DNA of 64,000 bases from Chlorobiaceae bacterium (GCA_013334965.1 JAAXWO010000002.1:1-64000), one strand, 5' to 3'; counted from the stretch's first letter, positions 1 through 64,000 are shown. Translations and numbers: made by a program. Notes: generated from the letters alone by a model not told the origin.

Positions 1-201
<201 letters not shown>

Positions 202-329
202 AAAGAGTTTAATACACTTTGTTTGATCCAGCTGATTTACACTTTAAATCTTTCGACTCAAAGCAATTGACTTTTTGGCGTCACTTACAACAAATTCAAA
301 GAACTTGACCTTGTAGATCAAGGGAACAC

Positions 330-357
330 AATCTACACTTTTTCTCGTTAATCGCAA
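330..357 (-). promoter_or_regulatory. Candidate rRNA operon promoter
   Basis: On the minus strand TTGCGA (352-357) and TAGATT (330-335) lie 16 bp apart, about 130 bp upstream of the 16S 5' end, in an AT-rich leader. The match to sigma-70 is moderate and no start site is known. Other promoters may exist in the same 400-bp leader. Confidence 0.3.
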
Positions 358-576
358 GCTATCAAAATATTTAAATCTCGACACTAATTATCACAAAAAA
401 GCTGCGACACAATCGTCTACTTTCCGTTTCCCTTAATCAGTAAAGTCAAATAACAGAACCCTTTCGGGCCTTTCCTCACTCTCGATCGTCGCCGTCTCAA
501 GTGAAGGTTCCTAATGTACCAACTCATCCCTTTACTTCCAAACGGTTTCTCGCTTTTTCCCCCAATAATTGAAAAA

Positions 577-719
577 GAATGGACGTGATGGACGACATGG
601 ACAGGGAGAATAGTTTCTTTGTCCATTCAGTCCATCCAGTCCATTACGTCCATTCTGTCCATTCTGTCCGCTCTGTCCGCTCTGTCCGCTCTGTCCGCTC
701 TGTCCATCACGTCCATTTC
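577..719. repeat. 9-bp minisatellite with inverted arm, upstream of 16S
   Basis: Eleven contiguous 9-bp units of the form GTCCRYYNN run from 621 to 719; the central four (666-701) are identical GTCCGCTCT. To the left, 581-607 holds three units in the opposite orientation (GGACNNNAT type). The 13-mer GGACGTGATGGAC at 581-593 is the exact reverse complement of 702-714, so the block can fold into a long hairpin. It lies between the rRNA promoter region and the divergent membrane protein gene. Confidence 0.9.
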
Positions 720-866
720 TTTACCCGTCCATACCTCCATGAAATGTCATGAAAAGCCATAATCTCATAAGGGGTTGGGCTCATTTAATTCAAAACACTA
801 TTTTGAGTTAAAGCACAAGGGTGTTTTAGCCTGCATGAAGACAACACCATGGCGTGAAATAATATT

Positions 867-2384
867 ATGGCTTACTTTCCGCATCGCCGCATCGATGGTC
901 CGACGGTTGTTACGGCAGGACTTTCCCTGTTTGTCCTCTCTTATGTTACGACACGAGCTGCAAAGCTCTGCATCACGATTGATGAGGCGGCTACCTACCT
1001 CTGTCATGTGAGTGGTAGATGGTTGGATATCATCCTGTTCAGAACGGACGGCCTGCCGGACAACAACCACCTGCTCTACACCCTTCTCTGCAAGCTTTCG
1101 GTCTCGCTGTTCGGCCTTTCGGAGCTGCCCCTCAGGATTCCCGCCATTCTCGGTTGCCTCTTTTACCTGATCGGCCTCAACCTCTGCCTCCGGCGAATCG
1201 CTTCAGGCTGGAAGATCGTGCTCGGTTTTCTTGCCGTCGGGCTGAATCCTTATGTGATTGATTATCTCGGCCTGGCCAGAGGTTACGGACTCGGACTCGG
1301 CTTCACCATGCTCGGGCTTGCCGCCCTGCTGGCGTCAATTGATGAAATCACCGGAAAGATCAGGGTCATCACAGCACAGAGAAGTATTATCCTCTTCGGC
1401 CTTGCTGCCTTGTCGAACCTTTCGTTCCTGCTGGTTCTTTGTGCAGCAATGCTTCTGATCGGCATTGTTCTGGCGTACTCTGGATTTCGCGACCTTCGTG
1501 CTTCAGAATTATCCGGCTTCCAGTATCCGATTCTTCTGCTCAAAATCATGCTTCCGTCAGTTCCGGTACTCGTCTACCTTTCACTGCCGATCCGACTCAT
1601 CCGCGAATTGAAGCTTTTCGGTGAAGGCGGACACAACGGATTCTGGGCTGACACCGTGACCGGTCTTATCAAGGGAACTGCCTACGCCAGTCCGAAAATG
1701 TGGCAGAACATTGACTCAATGATCGGTTGGGTTATGATCGTATCGCTGTTCGTACCGCTGGCGATCGCCATCCTTCGTCGCAGAGACAAAAGTAAATTCA
1801 TCGCTCTCTCCATGCTCGCAGGCATGACATTTATCGTCTCCCTCGCAAGCATTGCCCAGCACTACCTGCTCCATGTCGCATATCTTGAAGGCCGTCGAAG
1901 CATTTTCCTTATACCGCTTTTCCTGCTCACGGCCATTGCTGTTGGAGGCCCGCCCCGTAAGGCAGCTCGCTGGTATGTTCTGACGGCGATGATTATCGGC
2001 CTCCTGGTTCCGTCGGTTCTTGCTGCTCACAATGTAGCATCGATAAACCTCAGGTTCATCAATGACTGGAACTTCAACGAAGGAACCCGACCGGCGATGC
2101 TTGCAATCAGGAAATCAGTCGATATGCAGAAATCCGACCGGCAACTCAAAATGCGTGTCAACGACGACTTTGCAGAAGTGATGAATTTCTACCGGATCAT
2201 GCTGGGCATGGAGGAGACTCTTCTTCCAATTGAGAACGACGGACTTGAAGGCGCGGCGAGCTTTTACTTTGGCCACAACAAAGATGTAGCAACCATAGCC
2301 AGATCCGGAGCCAGGCCACTGCTTCTGCACCCTGCCAGCCGCACAGTACTCTATGAACGATCGGGAGTTGACTCGCAGCAATAA
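867..2384 (+). CDS. Polytopic membrane protein, GT-C (GT39-like) glycosyltransferase
   Basis: The 505-residue protein has about ten hydrophobic helices. Its first periplasmic loop has the acidic motif IDEAATY (about residue 38), and a downstream NNHLLY segment is followed by LFGLSELPLRIPA. This pattern is typical of lipid-linked-sugar glycosyltransferases of the GT-C fold (the PMT/ArnT-like group), which move a sugar from a polyprenyl phosphate to an acceptor outside the membrane. The substrate cannot be told from sequence. No Shine-Dalgarno precedes the ATG. An overlapping frame (775-1011) also reads a hydrophobic stretch just upstream, so the exact N-terminus or an early frameshift should be kept in mind. 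It stands alone between the rRNA leader and the tRNA-Ser cluster. Confidence 0.7.
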   Translation: MAYFPHRRIDGPTVVTAGLSLFVLSYVTTRAAKLCITIDEAATYLCHVSGRWLDIILFRTDGLPDNNHLLYTLLCKLSVSLFGLSELPLRIPAILGCLFYLIGLNLCLRRIASGWKIVLGFLAVGLNPYVIDYLGLARGYGLGLGFTMLGLAALLASIDEITGKIRVITAQRSIILFGLAALSNLSFLLVLCAAMLLIGIVLAYSGFRDLRASELSGFQYPILLLKIMLPSVPVLVYLSLPIRLIRELKLFGEGGHNGFWADTVTGLIKGTAYASPKMWQNIDSMIGWVMIVSLFVPLAIAILRRRDKSKFIALSMLAGMTFIVSLASIAQHYLLHVAYLEGRRSIFLIPLFLLTAIAVGGPPRKAARWYVLTAMIIGLLVPSVLAAHNVASINLRFINDWNFNEGTRPAMLAIRKSVDMQKSDRQLKMRVNDDFAEVMNFYRIMLGMEETLLPIENDGLEGAASFYFGHNKDVATIARSGARPLLLHPASRTVLYERSGVDSQQ

Positions 2385-2390
2385 GGAGTG
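2371..2390 (-). repeat. Dispersed palindrome, copy 1 (see 2485-2508)
   Basis: This entry marks the 3' flank of the membrane protein gene, which has no clear terminator of its own. The palindrome itself (GGCGGACAGGAATGTCC, 2487-2503) lies about 100 bp downstream. Its reverse complement recurs at 38371-38395, next to another gene end. Confidence 0.2.
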
Positions 2391-2516
2391 GCCCGTCTGA
2401 AGATGTTGCTTCTGAACGTTACGAACCAGTACGCCTAAATCAGGAACACCACAGATGATAAGACTTTCGGGTGCCCGGAATTGAATGGCGGACAGGAATG
2501 TCCACCATCTTTTTGA

Positions 2517-2592
2517 CTTCCTCGCTCCGCTCGTCGTCGAAACGCCCTCACGGGGCGTTTTCGAACCCGCTCTTCGGGTTCGAACCCCTCCC
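2517..2592 (-). repeat. Diverged copy of the tRNA-Ser-associated repeat core
   Basis: This stretch aligns with the core of the 179-bp repeats at 2905-3268. It shares CGTCGTCGAAACGCC, the GTTTTCGAACCC block and the CTTCCTCGCT start, with scattered substitutions. It sits just past the terminator of tRNA-Ser(GCU). It can form short hairpins (ACGCCCTCACGGGGCGT, and GGGTTCGAACCC, which resembles a tRNA T-arm). Confidence 0.75.
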
Positions 2593-2597
2593 AGAAT

Positions 2598-2622
2598 GCA
2601 AAAACCCCGCTGATGCGGGGTT
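2598..2622 (-). terminator. Rho-independent terminator of the tRNA-Ser cluster
   Basis: Reading leftward, the stem AACCCCGC / GCGGGGTT with loop ATCA is followed by TTTGC. It lies 6 nt past the 3' end of tRNA-Ser(GCU), so it would end the serine tRNA transcript. Confidence 0.75.
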
Positions 2623-2627
2623 ATTTG

Positions 2628-2717
<90 letters not shown>

Positions 2718-2728
2718 TGAAAAATGTG

Positions 2729-2811
2729 CGGAGGATGAGGGACTCGAACCCCCATGGGCGCAAACCCGGCAGTTTTCAAGACTGCTGCCTTACCAATTAG
2801 GCTAATCCTCC
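2729..2811 (-). tRNA. tRNA-Ser (anticodon UGA)
   Basis: The acceptor GGAGGAT pairs with ATCCTCC. The loop CTTGAAA gives anticodon TGA, and a long variable arm (class II) and GGGGTTCGAGTCCC T-arm are visible. It lies 11 bp upstream of tRNA-Ser(GCU), so the two are almost certainly co-transcribed. CCA is not encoded. Confidence 0.95.
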
Positions 2812-2904
2812 AACAACTATGTAAAGAACCGGGCACCAAGATACTATTTTCACTGAAAATAGCCAGCAGAAAATCGCGTTCTGCGCCCATCTTCTCCCCT
2901 GCTT

Positions 2905-5105
<2,201 letters not shown>

Positions 5106-5130
5106 CACACCGCCATACTGTCAAAAAAAA

Positions 5131-5169
5131 GCTGTCTCAGATGCAATACTGAGACAGCCCTTTTTTTTT
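5131..5169 (+). terminator. Terminator after guaB
   Basis: A perfect 10-bp stem GCTGTCTCAG / CTGAGACAGC with an 8-nt loop is followed by CC and nine T. A run of A precedes the stem, so it could also act on leftward transcripts. Confidence 0.92.
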
Positions 5170-5336
5170 GTATAAAATTGCAGGAAAGAAAAGGAGGTAA
5201 AGGACTAAGGGCTCAAGAAGAATGGATGATGCCGCAGCTCCTCTTGATTTCCCGTGAACGCCGGGCTCCCGGCCTGCCAACGCAATAAGGACGCCCCATC
5301 CTGACTTTTAAGACAGCCTCCTTTTCATTTCAGCCA

Positions 5337-5365
5337 ACAAAAAGGGCGGCCCCCAAGAACCGCCC
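5337..5365 (-). terminator. Terminator of the bchI-bchD-bchH operon
   Basis: Reading leftward, GGGCGG / CCGCCC encloses an 10-nt loop and is followed by TTTTTGTT. It lies about 30 bp past the stop codon of the Mg-chelatase large subunit. Confidence 0.8.
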
Positions 5366-5366
5366 T

Positions 5367-5396
5367 CAACTATCAACTATCAACTATCAACTATCA
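5367..5396. repeat. Four 7-bp direct repeats at the bchH stop codon
   Basis: The unit CAACTAT occurs four times in tandem between the terminator hairpin and the end of the coding region. The last unit runs into the TGA stop of the large-subunit gene (5394-5396). This looks like simple slippage repeats; no function is evident. Confidence 0.85.
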
Positions 5397-8300
5397 GTCA
5401 TCCGCCATCCCTTCCAGGCGATCCTCCAGATCAGCATAGATCTCCTGCAGCTCGTTGATCATGTCCTGATCGGCTTTCCACATGCCCCTGCCGTGAGCTT
5501 CCAGCATCCTGCCCACGATGTTCTTGATAGCCTGGGGATTGAGTTCGGCCAGCCTTTCACGCATGTTGGGGTCGAGCGCGTAGGTTTCGGCGGTCTTCTT
5601 GTAGACCCAGTCGTCGACGCTCTTGGTCACTGCATCCCAGCCCAGCATGTAGGTGACCCTGTTGCTGATCTCGCCTGCACCGCTGTGGCCGTGTTTGAGC
5701 ATGCCCTCAAACCATTTCGGGTTCAGCAGCTTGGCGCGGTACTCTACGCGCAGTGACTTGTCAGCGTCGTCGAGCTTGATGTCGGAGGTGAACGTCTCAA
5801 CGTAATTGAGTTTGATGTTCGACGTCTTGTTATTCCTGCGTCTTGCTGCAAGCTGCAAAGATCCCGACGACGAGAAGTAGTGGTCGATGTCCGAGATGCC
5901 AAACTCTGTCGAGTCGACCTGGTGCACGACCCTGTCGACCGAACCGAGAAGTTTCTGCAGTATCTCTGACTGCTTTTCACCTTTGCGGTTGCCCCCGTAG
6001 GCACAGCTGTTACGGCGAATGAACAGGTCGTCGAGGTCGCTTTCGTTCTCCCATGCTGAATCCTCGATCATGTCGTCCACATAAGTTCCGTATGCGCCCG
6101 GAGCCTGCGTGAACTGCCTGGATGTGGCCGTTTCGAAATCTGCGCCATCAGCCATGGCATCGTCGACATGTTTTTTGATGTAGTTCATCTCGTGAGGCTC
6201 GTCAGCTTTTGCTGCGTCCTTCACAAGCCTGTCGAGCTGGTCCATCAGGATGCCGAAAGCGTCACGGAAAATCGGGCTCAGCTGCATGAGCACGTCGACA
6301 CGCGGACGGCCGAGTTTTGCGAGCGGGGTCAGATTGTAGTGGCTGATCTTGCCGTAAGCGTCATAGGCCGGTTCAGCACCCATCAGCCTGATCACCACGG
6401 CTACGGCTTCGCCTTTCGTCTTGATGGTATCAAGGCCCCAGATCACCTCTGCGATGGTTTCGGGATACTGCCCGTCGTTCTCCTCCTGATGCTTTTTGAT
6501 CAGGCCGTCGGCAATCAGCATGCCTCTCTTGAAAGCGGTTTCCGAAGGAATTCTCCAGGGATCGATCGAGTGGATGTTTCGGCCTGAAGGCAGCACGTTC
6601 ATACCGTCCCTGACAAGGTCGCCTCCGGGTCCGGATGGTATGTATCCGCCCTTGAGCACCTTGACGAGCGAATCCATCTCACCCCGGTTATCGCTCAGGG
6701 CCTGAATCATCTGGCTTCCCTCCTGAATGATGCGCTGGATGAACGGCACATCCTCCTGGGGAATCTTGGTGCCTCCGGTAAGGGACTCGAAGACCGACGA
6801 GGGATTCTTGCGGTCGAACATGGTCTGCTTGACAAACTCCTTGCAGGCCTCCTCAGCCCATTCCCGAAGCTTGATCGATTCATCGTCACCCTTGCGGGAC
6901 ATGACTGACAACTCTTCGTAGCTATGGAAATGACCGTTCTTGCCTGCACAGCTCAACAAGATGTACGGAAGCGATCTACCGTTCTCCCCCCTGTTCTTGA
7001 CGGTTTCGGTGATCGTGATGATCTGTGAATCAATCGGGCTGGATTCGCCGAATACGTGCAGAGAGTTCGAAATCAGACGATTTTCAAGATCCAGGATATA
7101 GATGTAGAGTCGGCTGACAAACTCGCTGAACGATTCGTCCGGCTTGCGCGGACAGTCGTCGGTCAGGTTGAGCAGCTCTGCCTTGCTCATGATCGCCTCC
7201 TGTACGGAATCCACATCCTCTGCCTGTCCGTGGAACCTCTCGCGATAGTCGGTCAGGAGATCTTTAAGCGCAGGCAATTCCTTGTAAAGGCCGGCCCTGG
7301 CCAGTGGCGGCACCACATGGGAAACCATGGTGGCAAGACCGCGTCGTTTTGCGATGGTCGATTCGCTCGGGTTGTTGACCGGATAGATATAAAAATGCGG
7401 AACTTCGCCAAGCAGCGCGTCCGGCCAGCAGTCGCCGGTCAGGCCGGTCTGGAGGCCCGGCATCCATTCTACCGATCCGTGCATGCCGACATGCACCAGC
7501 GCATGGGCGTCGAACTCGCGGCTGATCCAGCGGTAGAACGACATATACTGGTGGTGCGGAGTGTTGTCCTTGTCGAACAGCAGCTTCATGGGATCGCCCT
7601 GCACGCCGATTCTCGGCTGGACGCCGATAAACACATTGCCGAATCGTATGCCGCCGATAAAGACCTCTTCTGAGCCAACCGGCACGATCTCGCCAGGGAA
7701 TGCTCCCCAGCGCTCTTCGATGCGTTCGCGCTCACGGTAGGTAACCATCTCCGCATACTTTTCCCGGCTGACCTTGAGGGCATCCGGCTTGTTGTGCATG
7801 ATCTGGTGATCGGTCGCACGATCGAGGGCCTGGAACAACTGTTCCGGCGTTTCAGGCAGGGTTCCGACGTTGTAACCCTCCTTCTTGAGACGCAGCAGGA
7901 TCTGAAGCAGCGTCCTCGGCACGTCAAGCAGGGCCGCACTGGCCTTCTTGCCGAGTCCCGGAGGATAGTCGTAGACGACGAAGGCAACCCGCTTGTCCCT
8001 GTTCGATGTGGCGCGAAGCTTCATCCACTTCTTTGAGAGGAAGGCGAGCCTGTCGAGTCGCTCCTGTACTATCTCGATCTTGCCGTCCTGAAGCGCTCCG
8101 AGAATGATCGGAGATATGGCGCCGTCCATCTCGGGTATCGAGTAGGTGAAAGTCACCTGCATGGGCGAAACGCCAAGCTCGTGCCAGGACTCGAAGCTCT
8201 GGATAAGCAGCGGTTGGGAAACGATATAGGGAACGTCCAGTCCGGTGAGGATTTCGTGACGGGCTTCAGCCGCCGTACCGGGCTTGGTCGATCCTGCGGG

Positions 8301-9209
8301 TCCGCCAACGAGGCCGAATCCCATCATGTTGACCAACAGATCGATATTTTCCTTCATCAGCCAGTCCCTGACGAGCACATGGCCCTCGACGCCCATCACG
8401 AAAGCCGGAAAGACGTTGATACCCTGTTTCTCCAAAGTCCTGATGGTCTGGTCGATATAGCTCTTTTCCTGAAGCAGGTGCTTACGGAAAAAGAGAAGGG
8501 CCATCTTCTGCGACTTGTCGTAATTGACTCCCCGCTTTTTGGCCCAGCTTTTGAAACTCTTCACATCCTTGAAATATGCCGGAGCGTCCGGATGATAGAG
8601 GCCCATATTGGGAACTTCGACGATGGGCTCGACGTTCACGGGCACATCGAAATATTCCCTGAGAATCAGCCGGAACATGTTGACGATGTTCTCGGGAGTC
8701 GGCTGAAGCCAGTAGGAATAGACCATCAGCCAGTTCTTGAAATCCTTGGCCTTGTTCGGTACCAGCGGCAGGATGGTCCTCATGATCTTCATGAGTTTCA
8801 TGTAACCGTAGAGCGCATCCTCATCACGCCCGTGGACCAGCATCTTGGCGATCTTCTTGACCATGTCTGGCATTCCTGCCTTGCCGTCGCCTACGGCGTA
8901 GCTCCCGACTTTCGTGAAAGCCATGGCTTCAGGCATTGACTCGAAAATGAAAATGGTCTTCTCGTTGGTCGACTGGTCAAGCTGTTCCTTGAACCAATCG
9001 ATCTGCTCCTTGAAGTTGATCATGCTCATGAAAACACAGTCAGCTTCACGGATTGCAGTGGCAGCATCGGGGTGCTGCTTCTCAAGATCAACATCACTCA
9101 ACTGTACAAGGTCCGCATCCTTTTCGAGCATCCCCTTGATTTTCTTCCAGAGCCCAGCATTGTACTGCTCAAGGCCTACAATGGCCGTGATTTTACGACG
9201 TGTTGCCAT
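5394..9209 (-). CDS. bchH: Magnesium chelatase large subunit (BchH/BchS/BchT family)
   Basis: This 1271-residue subunit binds protoporphyrin IX and, with BchI and BchD, inserts Mg2+ using ATP, committing tetrapyrrole to bacteriochlorophyll. It belongs to the CobN/BchH family: the conserved HVGMHGSVEWMPG segment is around His577, and the PSESTIAKRRG stretch follows. Green sulfur bacteria are known to carry three large-subunit paralogues (BchH, BchS, BchT). From memory, the copy next to bchD and bchI in Chlorobaculum tepidum is the BchT one, so the symbol here is generic. It is the last gene of a leftward operon. The 161-bp gap from bchD holds a 10-bp hairpin, which might set a different expression level from bchI-bchD. 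A terminator follows the stop. Confidence 0.93.
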   Translation of the reverse strand: MATRRKITAIVGLEQYNAGLWKKIKGMLEKDADLVQLSDVDLEKQHPDAATAIREADCVFMSMINFKEQIDWFKEQLDQSTNEKTIFIFESMPEAMAFTKVGSYAVGDGKAGMPDMVKKIAKMLVHGRDEDALYGYMKLMKIMRTILPLVPNKAKDFKNWLMVYSYWLQPTPENIVNMFRLILREYFDVPVNVEPIVEVPNMGLYHPDAPAYFKDVKSFKSWAKKRGVNYDKSQKMALLFFRKHLLQEKSYIDQTIRTLEKQGINVFPAFVMGVEGHVLVRDWLMKENIDLLVNMMGFGLVGGPAGSTKPGTAAEARHEILTGLDVPYIVSQPLLIQSFESWHELGVSPMQVTFTYSIPEMDGAISPIILGALQDGKIEIVQERLDRLAFLSKKWMKLRATSNRDKRVAFVVYDYPPGLGKKASAALLDVPRTLLQILLRLKKEGYNVGTLPETPEQLFQALDRATDHQIMHNKPDALKVSREKYAEMVTYRERERIEERWGAFPGEIVPVGSEEVFIGGIRFGNVFIGVQPRIGVQGDPMKLLFDKDNTPHHQYMSFYRWISREFDAHALVHVGMHGSVEWMPGLQTGLTGDCWPDALLGEVPHFYIYPVNNPSESTIAKRRGLATMVSHVVPPLARAGLYKELPALKDLLTDYRERFHGQAEDVDSVQEAIMSKAELLNLTDDCPRKPDESFSEFVSRLYIYILDLENRLISNSLHVFGESSPIDSQIITITETVKNRGENGRSLPYILLSCAGKNGHFHSYEELSVMSRKGDDESIKLREWAEEACKEFVKQTMFDRKNPSSVFESLTGGTKIPQEDVPFIQRIIQEGSQMIQALSDNRGEMDSLVKVLKGGYIPSGPGGDLVRDGMNVLPSGRNIHSIDPWRIPSETAFKRGMLIADGLIKKHQEENDGQYPETIAEVIWGLDTIKTKGEAVAVVIRLMGAEPAYDAYGKISHYNLTPLAKLGRPRVDVLMQLSPIFRDAFGILMDQLDRLVKDAAKADEPHEMNYIKKHVDDAMADGADFETATSRQFTQAPGAYGTYVDDMIEDSAWENESDLDDLFIRRNSCAYGGNRKGEKQSEILQKLLGSVDRVVHQVDSTEFGISDIDHYFSSSGSLQLAARRRNNKTSNIKLNYVETFTSDIKLDDADKSLRVEYRAKLLNPKWFEGMLKHGHSGAGEISNRVTYMLGWDAVTKSVDDWVYKKTAETYALDPNMRERLAELNPQAIKNIVGRMLEAHGRGMWKADQDMINELQEIYADLEDRLEGMADD

Positions 9210-9319
9210 GACAAATTAATTCAGTGCGAATTTAAAAAAACATTCAGCCGACATCCAGGAACACTCCTCATGCCGTTATTGTAATGTATAAAAGAAGAAA
9301 ATAATTCCGAAGCGATCAT

Positions 9320-9355
9320 TTGCCAGCCCGCTTCGTATGAGGAAGGGGCTGGCAA
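9320..9355 (-). promoter_or_regulatory. Intercistronic hairpin between bchD and the large subunit
   Basis: A perfect 10-bp inverted repeat TTGCCAGCCC / GGGCTGGCAA surrounds a 16-nt loop 16 bp past the bchD stop. No T-run follows on the minus strand, so it fits a processing or mRNA-stability element, or a partial attenuator, better than a full terminator. Confidence 0.55.
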
Positions 9356-9370
9356 TATGAATGGTCGTTT

Positions 9371-11227
9371 TCAGCTGAGGGCCGCTTCGACGATCTGTTC
9401 GGCCTTTGCGTTTGGAAGGTAGAAATAGCGGCCTCCGAGCTTCTGCGCAAGCTTCGGCGCTTCGCCTCTGGAGAGGTAGTTCATCTGGGTGTCGATCACG
9501 ATCGAGGCCACGCCGTCTGCCTGGATCGAAAGGGCAAGAGCTTCGATCTCTTTTTCGAGCTCCTCCTTGGGAGCCTTCTCTGCGTTCAGCTCGTAGGCGG
9601 CCTTAAGCGGAATGTTGCCCCTGCCATCGGTGATCATGACGAACATAATCTGCGAAATCCCTTTTGTACGAGCCTGTTTGGCCGTTTCCCATCCGGTGAA
9701 AAGAGCAGACGCCAGCGGTGTCCCGCCGCCTGTAGGAAGTACGTCGAGCTCACGCTTTGCGCGATCAACGCTCTGGGACGGCGGCAGCAGAACCTGTGCC
9801 TGCTTGCCACGGAACGAGATCAGGGCGACCTGGTCACGGTGAACGTAGGCGTTCTGGAGCAAACTCGCCACGGCGCCCTTGGCCTGACGCATACGATTCA
9901 ACGCCATTGATCCAGAAGCGTCTACCATGAAGATGAAAAGCGTACCGGACTTGTCACGGAACTTCTTGATCTTGACGTCCTCTTTATTGATAATAAGGGC
10001 GCCTGCCGGACGACCGGACATTTTCTTGTCCTGCCTGCGGCTGTGCTGCCACGGTGCTGCAGAGATCAGGGTCGGGATGAGGGCGACCTTGCCGCTCTTC
10101 ATCTCCCCTTCCTGGGCACGCACAAAACGTCCGCGACGATTGTTGAGCGCTTCGCCCCTGCTGCCCGATTTGGCTTTCTTTTTCGATGCGAGCGAGATGT
10201 TCAGGATGTTGTCGGGAAGTTCGGTCTCCATGGCATCCATCATAAGCTCCTCAATCATGTCGGGGGTCTCTTCCTGCTCCTCCTCTGCGTCGGCGTCAGG
10301 ATTATCCGGAGGTGCGTTTTCGTCCTCGGCTTCCGGCTGTTCCTCTTCCGGCGGAGGCGGTTCGTCCTGGGCCATCTCCTCTTCGGTCGCCTCGCGTTCC
10401 GGCATCCTGGTTGCCCTGGGAACCAGCACGAGCTTCATCGCGAGCTTCAGGTCCTCATCGTCCACCTCCGTACGCTGAGCCAGGGCTGCGCTGGCTATGG
10501 CAGCACGAATGGCGAAAATGTCCACGCGGTTTCCCTCCACGCCGAGGCTGATGGCCGTCTGGATAAGGCCCTTGATCTGCTCATTGGTCATGGAGACATG
10601 GCTCAGTTGCTCTTTTGCAGCCTCAATCAGGCCGCGGAGCATACGAAGCTCATCATCGGTATCCTCACGATCCCTTGTGCCCATCACGATGTTGACGATT
10701 TTCTTTCGGGCGCGGTAATCGTTCTGCGCGGTAAACGGCACGATGATGCCGATCCTGTCGAGCAGTCCCATGCGCACCTCGCCGTCGCTCGGATCGTAGG
10801 TGCCGACAAGCATGAAGCTGGCCGGATGAACCTCGCTGAGACCTTCACGTTCCACGAGAACCACGCCACGCGACATGGCATCCATGATGTGAGATACAGC
10901 CGAGCTGTCGAGCAGGCTGAGGGAGTCGACGTAGAGCACTCCCTTATGGGCCTTTGAGAGCACACCATGCTGAACGACGCGTTGGCCGGAGGCCAGCGTC
11001 GCCTCAAGATCGACGCCGCCGATCAGGCGGTCTTCGGTCACGTTAAGCGGCAACTCGACAAATGGAGTGCCATCAGGGAGAATATCTGCAAACGCCCTTG
11101 CGAGGGTTGATTTTCCCGACCCCACGGCCGAAGGAATGACAACACCGCCAAGGGAGGGATCGACGGCCAGCAGCATGAGCGCCTGCTTGGCCAGATCCAT
11201 TCCTACAATATCGGTAAATGCTATCAT
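9371..11227 (-). CDS. bchD: Magnesium chelatase subunit D
   Basis: BchD is the AAA+ partner that forms a double hexamer with BchI and bridges it to the porphyrin-binding subunit. The 618-residue protein starts with an AAA+ module (GSGKSTLA Walker A near residue 30). A proline- and glutamate-rich acidic linker follows at about residues 300-345. The C-terminal von Willebrand A domain has the MIDAS motif DASGSM at Asp436. The start ATG at 11227 overlaps the TGA of bchI (ATGA), which indicates translational coupling. A longer in-frame upstream extension lies wholly inside bchI and is rejected. Confidence 0.96.
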   Translation of the reverse strand: MIAFTDIVGMDLAKQALMLLAVDPSLGGVVIPSAVGSGKSTLARAFADILPDGTPFVELPLNVTEDRLIGGVDLEATLASGQRVVQHGVLSKAHKGVLYVDSLSLLDSSAVSHIMDAMSRGVVLVEREGLSEVHPASFMLVGTYDPSDGEVRMGLLDRIGIIVPFTAQNDYRARKKIVNIVMGTRDREDTDDELRMLRGLIEAAKEQLSHVSMTNEQIKGLIQTAISLGVEGNRVDIFAIRAAIASAALAQRTEVDDEDLKLAMKLVLVPRATRMPEREATEEEMAQDEPPPPEEEQPEAEDENAPPDNPDADAEEEQEETPDMIEELMMDAMETELPDNILNISLASKKKAKSGSRGEALNNRRGRFVRAQEGEMKSGKVALIPTLISAAPWQHSRRQDKKMSGRPAGALIINKEDVKIKKFRDKSGTLFIFMVDASGSMALNRMRQAKGAVASLLQNAYVHRDQVALISFRGKQAQVLLPPSQSVDRAKRELDVLPTGGGTPLASALFTGWETAKQARTKGISQIMFVMITDGRGNIPLKAAYELNAEKAPKEELEKEIEALALSIQADGVASIVIDTQMNYLSRGEAPKLAQKLGGRYFYLPNAKAEQIVEAALS

Positions 11228-12378
11228 GCTGTTGCTTCGGCTTCTCCCAGTACTTTTGCCAGTTCGCGGTCGATCTTCTCGCCGGCGTCGACGGTCTCGA
11301 GCGGATCCTTGCGAAGGCGGTGGCGAAGGCACAGGCCGGCGATCTCCTTGACGTGCTCCATGGTGACTGTCGTCTGGCCCTTGTATGCAGCGAAAGCGTA
11401 TGCGGTTCTGGTGATGGTCAGTTCACCGCGGTGTCCGTCGATGCCGAGGTTCATGCAGAGCCTCGCGATATCGGTCAGCACCTTGTCGTCCATCGTCACC
11501 TGAGTGAGCAGCTCCTGGGCGGCGACGATCTTCTTCTGCAGCTTCTGCTGCTCACGGGTGCACTTTTTCAGGTATGCTTCCGGATCTTCGTCGTATTCGC
11601 GACGGCGCTTGACGATATCAACCCTCTTGGCGACATCGTTGATGGTGATGATTCTGGCATGGAGGCCGAAACGATCGAGCAGCTGCGGCCTCAGTTCGCC
11701 CTCTTCCGGGTTACCTGAGCCGACCAGCACGAAGCGGGCGGGGTGGCGGATGCTGATACCTTCACGTTCGACTACGTTCTTGCCGCTGGCGGCCACGTCG
11801 AGCAGCACGTCGACAAGGTGGTCATCGAGCAGGTTGACTTCGTCGATGTAGAGGAAGCCGCGGTTGGACTGTGCAAGCAAGCCGGGCTCAAAAGCCTTGA
11901 CGCCGCTGGTAAGGGCTTTTTCGATGTCGATGGTTCCGCAAACGCGGTCTTCAGTGGCGCCAAGGGGAAGGTCGACAACAGGAACAGGGATCTGCTCGGT
12001 TTTGACATCCGCAGGATTGATCGCTGCAGCTCCTTTCTTGCCCGATTCAGCCTCAACGTACTGTTCGACGGTACGATTGTAGATATCGTCCTTGACGCGG
12101 GTGATGAGAGGAAGCACTTCAGCCAGGGCCCTGACCGTGGTGCTCTTGCCGGTACCGCGATGACCCATGACCAGAACGCCGCCGATCCTCGGATCGATGA
12201 TGTTCAGGATCAGACTAAGCTTCATTTCCTCCTGGCCGACGATGGCGGTAAAAGGAAATGCCAGGGCCTGCTTCTTTTTGGAAGTCGGCTTTTTCACTTC
12301 AGGGGCAGCCTTTGCTTCTGCTGGTGCCTTTGCCTTTGCAGAAGAGGTTTTCTTGGCGGCTTTTGCAGTCTGGGTCAT
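11224..12378 (-). CDS. bchI: Magnesium chelatase ATPase subunit I
   Basis: BchI is the AAA+ ATPase motor of Mg-chelatase. The 384-residue protein has an Ala/Lys-rich N-terminal tail of about 35 residues, then the Walker A GHRGTGKST, the BchI-type insertion (GATEDRVCGT), Walker B FLYIDEVNLL, and the sensor region GSGNPEEGELRPQLLDRFG. The start is set at MTQTAKAAKK; an in-frame ATG 12 codons upstream has no support. It is the first gene of the leftward bchI-bchD-large-subunit operon, 187 bp downstream of lpd, and a promoter-like sequence lies in that gap. Confidence 0.97.
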   Translation of the reverse strand: MTQTAKAAKKTSSAKAKAPAEAKAAPEVKKPTSKKKQALAFPFTAIVGQEEMKLSLILNIIDPRIGGVLVMGHRGTGKSTTVRALAEVLPLITRVKDDIYNRTVEQYVEAESGKKGAAAINPADVKTEQIPVPVVDLPLGATEDRVCGTIDIEKALTSGVKAFEPGLLAQSNRGFLYIDEVNLLDDHLVDVLLDVAASGKNVVEREGISIRHPARFVLVGSGNPEEGELRPQLLDRFGLHARIITINDVAKRVDIVKRRREYDEDPEAYLKKCTREQQKLQKKIVAAQELLTQVTMDDKVLTDIARLCMNLGIDGHRGELTITRTAYAFAAYKGQTTVTMEHVKEIAGLCLRHRLRKDPLETVDAGEKIDRELAKVLGEAEATA

Positions 12379-12482
12379 AATCGATTGGTTGGTTGAAACC
12401 CGGCCCGGAGACACCTGAACATCTCAGCTTTTCCGGCAGGGGCTTGCTTGGTTGAATAGAAAAAATTCAATAATGAACTCTG

Positions 12483-12511
12483 AATTTATGCTTTTAGTGT
12501 AGACATAACAA
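12483..12511 (-). promoter_or_regulatory. Candidate promoter of the bchIDH operon
   Basis: On the minus strand TTGTTA (12506-12511) and TAAATT (12483-12488) are separated by 17 bp, about 100 bp upstream of the bchI start. The -35 is weak. The spacer length and AT-rich context support it, but it has not been shown to be used. Confidence 0.4.
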
Positions 12512-12565
12512 ACGCTTTTCACGATTGCGTCGCGTAATAAATAATACGCCATTCCTCAATGTTCA

Positions 12566-13978
12566 TCAGATGGTTTTCATGGCGTTGAACGCTGCCTCCC
12601 TGACCGTCTCGGAAAGGGTCGGATGCGCATGCACCGTATCGAAGATCCCCCGGGCCGTAACGCCGTATCTGCAGGCAAGTCCGAGCTCGCCGACCAGTTC
12701 GACGGCGTCGTGGCCGATCAGATGGCCACCGAGCATGCGACCGCTTTCGGCATCGAACACCAGCTTGACAAACCCTTCAAGCTGGCCGTAGGCGTTGGCT
12801 TTTCCTGAAGCCGCGAATAGCGAACGGCCGACGATCACCTTATGGCCGAGATTCAGCGCCGCCTCTTCAGTCAGGCCGACCGAGGCTACTGACGGCTGGG
12901 CATAGACACAACGGGGAACAAGGGCCTCGACCAGGGGTTCCGGAGAGGCTCCCGCGATGGTCTCGACCGCTATTCCGGCCTCCGCCGAAGCCTTGTGGGC
13001 AAGCAGCATCCCTCCCCTGACGTCGCCGATGGCATAAACGCCCGGCGCCGAAGTTCGGCAAAGAGCATCGGTACGGATGAACCCCCTGTCAGTCTCCACG
13101 CCCACTGCTTCCAGCCCGAGGTTTTCGATCGCCCCGGTCACGCCGACGGCTACCAGGAGGCACTCCGCCTCAACCCGCATGGACTCCTCCTGACCCTCAA
13201 CAAGGAGATCGGCGCTGACCCCTTCCTCTCCGTGCTGCACATTGCCCAGGCGGGCACCGCACATCACCCTGATCCCTCCCTTCTCGAACGAACGCTTCAG
13301 GGCCTCAGAGATCTCCGCCTCCTCTGCGGGAAGGATGCGAGGCATCAGTTCGACGATGGTGACCTTCGAACCGGCACTCGCATAAAACCATGCCATCTCG
13401 ACGCCGATGGCCCCGCCGCCGACGACGATCATGGACGAAGGCACCTCTTTCATGATCAGCGCCTCGCGGCTGGTTATGATCCGTTTTCCGTCGGGCTCAA
13501 GCCCGGGAACCACCCGTGGCTGAGAGCCGGTGGCGACGATGACGTTACGGGAGACCACGGCGCTCTTCGAGCCGTCGGCTCCGGTCACCTCGACAACATG
13601 ATCTTTTGCAAGCATCGCCGTTCCCTGACGGACCTCAACCCCCGCCTTGCGAAGCATGTAATCAACCGCTTTCGAGCTTTTCAGGGCAACGTTCCGGCTG
13701 CGTTTGACGGCCTGGGCAAGATCGAACGACGCCTCACCGGCGATCACGCCGAACGCGGACGGATTCCTGACCAGCTCATAAACTTCCGCGCTCCTGAGCA
13801 ACGCCTTAGTCGGAATGCAACCCCAGTTGACGCAGATGCCGCCAAGGGGACCTTTTTCGACAAGGCAGACCCTCATCCCATGACGAGCCGCATGAAGGGC
13901 CGCCTCGTAACCTCCCGGACCTGATCCGATGACGGCAAGATCAAATCCCGTCTCAGGGTTTCCTGCTGATTCCTGCAT
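12566..13978 (-). CDS. lpd: Dihydrolipoamide dehydrogenase
   Basis: This FAD-dependent E3 enzyme reoxidises dihydrolipoyl groups of 2-oxoacid dehydrogenase or glycine cleavage complexes. The 470 residues show an N-terminal FAD motif (VIGSGPGGYEAA), the redox-active disulfide Cys49/Cys54 in GGICVNWGCIPTK, an NAD motif (VVGGGAIGVEMA) and the C-terminal HAHPTLSE catalytic dyad. The start at 13978 is chosen because the family begins about ten residues before the FAD fold. A longer in-frame ATG lies at 14008. It may be co-transcribed with bchI, but a promoter candidate separates them. A lipoate ligase homologue lies at 61132-61935. Confidence 0.95.
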   Translation of the reverse strand: MQESAGNPETGFDLAVIGSGPGGYEAALHAARHGMRVCLVEKGPLGGICVNWGCIPTKALLRSAEVYELVRNPSAFGVIAGEASFDLAQAVKRSRNVALKSSKAVDYMLRKAGVEVRQGTAMLAKDHVVEVTGADGSKSAVVSRNVIVATGSQPRVVPGLEPDGKRIITSREALIMKEVPSSMIVVGGGAIGVEMAWFYASAGSKVTIVELMPRILPAEEAEISEALKRSFEKGGIRVMCGARLGNVQHGEEGVSADLLVEGQEESMRVEAECLLVAVGVTGAIENLGLEAVGVETDRGFIRTDALCRTSAPGVYAIGDVRGGMLLAHKASAEAGIAVETIAGASPEPLVEALVPRCVYAQPSVASVGLTEEAALNLGHKVIVGRSLFAASGKANAYGQLEGFVKLVFDAESGRMLGGHLIGHDAVELVGELGLACRYGVTARGIFDTVHAHPTLSETVREAAFNAMKTI

Positions 13979-14142
13979 ATGATTGACATTTGGTTGAGCG
14001 GCAAGCACCGGATATCCCGCTCAACCCGCTACATGGAACGAAGAGTCGGGAGGAAAAGCGAAACCGGTTGCACCGGACGATTCTTTAACTATATATAATG
14101 GACGCCGACGCATCATGCCCGGCTGTTTTCAAGTGTTTCAAG

Positions 14143-15192
14143 ATGCAAAAAGAGCCAGTAAAAAACGAATCGGACAGTTGCTTGCCTGCAGAGCCCGAGC
14201 CGAAAAAAATGACCATCCAGGTCAGCAAGGTGCAGACCCCGATGCGCATCGACCGTTACCTCGCCCAGCAGGTCGAAAACGCTACGCGCAACAAGGTACA
14301 GGAGGCAATAGAAGAAGAGCGGGTGCTGGTCAACGGCCGCCCCGTAAAATCAAATTACCGCATCAAGTCCTGCGACCTGATCCAGATGACCTTCCTCCGT
14401 CCGCCCGCTCCGGATCTTGAGCCAGAAGATATCCCGATAGACATACTGTACGAAGACGATGACCTCATGGTCATCAACAAGGAGGCCGGAATGGTGGTGC
14501 ATCCGGCGTTCGGCAACTGGACAGGAACGCTTGCCAATGCGATACTGCATCACATCGGCAAGGATGCCGAAGAGCTGGACAAAAGCGGACTCAGGCCCGG
14601 CATCGTACACCGTCTCGACAAGGACACGTCCGGCCTGATCATCATAGCAAAAAACCCGACAGCCCTGCACCGTCTCGCCACCCAGTTCGCCAGGCGTCAG
14701 GTGGAGAAGGTCTACAAGGCGATCGCATGGGGCGTTCCGAACCCCTCCTCGGGAACGGTCAGGACCAACATCGGCAGGTCCAGGAAAAACCGCAAGGTAA
14801 TGGCAAACTTCCCTTATGAAGGCCTTGAAGGAAAGCATGCGATTACAGACTACGAGGTGGCCGAAAACCTCAATTACTTTTCACTGGTCAGCGTAACGCT
14901 CCATACCGGCAGGACGCATCAGATCAGGGTTCACCTGCAGCACCTGGGGCACCCCATCCTCGGCGACGCGACCTATGGGGGCGCCACGCCGCGCACGTTG
15001 CCGTTCAGCAAAAGCGAGCAGTTCACCAGGAACCTTCTCGACATGATCCCCCGTCAGGCACTGCATGCCGAATCGCTCCGCTTCCGGCAACCGACGACCG
15101 GCGAAGTGCTCTCGCTTACCGCCCCGTTACCTGACGACATGCTGGCCGTGCTTGACAAGATCAGGAACCTCTCCTATGCCGACACACTCTGA
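14143..15192 (+). CDS. RluD-family 23S rRNA pseudouridine synthase
   Basis: It isomerises uridine to pseudouridine in rRNA. An N-terminal S4 RNA-binding domain (MRIDRYLAQQ, VLVNGRPVK) precedes the catalytic domain with the RluA/RluD signature HRLDKDTSG, whose Asp is the nucleophile, and the later GRTHQIRVHL motif. The domain order fits RluD rather than RluA, but target sites cannot be read from sequence. The frame also has an ATG at 14098 that overlaps a TATAAT sequence. The ATG at 14143 was therefore preferred, and the true start could even be at 14209. It diverges from lpd. Confidence 0.88.
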   Translation: MQKEPVKNESDSCLPAEPEPKKMTIQVSKVQTPMRIDRYLAQQVENATRNKVQEAIEEERVLVNGRPVKSNYRIKSCDLIQMTFLRPPAPDLEPEDIPIDILYEDDDLMVINKEAGMVVHPAFGNWTGTLANAILHHIGKDAEELDKSGLRPGIVHRLDKDTSGLIIIAKNPTALHRLATQFARRQVEKVYKAIAWGVPNPSSGTVRTNIGRSRKNRKVMANFPYEGLEGKHAITDYEVAENLNYFSLVSVTLHTGRTHQIRVHLQHLGHPILGDATYGGATPRTLPFSKSEQFTRNLLDMIPRQALHAESLRFRQPTTGEVLSLTAPLPDDMLAVLDKIRNLSYADTL

Positions 15193-15366
15193 GGTCTGGC
15201 CGTTTCGATTTTCACTGAGGATTCGGGTCGGCAACATTTGTTCTGCCGGTGTTTCTCGTATATTAAATACGGAAAATCGCTCAGCACGAAAGGCTTAAGC
15301 CCTTTTGAGAAAAGCGCCTCTTAAGAATCCCCGGAGGGAGGCACTCCCCCGAAACACGAACACCTG

Positions 15367-15948
15367 ATGAAAGTAATAGGAATCAACGGCAGTCCGCGTC
15401 CTGCGGGCAATACATCAAAAATGCTTTCCACTGTTTTCGAAAGCCTCAACAAGGAAGGCATCGAAACCGAACTCCTCCAGGTGGGCGGCACCGATATCAA
15501 GGGATGTCGGGCATGCTTCGCCTGCATACGGAACAAGGACTCCCGGTGTGCGACAAACAATGACGGGTTTAACGAAATCTTCGAAAAAATGGTCAGTGCC
15601 GAAGGAATGCTTCTGGCATCACCCACCTATTTCGCCGATATAACTCCTGAGCTGAAGGCCCTGATCGACCGTTCCGGGTTCGTCTCAAGGGCAAACGGAG
15701 GGCTGTTCCGTCACAAGGCCGGTGCTGCGGTGATCACCATGAGACGTGCAGGAGCAATCCACGCCTTCGACAGCATCAACCACATGTACCAGATCTGCCA
15801 GATGTTCATCATCGGATCGACCTACTGGAACCTCGGGTTCGGCGGGCGTGAAGGCGATGAAGTGCTCAACGATGCCGAAGGGCTCGAAAACATGCGCGAC
15901 CTTGGCAGTTCGATGGCGCTCCTGCTCAAAAAACTCCACAATCACTGA
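15367..15948 (+). CDS. NAD(P)H-dependent FMN reductase / iron-sulfur flavoprotein family
   Basis: The 193-residue protein has a flavodoxin-like fold. GSPRPAGNTSKML (about residues 8-20) is the FMN phosphate-binding loop, and SPTYFADITPELKALIDR binds the isoalloxazine. A CRACFACIRNKDSRC segment holds four cysteines, as in iron-sulfur flavoproteins, but their spacing is not the full compact Isf motif, so a cluster is possible, not certain. The natural substrate is unknown. It lies 174 bp past the pseudouridine synthase and 35 bp before the prolyl oligopeptidase. Confidence 0.8.
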   Translation: MKVIGINGSPRPAGNTSKMLSTVFESLNKEGIETELLQVGGTDIKGCRACFACIRNKDSRCATNNDGFNEIFEKMVSAEGMLLASPTYFADITPELKALIDRSGFVSRANGGLFRHKAGAAVITMRRAGAIHAFDSINHMYQICQMFIIGSTYWNLGFGGREGDEVLNDAEGLENMRDLGSSMALLLKKLHNH

Positions 15949-15983
15949 ACGATCCGGAAACCCGCTTCAGACATAACAACTTC

Positions 15984-18188
15984 ATGACATCAAGAACCAT
16001 GCCCATTGGCCGGTTATCGCTCTTCGCCTGCCTTGCCGCAATCCTGACAGCTGCTCCGCTCCCCTCCTTCGCCGACGTTCAGGCCCCCATAGCCGCACCT
16101 ACGGCAGAGGTTGTAGACACGCTCTGCGGAGAAGAGGTCGCTGATCCGTACAGGCCGCTTGAAAACCTCAAAGAGCCGCAGGTTCAGGCATGGTACCGCC
16201 AGGAGTCAGACCGTGCAAGAACTCTCCTCGACGCAATTCCCGGTCGCAACGGCCTCATCAGGAAAATGCAGGAGTTCGACAAAAGGAGGCCGGCAAAGGT
16301 ATACAGCCTCGTCATCACTGAAAACGATCACTACTTCTACCTGAAGCAGACACCATCGGACGAAACAGGCAAACTATTCTTCCGAAAGGGGTTCCGCGGC
16401 AAAGAGCGTAAACTGCTCGATCCGGCGACCTTTTCCGAGGGTGGGGTCAACTTCGTCGTAAGCCAGGTCGCCCCGAACATCGACGGCTCGAAAATCGTCG
16501 TCAGCCTCTCGCCAAACGGTTCTGAAGACTCAGTGCTTCTTGTCATGGAGGTCAGCACTGGCAAAATCTACCCGGAAAGGATCAACAGGTGCTGGTTTGC
16601 CTCCCCGTCATGGCTTCCTGACGGCAAATCGTTTTTTTACAACCGCCTAAACCCCGGAGCGCTTCACGACAAGGATCGTGAAAAGGACAGCCGCATCTTC
16701 CTGCACGTAACAGGAACAGACCCATCTTCAGACCGCGAAATCTTTTCGAGAACGACGAACCCGGAAATGGGAATCCGACCGGAAGACATCCCTGCGGTTT
16801 TCTTTGACAGAAACAGCAACCACCTTTATGCATCGATTGAGAGCGTCGATCCGAAGATCAACGCATGGTACGCTCCCGTCAACACTGTTTCTGAAAAAAT
16901 TATACCCTGGAAACGCCTGATCAGTCCGAAAGATGAGGTGTACAGCTTCGGGACCACAAAAACCGACATCTACCTCTTCACCCCGAAAAACGCGCCACGC
17001 TTCAAGGTGCTGAAGACATCCCTTGAACATCCGGATATCGATCACGCCCGAACAGTCATCGACCAGCAGCCTGACGCTTCCATATCCGGATTCGTGCTTA
17101 CCAGCGACGGCATTTTCTACACCCTGTCGATCAACGGTGTTAAAGAGGAGCTTTACCACATCGGCTACAACGGAAAATCAGCAGAAAAGATAGCCCTTCC
17201 TGTCGATGCCGGCACCATCCACCTCAGTTCAAAAGGATTCGACAAGAAAGAGATATGGACCTTGATGGCTGGCTGGAGCCAGGACTATCGCCGTTATCGC
17301 TACGAGCTGAAACACAACCGATTCATCGACGAGACCCTTTCGTCACCTGCGAAGTATCCGGAATATGCGAAGCTCAACGTTGAAGAGGTGATGGTTCCAT
17401 CGCACGACGGCGTCATGATCCCCCTGTCGCTCATCCACAATCGGGGCATTGCGAAGGATGGCCACAACCCGGTGCTTATCTACGGTTACGGAGCCTACGG
17501 GAACTCGATGACGCCGTTCTTCAGCCCTTCACTGCTGCTCTGGACCAACAAGGGCGGCATACTGGCCGTTGCCCACGTCCGGGGCGGCGGCGAACTCGGG
17601 GATGCCTGGCACAAGGCGGGCATGAAAACCTCCAAGCCCAATACATGGAAAGACCTTATCGCCTGCGCAGAATACCTTGTCAGTGAGAAATACACATCAC
17701 CGCGACACATTGCCATAAACTCCGCGAGTGCCGGAGGCATCCTTGTCGGCAGAGCCATGACAGAACGCCCCGACCTGTTTGCAGCGGTGATACCCCAGGT
17801 AGGAGCCCTGAACCCTGTCCGCGGTGAAGAGTCGCCCAACGGTCCGGTCAACGTTCCGGAGTTCGGCACCGTCAAAAACCCTGTCGAGTGCAAGGCGCTC
17901 ATTGAAATGGACCCGTACCTGCACCTCCGGAAAGGGGTCGCCTACCCGGCAGCCCTTGTCACGGCAGGCATGAACGATCCGCGGGTCATCGCCTGGCAAC
18001 CAGGCAAATTCGCCGCCCGGCTTCAGGCATCGACCGCATCGAAAAATCCGGTGCTCTTTTTCACCGACTACAAGGCCGGACATGGCATCGGCGACACCAA
18101 GACCAAGCAGTTCGAAGCCATTGCCGACATGTTGAGCTTCGGCCTCTGGCAGACCGGCCAGCCAGAGTTCCAGCCGACGGAGAGATAA
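15984..18188 (+). CDS. Prolyl oligopeptidase family serine peptidase (S9A), exported
   Basis: It should cleave proline-containing or other short peptides outside the cytoplasm. A signal peptide (hydrophobic residues 10-27, cleavage near SFADVQ) precedes the seven-bladed propeller and the alpha/beta hydrolase domain. The catalytic triad appears as Ser582 (NSASAGG), Asp665 (MNDPRV) and His700 (AGHGIG). HVRGGGELGDAWH is the usual S9A element before the nucleophile. The nucleophile elbow reads SASAGG rather than the common GGSNGG. At 734 residues it is of normal family length. A hairpin follows the gene. Confidence 0.9.
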   Translation: MTSRTMPIGRLSLFACLAAILTAAPLPSFADVQAPIAAPTAEVVDTLCGEEVADPYRPLENLKEPQVQAWYRQESDRARTLLDAIPGRNGLIRKMQEFDKRRPAKVYSLVITENDHYFYLKQTPSDETGKLFFRKGFRGKERKLLDPATFSEGGVNFVVSQVAPNIDGSKIVVSLSPNGSEDSVLLVMEVSTGKIYPERINRCWFASPSWLPDGKSFFYNRLNPGALHDKDREKDSRIFLHVTGTDPSSDREIFSRTTNPEMGIRPEDIPAVFFDRNSNHLYASIESVDPKINAWYAPVNTVSEKIIPWKRLISPKDEVYSFGTTKTDIYLFTPKNAPRFKVLKTSLEHPDIDHARTVIDQQPDASISGFVLTSDGIFYTLSINGVKEELYHIGYNGKSAEKIALPVDAGTIHLSSKGFDKKEIWTLMAGWSQDYRRYRYELKHNRFIDETLSSPAKYPEYAKLNVEEVMVPSHDGVMIPLSLIHNRGIAKDGHNPVLIYGYGAYGNSMTPFFSPSLLLWTNKGGILAVAHVRGGGELGDAWHKAGMKTSKPNTWKDLIACAEYLVSEKYTSPRHIAINSASAGGILVGRAMTERPDLFAAVIPQVGALNPVRGEESPNGPVNVPEFGTVKNPVECKALIEMDPYLHLRKGVAYPAALVTAGMNDPRVIAWQPGKFAARLQASTASKNPVLFFTDYKAGHGIGDTKTKQFEAIADMLSFGLWQTGQPEFQPTER

Positions 18189-18223
18189 CGCCGGAAGCAA
18201 TCGAAATGAATGCTATTGTCTTC

Positions 18224-18251
18224 AATGCCCGGCTTCACAAGGCCGGGCATT
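18224..18251. terminator. Bidirectional hairpin between convergent genes
   Basis: A perfect 10-bp inverted repeat AATGCCCGGC / GCCGGGCATT with an 8-nt loop lies between the prolyl oligopeptidase and the convergent alkD stop codon. The T-run is weak (GCTCATTT), so termination is likely but not certain. Confidence 0.6.
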
Positions 18252-18253
18252 GC

Positions 18254-18955
18254 TCATTTGAGCCCTTTGAGATATGCCTGCCTCAACTCTTCGGGGAAGC
18301 GTTCGATGGCGTAACGAAGCATGACCCTCGGCATGCGGCGGTAGTGCTGCTGCAGGAAAAATTCCAGCACAGGTTGCTCCTTTTTGCCGACTTCGCGCAG
18401 CATCCAGCCTGTGGCTTTGTGGATCAGCTCTTCGGGATCGTCGAGAAGACGGTCGGCGATGGCGAGCGTATCGATGAACTCGCCCTGTTTTATGAAGTGC
18501 AACGTGGAGACTATCGCGATACGCCGCTCCCACATGCTGCCTGACGCCGCAAAGCTATACAGAGGGGCCCTCTCCCGGACCTGCAGGTGGCGCCCGACGA
18601 TTTGCGGCGCCGAGAGGTCGACCAGGTCCCAGTTGTTGATGTTCAAGGTATGGGAGCAATAGGTATCGTAAATCTCCTCGCGTCCCACATCGTCCGCCGT
18701 TCGGTAGCGTTCGACGAGCAGAAGGAGGCCGAACAGCCGGTCTTCGTGCCAGGGGGAGGCGAGCAGTCCAACGACGTCGGCCAGCCCGGCATGGGGATAC
18801 TCTCGGCATAGTTTCCGGAGCACCGGCACCCGGATCCCGCGAAAGCGGTCACCTTCGCCGTATTCGCCAGGGCCGGTTTTGAAAAACCACTGCAGGTTGC
18901 CTGCGTACGTTTCATCCGATAGGGATTCGAGCCTCGAGGTTATAAAATCAATCAT
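18254..18955 (-). CDS. AlkD-like DNA alkylation repair protein
   Basis: The 233-residue protein resembles the AlkD family of HEAT-repeat DNA glycosylases, which remove N3- and N7-alkylpurines. It shows the family signatures GIRVPVLRKL near residue 40, NNWDLVDLSAP in the middle, IAIVSTLHFI and the C-terminal HKATGWMLREVG. These helical repeats line the DNA groove, and the Trp/Asp in NNWDLVD correspond to the AlkD active-site region. It is read toward the prolyl oligopeptidase and has a 30-bp gap from the ABC-F gene upstream, so the two may be co-transcribed. Confidence 0.88.
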   Translation of the reverse strand: MIDFITSRLESLSDETYAGNLQWFFKTGPGEYGEGDRFRGIRVPVLRKLCREYPHAGLADVVGLLASPWHEDRLFGLLLLVERYRTADDVGREEIYDTYCSHTLNINNWDLVDLSAPQIVGRHLQVRERAPLYSFAASGSMWERRIAIVSTLHFIKQGEFIDTLAIADRLLDDPEELIHKATGWMLREVGKKEQPVLEFFLQQHYRRMPRVMLRYAIERFPEELRQAYLKGLK

Positions 18956-18985
18956 GGTGGTAACGATGCCTCATGGCCGTTGTAT

Positions 18986-20896
18986 TCAGATAAACTCGGC
19001 CAGTTCGGACCAGCGGGCCATATCGCGGTCGAGTTGCGCCTGGATTTTGTGGAGTTCGTCGCCAAGTCGCTGCACAGCCTGGAAATCAGATCCTGATGAG
19101 TGCAGTTCCCTGCTGATCTCCGCCTGACGCGACTCCGCTTCAGCGATCGCTTTTTCGAGCTGTTCCAGCTCCCGTTTCTCTTTTCCGCTGAGCTTTCTCT
19201 GGTTCGGTGAAGGCGCTGGCGCCGGTTTGGGTTGCAACTGCGGCTGTGGCTGCGCTGGCGCCTTTTTCTGCGACTGGCTTTTCAACTCGGCGGCCACGCT
19301 GGCTTTCATTTCGAGGTAGACGCTGTAGTTCCCGGGATAACGCCTTACGAGGCCGTTCTCCTCGAATGCGAAGATGTGCTCTACGGTGCGATCGAGGAAG
19401 TATCGGTCGTGGCTCACGACGACGAGGCAGCCGGGAAAACTGTCGAGATAGTCCTCAAGCACCCGAAGCGTCGGGATGTCGAGATCGTTGGTCGGCTCGT
19501 CGAGCAAGAGGACGTTGGGCGATCCTATCAGCTGCCGGAGCAGGTACAGACGGCGGCGTTCACCGCCTGAAAGGGTCTGTATGTAGTTGTACTGGGCCGA
19601 TGATGAGAAAAGAAAACGTTCGAGCATCTTTCCGGCGGAGACCAGGGTGCCGTCCTTGAGCTTGATGTGCTCTGCAACCTCCTTGACATACTCGATGACC
19701 CGCTTGGACTCGTCGAGGTCACGGCTCTCCTGGTCGTAATAACCGATCTTGACCGTCTGGCCGATTTCGATGCGACCGCTATCGGGCTTGACCCGGCCTG
19801 CAATCATCTCCAGCAGGGTTGTTTTTCCTGATCCGTTCGGGCCGATGATACCGATGCGATCCCCTTTCTCAAGCATGTAATCGAACGACTGAAGAAGCAG
19901 CTTCGAGCCGTATGACTTCGAAACGTCGTAGAACTCGATGATCTTGTCGCCGAGCCGGTCTGCGCCGAAACCGATCTCGACCTCCTGCTTTTTCTCCCTT
20001 CCTGGCGCATGGACAAGCGCTTCGGCCCGCTGCATGCGCGCTTTCTGCTTGGTGGTGCGAGCCTTGGCCCCGGTACGCATCCACTCCAGCTCCTGCTTGG
20101 CGAGTGCGTTGCGTTTGCGCTCGTCGCGGACCGCCTGCTCCTCCTCTTCGGCCTTCTGCACCAGGTAGCTCGCATAACCGCCGCTGTAGGTCAGCGCCGT
20201 TTTGCCGTCAAGTTCGATCATGCGGTTGGCCACCCGGTCGAGGAAATATCGGTCATGCGTGATGAGAATCACCGCCCCGGAGTACCGCTTGATGTAGTTT
20301 TCGAGCCATTCGACGCTGTCGGCATCGAGATGGTTGGTCGGCTCGTCAAGGATAAGCGCATCGCTCGGAACCACGAGGGCGTGGGCCAGGGCAACCCGCT
20401 TGCGCTGACCGCCCGACAGGTTTCCCATTTTTGCAGTCAGGTCCTCCAGGCCGAGTTTGCTGAGCACGGCCTTGGCATTCGACTCAAGATCCCATGCGCC
20501 GCTGACATCGAGCTCGTGGGTAAGGCGCGTGACCTTGTCGATGATCGCTGAATTGTCGCCCTGCTGATGTTCAAGCTCAGTAAGGGCGAGTTCGTATTCA
20601 CAGATCAGCCCCATCACCTTGTCGCTCGATTTCAGCACCGCTTCCAGCACGGTATCCTCCGGGTCATACGGCGAGTCCTGAGGCAGGTAGGCGATACGCT
20701 TGTCGCGGGAGACCATGACCTTGCCGGTATCCGTCGTTTCGACGCCCGCAAGAATCTTCATCAGCGTGCTCTTGCCGCTGCCGTTGGCGCCGATGATCCC
20801 GATCTTGTCACGGTCATCGATTCCGAATGACACGTCCGCGAACAACCTTTTGAGACCGTAAGTCTTGCCTATCCCCTCTACCGTCAGAAGAACCAT
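18986..20896 (-). CDS. ABC-F ATPase, Uup-like
   Basis: A soluble twin-ATPase of the ABC-F family that acts on ribosomes or, for Uup, also in DNA metabolism. There are two Walker A motifs (GANGSGKST, GPNGSGKTT), two signatures (LSGGQRKR, LSGGERRR), two LDEPTN Walker B regions, and no transmembrane segment. A Pro/Gln/Ala-rich linker and a C-terminal coiled coil (about residues 565-636) mark it as Uup-type rather than EttA. Such C-terminal domains bind DNA in E. coli Uup. The exact role here is not determined. Confidence 0.88.
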   Translation of the reverse strand: MVLLTVEGIGKTYGLKRLFADVSFGIDDRDKIGIIGANGSGKSTLMKILAGVETTDTGKVMVSRDKRIAYLPQDSPYDPEDTVLEAVLKSSDKVMGLICEYELALTELEHQQGDNSAIIDKVTRLTHELDVSGAWDLESNAKAVLSKLGLEDLTAKMGNLSGGQRKRVALAHALVVPSDALILDEPTNHLDADSVEWLENYIKRYSGAVILITHDRYFLDRVANRMIELDGKTALTYSGGYASYLVQKAEEEEQAVRDERKRNALAKQELEWMRTGAKARTTKQKARMQRAEALVHAPGREKKQEVEIGFGADRLGDKIIEFYDVSKSYGSKLLLQSFDYMLEKGDRIGIIGPNGSGKTTLLEMIAGRVKPDSGRIEIGQTVKIGYYDQESRDLDESKRVIEYVKEVAEHIKLKDGTLVSAGKMLERFLFSSSAQYNYIQTLSGGERRRLYLLRQLIGSPNVLLLDEPTNDLDIPTLRVLEDYLDSFPGCLVVVSHDRYFLDRTVEHIFAFEENGLVRRYPGNYSVYLEMKASVAAELKSQSQKKAPAQPQPQLQPKPAPAPSPNQRKLSGKEKRELEQLEKAIAEAESRQAEISRELHSSGSDFQAVQRLGDELHKIQAQLDRDMARWSELAEFI

Positions 20897-21096
20897 ATCT
20901 AACCGAACCTTTTTATATACCCCTGAAAAAGCCTCAATATAGTCAAGGAGCGTTCAAAAGCACGCCGTTTCGCTCCCGCGGCATGCGTTACGTTTCCATA
21001 TCACCATTATTTTGGATAAACTTGTATGTATAATGCCGGTATGGTTTGTCGGCATCAACCACCGGCGAACGGCTGCTGGACAACCCACTTATCTTT

Positions 21097-21654
21097 ATGG
21101 CCACCATCGAAGAATCGCTCGCCTGGACCGGAGTGCCCGTGCCTGATGCCCTGGGAAATCTTGGGCAACGTGAACAGGATACGCTCGCAGAATACATACA
21201 AACCGTGGTTACCAAAAAAACAGATGGCCTCGACGAACTATACCAGGCCATCAGCGCGATCGTGAAGTTCATTCCGCACTTCATCGTCATCCCCCTCATG
21301 GTTGAAAACATCAGGCCGCAGATCTCTGCAGGCGTCTGCAAAAAGATGGGGGTAGACCAGGCGGTGAACTATGCCAACGACCTTCCTGTCGAATATTTCA
21401 GCGAAGTCTCGCGTCATATCGACGACGAAATGATGGCCCGCATCCTCGAAAAGATGAAAAGGCACCATGCGGAAAAGATCATCAAATACGAACTCCAGAA
21501 CAACCAGCACCACATGCTCGACATTGCCGGACACTTCGAACAGCGTCTTCTGGAATTTGTCGCACGAAACATCGACTTTGCCCAGCATCCGGAATGTCAG
21601 GCCACCCTGCACAAGCACTGCAGCGTCATCGAAAGAATGCGCGCCCTGGTCTGA
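21097..21654 (+). CDS. Conserved all-helical protein of unknown function
   Basis: A 185-residue soluble protein, predicted all-alpha from its amphipathic pattern. It contains a hydrophobic stretch IPHFIVIPLMVENI near residue 70 and charged helices such as DDEMMARILEKMKRHHAEKI, which loosely resemble MgtE-N-like superhelical units. I do not recognise a family. The frame is open from a TTG at 21046, but the ATG at 21097 is preferred. It is divergent from the ABC-F gene and convergent with psiE. Confidence 0.6.
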   Translation: MATIEESLAWTGVPVPDALGNLGQREQDTLAEYIQTVVTKKTDGLDELYQAISAIVKFIPHFIVIPLMVENIRPQISAGVCKKMGVDQAVNYANDLPVEYFSEVSRHIDDEMMARILEKMKRHHAEKIIKYELQNNQHHMLDIAGHFEQRLLEFVARNIDFAQHPECQATLHKHCSVIERMRALV

Positions 21655-21837
21655 GGCAGACTCGACTGACCCGTAGAATATCAATACGCTGAAACCTCCT
21701 TCACGCGACCCATTCAGGATCAGGGAACGCTTTTTGATCGCAAGCAAGAGGGTTCAAGATCACTGCAGATATCGTTCCAGAAAGGATATTTATTGCCGCC
21801 CAGAGCCAAGGTAAAACGAGCCGGTGCGACAACGGAT

Positions 21838-22305
21838 TCAGAGTGGTTCCTTATTGCCGCCCTGCTTATCAGAACTTGAGACAAGCTTGTGCAGAACTCC
21901 GATAATCAGCAGTGAGGCCAGGACAAGACCGTAATGCCATGGATTGAACATCGCCTCAGGGCTCTGGCCGGCGGTGGCGACCTTTACAGGCTCCACGATC
22001 AACTGCCTGAGCAACGTGATCATCGCCACTTCAATAAACACCACGAGATGGAACACTCCGTTCTGGACGTAATTGATTTCAGCGGAGATCAGGCTTGACA
22101 GTGTCCATACGATGAACAGGGTGCCGAGAGCCTGGAGAAACCCATGCGCAAGCTGGTTCATCTGTATGGCATGCACGACGGCCATGACGAACTCCCAGAG
22201 GACCATCATGCTCGCCATGACGAGCGCTATGGAGAGAAGAACGTGAAGCAGATGGTTGAACGCATGCAAGGTCTTGATAAGCCGATCCTCAAACATCTCT
22301 TTCAT
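21838..22305 (-). CDS. PsiE-like phosphate-starvation-inducible membrane protein
   Basis: A 155-residue integral membrane protein with four predicted helices at about residues 18-42, 58-77, 83-102 and 122-142. The segments TLFIVWTLSSLISAEI and VVFIEVAMITLLRQLIV match the PsiE family. The E. coli protein is induced by phosphate starvation; its biochemical function is unknown and no regulatory box was recognised here. Confidence 0.78.
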   Translation of the reverse strand: MKEMFEDRLIKTLHAFNHLLHVLLSIALVMASMMVLWEFVMAVVHAIQMNQLAHGFLQALGTLFIVWTLSSLISAEINYVQNGVFHLVVFIEVAMITLLRQLIVEPVKVATAGQSPEAMFNPWHYGLVLASLLIIGVLHKLVSSSDKQGGNKEPL

Positions 22306-22741
22306 GGTTTCAATCTTAAGTCTTAATAGAAAAACGATCCTTGAAAACTACCCGATCGAGCCCGGCAAAACATTGCCGATCACTTTTCAAAATAGACAAT
22401 CAACGACAGTAAAAAAACGCAGTAGCTGCTACCGGCAAGGATTTGGCTGACCTGTGGCATCAATTTCGGCAACAATATGTGGCTCCGCCACATCCCTCCG
22501 TAGCCAACAGGTGCCAGAATAGTAAATGGAGCGAATGAAACCACTCATTTTAAACGTCACATAAATGAAATAGCCATTCAGGAAACGTTTCTTCATGGAA
22601 TAATTCAACGTCAGCAACACGGAATATTTACCGTTCTGACTGACAAGAAAATTGAGAAGAAGCTGTCAGAAGCTATATTTCCATATTGAGTCGTTGCCTC
22701 TGAATGCAGTATTGATCCAACTGTATAAAAATGAATTACCG
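22306..22741. other. 436-bp intergenic region
   Basis: No credible gene is present; frames here are short and random. A small hairpin ATGTGGC TCC GCCACAT lies at 22477-22493. A weak -10-like TATAAA just before the repeat protein gene may be part of its promoter. It separates two divergent genes. Confidence 0.5.
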
Positions 22742-23830
22742 ATGAGAAAAACCATCTTTCTGGCAACCGGGTTCGCAGGACTGCTGCTTTGCCAACCGCT
22801 TACCGATGCTCGCGCGGAACTCAACCTTCATCTCAACCTTGGCGGAGGTCCGGTTGTCGTCGTAGACAGAGCCCCTGATTTCATCTATCTTGACGACTAT
22901 GGCCTTTCCGTATCATATGGCTGGGATTATGACATCATCCGTTATGGTGACCTTTTCTTTGTTTTCAGAGATGGCGAATGGTATCGCAGCCCAAGCTATC
23001 GTGGCCCCTGGGCACTCGTCCGATATCACAATATCCCTTTTGCGATAAGACGCCACGGCTGGGAACGAATCAGGGAGCGCCGCGACATGGAGTACCGCAG
23101 GCATGATCGCGACTACTGGGATTCGAGGTTCAATCGCCGAAGTGAACCCGACCGCAGGTACGACAGGGACAGGCCTCGCGACAGGGGCCCTCAGCCCGAC
23201 CAGAACAGATGGCCTGACCAGAACAGGAGACCTGACGTGAGGCCCCAATTCCAGCCCGACCAGAACAGGAGACCCGATGGCGGACCGCGTCCTGACCAGA
23301 ACAGGCAGCCGGACATGAGGCCCCAATTCCAGCCCGACCAGAACAGGAGATCCGATGGCGGACCGCGCCCTGACCAGAACAGGCAACCGGACGGGAAGCC
23401 CCAATTCCAGCCCGACCAGAACAGGAGACCTGACGGCGGACCGCGCCCTGACCAGAACAGGCAACCGGACATGAGGCCACAATTCCAGCCCGACCAGAAC
23501 AGGAGACCCGACGGCGGACCGCGCCCTGACCAGAACAGGCAGCCGGACGTGAGGCCCCAATTCCAGCCCGACCAGAACAGGAGACCCGACGGCGGACCGC
23601 GCCCTGACCAGAACAGGCAACCTCAACCTCAACAGCAGCCGAATCAGAACCGAGGTCCCCAGCAGCAGCCTCCGGCTGCGCCTCCCAAATGGTTTGAGCC
23701 GAAACAGCAACCCCAGCCTCAGGCACAGCCGAAGCCTGAGCAGAGAAAGAGATCTGACGATAATGAGCGGGGCGACAGGAGCAATCCCACGCCTGACGGC
23801 AATATCAGGGGCTTCAACGACAGACGCTAA
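22742..23830 (+). CDS. Secreted protein with C-terminal 26-residue Pro/Asp/Gln/Asn/Arg repeats
   Basis: The 362-residue protein has a signal peptide (hydrophobic core about residues 4-20, likely cleavage after ARA). A globular N-terminal region of about 100 residues is rich in Tyr/Trp (WDYDIIRYGDLFFVF, EWYRSPSYRGPW). An Arg/Asp-rich segment then leads to a low-complexity tail. The tail holds four complete 26-residue repeats and a fifth partial one, each built from PDQNRRPDGGPR and PDQNRQPD...RPQFQ, then a Gln/Pro-rich end. The tail is probably disordered and highly soluble. The N-terminal part resembles small secreted proteins of unknown role in other anaerobes. The start is set at the signal peptide; the frame opens 30 codons earlier. 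Confidence 0.85.
   Translation: MRKTIFLATGFAGLLLCQPLTDARAELNLHLNLGGGPVVVVDRAPDFIYLDDYGLSVSYGWDYDIIRYGDLFFVFRDGEWYRSPSYRGPWALVRYHNIPFAIRRHGWERIRERRDMEYRRHDRDYWDSRFNRRSEPDRRYDRDRPRDRGPQPDQNRWPDQNRRPDVRPQFQPDQNRRPDGGPRPDQNRQPDMRPQFQPDQNRRSDGGPRPDQNRQPDGKPQFQPDQNRRPDGGPRPDQNRQPDMRPQFQPDQNRRPDGGPRPDQNRQPDVRPQFQPDQNRRPDGGPRPDQNRQPQPQQQPNQNRGPQQQPPAAPPKWFEPKQQPQPQAQPKPEQRKRSDDNERGDRSNPTPDGNIRGFNDRR
23255..23623 (+). repeat. 78-bp coding tandem repeat (4.7 units)
   Basis: Units begin at 23255, 23333, 23411, 23489 and 23567, the last truncated to 57 bp. They differ by a few bases, for example ATG/GTG/GGG at the RPQFQ lead-in. The unit is a multiple of three, so copy-number change would lengthen or shorten the protein tail without breaking the frame. 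Confidence 0.92.
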
Positions 23831-23850
23831 ACCTCGGCGACACTCTTCGC

Positions 23851-23894
23851 AAAAACAGAAAGGGAGCTTTGTAACCAGCTCCCTTTCTGTTTTT
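23851..23894. terminator. Strong bidirectional terminator
   Basis: A perfect 18-bp inverted repeat, AAAAACAGAAAGGGAGCT against AGCTCCCTTTCTGTTTTT, encloses an 8-nt loop. It ends in T on either strand, and it lies between the repeat protein gene and the convergent small membrane protein gene. Confidence 0.93.
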
Positions 23895-23970
23895 GCATTA
23901 TGATCGATTATGATTCTGCCATCGTTCAATGAGAATGAATTCGATCATGGCGTCCGCGCCAAGTGAAAAA

Positions 23971-24174
23971 CTATTCGAATCCTTGAACTTCCTTGTGAGG
24001 TGCAAGTATGATGGCTATCAACGCGAACACGCTGAAAAAGAAACCCATGGCCAGCCAACCGACAGCCTGACTTCCGACATAACCTTTTTTCATTGAAATT
24101 ATCAGACAGGCGAGCCCGCATACGACACTCATTACGAGTACGAATATCAAGCTCGATAAATCCATCATGGCCAT
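23971..24174 (-). CDS. Small two-helix membrane protein, unknown function
   Basis: A 67-residue protein with two hydrophobic segments (about residues 5-23 and 36-58) joined by a short loop with KKGY, then a charged C-terminus. This resembles small phage-immunity-like or YqaE-sized membrane proteins, but no family is recognised. The frame extends 73 codons further upstream through a poly-Gly region that looks non-coding, so the shorter start (MAMMDLSS) is used. Confidence 0.5.
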   Translation of the reverse strand: MAMMDLSSLIFVLVMSVVCGLACLIISMKKGYVGSQAVGWLAMGFFFSVFALIAIILAPHKEVQGFE

Positions 24175-24470
24175 ATGCTGCGAATATTTAGGTGAAAACG
24201 TCAACGAACCGTATCGCCATAATCTAAAAAAAACAGCCAAAACCATAAAAGCCCCACCGCCCCCTCCGGATAGCTTCATTGAGATGGATCCAGCAATTTT
24301 CTTGATTGCGTAACTGATCCATGCCGGGGGCATTACCAGTATGAATGCTTCGCGCCATGAACGTCTCTGGACAGGATGGGGTGGACAAACCACTTTATCA
24401 TCTTATATTCAGCGCATTCACGACTCCGGGAATGGAGGTCCGCAAGCAAGTCAACCAAACCTGAATATCA

Positions 24471-25181
24471 ATGGGCACCATCGAAAACAACAGGGTTTTT
24501 CTCATCACCGGCGCTTCGACGGGTATAGGGGAGGCTACGGCACGTCGCGCTGTCGAGGCCGGCTGGAAAGTAGCGCTCGCCGCACGATCGACAGACAAAC
24601 TCGAGGCGCTGGCGTCTGAGCTCGGCCATGAGCAAGCCATCGCGATCGCCTGCGACGTTTCGGAATGGAAGTCCCAGCAGGAGATGATGCAAAAAACCAT
24701 TGAACGCTTCGGCAGAATCGACGCCGCATTCGCCAATGCGGGATTTTCGAAGGGATCGACGTTCTACGGCGGTGAAAACAAGCCGGAAGAGTGGCGGGAC
24801 ATGGTACTGACAAACGTCTATGGCGCGGCTGTCACAGCAAGGCTCGTCCTTCCTGAACTGGTGAAAACCAAAGGCCACTTCCTCGTCACAGGGTCGGTCG
24901 TTGGACGCGTCACTTCGATACGGAACCTCTATTCGGCCACCAAATGGGCTGTAACCGGTATGGCCCAGGCAATCCGCAACGAGATGTCAGGCACCGGTAT
25001 CCGGGTCACGCTCGTTGAACCGGGCGTCGTCGATACGCCGTTCTGGGATCATCTGCAGAAACCGTCGACAGCAGAACTGGTGCCGGACGATATCGCCCGC
25101 GCCGTTATCTACGCAATCAGCCAGCCGCCTCACGTCGACGTCAACGAAATCCTCATCCGCCCAACCGGCCAGCAGAACTGA
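24471..25181 (+). CDS. Short-chain dehydrogenase/reductase
   Basis: A classical NAD(P)-dependent SDR of 236 residues. It has the nucleotide motif TGASTGIG (about residue 13), NAG at the end of beta-4, catalytic Ser (VTGSVVG), the YSATK Tyr-Lys pair, and PGVVDTPF after it. An Arg following beta-2 (AARSTDK) suggests NADP(H) preference. The substrate is not evident, and no pathway genes are adjacent. Confidence 0.88.
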   Translation: MGTIENNRVFLITGASTGIGEATARRAVEAGWKVALAARSTDKLEALASELGHEQAIAIACDVSEWKSQQEMMQKTIERFGRIDAAFANAGFSKGSTFYGGENKPEEWRDMVLTNVYGAAVTARLVLPELVKTKGHFLVTGSVVGRVTSIRNLYSATKWAVTGMAQAIRNEMSGTGIRVTLVEPGVVDTPFWDHLQKPSTAELVPDDIARAVIYAISQPPHVDVNEILIRPTGQQN

Positions 25182-25192
25182 ACCGGGTTATA

Positions 25193-25227
25193 ACAGGAAG
25201 CCGGGACATTTACCCCGGCTTTCCTGT
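25193..25227. terminator. Bidirectional hairpin terminator
   Basis: ACAGGAAGCCGGG pairs with CCCCGGCTTTCCTGT (one bulged T) across a 7-nt loop, between the convergent SDR and Spy-like genes. T-runs are short. Confidence 0.6.
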
Positions 25228-25247
25228 CACGCTATCCTGTGCTTGAT

Positions 25248-25757
25248 TCAGCCGCGACCAAAACCACGGCTCCCCATATCATCCCTCATATGGAGCATCT
25301 TCTCAATCTGCTTGTGATCGAGCACCCGGGACAATTCACGGAAATGTCGGCTCTGGATCGTAGCCAGCCTGGCATGCTGACGACCGATCTGTTCGGTCAG
25401 TCTGGCGATTCTCCTTTCATCAGGCCTGTTCCGCACTGACTCGTCGGCAAGATCATGCCTCAGGGCTCCGAGCTCCTGCCACAAAGGCTTGCTCTCCTGG
25501 AAAAAGTTTCGCCGCAGTTCACTCATCTTCTGCTCCTGGCTATCGCTCAGGCCGAGGGCCTGTTTCATGTAAAACTGCCGTTGGTGCCTACCTTGTGGAC
25601 GCATGCCATTAGGGCCGGAACCACATCCGCGGCCATCGACAGATGTGTAAGCGCCGGAAGGCGGACATGGCACCTGGTCGACGTTGTTTGCTGCGTAGGT
25701 AGTGCCTGCCGTACCGATTAACCCTGCGAGCAGGGCTGTCATCAGAATCTTGTTCAT
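25248..25757 (-). CDS. Spy/CpxP-like periplasmic protein
   Basis: The 169-residue protein has a signal peptide (MNKILMTALLAGLIG, cleavage near TYAANN). A Gly/Pro-rich linker precedes a helical domain with LGLSDSQEQKMSEL, the degenerate LTxxQ motif of the Spy/CpxP/ZraP group. A second such region is near DERRIARLTEQIGRQ. Family members are ATP-independent periplasmic chaperones or metal-stress sensors. A Met/Arg/Gly-rich C-terminus (MRDDMGSRGFGRG) follows. The longer frame start is rejected because it would bury the signal peptide. Confidence 0.78.
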   Translation of the reverse strand: MNKILMTALLAGLIGTAGTTYAANNVDQVPCPPSGAYTSVDGRGCGSGPNGMRPQGRHQRQFYMKQALGLSDSQEQKMSELRRNFFQESKPLWQELGALRHDLADESVRNRPDERRIARLTEQIGRQHARLATIQSRHFRELSRVLDHKQIEKMLHMRDDMGSRGFGRG

Positions 25758-25933
25758 CGTTTCTTCTATTTGTTGATCATCGTCCCTATCGTTGTCTCCG
25801 AATGTCATTGATCGACATCCGTTTCATTCGATAGGACGCTGGTCAGAAACGATTCCTGCGGATCATGTGGAAAATAATCCTGACCGCTCTGGAATGAACT
25901 CTACGAAATTGAATGGGGATCAGCGCTGACGTT

Positions 25934-26365
25934 TCAGATCAGCTGCTTGTGGTACTCAAGAGACCAGAGGTTTCTTGATTTGTCGAGAAGGGTGATCTTC
26001 ACGCCGAAACCCTCCCTGATGAAGCTGATGATGTCACGATTTTCCCTGAAGGTTGAGAAGCTCTCCTCATTGCCGAACTTACGGGAGTAATAACGATATA
26101 CCTCATCGCGGCTGCCAAGCGACTCAAAAGTAACGATCACGACATGGTCGACCGTCGAGACCCCTACCACGCTCTTTTCCCGGTAGATGTCAAGCCAGGG
26201 CGGCATATCGCTGAAGGATTTTCCCAGCGCGTTTCCTCCGACATGGGACACCGCGCCGTTTGAACGATCCTGACGGCTTGCGGCAAGCTCATCGGGTTGA
26301 CGGACGCATCCGTTAAGCCCACAGCACATCACCACTGCCGCAGCAGCAGCACCCGTTCTATTCAT
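25934..26365 (-). CDS. Predicted lipoprotein, unknown function
   Basis: A 143-residue protein with a short signal sequence ending in the lipobox LNGC (Cys20), then about 120 residues of mixed alpha/beta character including VVIVTFESLGSRDEVYRYY and FGVKITLLDK. No family is recognised. It lies upstream of the Spy-like gene with a 176-bp gap. Confidence 0.65.
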   Translation of the reverse strand: MNRTGAAAAAVVMCCGLNGCVRQPDELAASRQDRSNGAVSHVGGNALGKSFSDMPPWLDIYREKSVVGVSTVDHVVIVTFESLGSRDEVYRYYSRKFGNEESFSTFRENRDIISFIREGFGVKITLLDKSRNLWSLEYHKQLI

Positions 26366-26617
26366 GATTGGTTCCTCGTGACCGGATTGATTCGATGATT
26401 ACTTCTGATGTATAATCTATTTTTCGGCTGCATAATTCACGTGAACATACATATTTTTCTTCAACGTAACAGCCCTTGCGGAAGGTTATTGAAAAATAAA
26501 CCCCATCGGGAGCCGATGCATTCGTTTTTGCCGATCATTGCGTATTTTTCTCCAGCTTCAACAGATACCGCACAGGACCGTAGCGGCCTATAAATTACGG
26601 CACCAAGCATTCCGATC

Positions 26618-27484
26618 ATGACTATTCAGAACAGGTATATCAACGTCGGAGGCCACCGGCACAGGTATGTCGACACCGGAGGTCATGGGCCGACCATGCT
26701 GCTCCTGCACGGCATCTCCTCATCGCTCGATTTTTACCGTTTGAGCATACCGCTGCTCGCGGGCTCCTTCAGGGTGCTGGCTCTCGACCTGCTCGGCTTC
26801 GGAGAGTCCGACAAACCGAAAAACAAACCCTACTCCCTGAATCTTTACGCCGGGCTCATCCATGAGTTCCTCGAAAAAACAGATGCTGCCGGAAATGGCC
26901 CGGTATACGGGACAGGACATTCGATGGGCGGCAAGTATCTTCTGGCCACGGCACTCACCTATCCGGGAACGTTCGACAAGATCGTTCTCAGCAACACTGA
27001 CGGCTTCATCACCCTGCCATCGTTTGCGCGAGTCCTCAGCCTGCCAGGCGTCAGGCATCTTCTCAAGAAGGTGGTAACCAGGGAGGAGATCGCAAAAAAA
27101 ATGTTCGCATCGGCCTTTCACAACATTGGGGCAATCGACGCGGTCACCCGAAGGAAAATCCTCGATGTAGCCGTGGATCATGACGCCTTCGATACGGTCA
27201 TGGGACTGAACAGGAACCTCCTCAATCTTGACATGAAGCGCACCGGGCTGAGGTCCAGGCTCAAGGAGCTCACGATGCCAGTGCTCATCATCTGGGGTGA
27301 CCGTGACCGGTACATGTCCCCGAAATATGCTCATATCGTTAAAAAGGAGCTTCCGTGCGCAAAGCTTCTTATCTTCAGTGAATGCGGCCATTCACCCATG
27401 CTTGAATATCCGGCGCAGTTCTGCGAGGCAATCACCGAGTTCATCCATCAGGAATCACCACCGTCAGACGGCATATGCTCATAA
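26618..27484 (+). CDS. Alpha/beta hydrolase
   Basis: A 288-residue alpha/beta-hydrolase fold protein. LLLHGISSS forms the oxyanion region, the nucleophile elbow is GHSMGG, the acid lies in WGDRDRYMS, and the catalytic His is in [10 protein letters not shown]. The substrate is unknown. The stop codon overlaps the start of tmk by 10 bp, so the pair is an operon. Confidence 0.85.
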
Positions 27485-28125
27485 CATTCGAAGGAATAGA
27501 CGGGGCCGGGAAATCGACCCAGGTCACGAAACTGAAACGGCATCTCCAGGAACTGGGCCGCGAAGTGCTCACGCTCCGTGAACCTGGCGGCACAGCCGTT
27601 GCCGAGCATATCAGGGATCTGCTGCTTGAAAGCAAACACGACATCACCCCTGTCGGGGAACTCCTGCTCTTCGCGGCCAGCCGTGCCGAACTCGTGCAGA
27701 AGGTCATCCTGCCTGCGCTGGACAACGGCAGCGACGTGATCCTCGACCGGTTCTTCGATTCGACGACTGCTTACCAGGGTTACGGACGCGGGCTGGACCT
27801 GGAACTGCTCGCCGGGGTAAACCGGATAGCCACCTTCGGGCTCAACCCGGACATCACCTTTTACCTCGACCTGACCCCCGAAGATGCGCTCAAGAGGAAA
27901 TTTTCCGAGAAATCGCTTCCGCTGGCATTCGAGTCGGAAGAGCTTGACCGAATGGAGAACTCAGGGCTCGAGTTCTATCGACGGGTCCGACAGGGGTACC
28001 ACGCCATCAGCGCGGAGCAATCCGACCGCATAGTGAAGCTCGACGCGCTCCTGACGCCGGATGAAATTCACCGGATGATCGTCGGAAGCCTTGAAAAAAG
28101 GGATAACCGGCTTACAGGAAGCTGA
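27475..28125 (+). CDS. tmk: Thymidylate kinase
   Basis: It phosphorylates dTMP to dTDP. The 216 residues include the P-loop GIDGAGKST, the DR(F) substrate motif [16 protein letters not shown], and a LID region with the SEKSLPL stretch. The ATG lies inside the end of the upstream alpha/beta hydrolase gene (10-bp overlap), implying coupled translation. Confidence 0.96.
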
Positions 28126-28265
28126 CCCGCCCCAGGCTATTTGAAACGGAAAAATGGATATCGGCATTATTATATTGTTAAAATGATGTTTCACTGAACG
28201 GCTGACCGCTTTTTTTCGTAAATTTACGTTCAAGATAGTTACCACACTCCTTCTGCCGGCTTCGC

Positions 28266-29528
28266 ATGCATAAAACCATTGTCAATGAGAGAAGTCTCAG
28301 GACCTGCAACTTCCCGATCACCCTTCAGGACATCAGAACGCTCAAGGAGCTTTATCGTCTGAAGGCTGAGACAAGGGATCTCAGGGAGCCTATCGTTAAA
28401 AACATCATGAAGCAGAGGATCGTAGGCAAAGGATGCCTCGAATCCCTGAAGAATGCCCTTTACTCCCTTGAGACCATCTACATCGACGACTATACCGGTC
28501 AGCGACTCCTGCGCCTTGACGGCATGAAGCAGATCGAGGTGGATCTGACCTATGAAATCCGCGAACTGCAGAAAGACATCTATTATCTTGAGTACGGCGA
28601 AGACCGCTTCATCGAGTACCTCGCCAAGTTCATCCCCGGCTTCACCGACTATGTCAGCGAAGGGGTGGAGATGCTCAGGGGTAAAAAATTCAGCGCATTC
28701 ATCACCGACCGGGACGGCACCACCAACAACTACTGTGGCCGATATCGCTCATCGATCCAACCGATCTACAATTCAGTCTTTCTCTCCCGCTTCGCAAAAA
28801 ACTGCTGTGACTATCCGTTGATCATCACATCGGCACCGCTCAAGGATTTCGGGATACTGAACGTCTCGATCAACCCTGAGCACATTTTCGTGTATGCCGG
28901 CTCAAAAGGGCGCGAATTCATCGACATCGAGGGTCAATTCAGCTCATTCCCTATCGAGAAAAGCAAGCAGGACCTTATCCAGCTTCTCAACGAAAGAATG
29001 CAGCTCATCCTGCTTGACCCCTCCTTCGAGAAGTTCAACTTCATCGGATCGGCGCTGCAGATCAAGTTCGGGCAAACCACCATCGCCCGCCAGGACATCA
29101 CCCGATCGGTCAATGAAGCGGAGTCTGCCGCCTTCCTCGAAAAAATCAAAAGCATCGTCAGGGACATCGACCCTGTAGGCAAGAATTTCAGGATTGAGGA
29201 TACCGGCCTTGACATCGAGATCATCCTGACCATCGACGTAGATCCCGAAACCGGTGAAATCAGGGATTTCGACAAGGGTGACGGACTGGAATTCATATGC
29301 CGCGAACTGAACATCGAACAGGCAAAGGGCCCGGTACTGGTCTGCGGCGACACCTCCTCGGACCTCCCGATGCTGAAAAAAGCCATGGAGATGTATGAAG
29401 ATGTCTGGACCATCTTCGTGACAAGGGACGAGAATCTCATGCAGAAGGTCCGGGAGATCTGTCCCAAGAGCTACATGGTACCCTATCCTGACATCCTCCT
29501 GACCATTCTCGGACTGCTGTCACTGTGA
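28266..29528 (+). CDS. HAD-superfamily phosphatase, trehalose-6-phosphatase-like
   Basis: The 420-residue protein has a helical N-terminal region of about 135 residues ([19 protein letters not shown]), then a HAD phosphatase core. Motif I is [10 protein letters not shown] with nucleophile Asp148 and Asp150; motif IV is [12 protein letters not shown]. The cap sits between motifs, as in the Cof/trehalose-6-phosphate phosphatase group. Its close partner, 41 bp downstream, is a beta-phosphoglucomutase/GH65 phosphorylase fusion, which favours a disaccharide-phosphate role such as trehalose-6-phosphate. The N-terminal region is an extra domain not seen in standard OtsB. Specificity is inferred from context. 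Confidence 0.75.
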
Positions 29529-29569
29529 TCTTTATCGTTTTTAATAAACCATTTACTGTTTCCTAAAGA

Positions 29570-32500
29570 ATGAGCATGAATTTCAAAGGCGTCATTTTCG
29601 ATCTCGACGGGGTCATCACCGGCACGGCCAAAATCCACAGCCTTGCCTGGGAGGCCATGTTCAACTCCTTTCTGAAAAATTATGCCGAGATCAACAATGA
29701 ACCCTATGTTCCATTCGATCCGGCCCACGACTACCTGAAGTACGTTGACGGCAAGCCCAGGATGGAAGGCGTCAAAAGCTTCCTGGCATCCAGGGACATC
29801 GAAATCCCCTATGGCGAGCTGGACGACATCCCCGAACAGGAGACCGTCTGCGGCCTCGGCAACAGGAAAAACAGCCTTTTCACCGAAATCCTTATCAAGG
29901 AAGGCCCGGAAGTGTTCCAGTCCTCGGTCGACTTCATCGAGGCCCTGATTGCCCGGGGTATCCGCATCGGCATAGCTTCATCGAGCCGCAATTGCAAGCT
30001 CATCCTCCAACTTTCCAATCTCGAACATCTCTTCGAAACCAGGGTCGACGGCGAGGTTTCTATCGAACTGAAACTTAAAGGCAAACCAAACCCGGACATT
30101 TTCGTTACGGCTGCTGCCAATCTCGGCCTCGAACCGCACGAGTGCGTCGTGGTCGAAGATGCCATCTCGGGCGTCCAGGCCGGGGCCAAGGGCAACTTCG
30201 GGCTGGTGCTTGGCATCGCAAGGGAGATCGAAGGCATCAAGCTCAAGGAGCAGGGAGCCGACATCGTCGTGCGTGACCTCGGCGAGATCACCATCGAAGA
30301 GATCGAGCGCTGGTTCGACGAAGGCCTCGAAAAAGAGGGCTGGAACCTGCACTACTCATCCTGGGCGGCAAAAGAGGAGCGCCTCCGTGAAGCCCTCACA
30401 TCAACCGGCAACGGATACATGGGAGTCAGGGGCGCGATAGAATGCGGAACCAACTCGCAGTATCATTATCCGGGGACCTACCTTGCGGGCATCTTCAACA
30501 AACTGCCTTCAGAAGTCCATGGCCAGACGGTATGGAACAACGACATGGTCAACTGCCCCAACTGGCTTCCCATCGAGTTCCGAATCGGAAACGGCGAGTT
30601 CATCAACCCGCTTGAGCAGAAGGTACTGAGCTATACGCAGAATCTCGACCTTCGACATGCGCTCATGGAGAGGGAGATCGTCATCCAGGACACGCTCGGA
30701 TGGATCACCAGGATCAAGAGCCAGCGCTTCTGCAGCATGGACAACCCGCACCTCGCAGCTATCCGGTTCAACCTCGAACCTGTCAACTACACATCGGTGA
30801 TCGAAGTCCGTTCAACCATCGACGGCAGGGTCGAGAACAAGGGCGTTGCCCGTTACAGCACCCTCTCCTCGGACCACCTCGAACATGTCGACCACGGCAA
30901 CTTCTCTTCCGATACGATATTCCTGCACGTCAGGACCAGCCATTCGAAACACGACATCGTCACCCACGCAAGGACTACCATATCTTGCGCATCGGGCAAA
31001 GGCATCACTCCTGAACGCCGGATCATCAGCGCCCCCCGTTCCATAAGCGAGCTCTTCAGGCTTCCGCTCTCTGCAGACCGCGGTTGCACGATCGAAAAAG
31101 TGGTTTCAATCCATACATCCAACGATCACGGCCAGATCGACCCCCGCACGGCCGGGCAGCAATCCATCGGCTCTGCAGGAAGCTTCGATGAACTTTTCGC
31201 GAAGCATGTCAAGGCCTGGGATGATATCTGGAAAAAAGCGGACATGCTGATCCAGGGCGACCGACTGACCCAGAAAGTTTTACGCCTTCACATCTATCAC
31301 CTGCTTGCCACGGCTTCTCCGCACAACAGCACCATCGATGCAGGATTGCCTGCCCGCGGACTGAACGGTGAAGGCTATCGCGGCCACATCTTCTGGGACG
31401 AGATCTACATTCTTCCGTTCTTCAACCAGCATGCGCCGGAAATCTCCCGGGCGCTGCTCATGTACCGCTTCCGCAGGCTCGACGCCGCACGTGACTACGC
31501 CCGCGAAAACGGATACAAGGGGGCGATGTTCCCCTGGCAGGGCGCCGACGACGGCAAGGAAGAGACTCCGGTCATTCACTACAACCCGAAGAGCGGCGCA
31601 TGGGATCCCGACCTCAGTTGCCGCCAGCGACACGTATCGATCGCCGTATTCTATAATACATGGCGCTATATCCACGATACCGGAGACACCGAATTCCTGA
31701 ACAGCTGCGGCGCAGAAATGATGTTCGAGATCGCACGCTTCTGGGCCAGCATATCAACCTTCTCTCCCGAGACGGGCCGATACCACATCGAAGGGGTCAT
31801 GGGTCCCGATGAGTTCCACGAAGAGCTGCACGGTTCCGGCAAGCCGGGCGTAAGGGACAACTCCTACACCAACATCATGACGGTCTGGCTGCTTGAAAAA
31901 GCTGTTGAGATCAGCCAGAAACTCGATCCCGAGGTTATGGACCGCCTGATGGAACGTATCAATGTCGGCCATGACGAGTTCATGCACTGGCGCGACATCA
32001 TGGGCAAGATGAATGTGCTCATCGATCCGAACGGAATCCTCGAACAGTTCGACGGATACATGGGACTGAAGGAACTCGACTGGGACCACTATAAACACAA
32101 GTACGGCAACATCCACCGGATGGACAGGATCCTGAAGGCGGAAAACGACTCTCCCGACAACTACAAGGTCGCCAAGCAGGCCGACGTGCTGATGACCTTC
32201 TATACGCTTACGCCAGCTGAGGTCTGCGGCATACTTGGACGTCTTGGTTACACCGTGCCGGACGCAGTCAGGTTCGTTCGTGAGAACTACGCGTATTACG
32301 AACCGAGAACGAGCCATGGGTCAACACTGAGCAAAGTGGTCCACTCGATCATTTCAAGCTACCTGCAGAACGGTCACGAAACCGCATGGAGCTGGTTTGC
32401 CGAAGCCCTGAAAAGCGACATCCAGGATACCCAGGGCGGCACTACGCAGGAGGGCATCCACTGCGGCGTTATGGCAGGGACCATCGACACCGTCACCAGG

Positions 32501-32740
32501 TACTTTACCGGCATAGCGTTCCATAACGACATGCTGAACGTGAACCCGAACCTCCCTCCTCACTGGAAACGGTTCGAGACGAGCCTATGCTTCAAGGGCA
32601 ACTGGTACCGGATCGTCCTGAACCAGGACAGCGCCACGATAACCTTGACTGAATCAGCCGCCGAGGAGCTTCCGGCGATGATATGCGGTCATACCGTCAA
32701 GCTGAAAAAGGGTTCTGAAACCACCGCCCAGATTCTCTGA
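29570..32740 (+). CDS. Beta-phosphoglucomutase / GH65 disaccharide phosphorylase fusion
   Basis: A 1056-residue two-enzyme fusion. Residues 1 to about 255 form a HAD subclass I module with the DxD nucleophile pair Asp11/Asp13 ([10 protein letters not shown]), a GLGNRKN cap and the GKPNPD and VVEDAISG motifs of beta-phosphoglucomutase. The rest is a glycoside hydrolase family 65 module. It has the N-terminal super-sandwich ([10 protein letters not shown]), the (alpha/alpha)6 barrel with GHIFWDE, and the general-acid Glu748 in GPDEFH. GH65 enzymes phosphorolyse alpha-linked glucose disaccharides (trehalose, maltose, kojibiose) to beta-glucose-1-phosphate, and the fused mutase would convert this to glucose-6-phosphate. 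Which disaccharide is used cannot be told from sequence. A strong terminator follows. Confidence 0.88.
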
Positions 32741-32750
32741 GCGATAACAG

Positions 32751-32786
32751 CAGGGAGGGCATCACACACCCTCCCTGTTTTGTTAT
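32751..32786 (+). terminator. Terminator after the GH65 fusion gene
   Basis: CAGGGAGGG / CCCTCCCTG forms a perfect 9-bp stem with a 9-nt loop, followed by TTTTGTTATTTT. Confidence 0.9.
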
Positions 32787-32855
32787 TTTCGTGTAAACGC
32801 CATATAATTAGATTCGCCTTTTCAGGGATGTTCACCCATTGACCCACTACAGCAT

Positions 32856-33896
32856 ATGCGCCTTTCGAATTTTCGCTATACGCTTCCCAAAACAAGAGTT
32901 GCCGATCATCCGGAATCTCCCCGCGATGCCTGCAAAATGATGGTGCTGAACCGTCGCAAAAAGGATATAGAGCACAAGGTCTTTACGGACATTGTCTCCT
33001 ATTTCAAAAAAGGCGACCTGCTCATCGTCAACAACAGCATGGTGTTCCCTGCCAAGATTTTCGGGCAGAAAGAGAAAACTGACGCCAAGATCGAGGTGTT
33101 CCTCCTCAGGGAGCTGAACAAGGAAGCCGGCCTTTGGGACGTGCTTGTCGATCCGGCCCGCAAGGTCAGGGTCGGCAACAAGATCTATTTCGAGGACGAC
33201 GTCGTAGCCGAAGTGGTCGACAATACAACATCCAGAGGCCGGACGATCCGGTTCCTCAACCCGGATATCGACGTATTCAAGATGGTTGACAAGATAGGGC
33301 ATGTGCCCCTTCCGCCTTACTTCACGAGAAAACCGAAGGAGACGGACCGCACCGACTACCAGACTGTGTACGCCCAGCAGACAGGCGCCGTCGTGGCTCC
33401 GATGGCAGGACTGCACTTCACGATGCCCCTGCTCCAGCAGATACAGAAAATCGGCGTCAAGATCCTGCCGATCACCCTGCATCCAAGCCTGAGCACATTC
33501 AACGCCATTGAGGTCGAGGACGTATCCAAGCACAAGATGGACTCCGAGTACTTCAACATTCCCTACCAGACGGCCATGGAGATCAACGAGACCAAGGTCA
33601 ACAAGTCCGGAAGGGTTTTCGTGGTAGGCACGACCACCTGTCGCGCACTGGAAGCCAATGCGACGGTCGAAGGCAAAATAAAGTTCGGCCAGGGCTGGAC
33701 CGACAAGTTCATCTACCCGCCCTACCACTTCAAAGTTACCGATGCGCTCATCACCAACTTCCAGCAGCCCGAGACGACCCTTATGATGGTGGTCAGCGCT
33801 TTCGCTGAGCACCGCCTTCTCCTGGAGGCCTACAAGTCGGCGCTTAAGAACAACTACAGGTTCCTCGCCTACGGGGACGCGATGCTGATTCATTGA
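32856..33896 (+). CDS. queA: S-adenosylmethionine:tRNA ribosyltransferase-isomerase
   Basis: QueA transfers and isomerises the ribosyl group of SAM onto 7-aminomethyl-7-deazaguanine in tRNA, making epoxyqueuosine. The 346 residues carry the family signatures VNNSMVFPAK, GHVPLPPYFTR, GAVVAPMAGLHF, and the C-terminal TLMMVVSAFAEH. The Met in APMAGLHF replaces the more usual Thr. It is co-transcribed with ispD, 11 bp downstream. Confidence 0.95.
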   Translation: MRLSNFRYTLPKTRVADHPESPRDACKMMVLNRRKKDIEHKVFTDIVSYFKKGDLLIVNNSMVFPAKIFGQKEKTDAKIEVFLLRELNKEAGLWDVLVDPARKVRVGNKIYFEDDVVAEVVDNTTSRGRTIRFLNPDIDVFKMVDKIGHVPLPPYFTRKPKETDRTDYQTVYAQQTGAVVAPMAGLHFTMPLLQQIQKIGVKILPITLHPSLSTFNAIEVEDVSKHKMDSEYFNIPYQTAMEINETKVNKSGRVFVVGTTTCRALEANATVEGKIKFGQGWTDKFIYPPYHFKVTDALITNFQQPETTLMMVVSAFAEHRLLLEAYKSALKNNYRFLAYGDAMLIH

Positions 33897-33907
33897 TATT
33901 ATTGACT

Positions 33908-34651
33908 ATGAAGACGATCGCCATTATCGCCGCCAGCGGCGTCGGCAAACGCATGAAACTCGAAGGCGGACTGAGCAAGCAGATGCTCGAAATCGGAGGT
34001 CACCCGGTCATCTGGCATACGATCCGTGCCTTCGAGGAGTCATCGACCGTGGAGTCGATCTATATCGCCACAAAGGCCGACAGCATCGAAACGATCGAAG
34101 AGATGGCCCGTTCGAACGGGTTCGAAAAAGTGAAGGCCGTCATCGAAGGGGGCAAGGAGCGGCAGGACTCGATAGCGAACTGCATGGCCCTCATAGAAAA
34201 GGAGATCCTGGCTTCAGCAGAGATGCCTGACGCCATTCTCGTTCACGACGGCGCCCGCCCCTTCATCCAACCGGAAGAGATCGACGATATCGCCAGGCTT
34301 TCGGCGACCTACGGAGCCTGTGTACCTGCCACCAGGCCGAAAGACACCATCAAATATATCGGAAGTTCGCCTGAAGTCTTCGGTGAAACGCTTGACCGCA
34401 GCAGGCTTCTCCAGGTCCAGACCCCTCAGGGGTTCGCTCCGGAAAAACTCATCGAAGCCCATCGACTTGCCGGAAACGAACAGTGGTACGCCACCGATGA
34501 TGCCGCCTTGGTCGAACGCTTTTTCCCGGAACAGCAGATACGCGTCTACGAAACAGGATACCATAACATCAAGATCACCACGCCAGAAGACATCTTTATC
34601 GGCGAGGCCATTCTGGCGAGGCTGAAAGCAGGCAATTCCGGCAAGAATTAA
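33908..34651 (+). CDS. ispD: 2-C-methyl-D-erythritol 4-phosphate cytidylyltransferase
   Basis: IspD makes CDP-ME from MEP and CTP in the non-mevalonate isoprenoid pathway, which feeds carotenoids, quinones and the chlorophyll tail in this organism. The 247 residues show the nucleotide motif AASGVGKRM, VHDGARPFI and LQVQTPQGF. The start is at MKTIAIIAASG; the frame opens five codons earlier. It follows queA closely. Confidence 0.95.
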   Translation: MKTIAIIAASGVGKRMKLEGGLSKQMLEIGGHPVIWHTIRAFEESSTVESIYIATKADSIETIEEMARSNGFEKVKAVIEGGKERQDSIANCMALIEKEILASAEMPDAILVHDGARPFIQPEEIDDIARLSATYGACVPATRPKDTIKYIGSSPEVFGETLDRSRLLQVQTPQGFAPEKLIEAHRLAGNEQWYATDDAALVERFFPEQQIRVYETGYHNIKITTPEDIFIGEAILARLKAGNSGKN

Positions 34652-34665
34652 ATCGTTGCAGAACC

Positions 34666-34694
34666 TTGCTATTTGAAAGTCGGAATAGTATATT
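34666..34694 (+). promoter_or_regulatory. Promoter of the tRNA-Met/tRNA-Gly genes
   Basis: TTGCTA (34666-34671) and TATATT (34689-34694) are 17 bp apart, and the tRNA-Met 5' end begins 13 bp past the -10. Spacing and position fit a strong sigma-70 promoter. Confidence 0.65.
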
Positions 34695-34706
34695 AGTGGC
34701 CCTTAT

Positions 34707-34780
34707 GGTGAGGTAGCTCAGTTGGTTAGAGCACAGGATTCATAACCCTGAGGTCGAGGGTTCAACTCCCTCCCTCACCA
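34707..34780 (+). tRNA. tRNA with CAU anticodon (elongator tRNA-Met)
   Basis: Acceptor GGTGAGG pairs with CCTCACC, the loop TTCATAA gives anticodon CAT, and the T-arm is GAGGGTTCAACTCCC. An initiator tRNA is unlikely because the acceptor 1-72 pair is G-C. A tRNA-Ile(CAU) with lysidine cannot be excluded from anticodon alone. The closing A before CTC is the discriminator; CCA is not encoded. Confidence 0.92.
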
Positions 34781-34831
34781 CTCCCTGAAACATCCCGTTT
34801 GACCGTCAGGACATCGGGATGCCTTTCAAAA

Positions 34832-34904
34832 GCGGGTGTAACTCAGTTGGTAGAGTGTTTGCTTCCCAAGCAAAATGTCGCGAGTTCGAATCTCGTCACC
34901 CGCT
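34832..34904 (+). tRNA. tRNA-Gly (anticodon CCC)
   Basis: The acceptor GCGGGTG pairs with CACCCGC. The stem TTTGC/GCAAA encloses TTCCCAA, giving anticodon CCC, and the T-arm is GAGTTCGAATCTC. It lies 51 bp after the tRNA-Met gene and shares its promoter. Confidence 0.93.
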
Positions 34905-34954
34905 CTCCGGCAGCCCACCTGCCATGGAGAATTCCAGCCCAACCGTGCCTACCC

Positions 34955-35404
34955 ATGACACCATTATCGATCTTCACCGTCCCGATCACCCCTGAAGAGG
35001 TCAACGCATCGCAGATCGTCGAAGGGCAGATGGCTCGACATCTCGGCATCGAAATAACAGAGATCGGGCTCGATTTCATGACGGCAAGCATGCCGGTCGA
35101 CCACAGGACCATCCAGCGCGTCGGCATCCTTCATGGAGGAGCGTCACTCGCCCTCGCCGAAACGGTGGGCAGCATTGCTGCCTCGTATTGCATCGATCGC
35201 GAAAAATGCTTCATCGTCGGCCAGGAGATCAACGCAAACCATATCCGCTCAGTCAGGAACGGCGAAGGGTCCGTCCATGCAAAAGCGACCCCGCTCCACC
35301 TCGGACGCACTTCACAGGTATGGGACATAAAAATACGCGATGACGGAGGCAAGCTTGTCTGCGTCAGCCGGTTCACGGTCGCCGTTCTCGAAAAACGCGC
35401 CTGA
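34955..35404 (+). CDS. Hotdog-fold acyl-CoA thioesterase (PaaI/MenI-like)
   Basis: A 149-residue single-domain hotdog protein. The catalytic acid region is RVGILHGGASLALAETVGS, and the tail HLGRTSQVWDIKI is typical of the YbgC-unrelated PaaI/EntH/MenI group. In menaquinone-using bacteria this type often hydrolyses DHNA-CoA (MenI), but specificity is not settled. The start is taken at MTPLSIFTV; the frame reads through the tRNA-Gly gene upstream. Confidence 0.8.
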   Translation: MTPLSIFTVPITPEEVNASQIVEGQMARHLGIEITEIGLDFMTASMPVDHRTIQRVGILHGGASLALAETVGSIAASYCIDREKCFIVGQEINANHIRSVRNGEGSVHAKATPLHLGRTSQVWDIKIRDDGGKLVCVSRFTVAVLEKRA

Positions 35405-35502
35405 AGCCGCCATGTTTTTCAGGTACCTCCAGACGTTTTTCGGTAAAGTTTTCATACCTTGTGGTTTCATTCTGTAATCATTACCAATTATCCAGGAAAG
35501 GC

Positions 35503-36909
35503 ATGCTGGCAGACGACCTTCAAACCGCCGGAACAGCGAATCCCCGCAACGACGTCTCAGCCGAATCCCTCGAACGGCTTGCTGCAGAACAGAAAAACAG
35601 AAAAAAATGGCTGGTGATCCAGCCTAAAAGCCAGACCAGCATGATGGTCGATTCAGGAAGCGTCAGTATGCCCCTGAACCTCATCATGGTCGCGACGCTC
35701 GCAGGCAAGCTGTTTGACGTCACCTTCATCGACGAAAGGACCGGCGACGTGGTTCCCGAAGACTTTTCAGGATATGACGTCATAGCGATCACCTCCCGCA
35801 CGCTCAACGCGACAAAGGCTTACCGCATCGGCGACCGGGCTCTGGCCCAGAAAAAGATAGTGCTGCTCGGAGGGGTGCACCCTACCATGCTGCACGAAGA
35901 AGCCTCACAGCACTGCACAAGCGTCGTGTACGGAGAAATAGAATCGATCTGGAACGAACTGGCTTCCGATATTATCAGGGGCACCATGAAGGGCCTCTAT
36001 CGGGCTCAGGAGCTACGCCCGATGACCGCGATGCATCGTCCCGATTTCAGCTATGCCCTCAACTCGAAGAACGCCAAACGCTATAGCGCCCTTATACCCA
36101 TCCTTGCCACCAAAGGCTGCCCGGTAGGCTGCAACTTCTGCACCACGCCGACGGTCTACGGCAAGAGCTATCGCTATCGCGAGATCGATCTGGTGCTCGA
36201 AGAGATGCGCTACCACCAGGAACGGCTGGGTAAAAAGAAGGTGAACTTCTCGTTCATGGACGACAACATCAGCTTCAGGCCCCAGTACTTCACCGAACTG
36301 CTCGAAGAGATGGCCAAGCTCGGCGTCCGCTGGAACGCGAACATCTCCATGAACTTCCTGCACAAGCCTGAAGTTGCTGAAGTTGCCGGCCGTTCAGGAT
36401 GCGACCTGATGAGCATCGGTTTCGAGTCGCTCAACCCCGATATCCTGAAAACCATCAATAAAGGGGCCAACCGACTCCAGAACTACTCGACAGTGGTCGG
36501 CAACCTGCACAACAACGACATCGCCATCCAGGGATACTTCATGTTCGGTTTCGACGACGACACCGACAAGAGCTTCCAGGCCACGTACGACTTCATCATG
36601 CAGAACCGGATCGAGTTCCCGGTCTTCTCACTGGTGACCCCTTTCCCCGGCACGCCATACTATGATGAGATGAAACCGAGGCTCCGTCACTTCGACTGGG
36701 ACAAGTACGACACCTACCACTATATGTTCGAACCAAGGAAGATCTCCGGAGAGAAGCTGCTCGAAAACTTCGTAAAGTTGCAGAAAGAGGTCTACAAGGG
36801 ACGTTCGATCATGCAGCGAATGCAGGGCAAGCCCTTGAACTGGGTCTGGTTCGTCAACTTCATGATGAACCGCTTCACCAGAAAGCTGAAACCCGAATTC
36901 TACCTCTGA
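35503..36909 (+). CDS. bchR: Cobalamin-binding radical SAM methyltransferase, probable BchR
   Basis: A 468-residue class B radical SAM protein. An N-terminal B12-binding Rossmann domain (FDVTFIDERTGDVV, KKIVLLGGVHPTML) lacks the DxHxxG motif, as in the BchE/BchQ group. The SAM cluster motif CPVGCNFC lies in the middle, and a C-terminal domain ends near NWVWFVNFMMNRF. In green sulfur bacteria BchQ and BchR of this family methylate bacteriochlorophyll c/d/e at C-8 and C-12. The gene order (bchIDH, then queA, ispD, thioesterase, then this gene) agrees with my memory of the region around bchR in C. tepidum. BchQ, BciD or BchE cannot be excluded from sequence alone. A clear AGGAAAGG precedes the start. 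Confidence 0.68.
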   Translation: MLADDLQTAGTANPRNDVSAESLERLAAEQKNRKKWLVIQPKSQTSMMVDSGSVSMPLNLIMVATLAGKLFDVTFIDERTGDVVPEDFSGYDVIAITSRTLNATKAYRIGDRALAQKKIVLLGGVHPTMLHEEASQHCTSVVYGEIESIWNELASDIIRGTMKGLYRAQELRPMTAMHRPDFSYALNSKNAKRYSALIPILATKGCPVGCNFCTTPTVYGKSYRYREIDLVLEEMRYHQERLGKKKVNFSFMDDNISFRPQYFTELLEEMAKLGVRWNANISMNFLHKPEVAEVAGRSGCDLMSIGFESLNPDILKTINKGANRLQNYSTVVGNLHNNDIAIQGYFMFGFDDDTDKSFQATYDFIMQNRIEFPVFSLVTPFPGTPYYDEMKPRLRHFDWDKYDTYHYMFEPRKISGEKLLENFVKLQKEVYKGRSIMQRMQGKPLNWVWFVNFMMNRFTRKLKPEFYL

Positions 36910-36920
36910 CCCAGCTACCC

Positions 36921-36969
36921 ATTGAAATGAAAAAGGCACCGTAAACATCGGTGCCTTTTTCATTTCAAT
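36921..36969. terminator. Strong terminator after bchR
   Basis: A 21-bp perfect inverted repeat around AAAAAGGCACCG / CGGTGCCTTTTT with a 7-nt loop and flanking ATTGAAATG/CATTTCAAT. It can act on both strands. Confidence 0.93.
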
Positions 36970-37220
36970 TCATTTTCAGGCCTCTTGCCCTCAAACTTTT
37001 GTTGATGACGTTTTGACGAACCCCCAAGCCAAAAACCGTAAAGACGAGAATTCTTCAGTCTGAACATCGATCAGCTTGAATCTCCTGAAATAAACGTCCA
37101 ATTATGTAAAGAGAGATGCTGGGCTGATACAAAAGAAGGCTGTGGAAAGAAGGGTTTGAGAAGAAGAAGATCAACGACAGTCGATCATGCATCTCTCGTT
37201 AACCTTTTGCTGATACCTAT
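36970..37220. other. Intergenic region upstream of the diheme cytochrome gene
   Basis: About 250 bp with no gene, no strong repeat and no clear promoter; I see nothing further in it. It separates the bchR terminator from the cytochrome operon. Confidence 0.5.
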
Positions 37221-37472
37221 ATGAAACTGTTATTACTTTTGGCCACTACGTTGATACTGATCAACACAAGAGCAGATGCTGCATCAAAAAACGTTCAGCT
37301 GGCATCATTCGATCATGGACGACTGAACGCCTCATCAAGCTGCATAAGATGCCACAATCGCGATCAGCCTGATGACGATCGGCATCGCCAGGCTCAGGCA
37401 AATTGCTCGAAATGTCATACGACCGAAAGCTGGAAACCGGCCACCATAGACTCTGATGAGGATGCGAAATAA
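37221..37472 (+). CDS. Small periplasmic diheme c-type cytochrome
   Basis: An 83-residue precursor with a signal peptide (MKLLLLLATTLILINTRADA, cleavage near ADAA). Two CxxCH heme motifs follow, CIRCH and CSKCH, in a His/Asp/Gln-rich linker (SFDHG, RHRQ) that may give distal ligands. Mature size is about 60 residues, so it is a minimal diheme carrier. It lies 46 bp before a membrane protein gene, likely its electron partner. Confidence 0.88.
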   Translation: MKLLLLLATTLILINTRADAASKNVQLASFDHGRLNASSSCIRCHNRDQPDDDRHRQAQANCSKCHTTESWKPATIDSDEDAK

Positions 37473-37518
37473 CAAGCACGCCAATTTTTTCACGTTCAAT
37501 GTTTAAAACAAAACTCAA

Positions 37519-38352
37519 ATGAAAAAATCATTCAACTGGCGGGTATTTGTAAGCTTCGGTCTGTTCATTGCCCTTTTCATGATGCTGATTTCCGGAGTGA
37601 TCCTTTACATTTCTCCTCCGGGCAGGGTTGCCAACTGGACCGACTGGCAGATGATCGGCCTTACAAAAAGAGGATGGCTGAACCAGCACACGATCTTCGG
37701 GTTTGCCTTTGTCATCCTCTCGCTGTTCCATCTTTTTTTCATCAACTGGAAAGCGTTCCTCTCCTACCTGAAATCGAAGACCGCCCAAGGACTCAAAAGC
37801 CCTGGAGAACTGATTGCGATAATCATCCTCTCATCCATTTTCGGACTGGGGACATACCTTGATATGCAGCCGTTCTCCACAGTCATCAAGTTCGGCAATA
37901 CCATCTCAAACTCCTGGGAACGCAAGGACAAGGCAGCTCCAGTCGCCCATGCCGAGCTCATGAGCCTTGTTGAACTATCGCAGCAGCCGGGTCTTGGAGG
38001 AGATCCCGAAGTCCTGATTACGAAGCTGAAAAAGGCGAAATTGATCGTAACATCAGAGAAAGAGACTATCGCTGAAATAGCCAAAGCCAACGGCATTACA
38101 GCAGAGCAGGTCTATGCATTTATCGCGCCTCCTGAAAAGGGAACGCATAAACTGCAGGGGGAGGGGTTCGGGAGAAAAACGTTGCAGCAGATAGCCGATG
38201 AAACCGGGGTCTCGGCAACCTCCCTTCAGCTTGCACTCAGACAGAAAGGAATTGAAGCAAAAACAGACGACCTGCTCAGAGATATTGCCAAAAACAACAA
38301 TATCGAGATGAGCAAGTTTAAGGAACTGCTTGAAACGATGATCAGCCGGTAA
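37519..38352 (+). CDS. Membrane protein (DUF4405-like b-type cytochrome) with three helical repeats
   Basis: A 277-residue protein with three or more transmembrane helices (about residues 10-31, 55-75 and 96-113). Candidate heme-ligating His57 and His71 lie in helix 2, as in DUF4405 or formate dehydrogenase gamma-like domains. The soluble C-terminus has three related units of about 21 residues (182-202, 220-240, 251-271) with the pattern hhxxIAxxxGIxxxxhxxhL, like small helix-turn-helix or LysM-free helical repeats. It is paired with the diheme cytochrome, suggesting electron transfer between the quinone pool and the periplasm. What the C-terminal repeats bind is unknown. Confidence 0.7.
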   Translation: MKKSFNWRVFVSFGLFIALFMMLISGVILYISPPGRVANWTDWQMIGLTKRGWLNQHTIFGFAFVILSLFHLFFINWKAFLSYLKSKTAQGLKSPGELIAIIILSSIFGLGTYLDMQPFSTVIKFGNTISNSWERKDKAAPVAHAELMSLVELSQQPGLGGDPEVLITKLKKAKLIVTSEKETIAEIAKANGITAEQVYAFIAPPEKGTHKLQGEGFGRKTLQQIADETGVSATSLQLALRQKGIEAKTDDLLRDIAKNNNIEMSKFKELLETMISR

Positions 38353-38370
38353 GGTCAAATGAAAACGGAG

Positions 38371-38395
38371 GGCGGACATTCCTGTCCGCCATTCA
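38371..38395. repeat. Dispersed palindrome, copy 2
   Basis: GGCGGACA TTCC TGTCCGCC followed by ATTCA. The reverse complement of 2482-2506 matches it at 24 of 25 positions. Both copies follow gene ends, so this is a small REP-like intergenic element. Confidence 0.7.
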
Positions 38396-38444
38396 GCCCA
38401 GCCATCAGAGGATGCGCCATTATGCCTCGCCAGTCAAAGATAAT

Positions 38445-38474
38445 GGCGGGTTGGAAAACCCGCCCTCCTTTTAA
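38445..38474 (+). terminator. Terminator after the DUF4405-like gene
   Basis: GGCGGGTT / AACCCGCC with a 4-nt loop, followed by CTCCTTTTA. It also lies past the convergent aspS stop and could serve both. Confidence 0.7.
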
Positions 38475-38488
38475 CTCCATCGCCTTCG

Positions 38489-40300
38489 TTATTTCTCCTC
38501 TTCCGGCAGTTCGACCCTGAGATGCAACTCCTTGAGCTGCTGCAGGGTCACTTCCGACGGTGCGGACATCATCAGGTCCTGTGCCGACTGGTTCATCGGG
38601 AAAGCGATCACCTCGCGGATGTTCTGCTCGTCGCGCAGGATCATCACCATGCGGTCGAGACCTGGGGCAATGCCTCCGTGCGGAGGGGCTCCAAGCTTGA
38701 AGGCCTCGATCATATGTCCGAAGCGTGCATCGACCTCCTCCTTCGCGTAACCGGCGATCTCGAAAGCCTTGTACATGATGTCCGGGCGATGGTTCCTGAT
38801 CGCGCCGCTGGAGAGTTCGATGCCGTTGCAGACGATGTCATACTGATAGGCGCAGATGTCGAGCGGGAATTTCGATTCCAGGGCCTCCATCTCACCCTGC
38901 GGCATCGAGAAGGGGTTGTGCGAGAATTCAATCTTCTGAGCCTCTTCGTTGTACTCGTACATCGGGAAATCGACGATCCAGCAGAATGAAAGTTCGTTCC
39001 TGTCCAGCGGGAAAAGGTCGGCGAAATAGGTGCGCATGCCGCCCATGATCTTGCAGGTTTTTTCCCATTTGCCGGCGCCGAAGAATACGACGTCACCGTT
39101 TGCCAGACCGAGGGACTCTTTCAGTGCGGCCATCTCATCCTCGCTCATGAACTTGACGACCGGTCCTTTGGGCCCCTCTTCCCTGAACTGGATGTAGGCA
39201 AGACCTGCCGATCCGAGCTCCTTGGCCCTCTTCTCGGCTTTGTCGTAGAAGAGGCGCGACTCGTTGCCCCGGCCTTTGAGCACCATGGCTTTGACGCAAT
39301 ACCCCTCCTTGGTGTTCGAGGCAAAAACCTTGAAGCCGGAGTTTACGAACAGGTTTGAGACATCCTGGATCTCCAGCGGAATCCTGAGATCAGGCTTGTC
39401 GGAACCGTAACGGTTCATCACGTCGCGGTAACTGATGCGCGGGAACGGGTACTGGGTGATGCGCTTCTCGCTCATCGTCTCGGTGATGTGCTTGAAAAGG
39501 CCTTCAAGGATCTGGAACAGGTCATCCTGCTCGATGAAGGACATTTCTATATCGACCTGGTAGAATTCGCCGGGGCTGCGGTCTGCACGGGCGTCTTCGT
39601 CCCTGAAGCAGGGAGCGATCTGGAAGTAGCGAGGAAAACCCGCCACCATCAGAAGCTGCTTGAACTGCTGCGGAGCCTGCGGAAGGGCATAAAACTTGCC
39701 GGGATGCAGTCGGCTCGGCACGAGGAAGTCGCGGGCTCCTTCGGGGGAGCTCGAAGTCAGGATAGGAGTCTGGATCTCGATGAAATCATGATCCACGAGA
39801 TATTTTCTCACTGCAGCAGTAAGGTTGCTGCGGAAAATGATGTTCTCGTGAAGTTTCTCACGGCGGAGGTCGATAAAGCGGTATTTAAGCCGGAGCTCTT
39901 CCGATGTTGGAACTTCGTCAGCGACAGGAAAAGGAAGCGTATGGGCATTGCTTTCGACCTGGACCGATGATACGACCACCTCTATGGCTCCGGAGGCGAT
40001 GCGGGAGTTGACGGTCTCGTCGGAACGGAGCACCACCATGCCTTCGGCACAGATCACCGACTCGGAATGGAGCCCTTCGGCAGCTTTGAACAACCCTACG
40101 TTTTCAGGCTGGATCACCAGCTGGCAAATACCGGTATGATCCCTGAGATCGATGAAAATCAGGCCGCCATGATCCCTTTTGCGGTGCACCCAACCGCCGA
40201 GCTTGACCTTTTGCCCCTCTGAACCCCGGTTCAGAAGCCCGCAATAATTTGTCCTGAATCTGTTCTGCAATCCTTCAGCTGATAATGGCGCCTTACTCAT
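38489..40300 (-). CDS. aspS: Aspartyl-tRNA synthetase
   Basis: A class II synthetase of 603 residues, the bacterial AspRS length with an inserted GAD domain. The N-terminal OB anticodon-binding domain ([24 protein letters not shown]) is followed by motif 2 ([10 protein letters not shown]) and motif 3 ([15 protein letters not shown]). The start is at [10 protein letters not shown]; upstream in-frame codons are extra. Many bacteria use this enzyme also for Asp-tRNA-Asn, but that cannot be read here. It is convergent with the membrane cytochrome-like gene. Confidence 0.96.
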
Positions 40301-40452
40301 AGATCGTTCGTTCATGAAACGGTTGTAAAAACCTGAATATGATGAATTTTCAACGAATTGTAAAACCATTCGGCATGATCGCCGCACCTTCCTGCCCCCG
40401 GTTTATTGTCGTGATCGTTCAGCGCTCGCGGGATGATGAGCAGAAGCCGCAG

Positions 40453-40478
40453 GGGCGGAGCTGTAATTCCGCCCTTTT
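40453..40478. terminator. Hairpin downstream of dnaX
   Basis: GGGCGGA / TCCGCCC with an 8-nt loop; TTTT follows on the plus strand, while the dnaX (minus) side lacks a T-run. It may be a weak terminator for dnaX or a remnant element. Confidence 0.4.
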
Positions 40479-40534
40479 GAAGATATCCGGCAGCGACAAC
40501 CTTTGATGATTGAACATATGACCATAACCGCACC

Positions 40535-42420
40535 TCAATAGACCAGCTCGCCGCCGAACTCCCTTATCAGGCAACGGATCACGTCGTTCGTTTCAGAAAG
40601 CTCCTGGAACATGGTGAAGATGCTCTTCTCCTTCGTACAGGCATCCCTGGCCGCATCGTAGCGGACAACCAGCTTCAGGGGCAGCTGATAAAACGCAGCG
40701 AGCTCATCTTCGAGAAGGGCCGTATCGTGCTGAAGCTCCTCGAAGGAAAATTTCCGGCAGCAGCCAAGCTCGACGACCCCCCTGTGGCTGCATGAGGTCA
40801 GCTCGGAGACATGGAGATGAGATACCAGCACCTGCAACCCTTTTTTGGAGAGATGCTCCAGAAAACGCCCCCACTCCAGCCGCAACTGGTCGATGACGGC
40901 GACCGGCGACTCCCCTGCGCCTTCCGGCCCGTTGTCCTGAAGCATCGCCTTGATTGGCGCAGGCACTCTCGGTTCCGGATTACTGCCGAATTGGGACAGC
41001 GCCTGCTTCCAGGAGCCAAGGTCGAAGGTCGCCGATCCGGCATGTTCGCTGGCTGGTGGGGGCGGTTCCGGATAATCGGGCTTTTCACTCTTCGCATACG
41101 CTGGTGGGGGCGGTTCCGGCGCAGGAGGCAATCCTGACGGCATTTCAGGTTTCGGAGCGATGACGACTGGTGGGCGCTTCGGCGAAGGCGTCGGAGCGGA
41201 AACGCGTGAAGAGCTGACGGCTGGAGAAGCTACAGGCTCAGGAGAGGCTTTTTTTTTTCTTCAACCGAAGCGGTTGCTCCGGAGGTTGAGGCATTGCCCC
41301 CGAGGTCGATCAGCTTCAGGAGCGCCAGTTCGAACCGGAACTGATGTTCCGAATAGAACTTCAATTCGCGCTGAGTCTGCATGAGGAGATCGGTCATGGC
41401 CATGATCGCGGCCGGGCTCATCCGCATCGCGTCACGCAGATATCGCTCCTTGACCGGCTCGGGACGTTCGATCAGGCGGCTGGAGCGCAGGTTGTGGATC
41501 ACGAGGAAATTCCTGAAATGCTCGATAAGCTTTTCGATGAAATCCTGTTCGTCGTAGCCGTTCCGGTTAACCATTCCGGCAACATCGAGCATGGCTGCGG
41601 CATCACCGGAGGCGATCGCATCGGTCACCATGAAAAAGTGATCGTCGTCGACATAGCTCAGAAGTTCGGAAACCTGCTCGTAACGGATAGCCCTGGCACC
41701 CTCACTGTCAAGGGCGAACGCGATCACCTGGTCGAGAATGCTCTGTGCGTCACGCATCGATCCCTGCGCCTTGCGGGCCACAAGCTGCAATGCATCGGCC
41801 TCGGCCGTGATCTTCTCTGCATCACAGATGAACTGCAGCTGGCGCTGTATTTCGGCGATCGGAATGCGTTTGAAATTGAAGCGCTGGCAACGGGATGCAA
41901 TCGTGGCGGGAATCTTGTGCAGTTCCGTTGTGGCAAAAATGAATATCGCGTGAGGCGGCGGTTCTTCAAGGGTCTTGAGGAACGCGTTGAAAGCCGCTGT
42001 CGAGAGCATGTGCACCTCGTCGATGATGTAGACCCGATATCGACCTCTCTGCGGTCCGTAGCGGACGTTGTCACGCAGCAGGCGGATATCGTCGACGCTG
42101 TTGTTGGAGGCCGCATCGAACTCGGCGATGTTCAGGCTCGCGCCGGCATCGAAATCGCGGCAGCTTTCGCACTCTCCGCATGGTTCGGTGACCTCCTTCA
42201 GGTAAACCGGGTCGTCGATCATCCGCTGGCAGTTGACCGCCTTGGCGAACACCCTTGCAGCCGTGGTCTTGCCGACCCCCCGAAGACCGGAAAAGATATA
42301 ACCATGCCCTACCCTGCCCATCCTGAGGGAGTTCTGGATCGTACCGGTGATATGCTCCTGGGCTGTTATATCCGCAAATCGTAACGGCCTGTATTTCCTT
42401 GCTATGACCTGATAACTCAT
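40535..42420 (-). CDS. dnaX: DNA polymerase III subunits tau and gamma (dnaX), with frameshift
   Basis: The clamp-loader gene is carried in two frames. Frame 0 encodes a 396-residue short form (stop at 41230): an AAA+ ATPase with Walker [12 protein letters not shown] (residues 43-53), a four-Cys zinc module (C64, C81, C84, C87) and an ATPase Walker B IIDEVHML. The tract of ten A at 41249-41258 (minus-strand reading) then changes frame. Moving back one base lets the frame run on, through a Pro/Ala/Glu-rich linker and a C-terminal tau domain, to 40535, giving about 628 residues. No stop interrupts the second frame. The total of 1886 nt plus one repeated base is exactly divisible by three. It overlaps yihY by ATGA at its start. 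Confidence 0.9.
41249..41258 (-). other. dnaX slippery site (ten A)
   Basis: In the minus-strand mRNA the run of ten A lies between GTTGAAG and GCCTCTCC. Frame 0 reaches a TAG eleven codons after the run begins; the -1 frame continues. This resembles the poly-A recoding site of Thermus dnaX, where transcriptional slippage gives tau and gamma; E. coli uses AAAAAAG. Either ribosomal or polymerase slippage would work here. Confidence 0.8.
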
Positions 42421-43694
42421 AAATCTGCCTTTGTTGAATCGTTCACCAGCGCTATCAGCGGCACATGCATCGTGCTTCTGAGCGCTTCACGGACACCGTC
42501 ACGCACTTCTGCAAGCCCGGCACTTGCTGGAAGCTCCTCCATACCTCGTTCTGCATAGACAATCTCGGAAGGAATCGTTGAGTAGAGCTCGTACAATGTC
42601 AGGGAATGAAGGTCTGCGCTGACGGCAAGTCCTCCGTCGGCCGTCTGGTGAACGACACCGCCCTGCACCAGAAACTCGACGATACGGCTCAATTTACTAC
42701 GGTCGGCAATATTTTCCTCCGCAAAGAGCTTTTTCATGGTGATAAAACTGCCCGATTCCTGGGCAGACCAGATGGAACGCAGCACGACGATGATCCCGGG
42801 AACCCCCTGCAGCGGATCGAACTCCCGTGAATCTCTCTGCAACGGGCTGAAATATCCCAGGGAAAACACAAATTCAGCGCCGATCAGAACCACTATCCAC
42901 TCAAGATAAATCCAGAAAAAGAGCATCGGAATGACCGACAGGGCGCCATAGATGTGCTCGAAAGTGGCGAAGTTGGCGACATAAAAGGCAAACCACTTCT
43001 TGGCGAGTTCAAAGAGGATGGCCGCGAGCACTCCGCCGGCACAAGCATGGATGAACCGCACCCGCCTGTTCGGCACCAGCATGTAGAGCAGAAAAAAGGC
43101 TACGATCGAATTGAGAAAAGGAATGAACGAAAGCAGTCGGGTTTTCATTTCAAGCAGGGCTCCATCCGTGAACAGCGCGTACCAGACGAATGAACTGGCA
43201 AGCAGGCTGGTACCGATGAATACAGGGCCGAGCGTGAGAACGGTCCAGTAAAGCGTGAATCCCTGCAGCAACTTTCGCGGAGCATGCACCTCCCAGATTC
43301 CGTTCAACGTCTGGTCGATCGTCGAAATCAGGAAAAGGGCCATCACGATCAGAAAAATACCGCCGATCGTCGATACTGAAGAGGTTTTGTCGATAAACTC
43401 CCAGAGATACTCCTTAAGCAGCGCCCCCTGGGAAGGAGCAAAATTCTGGAAAAGAAAGTCCCCCATGTAACGTTTGAGGGAAGCGAAAACCGGGAATACC
43501 TTCAGCATGGACAGGATCACCGCCATAAGCGGGACGAGGGAAAGAAGGGTCTGAAACGCCAGTGAGGCTGCGCTCAGCAGAATACGGTCGTGGGCGATGT
43601 GCGTCCACATGAACGACAGCAGCGAGGCCGAAGAGCGAGCCCTGTCCTGTTGGCCTCGAGCCATACGGCTCTTGCTGTCCCTCGTCTCTGCCAT
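42417..43694 (-). CDS. YihY/BrkB-family membrane protein
   Basis: A 425-residue membrane protein with about six helices and the family motifs [15 protein letters not shown]-like at its first helix and [15 protein letters not shown] late. A C-terminal cytoplasmic domain of about 150 residues looks like a winged helix with [17 protein letters not shown]. Family members were once misnamed RNase BN; the function is unknown. The TGA overlaps the dnaX ATG (ATGA). The start is at [10 protein letters not shown]; the open frame extends 96 codons upstream without coding character. Confidence 0.82.
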
Positions 43695-43875
43695 GAAAAA
43701 TGTATAGGCGTTCGAAAACCGTAGTTCACATGCCCCCCTTCTGCCATTGCCGGAATCTCCCTTGTTTAAGGTAGAGAACCTGAACCAGAAATAAAACTCC
43801 CCTGAACTCCGCGATCCGTGGGTTTGAATATCAGGTTTTCTACATGGCGGAATCTCTTTGTTTCGCTTTTTTTCC

Positions 43876-43898
43876 CTATTATTAGGAATTGTTAATAG
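43876..43898. promoter_or_regulatory. Candidate Fur/PerR-type operator
   Basis: The imperfect palindrome CTATTA-N11-TAATAG lies 76 bp before the Fur-family start and near the divergent yihY start. AT-rich dyads of this size bind Fur proteins, but the match to a defined box is weak. Confidence 0.3.
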
Positions 43899-43973
43899 TA
43901 TGTTTCTGATCCTATTAAAGACTTTCCGGCATGTTTTTCGAAGACCGGACAATATCAATGAATAAAACAATCG

Positions 43974-44417
43974 ATGGTTCAAAATAGTATCAAGGGACCG
44001 ATGGAACTCTTCATCGATCGCTGCAGGAAAAACGGGCTGAAAGTCACGCCACAGCGCCTGGCAATTTACAAGGTGCTCATCGAGTCAGCCGATCATCCCT
44101 CTGCAGACAGCGTCTACAGGAAAATAACGGAAGAGTATCCTACCATCTCGTTCGATACCGTCAACAGGACGTTGCTGACCTTTGCTGAAATCGGCGTGAT
44201 CGCCATGGTCGAATCCTATTCGGTCGCACGCAGGTTCGATTCCCAAACCGGACGCCATCACCACCTGCACTGCGTGAAATGCGGACTTATCACCGACTTC
44301 TGCGATGCGTCGCTCGACGAAGTCAAGGTGCCTGAACAGATTGAAAAACTTTATGACGTACTTGGCAAGCGAGTAGTAATCAGCGGCATCTGCCCTGACT
44401 GCACCAAAACGGCCTGA
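43974..44417 (+). CDS. Fur-family transcriptional regulator
   Basis: A 147-residue metal-dependent repressor. The N-terminal winged helix ([24 protein letters not shown]) is followed by a dimerisation domain with HHHLHC. The structural zinc cysteine pairs are CVKC and CPDC. Whether it senses iron (Fur), peroxide (PerR) or zinc (Zur) cannot be settled; the His/Asp pattern is closest to Fur/PerR. A possible operator is upstream, consistent with autoregulation. It lies 183 bp before the molybdenum cofactor genes. Confidence 0.88.
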
Positions 44418-44599
44418 TTCTCACGATCATCTCCTCCTCCCTTCCGCTTCCACGCATAACAGGCCGGAGGTTTTCGGCAACCCGAAGGCAAACAACCGGA
44501 TTATCGATATATTACACCCTCTCCGGCAGCACGGCGCACATCGCGCCGGAAGCTTGCTGTGGAATTCGTGCACAAAGTCAAGCCACCAACACTCACAGG
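44418..44599. other. Leader before the Moco genes
   Basis: A 182-bp gap with one notable GC-rich hairpin (TCCGGC to GCCGGA enclosing GGCGC-ACATC-GCGCC) near 44523-44554. I compared it by eye with the Moco riboswitch and could not match the conserved core, so no riboswitch is called. Confidence 0.4.
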
Positions 44600-45538
44600 A
44601 TGGAATTCACTCACCTTGACGACAACGGATCGGTCTGCATGGTCGACGTTTCAGGAAAACCTCCGACCCGTCGCGAAGCGCAGGCCACCGGCTGCATCAT
44701 CATGATGCCAGAAACCATTGCGCTGCTCGGCAGGGACGCGCTGCCAAAAGGCAATGTGCTGGCCGCGGCAAAAATCGCCGGTATACAGGCTGCGAAACAG
44801 GCATCGAACCTCATTCCCCTTTGCCACCAGCTCAACCTTTCATGGGTAGAGATCCTCTTCGAAACGCTGCCTGACAGGATCGGCATCAAGGCCATCGTAA
44901 AGACCAGGGAGTCAACCGGAGTCGAAATGGAGGCTCTTGCCGCCGTATCGGTAACGGCCCTGACGATCTACGACATGTGCAAGGCGGTCGACAAAACGAT
45001 GGAGATCACCGGCATAAGGCTGGAAAAAAAGAGCGGGGGCAAACAGGGCGCCTCGACGGGATACCAGCCCAGAACTTCCATACTGGTGATGTCGGACTCA
45101 ATTTCACGCGGCACCGGCATCGACCGTTCAGGTTCGCTCCTGCGTGAAGGACTTGAAGCCGCTGGGTGCCCGGTCGAACAGCTTGCCGTAATTGCCGACG
45201 AACCTGCTGAAATAACGTCGACGATAGACGCATGGGTCGCCAACGGCATCGAACTGATCGTCACCTCCGGAGGTACCGGGCTCGGGCCGAGGGATATGAC
45301 GATCGAAGCCATCCTGCCGAAGTTCTCCCGGAGGCTTCACGGCGTCGAACAGGCCCTGTTCCAGTGGGGACAGGGAAAAACCAGGACGGCAATGCTTTCG
45401 AGGCTCGCTGCCGGGGTGATCGGAAAAACCATGGTCATCTGCCTGCCGGGAAGCCCCGGTGCGGCAGGCGATGCGATCGAGGTTCTCATCCCGGGAATTT
45501 TTCATGCGTTTTCAATGCTTGACGGGGAGGGACATTAA
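44600..45538 (+). CDS. moaC: MoaC-MoaB fusion (cyclic pyranopterin phosphate synthase / molybdopterin adenylyltransferase)
   Basis: A 312-residue fusion. Residues 1-145 are MoaC: LIPLCHQL (residues 71-78), VKTRESTGVEMEALAAVSVTALTIYDMCKAVDK contains the conserved Lys/Asp; it makes cPMP from the MoaA product. From about residue 158 a MoaB/MogA domain follows (ILVMSDSISRG, TSGGTGLGPRD, PGSPGA), which adenylates molybdopterin for Mo insertion. The joining of an early and a late step in one chain is uncommon but known. It is the first gene of the Moco block, 2 bp from moeA. Confidence 0.92.
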   Translation: MEFTHLDDNGSVCMVDVSGKPPTRREAQATGCIIMMPETIALLGRDALPKGNVLAAAKIAGIQAAKQASNLIPLCHQLNLSWVEILFETLPDRIGIKAIVKTRESTGVEMEALAAVSVTALTIYDMCKAVDKTMEITGIRLEKKSGGKQGASTGYQPRTSILVMSDSISRGTGIDRSGSLLREGLEAAGCPVEQLAVIADEPAEITSTIDAWVANGIELIVTSGGTGLGPRDMTIEAILPKFSRRLHGVEQALFQWGQGKTRTAMLSRLAAGVIGKTMVICLPGSPGAAGDAIEVLIPGIFHAFSMLDGEGH

Positions 45539-45540
45539 AG

Positions 45541-46776
45541 ATGATCACTGTTCAGGAGGCCCATCGCATCATCCAGGAATCGATCAGGCCTGAAGCCCGC
45601 ACCTGCCGCCTGCCGCTTGATCAATTGACGGGATGGATAATCGCGGAAGACCTTCATGCAGGCTTCCCCATGCCCCGCTTCACCAACGCGGCCATGGACG
45701 GGTTCGCCGTTATCATCGACGACATTTCAGGGACATCGGAGAGTGCGCCTCGTTGCCTGACGGTTTCGCAGGAGATAGCGGCCGGAGCTCAGTCCACATT
45801 GCAGGTCGTACAGGGAAACTGCGCCCGTATCATGACCGGGGCACCGATGCCGGAAGGAGCCGACACGGTCGTACCCTTCGAAGAGACCAGCGGGTTGGAC
45901 GGTGAGATCGGCGGGATTGTCGAGTTCTACAAAGCGCCCTCTCAAGGAGCCAACATCCGCCATATCGGTGAAGAGGTTTCCGCCGGAGAGCTCCTCATCG
46001 CAAAAGGCACGCGAATCACTCCCGCAGAGATAGCCCTTATCGCTGCATTCGGCATCGATTCGGCAATCGTGTTTCGCCGACCGAAGGTCGCGCTCATCAC
46101 CGTCGGCGACGAGCTCTGCCGGCCGGGAGAAACTGCAGGAGAGCTTGCCATATACAACAGCAACCGGGCGATGCTCGAAGCGTGCGTCCAGGCATCCGGA
46201 GCTGAACTCTCAAGTTCCAGGCAGCTTCCGGACGACCCGCAGCTCATTCGGGAAGCCATTGAAACGGCACTCGACCAATGCGATCTTCTGGTGACCGCCG
46301 GAGGCATTTCGAGCGGCAAGTACGATTACATCCGTGAAATTCTCATAGAGCTCGGCGTCACGGAAAAGTTCTGGAAAGTCGCCCAGAAACCGGGCAAACC
46401 GCTCTATTTCGGTACGGCACCCTCCGGCTCCCCGGTGTTTTCACTGCCAGGCAACCCGGTCTCGGCCCTCGTCTGTTTCCTTGAATACTGCACACCGGCA
46501 CTCTGCAGACTTCAGGAGGCTGAAATACCATCGAAGTTCGAAGCCTGCATCGACGAGCCCTACCCGGCCGACAGGAAGCGCCACCGCTTCCTTTTCGGAA
46601 ACCTCCGTGTCGACAGCGCGACGCTACACTGCAGCCTCTCGCCTAAAACCGAATCCCACATGCTCACCGCCGCTTCCGGGGCAAACTGCCTGATCGAATC
46701 TCCGGCCGCATCAGGAACCCTGCCGGCAGGCAGCCTGGTCACCTGTCGCCTGCTGCCATGGGCAACCATATCCTGA
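45541..46776 (+). CDS. moeA: Molybdopterin molybdenumtransferase
   Basis: MoeA inserts molybdate into adenylated molybdopterin. The 411 residues show domain features MPRFTNAAMDGFAV, IMTGAPMPEGADTVVPFE, TVGDELCRPG, and GGISSGKYDYI near residue 258, plus FSLPGNPVSALVCF. It starts 2 bp after the MoaC-MoaB gene and is followed 13 bp later by the mobBA fusion, so these form one operon. Confidence 0.95.
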   Translation: MITVQEAHRIIQESIRPEARTCRLPLDQLTGWIIAEDLHAGFPMPRFTNAAMDGFAVIIDDISGTSESAPRCLTVSQEIAAGAQSTLQVVQGNCARIMTGAPMPEGADTVVPFEETSGLDGEIGGIVEFYKAPSQGANIRHIGEEVSAGELLIAKGTRITPAEIALIAAFGIDSAIVFRRPKVALITVGDELCRPGETAGELAIYNSNRAMLEACVQASGAELSSSRQLPDDPQLIREAIETALDQCDLLVTAGGISSGKYDYIREILIELGVTEKFWKVAQKPGKPLYFGTAPSGSPVFSLPGNPVSALVCFLEYCTPALCRLQEAEIPSKFEACIDEPYPADRKRHRFLFGNLRVDSATLHCSLSPKTESHMLTAASGANCLIESPAASGTLPAGSLVTCRLLPWATIS

Positions 46777-46789
46777 AAGAGCCAAACCC

Positions 46790-47911
46790 ATGTTCCATCC
46801 ATTCGAAATAGCCTTCTGCGGGCTCTCCGGCTCCGGAAAAACGACTCTCGCGACCGAAGTGATCCGCCATTTCCGGCTGAAGGGTGATGAACCTGCCTAT
46901 TACAAGCACGGCTGCCACCATTTCGATATCGACCGCGAAGGCAAGGACTCATTCCTTGCCCGTCAGGCTGGAGCCGCCTTGGTCATGATCTCCGATCCGG
47001 GAAAGGAAGCGATCATAGCCGAAGCTCCAGGAACGCTTTCGAACGCGTCAACGCTCCTTTCCTGCGATATGCTCATGATCGAGGGACTGAAGGAGCTGAA
47101 GATCCCGAAGCTGCTTCTCGTCGATGCCGGGCGGGCAATATTGCCGCTTATGGAAAACGGTACGGTGAGCCAGGTGCTTGGCCTCGTTCACGACGGCAAC
47201 TCAGATGGCCTCGACAATTACGGATTGCCTCTCTTCTGTCGCGACGACGTACCGGGAATCGCTGCCTTCATTGAACGTTGCCTTGCGGATCGCGCCGCCG
47301 AAGTGCCCTTGAACGGGCTCGTCCTTGCCGGCGGACTCAGTTCGAGAATGGGCACCGACAAAGCCCTGCTGAGCTATCACCCCGAAAACCAGCTGGTTAC
47401 GACGGCTGCCCTGCTGTCCTGCACTTGCGGCGAGGTATTCATTTCATGCAGGCAGGAACAGGCTGCAACTTACTGCACGTTCGGCTATCCGGTGATCACC
47501 GACTCCTATCTCGACATGGGACCCATGGGAGGACTCCTTTCAGCGCAACGGCACGCTCCGGATGCGGCATGGCTGGTTGCCGCCTGCGACCTGCCTTTCA
47601 TCTGCGCTGATACCATCAACGCACTCCTGTCGAACCGGGATCCATTCAGGTACGCAACCGGCTTCATGTCGCCTGAATCGGGACGACCGGAACCGCTGCT
47701 CACGATCTACGAACCGAAATCACGCCAGGCGCTCCTTCGGCAGCATTCGCTCGGAAACGATTCGCTCTCCTCGTTTCTTCAGCTTTCACGCGCTGTCTTG
47801 ATCAAACCGGTCAACCCCGGTTCAATCACCAACGTCAACGATAAAGATCAGATGGATGCAGCAAAAAAAGCCATCCATTCAAGTCGTTGTTCCCCCCGGA
47901 ATCCGGAATGA
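46790..47911 (+). CDS. mobA: MobB-MobA fusion (molybdenum cofactor guanylyltransferase)
   Basis: A 373-residue fusion. The N-terminal MobB GTPase has the P-loop GLSGSGKTT (residues 11-19) and the segment MLMIEGLKEL. From about residue 175 the MobA domain shows LAGGLSSRMGTDKALL, MGPMGGLLSA and AACDLPF. MobA adds GMP to Mo-molybdopterin to form MGD, the form used by AioA, and MobB assists. MGD synthesis directly upstream of aioBA is functionally sensible. The C-terminus is short and polar. Confidence 0.93.
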   Translation: MFHPFEIAFCGLSGSGKTTLATEVIRHFRLKGDEPAYYKHGCHHFDIDREGKDSFLARQAGAALVMISDPGKEAIIAEAPGTLSNASTLLSCDMLMIEGLKELKIPKLLLVDAGRAILPLMENGTVSQVLGLVHDGNSDGLDNYGLPLFCRDDVPGIAAFIERCLADRAAEVPLNGLVLAGGLSSRMGTDKALLSYHPENQLVTTAALLSCTCGEVFISCRQEQAATYCTFGYPVITDSYLDMGPMGGLLSAQRHAPDAAWLVAACDLPFICADTINALLSNRDPFRYATGFMSPESGRPEPLLTIYEPKSRQALLRQHSLGNDSLSSFLQLSRAVLIKPVNPGSITNVNDKDQMDAAKKAIHSSRCSPRNPE

Positions 47912-47983
47912 CACTCCATCCTGTTCGTTTACCGTCAACCTGACTCTCAGGATGAGTGTGATTTTAAGGTAATTTTAAGTTTT

Positions 47984-48008
47984 TTGACAAGCGCCTTCTT
48001 GTTATAAT
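47984..48008 (+). promoter_or_regulatory. Candidate promoter upstream of aioB
   Basis: A perfect TTGACA (47984-47989) is followed by TATAAT (48003-48008) after only 13 bp, shorter than the 16-18 bp optimum. Such spacing often signals need for an activator. It lies 175 bp before aioB, and the 271-bp gap holds no other feature beyond a poly-T stretch near 48055. Confidence 0.35.
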
Positions 48009-48182
48009 AAAGCTGATGCGATCCTGGATCTGCATTGCCATCTGTACCGGCTCACCTTTTTTTTAAGATTAGTTCACGATAACCGGCATATCCCGGTTGA
48101 TCGCCTGGAATCGATTTCACGTCATTTCGTTTTTCGATCGCAATCTGCTCGATTATTCACAATTGTTAATCAGGGAGAACCC

Positions 48183-48671
48183 ATGTCAATCAGTCGCAGA
48201 AAATTCCTGCAGTCGTCAACCGCAGGTATGGCTCTGGCGCTTTTCGGCCTTTCCGGGAAGGCAGAAAGCGCAAGCGGTAAAAAGTACCCTTCTCTCAGAA
48301 TCGGGAACATCCGCGAGCTTAAGGCCGGCGAACCGGTTCAGTTCAACTATCCGGACAGTACATCTCCATGTACCCTGGTCATGCTGAATGAGACAGCTAT
48401 CGGCGGTGTAGGCACACTCAGGAATGTGGTTGCATTTTCTTCGCTCTGCCCGCACATGGGTTGCCCTGTAAACTACAAAAGCGGTCGATTTGTCTGTGGA
48501 TGCCACTACTCCATGTTCGACGCCGCAAAAAATGGCCAGACTTACCAGGGGCTTGCGTCACAGTGGCTGGCCCAGGTCACGCTGCGGTTTGACAAAGCCA
48601 GCGGCAATATCTATGCCGAAGGGGTCGAAGGCCTTCTCTACGGAAGAATCAGCAACCTGAACATCAGCTAA
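48183..48671 (+). CDS. aioB: Arsenite oxidase small subunit (Rieske)
   Basis: The 162-residue AioB is the Rieske [2Fe-2S] subunit that takes electrons from AioA. A twin-arginine signal SRRKFLQ (residues 4-10) and a hydrophobic helix direct Tat export. The Rieske motifs are CPHMGC and CGCHYSMF; ligands would be Cys89, His91, Cys105 and His108, with a Cys94-Cys107 disulfide. The clear AGGGAG Shine-Dalgarno precedes the ATG. Its gene lies 12 bp before aioA. Confidence 0.93.
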   Translation: MSISRRKFLQSSTAGMALALFGLSGKAESASGKKYPSLRIGNIRELKAGEPVQFNYPDSTSPCTLVMLNETAIGGVGTLRNVVAFSSLCPHMGCPVNYKSGRFVCGCHYSMFDAAKNGQTYQGLASQWLAQVTLRFDKASGNIYAEGVEGLLYGRISNLNIS

Positions 48672-48683
48672 GGAGATACCCAT

Positions 48684-51245
48684 ATGTCATTATTCACAAG
48701 AAAAGACAGGCTGCCGATTCCGCCGAAGGATGCAGAACGTTTCACGACGGTCTGCCAGTACTGCAGCGCAGGTTGTGGTTACAATGTCTTTGTATGGCCC
48801 GTCGGCAAAAGCGGCACGGCAAAAAACAATGCGTTCGGCCTCGACCTCTCGACCCCGTCACCAATGCTCTCCGGGCACTCATATACGGAGACCATGCATA
48901 ACGTTATCACCAGGAAGAACGGCATCAAGTACAACCTTGCCATCATTCCTGCCAGGGAGTCGCGCATCAATAAAGGGGATTACTCCATCCGCGGAGGCAC
49001 CAATGCCATCGCAGCCTGGTCGGATACCGGCTATACGAAAAAACGCCTCAAACATCCTCTCCTGAAAAAAGGCGATTCGTTCGCCGCGATCTCATGGGCC
49101 GATGCCACGGAAATCATTGCAAGCCTGATCAAGTCCTCTATCGACAAATACGGTGCGGACAGCATCGCCATGAAGTTCTTCGATCATGGCAGCTCCGGCG
49201 TAGGATTCGAAGACAACTGGGCAGTAGGCAAACTGTTCCTGAGCGGCATCAGGACAAACTATCTCTCGATCCACAACAGGCCTGCCTACAACTCCGAAGT
49301 ATGGGGATCGAGGGAGCGTGGAATGCATGAGCTCAATTACGATGTCGATGATGCCAGGCTTGCAGATACGGTCGTCCTTTGGGGGGCGAACGCCTATGAA
49401 GCGGCAACGATCCTCTATACCGAGCATATCATGCCGAACCTTCAGGGAGCTTCGGTCGACGAAAAAAAGAAAGAGTTCGATGCAGGCGAACCCGCCGCTG
49501 AAGGCCGACTTATCGTCATCGATCCGAGAAAAAACGCGTCCGTCACCGTCGCCGAAGCCATTGCCAAAGAGCGCGTACTGCATATCCGTCCCAACCTGGG
49601 CACCGACTGGATCCTGGCCAACGCGATCGCACGCATCGCCTGGGAAAACGGATGGTATGACAAACTGTTCCTGGAAAAACGCACGGATCTCAAAACATTC
49701 GAAGATTACAAGACGAAATCGCTTCAGCTCTCCAGAACGCTCAATGAAGTGCTTGCCGAAGCTGAAAAGATCACTGGAGTCGGCAGGAGTGAAATGCAAC
49801 AGGCTGCAGAATGGATCGCAAAGCCCAAGGCCGGCGGATTCAGGCAGAGAACGCTGACCATATACGAAAAAGGGATCATCTGGAACATGAAGAACTATGA
49901 CCAGGTGGCAGCAATCGCCCAGCTCAACGTGCTGACCTCGAACGTCGGAAGACCGGGGACAGGATGTGGTCGTGAAGGCGGACATCAGGAGGGTTACGTC
50001 AGGCCTCCGGCTCCGACGCCGGGATCGATCTACGCAGGAGGGCCTCCGAAAAACGTCGACAAGTACCTGACCGGCGGCGGCGCCAGGATTTATTGGGTCG
50101 GAGGAACCGATCCTTACCTGTCGACGCCCAACAGCCAGTTTTTCAAAAAGGTGCTGAAAAAAAGATGCGCCACCCTGCTTGACCACATCGATGAGGGCGG
50201 CGTCCCGTCAGACCCTAAGGAGCTCATCAGGAGAGTGCTTGACGGCTTTGAAAAAACAGACGGCCTGTTCATGATCGTGCAGGACATCTACATGACCCAT
50301 ACCGGCAACGATGCCATGCTGATCCTGCCCGCAGCGGCTTGGGGCGAAGCTGCCGATACGTCGGTCAACTGCCACAGCAGGCTTCTCAGGATCTACGACA
50401 AGTTCATGGATGCTCCCGGCGAAGCCCTGCCGGACTGGAAAATCCTGTCGATGGTCGGCATCAGGCTCAGGGAGCTCTATACTGCCGCAGGCAACCAGGA
50501 GATGGCCGACCGCTTCAAGGAGATGGACTGGAAAAGCGATGAGGAGGTGTTCCTTGCCGGATCACACGAGTTCGGCAACAACAAGATACCTGAAACCGAA
50601 GAGGCAAAGCTGTCTGCTGAATGCTATAAGGGCGTGACACACCAGATCCTGAGAAAACTGGGCAACACCGGCATCCAGACACCGGTACGCGTCGATCCTG
50701 CTACCGGAGAACTTACAGGCACGAAACGACGCTACAAATACAGCTTTTCGACAAGCGACGGACTCTTCAAATGGTACGGTACAGACGCATGGAGCGGCTA
50801 TCCTGCGGAGATCGCGAAATACATCGACAACCCGACCTATCCGTTCTGGTTCACCACCGGTCGATCGCAGTTGGTCTGGCAAACCATGTATCACGACAGG
50901 CACCTGCCGGAAAAGAGCTTCGCTCTCCCATTGCCATATATCGAAGTCAATCCGGAAGATGCGACCCGACTCGGCATAAAAAGCGGTGACATGGTGGAAG
51001 TATTCAATGAAGAGGGAACAAGCGTCGCCCTGGTCTACGTCAATGATGCCTGCAAACCCGGGCTGGTCTTCGGAATCATGTACCACGCGAAAGGGTCGAT
51101 GAACCACCTGACCTCCTCCTATACCGACCCGAAAACCACCATGCCGTGGTACAAGGGCACGAAGGTGGGAATCAGGCCATACAGGGGCACCCCGGACGAA
51201 GCCATCAAAACAACAAGCCTCCTGGCGAACAACGACGTTTCCTGA
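48684..51245 (+). CDS. aioA: Arsenite oxidase large subunit
   Basis: AioA is the molybdopterin subunit that oxidises arsenite to arsenate in the periplasm, handing electrons to AioB. The 853 residues begin without a Tat signal and rely on AioB's. The CQYCSAGC motif (Cys24, Cys27, Cys31) matches the AioA three-cysteine [3Fe-4S] site in place of the usual four. Family segments such as WSDTGYTKKRLKHPL, NWAVGKLFLSG, RTLTIYEKGIIWN, GRPGTGCGREGGHQEGY and WQTMYHDRHLP are present. The strong AAGGAG Shine-Dalgarno is unlike most genes here. The gene ends in a large hairpin. It should support arsenite as an electron donor, or serve detoxification. Confidence 0.93.
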   Translation: MSLFTRKDRLPIPPKDAERFTTVCQYCSAGCGYNVFVWPVGKSGTAKNNAFGLDLSTPSPMLSGHSYTETMHNVITRKNGIKYNLAIIPARESRINKGDYSIRGGTNAIAAWSDTGYTKKRLKHPLLKKGDSFAAISWADATEIIASLIKSSIDKYGADSIAMKFFDHGSSGVGFEDNWAVGKLFLSGIRTNYLSIHNRPAYNSEVWGSRERGMHELNYDVDDARLADTVVLWGANAYEAATILYTEHIMPNLQGASVDEKKKEFDAGEPAAEGRLIVIDPRKNASVTVAEAIAKERVLHIRPNLGTDWILANAIARIAWENGWYDKLFLEKRTDLKTFEDYKTKSLQLSRTLNEVLAEAEKITGVGRSEMQQAAEWIAKPKAGGFRQRTLTIYEKGIIWNMKNYDQVAAIAQLNVLTSNVGRPGTGCGREGGHQEGYVRPPAPTPGSIYAGGPPKNVDKYLTGGGARIYWVGGTDPYLSTPNSQFFKKVLKKRCATLLDHIDEGGVPSDPKELIRRVLDGFEKTDGLFMIVQDIYMTHTGNDAMLILPAAAWGEAADTSVNCHSRLLRIYDKFMDAPGEALPDWKILSMVGIRLRELYTAAGNQEMADRFKEMDWKSDEEVFLAGSHEFGNNKIPETEEAKLSAECYKGVTHQILRKLGNTGIQTPVRVDPATGELTGTKRRYKYSFSTSDGLFKWYGTDAWSGYPAEIAKYIDNPTYPFWFTTGRSQLVWQTMYHDRHLPEKSFALPLPYIEVNPEDATRLGIKSGDMVEVFNEEGTSVALVYVNDACKPGLVFGIMYHAKGSMNHLTSSYTDPKTTMPWYKGTKVGIRPYRGTPDEAIKTTSLLANNDVS

Positions 51246-51261
51246 CGTTGTCCGACAATGT

Positions 51262-51310
51262 AAAATACATGATCCCCGGTGCACCATATGTGCCGGGGAT
51301 CATGTATTTT
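51262..51310 (+). terminator. Long hairpin terminator between aioA and moaA
   Basis: An 18-bp perfect stem AAAATACATGATCCCCGG / CCGGGGATCATGTATTTT encloses 13 nt. The 3' side ends in ATTTT. It would end aioBA transcription or partially attenuate it into moaA. Confidence 0.82.
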
Positions 51311-51390
51311 ATGATCACAGGAAAAGCCGAAAACAGTTGACAGACGAAACTCCCCGACCAATTCAACCACAGGAGTACGACACCCGAACC

Positions 51391-52365
51391 ATGCTCATCG
51401 ACGCTTACAACCGCACGGTGGATTATGTCCGTATTGCCGTCACCAGCGCATGTAACCTTCGCTGCGCCTATTGCCTCCGTGAAGACAACGAAGATCAGCA
51501 AAGGATCGGAAACCGGCTCAATACCGGCCAGATAGAATCGATCATCGCTCTCCTTGCAGAAATGGGCATCCGCAAAATAAGGTTCACAGGTGGAGAACCT
51601 CTTCTTCGCCGCGACATTGTCAAACTTGTCCGGTTCGCGAAACAGACCCCCGGCATAGAGGACGTCAAACTCACCACCAACGGAGTTCTGCTCGACAGGC
51701 ACCTGAAGGAACTTATCGACGCACGTCTGGACGGCATCAACCTCAGCCTGGACACCCTTGATCCCGGCAGGTTCATGGAGATCGCCCGACGCGACCATTT
51801 CACGAGGGTCCGCAAGGCGCTGGACACCCTGTTCGAAACCCCTTCGCTCAAAATCAAGATCAACACCCTTCTGCTCAGGGGGATTAACAACGACGAGATT
51901 CCAGCCTTCGTCGAACTGACGCGGGACCACGATGTGACGGTCCGGTTCATGGAGCTGCAACCCTTCGACGACAGGCAGATCTGGCGTACCGGCAGGTTCA
52001 TGGGTGCGGAGATGATCCGTGAACAGCTTTACCGTGCATATCCTGAATTGGAGCCGATCACCGGCCTCAATACGGAACACTACAGCTTCATGCTACCCGG
52101 TTGCCGGGGCTCGATCGCCATCATCCCGGCCTACTCACGAAACTTCTGCAGCCGCTGCTCGCGCCTCAGGATCACCGCTGACGGAAAGCTCATCAGCTGC
52201 CTTTACCATCAAGAGAGCATTGACCTCATGCCTGGCCTGCAGAACGACGCCGGCAAAGATGAGCTGAGAAAACAGATTCTTGACGCAGTAAGGCTGAAGC
52301 CAAAGGACGGCCTGAAAAGCGGGAACGACAATGCCGTCACGAGCATGTCGCAGATCGGTGGGTAG
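51391..52365 (+). CDS. moaA: GTP 3',8-cyclase (MoaA)
   Basis: The radical SAM enzyme for the first Moco step, making 3',8-cyclo-7,8-dihydro-GTP. The 324 residues have the N-terminal cluster motif CNLRCAYC (Cys21, Cys25, Cys28), the GGEPLLR motif, and the C-terminal second cluster CSRCSRLRI with a later Cys (LISC). The conserved C-terminal Gly-Gly tail is present (QIGG). The frame opens at a TTG 54 bp upstream, but MLIDAYNRTVDYVRI aligns best as the start. It lies after aioA and its hairpin, so it may have its own promoter. Confidence 0.94.
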   Translation: MLIDAYNRTVDYVRIAVTSACNLRCAYCLREDNEDQQRIGNRLNTGQIESIIALLAEMGIRKIRFTGGEPLLRRDIVKLVRFAKQTPGIEDVKLTTNGVLLDRHLKELIDARLDGINLSLDTLDPGRFMEIARRDHFTRVRKALDTLFETPSLKIKINTLLLRGINNDEIPAFVELTRDHDVTVRFMELQPFDDRQIWRTGRFMGAEMIREQLYRAYPELEPITGLNTEHYSFMLPGCRGSIAIIPAYSRNFCSRCSRLRITADGKLISCLYHQESIDLMPGLQNDAGKDELRKQILDAVRLKPKDGLKSGNDNAVTSMSQIGG

Positions 52366-52774
52366 AGGGGCTTGAAGATTCTGGATGTTCAAGATCGCGC
52401 AGACATTATTTAGGCTTTACGGTTGAAGCGGCGCTGGATTATACCCTTTCTTCAGTTGCACCGGACTTCAATCCAACATCCTCCTGACGAGACGTTTCGA
52501 CAACCGCTGTTCATCTTCCAGTCCATGACCATGGCATGAAACAATCGGATGTGAAGATTTTGGACTGAACTCCTGATATTTTTTTGATTCCCTATCCCCG
52601 GACTGAAGTCCGGATTCCCGACAAGTCGGGAATCCGGAGGTCAAGAGGTTGAATCCCGGGCATCTGGAATGTAAGAGCTCTGAACGCCCCGAGCCTCGGC
52701 TTGTCGGAACTCGTAAATTTGGAAGATTGAAGCAGTGGGCGCCTGATGAGAAGAGAAAAATAATACCCGGCGGA
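52366..52774. other. 409-bp convergent intergenic region with palindromes
   Basis: No gene is supported. CCGGACT GA AGTCCGG (52598-52613) and CCGGATTCCCGAC AA GTCGGGAATCCGG (52610-52637) share four bases, so only one can form at a time. The region separates moaA from the convergent MOSC gene, where hairpins often help end transcription in both directions. The tail CCGAGGCTCG-like segment near 52690 echoes the same style. Confidence 0.6.
52598..52637. repeat. Two overlapping palindromes
   Basis: A 7-bp stem with a 2-nt loop and a 13-bp stem with a 2-nt loop overlap at CCGG (52610-52613). The GTCGGG core resembles the hairpin in the tRNA-Ser-associated repeats. Confidence 0.8.
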
Positions 52775-53218
52775 TCAGTGATGGACGATAAGCTGGATAT
52801 CCATGCCCGGCTTGACCTCACCGCCTTCAAGTACCTTGCAGAAAATACCTTCGCGCGGCATGATGCAGTCGCCGGTGGCGGTCTTGATCGGGCATCCGCC
52901 GTTGTGGCATGCCTTGCCGATCTGCGTGACTTCAAGCAATGCAGTTTCACCGACCTGCAAACGGTTGCCGATGCTGAGGTGAAGAAGTTCGATCCCCCTG
53001 GTCACCAGGTTCTCCCCGAACATCCCGAATTCCAGCTCGGGCAGCTTCTCACGCACCATGTCGATGCTCTCCCCGGCAAGCAGGGATACCTGGCGATGCC
53101 ACTCACCGGCATGTGCGTCCCCCTCTATTCCCCATGCCTCTCTGAGACAGGCCGATTCAACGGCACACTTGACCGTTCCCTTTTCAGCGCTGGTGCAGAC
53201 CGCTTCGACAACTCCCAT
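52775..53218 (-). CDS. MOSC-domain protein
   Basis: A 147-residue stand-alone MOSC domain, related to the C-terminus of eukaryotic Moco sulfurases and to YiiM. It has GIEGDAHAGEWHRQVSLL near residue 30, FGENLVTRGI, and IGKACHNGGCPI with the conserved cysteine. Such domains bind molybdopterin or deliver sulfur to Moco-containing enzymes. It is convergent with moaA, so it belongs to the Moco cluster by context but has its own promoter. Confidence 0.88.
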   Translation of the reverse strand: MGVVEAVCTSAEKGTVKCAVESACLREAWGIEGDAHAGEWHRQVSLLAGESIDMVREKLPELEFGMFGENLVTRGIELLHLSIGNRLQVGETALLEVTQIGKACHNGGCPIKTATGDCIMPREGIFCKVLEGGEVKPGMDIQLIVHH

Positions 53219-53290
53219 AATCAGATCGGGTAATGCATTGAGTTTTCGTAAAACTTTTTCCGGGGCAACAATTAATCCAGGGAGCTTTAA

Positions 53291-53782
53291 TCAGAGATAC
53301 CTCAGGTTGATCACGAGCTCAGTGTCGCCCTTGTCGACGGGGAAACTCGCGGAATCAAATGATGGAGGGCCGAATCTCGAACGCGGGTTATTGGAGGTGC
53401 CTACCCCCTCTTTCGGCATTCCGAGAAAGTTGCTGTCAAGCTTCCCGTTCCGGTTTTCGTCATGCTGCACGGTAACGGCCCAGGTTCCATAGGGCACATC
53501 GTTGAAGACGACCTCATGCTGGGCGCCTTCCGCCGACACGACGGTTTTCCTTACGGCAGCCTCCAGCTTTCCGGGAAACCCTTTCTTCGAATTGAACAAC
53601 GCGACCACAAGGTCACCATTGGCGCTGCGAAGGTTGAATACCTTGACGGTTATACGGCCAGTCTGCACTTTCGGCGGCACCTGCGCCTGCTGCTCCACCG
53701 GCGGCACACTCAGCTCTTCAGCCAGAACACTTCCGGTAATTGTAAAAAGAGCCAGAAAGAGCAGCATGATGACCTTCTTCAT
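53291..53782 (-). CDS. DUF2141-like exported protein
   Basis: A 163-residue protein with a signal peptide (MKKVIMLLFLALFTITG, cleavage near VLAEE), a Pro/Gln/Val-rich linker, and a beta-rich domain of about 110 residues with GRITVKVFNLRSANGDLVVALFN-type strands, DVPYGTWAVTVQHDENRNGKLD, and GPPSFDSASF. These are DUF2141 features; the function is unknown. It is downstream of a FAD enzyme and overlaps none. Confidence 0.8.
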   Translation of the reverse strand: MKKVIMLLFLALFTITGSVLAEELSVPPVEQQAQVPPKVQTGRITVKVFNLRSANGDLVVALFNSKKGFPGKLEAAVRKTVVSAEGAQHEVVFNDVPYGTWAVTVQHDENRNGKLDSNFLGMPKEGVGTSNNPRSRFGPPSFDSASFPVDKGDTELVINLRYL

Positions 53783-53795
53783 GATCAACCTCAAG

Positions 53796-55307
53796 TTATG
53801 TTTTCGATGACAACACCTCTTTTGCACAGAACCATCCGCTCAGTATCGCGCCGGTAAATCCCCCGCCGGGGTTCGACCATGCCGAAGCGAAATAGAGATT
53901 CGGCACATTCGAACGGTTCGGGAGCCTGAACATGCCGGACTGCTCCGGCGTCTGGGCGTAACCATAAATGGCTCCCCCCGGATTGAGGGTGAATCTCTTT
54001 ATGGTTTTAGACGTTCCGAGTTCGACATACTCGATCTCCTCGCCGATGCCGGGCATGATCTTTTCAAGCCGCCTGACAAAGATCTGGCCGACGGCCTCCT
54101 TCTTCCTTCTGTACTCGTCGTCGTCAAGTCCCTCCCACTCATCAAGATAATCGACGGTGCAGATGACGCCCAGGCTTTTTCCCTCGGCTCCGAGCCCTGA
54201 ATCGATACGGCTGTAATCCACAAAAACAAAGCCGCGATGTTCAAAATCAGCACGGGTTCCCGATGCAGCAGCTTTCAGCGACGTTACCCCGTCACCTATA
54301 ATGAAGGTCGAGTAGGCCCGATTGTTCAGGACCGATATATCCCTCCTGAATCCAATATAAACCGAAAGAATTGAACATGAGTTCTTCAACCCTGCTGTTT
54401 TGCCGCGCAGGAGCATTCGCTCCGGTTCCGGCAGCATGGATTCCACCAGTGGAATGGCTGCATTGGCCACGATAGCGTCAGCTTTTTCAATCCCCTCTTC
54501 GGCGTTGTGCTTCTGCCTGAATGCGACGCCTGCTGCACGGCCATGTTCTGTTATAATCCGCGTAACCATCGTATTCAGCATCACCCGCCCCCCGTTGGCC
54601 GTTATGACACCTGCAAGATGGTCTGAAAGTCGCTGCGAGCCTCCTTTGATGAAATGACCGCCGCCTCGGTAAAAACTTGACTGGGCCACGCTGAAATAGA
54701 GCAGCGACAGCGAATAGGGATCGTCGTGGTAATAAGGGAAATTGGTCAGCAGCGCGAGCTTGAGCTCCTCGTTACGAATAATCCCGTCGACAAACCCACC
54801 GATAGTCTGCCTGCTTCTGGTTACAAGGTTCGGAAAGAGCAACGGAAAAAAGGGAAACAGCAGGGCCATCTTCAAGCGGCTCGACGGCAGACGGTCGATC
54901 TCTTTCCTTATGGCAGATATTGTCCTGAAGAACTTCCTGATCCCCTTCTCCTCATCAGGAAAGGCTTTTATGAATACATTGATGGCCTGGTCGGCATTGT
55001 CTGGAACCACAAGATCGCTCTTTGATGAAACGACGCGATAAAATTCCGGGATCTTGACGAATTCGAGACGATCGAAAACACCCAACTCCTCGAAAATGAC
55101 CTTTTTCGGATCTTCGGAATCGAGGCCGTCCAGCTCGTGCAGACCACCTTCAACAAGAAAGCCATGGCGCTTGAAGGTGGTGGCACATCCGCCCGGAACT
55201 GAGTGCTGTTCGATCAGGAGCACCGACCTCCCTTCCCTTGCAAGCTTTGCGCCAGCGGTAAGCCCGCCGAGTCCGCCGCCGATAACGATGACATCGAAAT
55301 GGTTCAT
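53796..55307 (-). CDS. FAD-dependent oxidoreductase, phytoene desaturase / CrtISO-like
   Basis: A 503-residue flavoprotein with the N-terminal dinucleotide-binding motif VIVIGGGLGGLTAGAKLA and the VPGGCATTF segment. The C-terminal FAD motif is FASAWSNPGGGFTGAILSG. This is the phytoene desaturase / carotenoid isomerase / retinol saturase family, so a carotenoid or other polyene is a plausible substrate. The exact reaction is unknown. It lies 14 bp upstream of the DUF2141 gene, so they may be an operon. Confidence 0.82.
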   Translation of the reverse strand: MNHFDVIVIGGGLGGLTAGAKLAREGRSVLLIEQHSVPGGCATTFKRHGFLVEGGLHELDGLDSEDPKKVIFEELGVFDRLEFVKIPEFYRVVSSKSDLVVPDNADQAINVFIKAFPDEEKGIRKFFRTISAIRKEIDRLPSSRLKMALLFPFFPLLFPNLVTRSRQTIGGFVDGIIRNEELKLALLTNFPYYHDDPYSLSLLYFSVAQSSFYRGGGHFIKGGSQRLSDHLAGVITANGGRVMLNTMVTRIITEHGRAAGVAFRQKHNAEEGIEKADAIVANAAIPLVESMLPEPERMLLRGKTAGLKNSCSILSVYIGFRRDISVLNNRAYSTFIIGDGVTSLKAAASGTRADFEHRGFVFVDYSRIDSGLGAEGKSLGVICTVDYLDEWEGLDDDEYRRKKEAVGQIFVRRLEKIMPGIGEEIEYVELGTSKTIKRFTLNPGGAIYGYAQTPEQSGMFRLPNRSNVPNLYFASAWSNPGGGFTGAILSGWFCAKEVLSSKT

Positions 55308-55406
55308 GGAGAGAACATGATGATTGATGAAAATGAACGGATAAGGCTCTTTCATTTTCAACCTATGCTTTCGGCAGAAAGAAATGATTGACTTTTGTTA
55401 CAATCG

Positions 55407-55991
55407 CTAACTCCTGCTTATCCTGTTCCTTATGCGGCTCAGGCTCTCCCGCTCCATGCCGAGGTATGAGGCCAGATGATAGAGCGGCACACGATCGAAA
55501 ATTGCTGGATCGTCCTGCATCAGGCTGAGATAACGCTCCTTACCGTCCATGAACAGAAACTTCTCCATGCGATCGGATACCAGCCCGGAAAACTGTTCCG
55601 CCATCAGACGGCCGAGCCTTTCCCAGTTTTTCGACCGGTTGTAGGCATCAAGAAGCACCTCGTGGCTGAAAGTGACGACCACGGAACGTTCAAGCGCCTG
55701 AATCGAGTACCTGCTCGGCCTCTGGTTCAGGAAGCTGCAGTATTCGGCCATGAAATCGTTCTCCTTGAAAAAGTGCGCGTTGATCTCTTTACCGTCGGAG
55801 AGATAAAACATGCGGAACACTCCTGATACCACGAATGACATTTCGCGGCAACAGTAGCCCTCCGTCAAGAGATAAGCATCCTTCCCGACGCTTTTTTCGA
55901 TCAGATGCGGCTTGAAAAAATCGAGGTCTTCCTCCGTCAGGAATTCGTAATGGCTGTTCAGCCAGGATTTGAGCTGCAATAAACCGATCAT
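55407..55991 (-). CDS. Crp/Fnr-family transcriptional regulator
   Basis: A 194-residue regulator with an N-terminal cyclic-nucleotide-binding-like domain (MSFVVSGVFRMFY, FFKENDFMAEYCSF) and a C-terminal region with a helix-turn-helix (PLYHLASYLGMERESLSRIR). It lacks the Fnr N-terminal cysteine cluster. The effector and targets are unknown. It lies upstream of the FAD enzyme with its own leader. Confidence 0.85.
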   Translation of the reverse strand: MIGLLQLKSWLNSHYEFLTEEDLDFFKPHLIEKSVGKDAYLLTEGYCCREMSFVVSGVFRMFYLSDGKEINAHFFKENDFMAEYCSFLNQRPSRYSIQALERSVVVTFSHEVLLDAYNRSKNWERLGRLMAEQFSGLVSDRMEKFLFMDGKERYLSLMQDDPAIFDRVPLYHLASYLGMERESLSRIRNRISRS

Positions 55992-56100
55992 GTCGAAAAA
56001 AGTGTTGGGCGTTCAATGCGATGCCGGTCAGGAAGAGGTGCTTTCAGGGGATTGAACAGTCATCCCCCGAAATATAGGCAACAGCTGAAAAAGTGCGTAA

Positions 56101-56778
56101 TCAGAGGTTGCGCCCGGTTTCAAGAAGACGCTTGTAGTAGAAGCCCGTGGTATAAAGGGCTGCCGCCGGATTATGGGCGAGAAGCCGGTCCTTGGTGATC
56201 AGGGTCGTGACCGGAGCATCGGAATATTTCATGAAAAGGCTGTCATGGCCAACGCAGAGGCCGACGACGACGTTCAGGTCGGTCTTCTGGTCGTTGAGCA
56301 ACCGGGCCTGCAGGATCGGGTTGCAGATGGATTCGTGGCAGCCGGGAAGGATTTTGAGCTCGTCACCTATCCCGATTTCACCTTTGTCCACCGATCCGAC
56401 CTTGCAGAGCACCGAGAAGGGCTCAAGTCCGTTGGCCTTGAGCACCCTGACGAAGATCCGGGACTCCTCAGACAATCCGATGCAGGTGGCCAGCCCGATC
56501 TTTTTAGCTCCGAGACGATTGGCGAACGCGATGATCTCCTCCGCCCTGGTCAACTTGCCGTAATAGCTCCCTTCGACCTCAGCCGAAGCCCGGGCGATCC
56601 TGGCGTCGAGACCGTCGCCGAGATATTGGACGGTACAGGCGTCAAGCGACTCCTGATCGACTGCGCCGGTCAGGCATTCATCCGGCAGGCGTTTCTCCTG
56701 ACGGTAGCAACTCATGGGCCTGCAATCGGAACAACTGTGTTCCTGCCGCCCGCGTTCATTCAGCGGTGTATTGCTCAT
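56101..56778 (-). CDS. DUF1847 cysteine-rich protein
   Basis: A 225-residue protein with an N-terminal cysteine cluster CSDCRPMSC and further cysteines in GLATCIGLSEESR, PGCHESICNP and GLCVGHDSLFMKY. This matches the DUF1847 family, often with metal or cofactor sites. The reaction is unknown. It is 81 bp downstream of the MFS gene, in the same direction. Confidence 0.82.
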   Translation of the reverse strand: MSNTPLNERGRQEHSCSDCRPMSCYRQEKRLPDECLTGAVDQESLDACTVQYLGDGLDARIARASAEVEGSYYGKLTRAEEIIAFANRLGAKKIGLATCIGLSEESRIFVRVLKANGLEPFSVLCKVGSVDKGEIGIGDELKILPGCHESICNPILQARLLNDQKTDLNVVVGLCVGHDSLFMKYSDAPVTTLITKDRLLAHNPAAALYTTGFYYKRLLETGRNL

Positions 56779-56859
56779 ACTCTGTTGTGTCGAATGATCT
56801 AACGTTACAGGTTGCCGCCGGATTCGGCAAAAAGAAGAAAAATCGGCTATCCGGCGATT

Positions 56860-58179
56860 TCAGGACTCGATGTGAGACGTGGCTGCCGGTTCGGGGTCTT
56901 TTCCGGACGTACTGCTCGTCCGCACCCCGAGCATGATCAGCAGGCCTGTGCCGAAAAATAGAAGCAGCGAAGCCAATGCGACCTTCTGGCTTCCTGCCTG
57001 TGCCGAGACAAGACCGAACACCAGCGGGCCTACAACAGCCGAAGCCTTACCGAAACTTCCGTCGTAAAAACCGAAAAACTCGGTGATATGCTCCTTGGGG
57101 GTCAGGCGAGCCATAAGGGAGCGCGAGGCTGCCTGTGAGGAGCCCATCGACAATCCGGCAAGAAGCCCGGTAGCAAGGAAAGTCTGTTTGTCGACCGAAA
57201 AGATGGCCATAAAAATGACGAAGAACCAGATGATCAGGGTCATGACGATGGTTCGTTTGGGACCGATGCGGTCGGTTACGAAACCGAAGAAGATCGAACC
57301 GATAATGGCCGTTGTCTGTACGGTCATGAAAAATTTGATCAGTTCGCCTGTCGTGAACCCGAGTGTGTTCTGGGCATAGATCGAAGAGAAGGCGATGACC
57401 GTCAGGATCGCGTCGTTGTAAAAAAAGTAGGCCAGGAGAAACCGTGCGAGGTCCGGGTAGCTCATGATATGCCTTATGGTATAACCGACCTCCCGTACCG
57501 ACCGAACAAGCGAGACGACAAGGTTTTCAGGGCCCTGATCCCCCGGATTGCTGCGCGCCTTTCCCTTCGTATCCCGAAGGATCAGGAACAGCGGTGCGGA
57601 AAAGAGCCCGAAAAAGAGGGCGACGACAAGGAAACTGAGCTTGAGGTTCGGGATGTTCGACAGAACGATGCCTTTGGCAAGCAACGGCTGAAGCAGGAGC
57701 AGGATGGCGAATGCTCCGAGGTAACCCATCGCGAAACCATATCCTGAAACCCTTCCGAGGCTTCGGCGGGAAGCGATCTCCGGAAGATAGGCGTCATAAA
57801 AAACAAGCCCGCCCTCGAACCCGATATTGGCCACGATAAACATCGCAGCGGCCGGGATGGCGTTTCCCGGGCCGGAAAGGGCAAGAAGGGCCGTGGATAT
57901 GACCGACAGAAGGGTGAAGGCGAAAAGAAATCTTTTCCTGCGACCGGAATAGTCTGCCTGGGCGCCGAGTACCGGTGAGACAAGGGCGACCAGCAGCATG
58001 GAGATACTGACGCTCGCACCCCAGAGCGCATCGCCTGAAGGCGCTCCATTGCAGATGACGTTCTTGAAGTAGAGAGGAAATGCGAAGGTAACCATCATCA
58101 CGCTGAACGACGTGTTGGCGAAGTCGAACAGCAGCCATGAGAAGATCCTGGTCTTCTGTGAAGTTACAGCGGAGCCCAT
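56860..58179 (-). CDS. MFS transporter, UMF1-like
   Basis: A 439-residue integral membrane protein with about 12 helices. The N-terminal [11 protein letters not shown] segment and [25 protein letters not shown] mark the UMF1/Atg22-like branch of the major facilitator superfamily. Substrates are not known; amino acid or nucleoside efflux is reported for related proteins. It starts 12 bp after the purQ stop, so it may be the tail of the purSQ operon. Confidence 0.85.
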
Positions 58180-58191
58180 TTCAAGGCGAGG

Positions 58192-58896
58192 TCAGGAACC
58201 GGTCACATGCCTGAACAGCGATTCGAACAGCCTTCTGCCGTCTTCGGAACCAAGCAGACGCTCGCTTGCACGTTCAGGATGCGGCATAAGCCCAAGCACA
58301 TTGCCCTGCCTGTTGGTGATGCCTGCGATATTGCCGAGAGATCCGTTGAAATTGGCCTCTACGGTTTCGCCCCCGTCAGCATCGGTGTACCTGAAAACGA
58401 CCTGACCATTGGATTCGAGGCTCTCGATGGTTTCTGCAGAAGCGTAATAGTTACCCTCTCCGTGCGCAACCGGAATACTGAGCACCTCGTCCTGGGAATA
58501 GGCGTCGGTAAAAATGGTTTTGTTGTTGACCACCTTGATGTTCGACTGGCGGCAGATGAACTTCTTGCCGGTATTGCGGATAAGCGCGCCTTCGAGCAGG
58601 CCGCTTTCGACAAGCACCTGAAAACCGTTGCAGATGCCGAGGACCGGACGACCTTTTCGTGCGAACTCGACCACTTCACGCATCAGAGGCGAAAACCTTG
58701 CGATGGAACCGCAACGGAGATAGTCCCCATAGGAAAACCCGCCCGGAAGGATGATTGCATCGCTGCCCTTCAGGTCGTGATCGTTGTGCCAGAGCATGAG
58801 CGGCTTGACACCAGGAAATGAAGCGACAGCGTATTCGGTATCATGGTCGCAGTTCGAGCCGGGAAAGACCACGATTCCAAGGGTTACATCAGCCAT
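58192..58896 (-). CDS. purQ: Phosphoribosylformylglycinamidine synthase, glutaminase subunit
   Basis: PurQ releases ammonia from glutamine for FGAM synthesis with PurL and PurS. The 234 residues include the catalytic Cys in [13 protein letters not shown], the glutaminase loop [17 protein letters not shown], and the C-terminal GLMPHPERA His-Glu. purS lies 14 bp upstream. purL is not in the window. Confidence 0.96.
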
Positions 58897-58910
58897 AGCA
58901 GTTGCAGGGT

Positions 58911-59165
58911 TTAATTGACGGGTTCCAGTTCGAAGGTGAAATCTTCCATGATCGGGTTCGACAGAAGCTTCTGGCAGATCTCTGTGCAGACCCGTTCAGC
59001 GTCAGACGCCGAACTCTCTTCGATGGTGACTTCCATGTATTTGCCGATCCTGACCGACTCCACACTGGAGTAGCCGAGGTTCGAGAGGGCATGCTGTGCC
59101 GCTTTTCCCTGAACGTCAAGAATTGAAGGACGCAGGGTCACCTTGATCTTAGCCTTGTATGCCAT
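58911..59165 (-). CDS. purS: Phosphoribosylformylglycinamidine synthase subunit PurS
   Basis: The 84-residue PurS is the small bridging subunit of the three-part FGAM synthase. It has the typical [21 protein letters not shown] start and the IGKYMEV strand. Length and its position just before purQ fit the family. Confidence 0.95.
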
Positions 59166-59262
59166 GAATGGTTTAGTTGCATGTTGAGGGCTCCCTGCAG
59201 GACTGTAGTTACAATCTGTCGCTTACGACGAAGCCCGTTGAGGCGCCTTGATTAAAAATGCT

Positions 59263-60063
59263 TCAGACCTGCCACTGGCGCACCAGCACGGTCAACGACC
59301 TGAAAAATCCCAGCAGAATATACAATAACATGGCCACAAAAAAAGCCTTCGCCTGATAGACAAGCACACAGAAAGCTGCGATAACGTAGCCGGTCATCTG
59401 GACGGGATATCGGCGGAAAGAGTCGAGAGACGGTTTAGGAAGGGCATCGTAATTGACTTTGCTGACCATCAGTGCGGCAAGGACAATCGTCAGGCAAGCC
59501 AGGGCCTCATTGAGAGTGCGGCCTGTCAGGAGAGGCTGAGAATTCATCCAAAGCACGAACGAGGCAATGGTCATGGCCTGAGCCGGCGTCGGAAGTCCCG
59601 AAAACGACTCCTTGTGGTAGCCGATGAGGCTGATGTTGAAACGCGCGAGCCTGAGACCGCTTCCGACCATCAGGAGGGAGCTGAGGATCAGGCCGTAAGG
59701 CATCCCGAAGCTATTGAGGCCGAACTTGTAAACGAGGAATGCGGGTGCCGCGCCGAAAGAAACCAGGTCGGACAGCGAATCAAGCTCTACCCCGAATTCG
59801 GAGGTTCCGTCGGTCATCCTCGCGACAAATCCATCGATGGTATCGAAAAATGCCGCAAGAAAAATGAGCCAACCGGCAGCGACGAATCTCCCCTCGCCTG
59901 ACATCACGATAGAGGCGTATCCGGAAACCATGTTCATGACGGTGAACACCGAAGGCACGAAGGATCTCGAAACAAACGGAAAACGAAAAGGGGCCTTTCC
60001 GTCACCGTTTTCCAGAACGGGCGGATATTGTTTCTGAGATCTTCTTCTGTCGACAGTACCCAT
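59263..60063 (-). CDS. pssA: CDP-diacylglycerol-serine O-phosphatidyltransferase
   Basis: It makes phosphatidylserine from CDP-diacylglycerol and serine in the membrane. The 266 residues have several helices and the CDP-alcohol phosphotransferase motif, here spread over FDTIDGFVARMTDGT, SEFGVELDSLSDLVSFG (DG-AR-G-D-D pattern). The start at MGTVDRRR is used; the frame opens nine codons upstream. No decarboxylase gene is seen in this window. Confidence 0.9.
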   Translation of the reverse strand: MGTVDRRRSQKQYPPVLENGDGKAPFRFPFVSRSFVPSVFTVMNMVSGYASIVMSGEGRFVAAGWLIFLAAFFDTIDGFVARMTDGTSEFGVELDSLSDLVSFGAAPAFLVYKFGLNSFGMPYGLILSSLLMVGSGLRLARFNISLIGYHKESFSGLPTPAQAMTIASFVLWMNSQPLLTGRTLNEALACLTIVLAALMVSKVNYDALPKPSLDSFRRYPVQMTGYVIAAFCVLVYQAKAFFVAMLLYILLGFFRSLTVLVRQWQV

Positions 60064-60285
60064 AAAGTATAATTCAGCTTCGGCCGGCACATAATTGTAC
60101 CGAAAGGTTTAGCCTCGAAGTTACGTGATCTCAGGCGACTTTTAAAGGAGAACTTTTTCAGGAAAGAGATTGCCGTCAAGCATAAATCAAGCGATCTGCG
60201 ACATCGTTGGGACGGCGCAACCTGCCCGTTCTATTGCGGCATCGCATCCGATCGAACATGGAGAGCCGTCCCCGGTTGGTCACGG
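60064..60285. other. Intergenic region between panB and pssA
   Basis: About 220 bp with no credible gene. The two genes are read in the same leftward direction. I see no clear terminator. Confidence 0.5.
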
Positions 60286-61119
60286 TCAGTAGCTTTCGTC
60301 TTCGGACGGGAAGCTGTTCTGCTTGACATCCCTGACATACTGGCTGACCGCACCCTCGATGATGCTTGAAAGGTCGGCGTATCTCCTGACGAAACGCGGA
60401 CGGAATTCCGTGCTCAGACCGAGCATGTCGTTGATGACCAGCACCTGACCGTCGCACTCAGGCCCGGCGCCGATTCCTATTGTGGGAATCGTCAGCGACC
60501 GGCTCACCTCCCCGGCGAGCGCGGATGGGATCTTTTCGAGCACGATGGCAAAAGCTCCGGCCTCTTCGAGTATCTTTGCGTCCTCCATGAGCTGGCGGGC
60601 CTCGGCGTCCTCCTGGGCGCGGACCTTGTAACTGCCATATTTATATATGGATTGGGGCATAAGCCCGAGATGGCCCATTACCGGGATGCCGACATCGGTG
60701 ATCCGTTTGACAGCTTCTGCTATCACCTGGCCTCCTTCGACCTTGAGAGCATCGCACTCATGCTCCTTCATGATCTTGCCTGCATTGCGCAGCGCCTCCT
60801 CCGAAGAGAGCTGGTAGCTCATAAACGGCATGTCGACGACAATCATAGCCCGACTCGTCTCTGCCTGTACGCCGCGAACCACTGCCTTGGCGTGGTAGAT
60901 CATCTCCTCGACCGTCATGGGCAGGGTGGTCTTGTGACCGGCAAACACGTTGCTTGCCGAATCGCCGACAAGAATGGCGTCCACGCCCGAGCGGTCCAGG
61001 ATCCTCGCCATCGTGAAATCATAGGCGGTCAGCATGGCGATCTTCTCACCGTTCTGCTTCATGTCGAGCATCCTGCGGGTAGTGACATGTGGCAACTTGT
61101 TTGGGGGAGCCTGGGTCAT
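60286..61119 (-). CDS. panB: 3-methyl-2-oxobutanoate hydroxymethyltransferase
   Basis: PanB transfers a hydroxymethyl group from 5,10-methylene-THF to ketoisovalerate in pantothenate synthesis. The 277 residues show the family landmarks [44 protein letters not shown] and [21 protein letters not shown]. The start at MTQAPPNK is preferred. It is 12 bp after the lipoate ligase stop, in one leftward run. Confidence 0.95.
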
Positions 61120-61131
61120 GATATTGGGCAA

Positions 61132-61935
61132 TTAATGGATTGATTCATGAAAACCCTCCAACTTTTCGAGATCACCGGGGACAAGCAACTTATGCCCGGT
61201 GCCGGAAAAAGCTCCGGCCGCAGCCATGATCAGCGGGACGAGTTGGTCATATCCCGCCCCCGTAAACTCGTCGAGCGAAGAGGTCTTCCGCTCCATGTCT
61301 GCGGCGATCGTATCGAGCAGTCCGGGAGCTGCGTCAACAATATAACGCAAAATCTGCCGGTGTCGCCCTGAAAGAGGCATCGAACCGTGCTGAAGCAGGA
61401 CATCTCCCCGACGACGCTGGGCAGAACCCACAATCTTGCGGCCATCGACCTGAAGTTCATATCTGGCCGACGCTGTGAAACAGGGGACGGCCTCGGCTGA
61501 AGCGTACCTGGCCTTGAAGTCGGGCTGGGAACGGCAAAAATCGGCAATCACACCGACTTGTCCAAGCGCATCGGCAATCGCTTCGTGAACCATGCGATAG
61601 ATGACCTCGTTGGAAACGGGAGTTTCAGCGAAAAAAGAGTAGGTCAGCTCATCGGCATGAAACACGGCCCGTCCGCCGGTCGGACGCACCACGATGTCGA
61701 TGCCGTCAGCCCGGCACCGATCGGCATCGATCTCAGCCGGGTCCTGGTTGCGGCCGAGGGAAACTGCCGGAGGAGCCCATGAGTAGAAACGCCAGAGGCA
61801 ACTGCCGCTGCCGAAAGCCTTTTGAAATGATCCGTCGACAAACGAATGCATGAGCCGCATGTCGAAATCCATGTTGAAACGGCCGGGCCCCGGTCCTGAG
61901 TCGATGCAGTAGACTGATGAAAAAAGGCCGCGCAT
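61132..61935 (-). CDS. Lipoate-protein ligase A / lipoyl transferase family
   Basis: A 267-residue member of the BPL/LplA/LipB fold. The N-terminal CIDSGPGPGRFNM segment, the RPTGGRAVFH loop, and KIVGSAQRRRGDVLLQHGS are diagnostic. It attaches lipoyl or octanoyl groups to lipoyl domains, serving partners of the lpd gene product. LplA, LipM and LipL cannot be separated without comparison. The start is set nine residues before the family start; the open frame extends 57 codons further. Confidence 0.85.
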   Translation of the reverse strand: MRGLFSSVYCIDSGPGPGRFNMDFDMRLMHSFVDGSFQKAFGSGSCLWRFYSWAPPAVSLGRNQDPAEIDADRCRADGIDIVVRPTGGRAVFHADELTYSFFAETPVSNEVIYRMVHEAIADALGQVGVIADFCRSQPDFKARYASAEAVPCFTASARYELQVDGRKIVGSAQRRRGDVLLQHGSMPLSGRHRQILRYIVDAAPGLLDTIAADMERKTSSLDEFTGAGYDQLVPLIMAAAGAFSGTGHKLLVPGDLEKLEGFHESIH

Positions 61936-62102
61936 ACTGCTGTCCGGATGGTAACGATAATGAGGCGCCCTTAAAGTCACAGGGAGCTGCGTAAAGGGCT
62001 GCTCCTGATCCTTCTGGCATGGAGTTGTTCCACGCAAATATAGTGAAAAGATGCGCGCCGGTCGACAAAGAAAAACCCGGTCCTGCGGCCGGCTTATGCT
62101 GT

Positions 62103-62687
62103 TCATTTCCTTAAGGGCGGAAACTCATCCAGCAATTTCTTAACGGCCTCGTCGATATCCGTCTGCATCTTTTCGATGCTCAGGTATTCATGAACCACCC
62201 CCCTGACGACTCCGCGCCATGCCAACTCATTACTGGCCGTATCCGTTATGTCCAGAAGAAGGGTTCCCTCCTCATAAAAGCTGGCCGCAGGGGGATATGC
62301 ATATCCGCTCCCCCACCAGGGAGTGGAGTACCAGCCATAACGTCCCCTGGAGAGTTCTGGGCGCCCGTAAAGAGGTGGCAGGGGATCGATCCTGAGCCGC
62401 TCCATGACCCTAGCCCGGGCTGATATCGCAAAATCTGCATGACCATTTTCTTTTAGGAGATAGCCCCGGGCAGCAAGGCTGCGATCAACCGAGCGTTTAA
62501 CCCTCCGGTAGATGAGCGGATTGGAGGAGAGCAAGTTCCGCCGGTCGGTCGAGTCAGGAGCCTCCGACCACCGATAGCTATGGTAGGCGCTGAAATCGAC
62601 GCTGGAGTCATAATCGCTGGTGACCGAGAGCGTGGAGCACCCCGAGAGCACCAGGGTGAACAACGACAGTAAAAGTATTCGCAGCAT
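62103..62687 (-). CDS. DUF4136 lipoprotein
   Basis: A 194-residue lipoprotein with the signal LLLSLFTLVLSGC (lipobox LSGC, Cys17) and the DUF4136 domain (DSSVDFSAYHSYRW, HADFAISARARV, GTLLLDITD). Function is unknown. It is upstream of the lipoate ligase gene with partly shared sequence. Confidence 0.85.
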   Translation of the reverse strand: MLRILLLSLFTLVLSGCSTLSVTSDYDSSVDFSAYHSYRWSEAPDSTDRRNLLSSNPLIYRRVKRSVDRSLAARGYLLKENGHADFAISARARVMERLRIDPLPPLYGRPELSRGRYGWYSTPWWGSGYAYPPAASFYEEGTLLLDITDTASNELAWRGVVRGVVHEYLSIEKMQTDIDEAVKKLLDEFPPLRK

Positions 62688-62979
62688 GGCATCTCCCGGC
62701 TTTCGTGAAGATCGTCATTATCCTGTCATCCTTGCCCAATACGATGTGCCAGGGCGGAGAGCGAAGCAGAACACTCCTCATACAGAAGCAGTTCTTTTTC
62801 ATAACTCCTGAATCCGGCGGTTTAGTTTCCGGAAGGCAACTTCCCAGGCTGCAGTCGCGATTCCAAAAGATTATTTTCCGCAGCGGTTGTAGGTATCCGC
62901 CAAGACCGGTATTTTCCGGTAATTTCAACAAGCGGGACGGCCTCTCCGGCTCGAAGCCGGCACACCTCATCCGGAAACA
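62688..62979. other. Intergenic region
   Basis: A 292-bp divergent gap between the DUF4136 lipoprotein and the CoA-binding protein. I see no promoter strong enough to call and no repeat. Confidence 0.5.
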
Positions 62980-63384
62980 ATGGACATCAGATCGATACTC
63001 TCCAGGTACCGGCATATCGCGGTAGTGGGCATTTCCGACAAGCCGGAACGAGCCAGCAACGCAGTTGCCAGATACCTGATTCGTGAAGGATATACCATCT
63101 ATCCCGTCAACCCATCGTTGCGCGAGGTTCTCGGCATTGAGTGCTGGCCGTCGCTATCGGCGATGCCGGAAGAGCTCGGGAAAATGATTGAAATCGTGGA
63201 TATATTCCGCAAACCTGAGGATGTGCCTCCTGTCGTTGATGAAGCCATCGCCATCGGAGCCAAAGCGATCTGGATGCAACTGGGCATCACCAACGAAGTT
63301 GCGGCAGACAAGGCCGTGAACGCCGGACTCGAAGTGGTGCAGAACCGCTGCATCGCCGTTGATCACCAGAATCTCATCGACTGA
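62980..63384 (+). CDS. CoA-binding domain protein (YccU-like)
   Basis: A 134-residue Rossmann-type protein with IAVVGISDKPERASNAVARYL (the CoA-binding motif), EGYTIYPVNP, and the later KAIWMQLGITNEVAADKA. Its role is not known. It lies 33 bp before ddl, in the same direction. Confidence 0.88.
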   Translation: MDIRSILSRYRHIAVVGISDKPERASNAVARYLIREGYTIYPVNPSLREVLGIECWPSLSAMPEELGKMIEIVDIFRKPEDVPPVVDEAIAIGAKAIWMQLGITNEVAADKAVNAGLEVVQNRCIAVDHQNLID

Positions 63385-63417
63385 AACCGTCACCCGTCCA
63401 AACCCATCATCACCGTT

Positions 63418-64000
63418 ATGTCCCAGCGCACCGTTGCCCTGATCTTCGGCGGAAGGTCTGCCGAGCATGAAATCTCGATCATCTCCGCCAGGGCTGTAGC
63501 TTCCCAGATCGACAGGGCGAAGTTCATCCTCTCACCGGTCTATATCGATATTGACGGCCGATGGCACGGAGGAAACTGCGCCGAAAGCGCTCTTGCTCTC
63601 GACGTCGCTGCCCTGTTGAGAAGCAGCAGGCCTGAATCGGCCAAAGAACGGCTGGCTGAGCTGACGTCTGCCTCTGCCGGAGAAAGGTTTGATTTCACGG
63701 CGTTCCAGGAACAAACAGATGTCGCTTTCCTTGCCCTGCACGGTTCATACGGAGAGGACGGCAAGATACAGGGTTGCCTCGACACCTTCGGCGTTCCCTA
63801 TACCGGTTGCGGCGTCACGGCGTCGGCGCTTGCCATGGACAAGGCGCTGACCAAGCTTTGCGCCGTTGACGCAGGAGTCGAAGTGGCCGGATTCATGACC
63901 GTACTGAGTTCGGAGTATGCCGGGAATCCGCGTAAAGTGTGCGATGAGATCGTCGCGAGATTCTCTTGGCCCGTATTCGTCAAACCGGCCAACCTGGGCT
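63418..64000 (+). CDS. ddl: D-alanine--D-alanine ligase, N-terminal part (window edge)
   Basis: The first 194 residues of a D-Ala-D-Ala ligase, which joins two D-alanines for peptidoglycan. The N-terminal IFGGRSAEHEISIISARAV and ALHGSYGEDGKIQG motifs are present, and the ATP-grasp region has begun (KPANLG) at the edge. The rest lies beyond the window. ATG is at 63418. Confidence 0.95.
   Translation, partial: MSQRTVALIFGGRSAEHEISIISARAVASQIDRAKFILSPVYIDIDGRWHGGNCAESALALDVAALLRSSRPESAKERLAELTSASAGERFDFTAFQEQTDVAFLALHGSYGEDGKIQGCLDTFGVPYTGCGVTASALAMDKALTKLCAVDAGVEVAGFMTVLSSEYAGNPRKVCDEIVARFSWPVFVKPANLG

Follow-up and report, generated by a model that had tools for sequence, protein, structure and literature searches.

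The aioBA genes of the Chlorobaculum genome examined here can, with reasonable probability, be read as a genuine arsenite oxidase cassette within a molybdenum cofactor (Moco) operon, controlled at a palindrome as part of a regulon for sulfide shortage and alternative electron donors. For this locus, we infer the activity of the enzyme, the physiological signal, the direction of regulation, the electron acceptor, and the identity of the regulator. The control of aioBA in the absence of AioXSR is stated to be an open question in the available part of a published account (PMC3834237). A conserved operator offers a testable answer to it for the Chlorobiaceae and links the oxidation of arsenite to the way in which anoxygenic photosynthesis manages its electron donors and sulfur.

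Gene content of the aioBA locus

The window, i.e. the whole stretch of 64,000 nucleotides that was analysed, corresponds to positions 1-64000 of contig C6 of genome G000 (2.48 Mb; 99.7% complete). The host genus is Chlorobaculum, and the other genus in the set of family genomes is Chlorobium. A reading made from the sequence alone had described a block of Moco and arsenite oxidase genes at positions 44600-53218, and every gene named was indeed retrieved at its given coordinates with a match to NCBIfam or Pfam models. A gene for a Fur-family, PerR-like regulator (43974-44417, plus strand; PF01475, the top NCBIfam model being PerR at 114 bits, under its cut-off of 180) is followed on the same strand by a moaC/moaB fusion coding for one protein of 312 amino acids (44600-45538; NF002947 PRK03604, 439.5 bits, cut-off 285), moeA (411 amino acids; 45541-46776; Pfam MoeA_N, MoCF_biosynth, and MoeA_C over their cut-offs), and a mobB/mobA fusion coding for one protein of 373 amino acids (46790-47911; NF011059 PRK14490, 535.5 bits, cut-off 354). 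Next come aioB, coding for the Rieske subunit (162 amino acids; 48183-48671; TIGR02694, 168 bits, cut-off 95.65), aioA, coding for the arsenite oxidase large subunit (853 amino acids; 48684-51245; TIGR02693, 1085 bits, cut-off 359), and moaA (51337-52365; TIGR02666, 329 bits, cut-off 284), all on the plus strand, and a divergent gene for a MOSC-domain protein (147 amino acids; 52775-53218, minus strand; PF03473, 52 bits, cut-off 22.7). The true start of moaA is probably an ATG near 51391, about 18 codons after the listed one (TTG at 51337), since homologs align from residue 15-20 and an in-frame ATG occurs at about that position.

The MOSC gene is a conserved neighbour across the genus, with or without aio. 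A gene for a Crp-family regulator (55407-55991), which lies near the MOSC gene in some members of the genus, is a candidate regulator by proximity only. The gap between moaA and the MOSC gene contains two overlapping inverted copies of CCCGACAAGTCGGGAATCCGG (52610-52637), with no other copies in the window. With respect to translation signals, strong Shine-Dalgarno sites had been claimed for aioB and aioA, unlike most of the window. The AAGGAG of aioA held, whereas the AGGGAG of aioB provides only a four-base GGAG core. Strong sites are rare in the window, six bases being found in 4 of the 46 ORFs and no Shine-Dalgarno site at all in 23 of them, yet moeA (GGAGG) and other genes have one too.

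Identity and phylogeny of the arsenite oxidase

The closest solved structures to AioA are arsenite oxidases. Indeed, AioA matched the AioA chains of the PDB with an E value of about 1e-166 (40% identity to the solved 8cff chain), and AioB matched the AioB chains with an E value of 1.8e-35. In the alignment of AioA with 8cff, the C-x2-C-x3-C motif of the 3Fe-4S cluster (C24, C27, and C31) and S101 are invariant, Ser being the fourth position of this motif in AioA. Similarly, the arsenite-pocket residues H197, E205, R430, and H434 are invariant; the corresponding His, Glu, Arg, and His of the A. faecalis enzyme are presumably residues 195, 203, 419, and 423. AioB displays a twin-arginine signal (SRRKFLQ), a Rieske Pfam domain, and the sequences CPHMGC and CGCHYS, representing a Rieske motif with an extra cysteine pair. 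No twin-arginine motif occurs in the AioA sequence; a TAT signal on AioB but not on AioA fits export of AioA together with AioB, in line with known Aio biology.

The phylogeny that had been suggested as a check on the clade of AioA placed it among arsenite oxidases, in a Chlorobiaceae clade (support 100/100) adjoining the Thermaceae and then the Aquificaceae. AioA of Thermus and Meiothermus is the nearest outside the Chlorobiaceae (57-62% identity). Models, residues, and phylogeny hence support the prediction that aioBA encodes a genuine periplasmic arsenite oxidase. The gene aioA is present in 18 of the 86 family genomes. Within the Chlorobiaceae, the AioA tree mostly tracks the AspS species tree, with the exception of G009, a member of the window's genus whose AioA pairs with that of G040 from the other genus. 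The AioA of the window forms a group (87/82) with those of three members of the same genus (G006, G018, and G016), and not with the Chlorobium copies at the Moco site. A contig labelled Desulfobulbaceae (L102), encoding an AioA almost identical to that of the Chlorobiaceae genome G056, is probably mis-binned. The enzyme is of a known kind, and its occurrence in Chlorobium without aioXSR is already published: the available parts of two accounts describe aio in Chlorobium limicola DSM 245 and C. phaeobacteroides, patchily spread and lacking aioXSR (PMC7331816, PMC3834237).

The same layout of a molybdoenzyme with a Rieske protein is found in the iodate reductase IdrABP1P2, and, among characterised proteins, AioA is the one closest to IdrA (PMC8692401). 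Nevertheless, an iodate reductase (IdrAB) or another Aio-like oxidoreductase is a most improbable identity for the enzyme, because the di-haem cytochrome c peroxidases IdrP1/P2 that define idr clusters (PMC8692401) were not encoded among the neighbouring ORFs read (40-58 kb). In addition, the Chlorobiaceae clade is sister to the AioA of the Thermaceae, and the arsenite-pocket residues are retained.

A palindrome upstream of aioB and its targets

A predicted palindromic operator (TTCACAATTGTTAA; consensus TTAACAATTGTTAA) is located at positions 48156-48169, 13 nt 5' of the aioB ATG. The consensus was retrieved 13-24 nt 5' of the aioB ATG in 16 of the 18 aio genomes (up to three mismatches) and was degenerate before aioB in the remaining two (G016 and G018). 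The genome under study contains 20 such sites versus five for the reversed control (up to two mismatches). Across 13 genomes, 69 sites were found versus seven for the control (up to one mismatch), which is an about tenfold difference.

The recurrent targets include, on the one hand, sulfur genes, namely the MetB and DUF4395-MetY operons and the genes for sulfite reductase and a sulfate-type binding protein, and, on the other hand, redox genes, namely those for NiFe hydrogenase, TlpA, ResB, cytochrome, and cupredoxin-like proteins. Further targets are genes whose products start with the CxxCH-bearing stretch FARKYxTxCxxCH. The target lists were derived from pattern searches and fetched stretches, most names being given by sequence reading and ten proteins being checked against Pfam. 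An exact pair of palindromes, 125 bp apart, was seen on contig C19 of the genome (L222, positions 7805 and 7930) between the divergent MetB and DUF4395-MetY-response-regulator operons, a layout that recurs in other Chlorobiaceae.

Instead of a sulfur and redox operator, the palindrome might be a feature that promoters or 5' UTRs of highly expressed or exported proteins have in general. This would agree with the many targets that are periplasmic or membrane proteins, with the position of the aioB site next to the ribosome-binding region, and with a palindrome that has no assigned regulator. It is quite unlikely, given that a genome contains only about 2-9 sites (up to one mismatch), that cytoplasmic enzymes of sulfur metabolism are among the targets, and that several species have, between the divergent MetB and DUF4395-MetY operons, two sites spaced by 121-127 bp.

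Read as an operator, the palindrome would control aioBA next to its ribosome-binding site and would mark a family-wide regulon comprising genes for sulfur assimilation, hydrogenase, and periplasmic cytochromes and cupredoxins. Since such a regulon would combine aio with the synthesis of sulfur amino acids, the reduction of sulfite, hydrogenase, and periplasmic redox proteins, it may serve to respond to a shortage of sulfide by turning to other electron donors. When sulfide is scarce, the regulon would act so that the cell makes its own sulfur amino acids and draws electrons from H2, arsenite, or other donors. Tentatively, and with somewhat less than even confidence, a hitherto undescribed regulon of green sulfur bacteria is proposed, marked by TTAACAATTGTTAA, that turns on alternative donors and sulfur assimilation upon sulfide shortage. 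Searching the literature for the palindrome string yielded unrelated papers only; the switch looks undescribed.

The top candidate for binding the palindrome is a NarL/FixJ response regulator encoded with MetY in the DUF4395-MetY operon (C19:5019-5669 in the genome under study). It is present in 64 of the 86 genomes, namely in 17 of the 18 aio genomes versus 47 of the 68 others (Fisher p 0.033, without phylogenetic correction). Its absence from G001 and G002, which retain six and nine palindromes, respectively, counts against this candidate. Control of moaCB by the palindrome was also considered. Palindrome sites do occur near moaCB in G064, G031, and G082, but they were discounted, given that G064 and G031 have a response regulator of the DUF4395-MetY type immediately upstream; in the window, the moaCB leader contains no palindrome site.

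Direct repeat and other regulatory elements

A second element 5' of aioB is a direct repeat with an 11-bp period (CTTAAAATTACCTTAAAAT; 47961-47979, minus strand), which is the sole exact match in the genome and has the layout CTTAAAAT-N3-CTTAAAAT. With up to two mismatches, five sites occur in the genome, and a similar repeat precedes aioB in 8 of the 18 aio genomes, with opposite orientations. Further copies, conserved also in the sister species G007, lie 5' of a DUF4405/OmpR-regulator/kinase locus, a TlpA operon, and an outer-membrane-type gene with a CxxCH motif. With 29 sites versus nine for the reversed control, the repeat is a weaker motif than the palindrome. In the window species, aioBA is probably also controlled at this repeat, which is of the kind bound by OmpR-family regulators; an OmpR-type regulator is encoded on contig C2 of the genome (L228:6750-7430). 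The 11-bp period had led to consideration of a Pho box, a reading that was dropped because the other sites precede a two-component system, TlpA, and a cytochrome-like gene, and not phosphate genes.

In agreement with the sequence-only reading, no aioX, aioS, or aioR regulator gene was found within the stretch read. Its suggestion of regulation by the nearby Fur-family protein was not borne out, as Fur and PerR matches in the aioB upstream region of the window were equal to those in shuffled sequences (p 0.74 and 0.19), and in only one relative did p fall under 0.05. Similarly, matches to the sigma-54 (-24/-12) consensus in the 18 aioB upstream regions were no better than in shuffles, and no Rfam family, including the Moco riboswitch, reached the gathering score in 43900-53300.

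Genomic location of the aioBA genes

Downstream of aioA, a hairpin with a 24-bp stem (51260-51312, plus strand; -42.2 kcal/mol, z -7.6) represents a probable transcription terminator, none of 200 shuffles being as stable. It has no clear T tract behind it and is not listed by a consensus terminator scan, which requires a T tract. A stable hairpin 3' of aioA occurs in nearly all relatives. This strong hairpin suggests that aioBA may form a transcription unit of its own.

Because mobBA and moaA are directly joined in members of the genus without aio at the Moco site (e.g. L069), aioBA represents a cassette between them, which is self-contained in having its own upstream region and the hairpin after aioA. 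In G007, the sister species according to AspS, the site is empty, with a gap of 24 bp. The sequence-only reading had stressed that the cofactor genes sit next to the enzyme requiring the MGD form. The physical proximity holds but an exclusive coupling does not, moaCB being present in 59 of the 86 family genomes, including 42 of the 68 without aioA. In addition, a second molybdopterin enzyme is encoded on contig C5, and both facts show that the Moco genes are general and not dedicated to Aio. The Moco operon holds the only moaA and the only moaCB found in the genome; moaA is single-copy in each family genome that has it, G077 having a partial second match. Nearness to Moco genes is thus not the same as exclusive functional coupling, the cassette residing within a general cofactor operon, being absent from most relatives, and being mobile in others.

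Genomes with aioBA beside moaA comprise that of the window and most aio genomes of Chlorobium; in seven of these genomes, aioBA is enclosed by mobBA and moaA on both sides. The aioBA genes are located elsewhere, in places that look different, in G006, G018, G016, G009, and G040. In G040 (L064:9391-17773), they lie near genes that read as phoU and a molybdate transporter (modABC). When these places were treated as distinct states in a parsimony analysis on the AioA tree, an ancestral Moco site required five moves and any other root six; when they were lumped into one state, two separate arrivals at the Moco gap were preferred.

An alternative is a recent horizontal insertion of aioBA into the Moco operon of the window species, an event selected for co-expression with the cofactor genes and separate from those that filled the same gap in Chlorobium. 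The empty site of the sister species and the location of aio elsewhere in three relatives of the genus favour such an event. Likewise, parallel coupling does happen: Moco genes were not found near aio in the Thermaceae and Aquificaceae loci inspected, and occur nearby in a few Chloroflexales and gammaproteobacterial aio loci, so that this neighbourhood arose more than once, in unrelated lineages. Yet a recent insertion is rather unlikely, as the window AioA clusters with members of its genus, as described above, and mobBA and moaA on either side are those typical of the genus. Moreover, the direct repeat upstream of aioB is common to the window and to Chlorobium copies at the Moco site and missing in all five relocated copies (Fisher p 0.044). 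Because of this confinement of the repeat, and because a second chance arrival at one gap is unlikely, the Moco site is probably the ancestral aio site in the Chlorobiaceae, followed by losses and relocations.

Arsenic resistance and the role of arsenite oxidation

The absence of arsenic resistance genes claimed for the window was found to be correct for the window only. Elsewhere in the genome, on contig C13 (about 44.9-49.2 kb; L202:6873-11210), a cluster was retrieved that reads as arsR, arsC, arsD, arsA, and acr3. It lies beside genes for thioredoxin and thioredoxin reductase. An exact-core search found neither the palindrome nor the direct repeat at this cluster; hence, arsenic resistance appears to be controlled separately from aioBA. 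No ArsB was found in the genome. A broken acr3 match with in-frame stops (C2:56880-57239; L203:8880-9240) has a permease-like gene and one of the ArsR family in its vicinity.

An Aio enzyme serving detoxification together with an Acr3 exporter, and not photosynthetic electron donation, is less likely than not. The genome does contain the ars/acr3 cluster, and acr3 lies directly 5' of aioB in G056 of the genus Chlorobium (L061:16-888). Against such a role, most members of the family have Acr3-like genes whether or not they have aio, both exact motif cores are absent from the ars cluster, and the palindrome places aio in the company of redox and sulfur genes. Under the preferred role as an alternative electron donor, electrons from arsenite would enter the photosynthetic chain, a use already proposed for Chlorobium in the available part of PMC7331816.

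Comparison with known systems

As far as inspected, the AioBA loci of Thermus and Meiothermus differ from that of the window in that neither Moco genes nor the palindrome accompany aio. As far as described in the accessible part of PMC3834237, the aio island of Agrobacterium (aioXSR-aioBA-cytc2-chlE) likewise has a molybdenum cofactor gene near aioBA; unlike the proteobacterial islands treated there, the window locus is devoid of aioXSR, a sigma-54 promoter, and adjacent pst/phn or ars genes. The regulon marked by TTAACAATTGTTAA would, if true, explain the control of aioBA in bacteria without AioXSR. The closest counterparts are the AioBA of Chlorobium limicola DSM 245 and C. phaeobacteroides, similarly from green sulfur bacteria without aioXSR and with a proposed photosynthetic use (PMC3834237, PMC7331816, as far as available). 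The present analysis differs from the available parts of these accounts in giving the Moco-operon site, the hairpin, and the putative operator.
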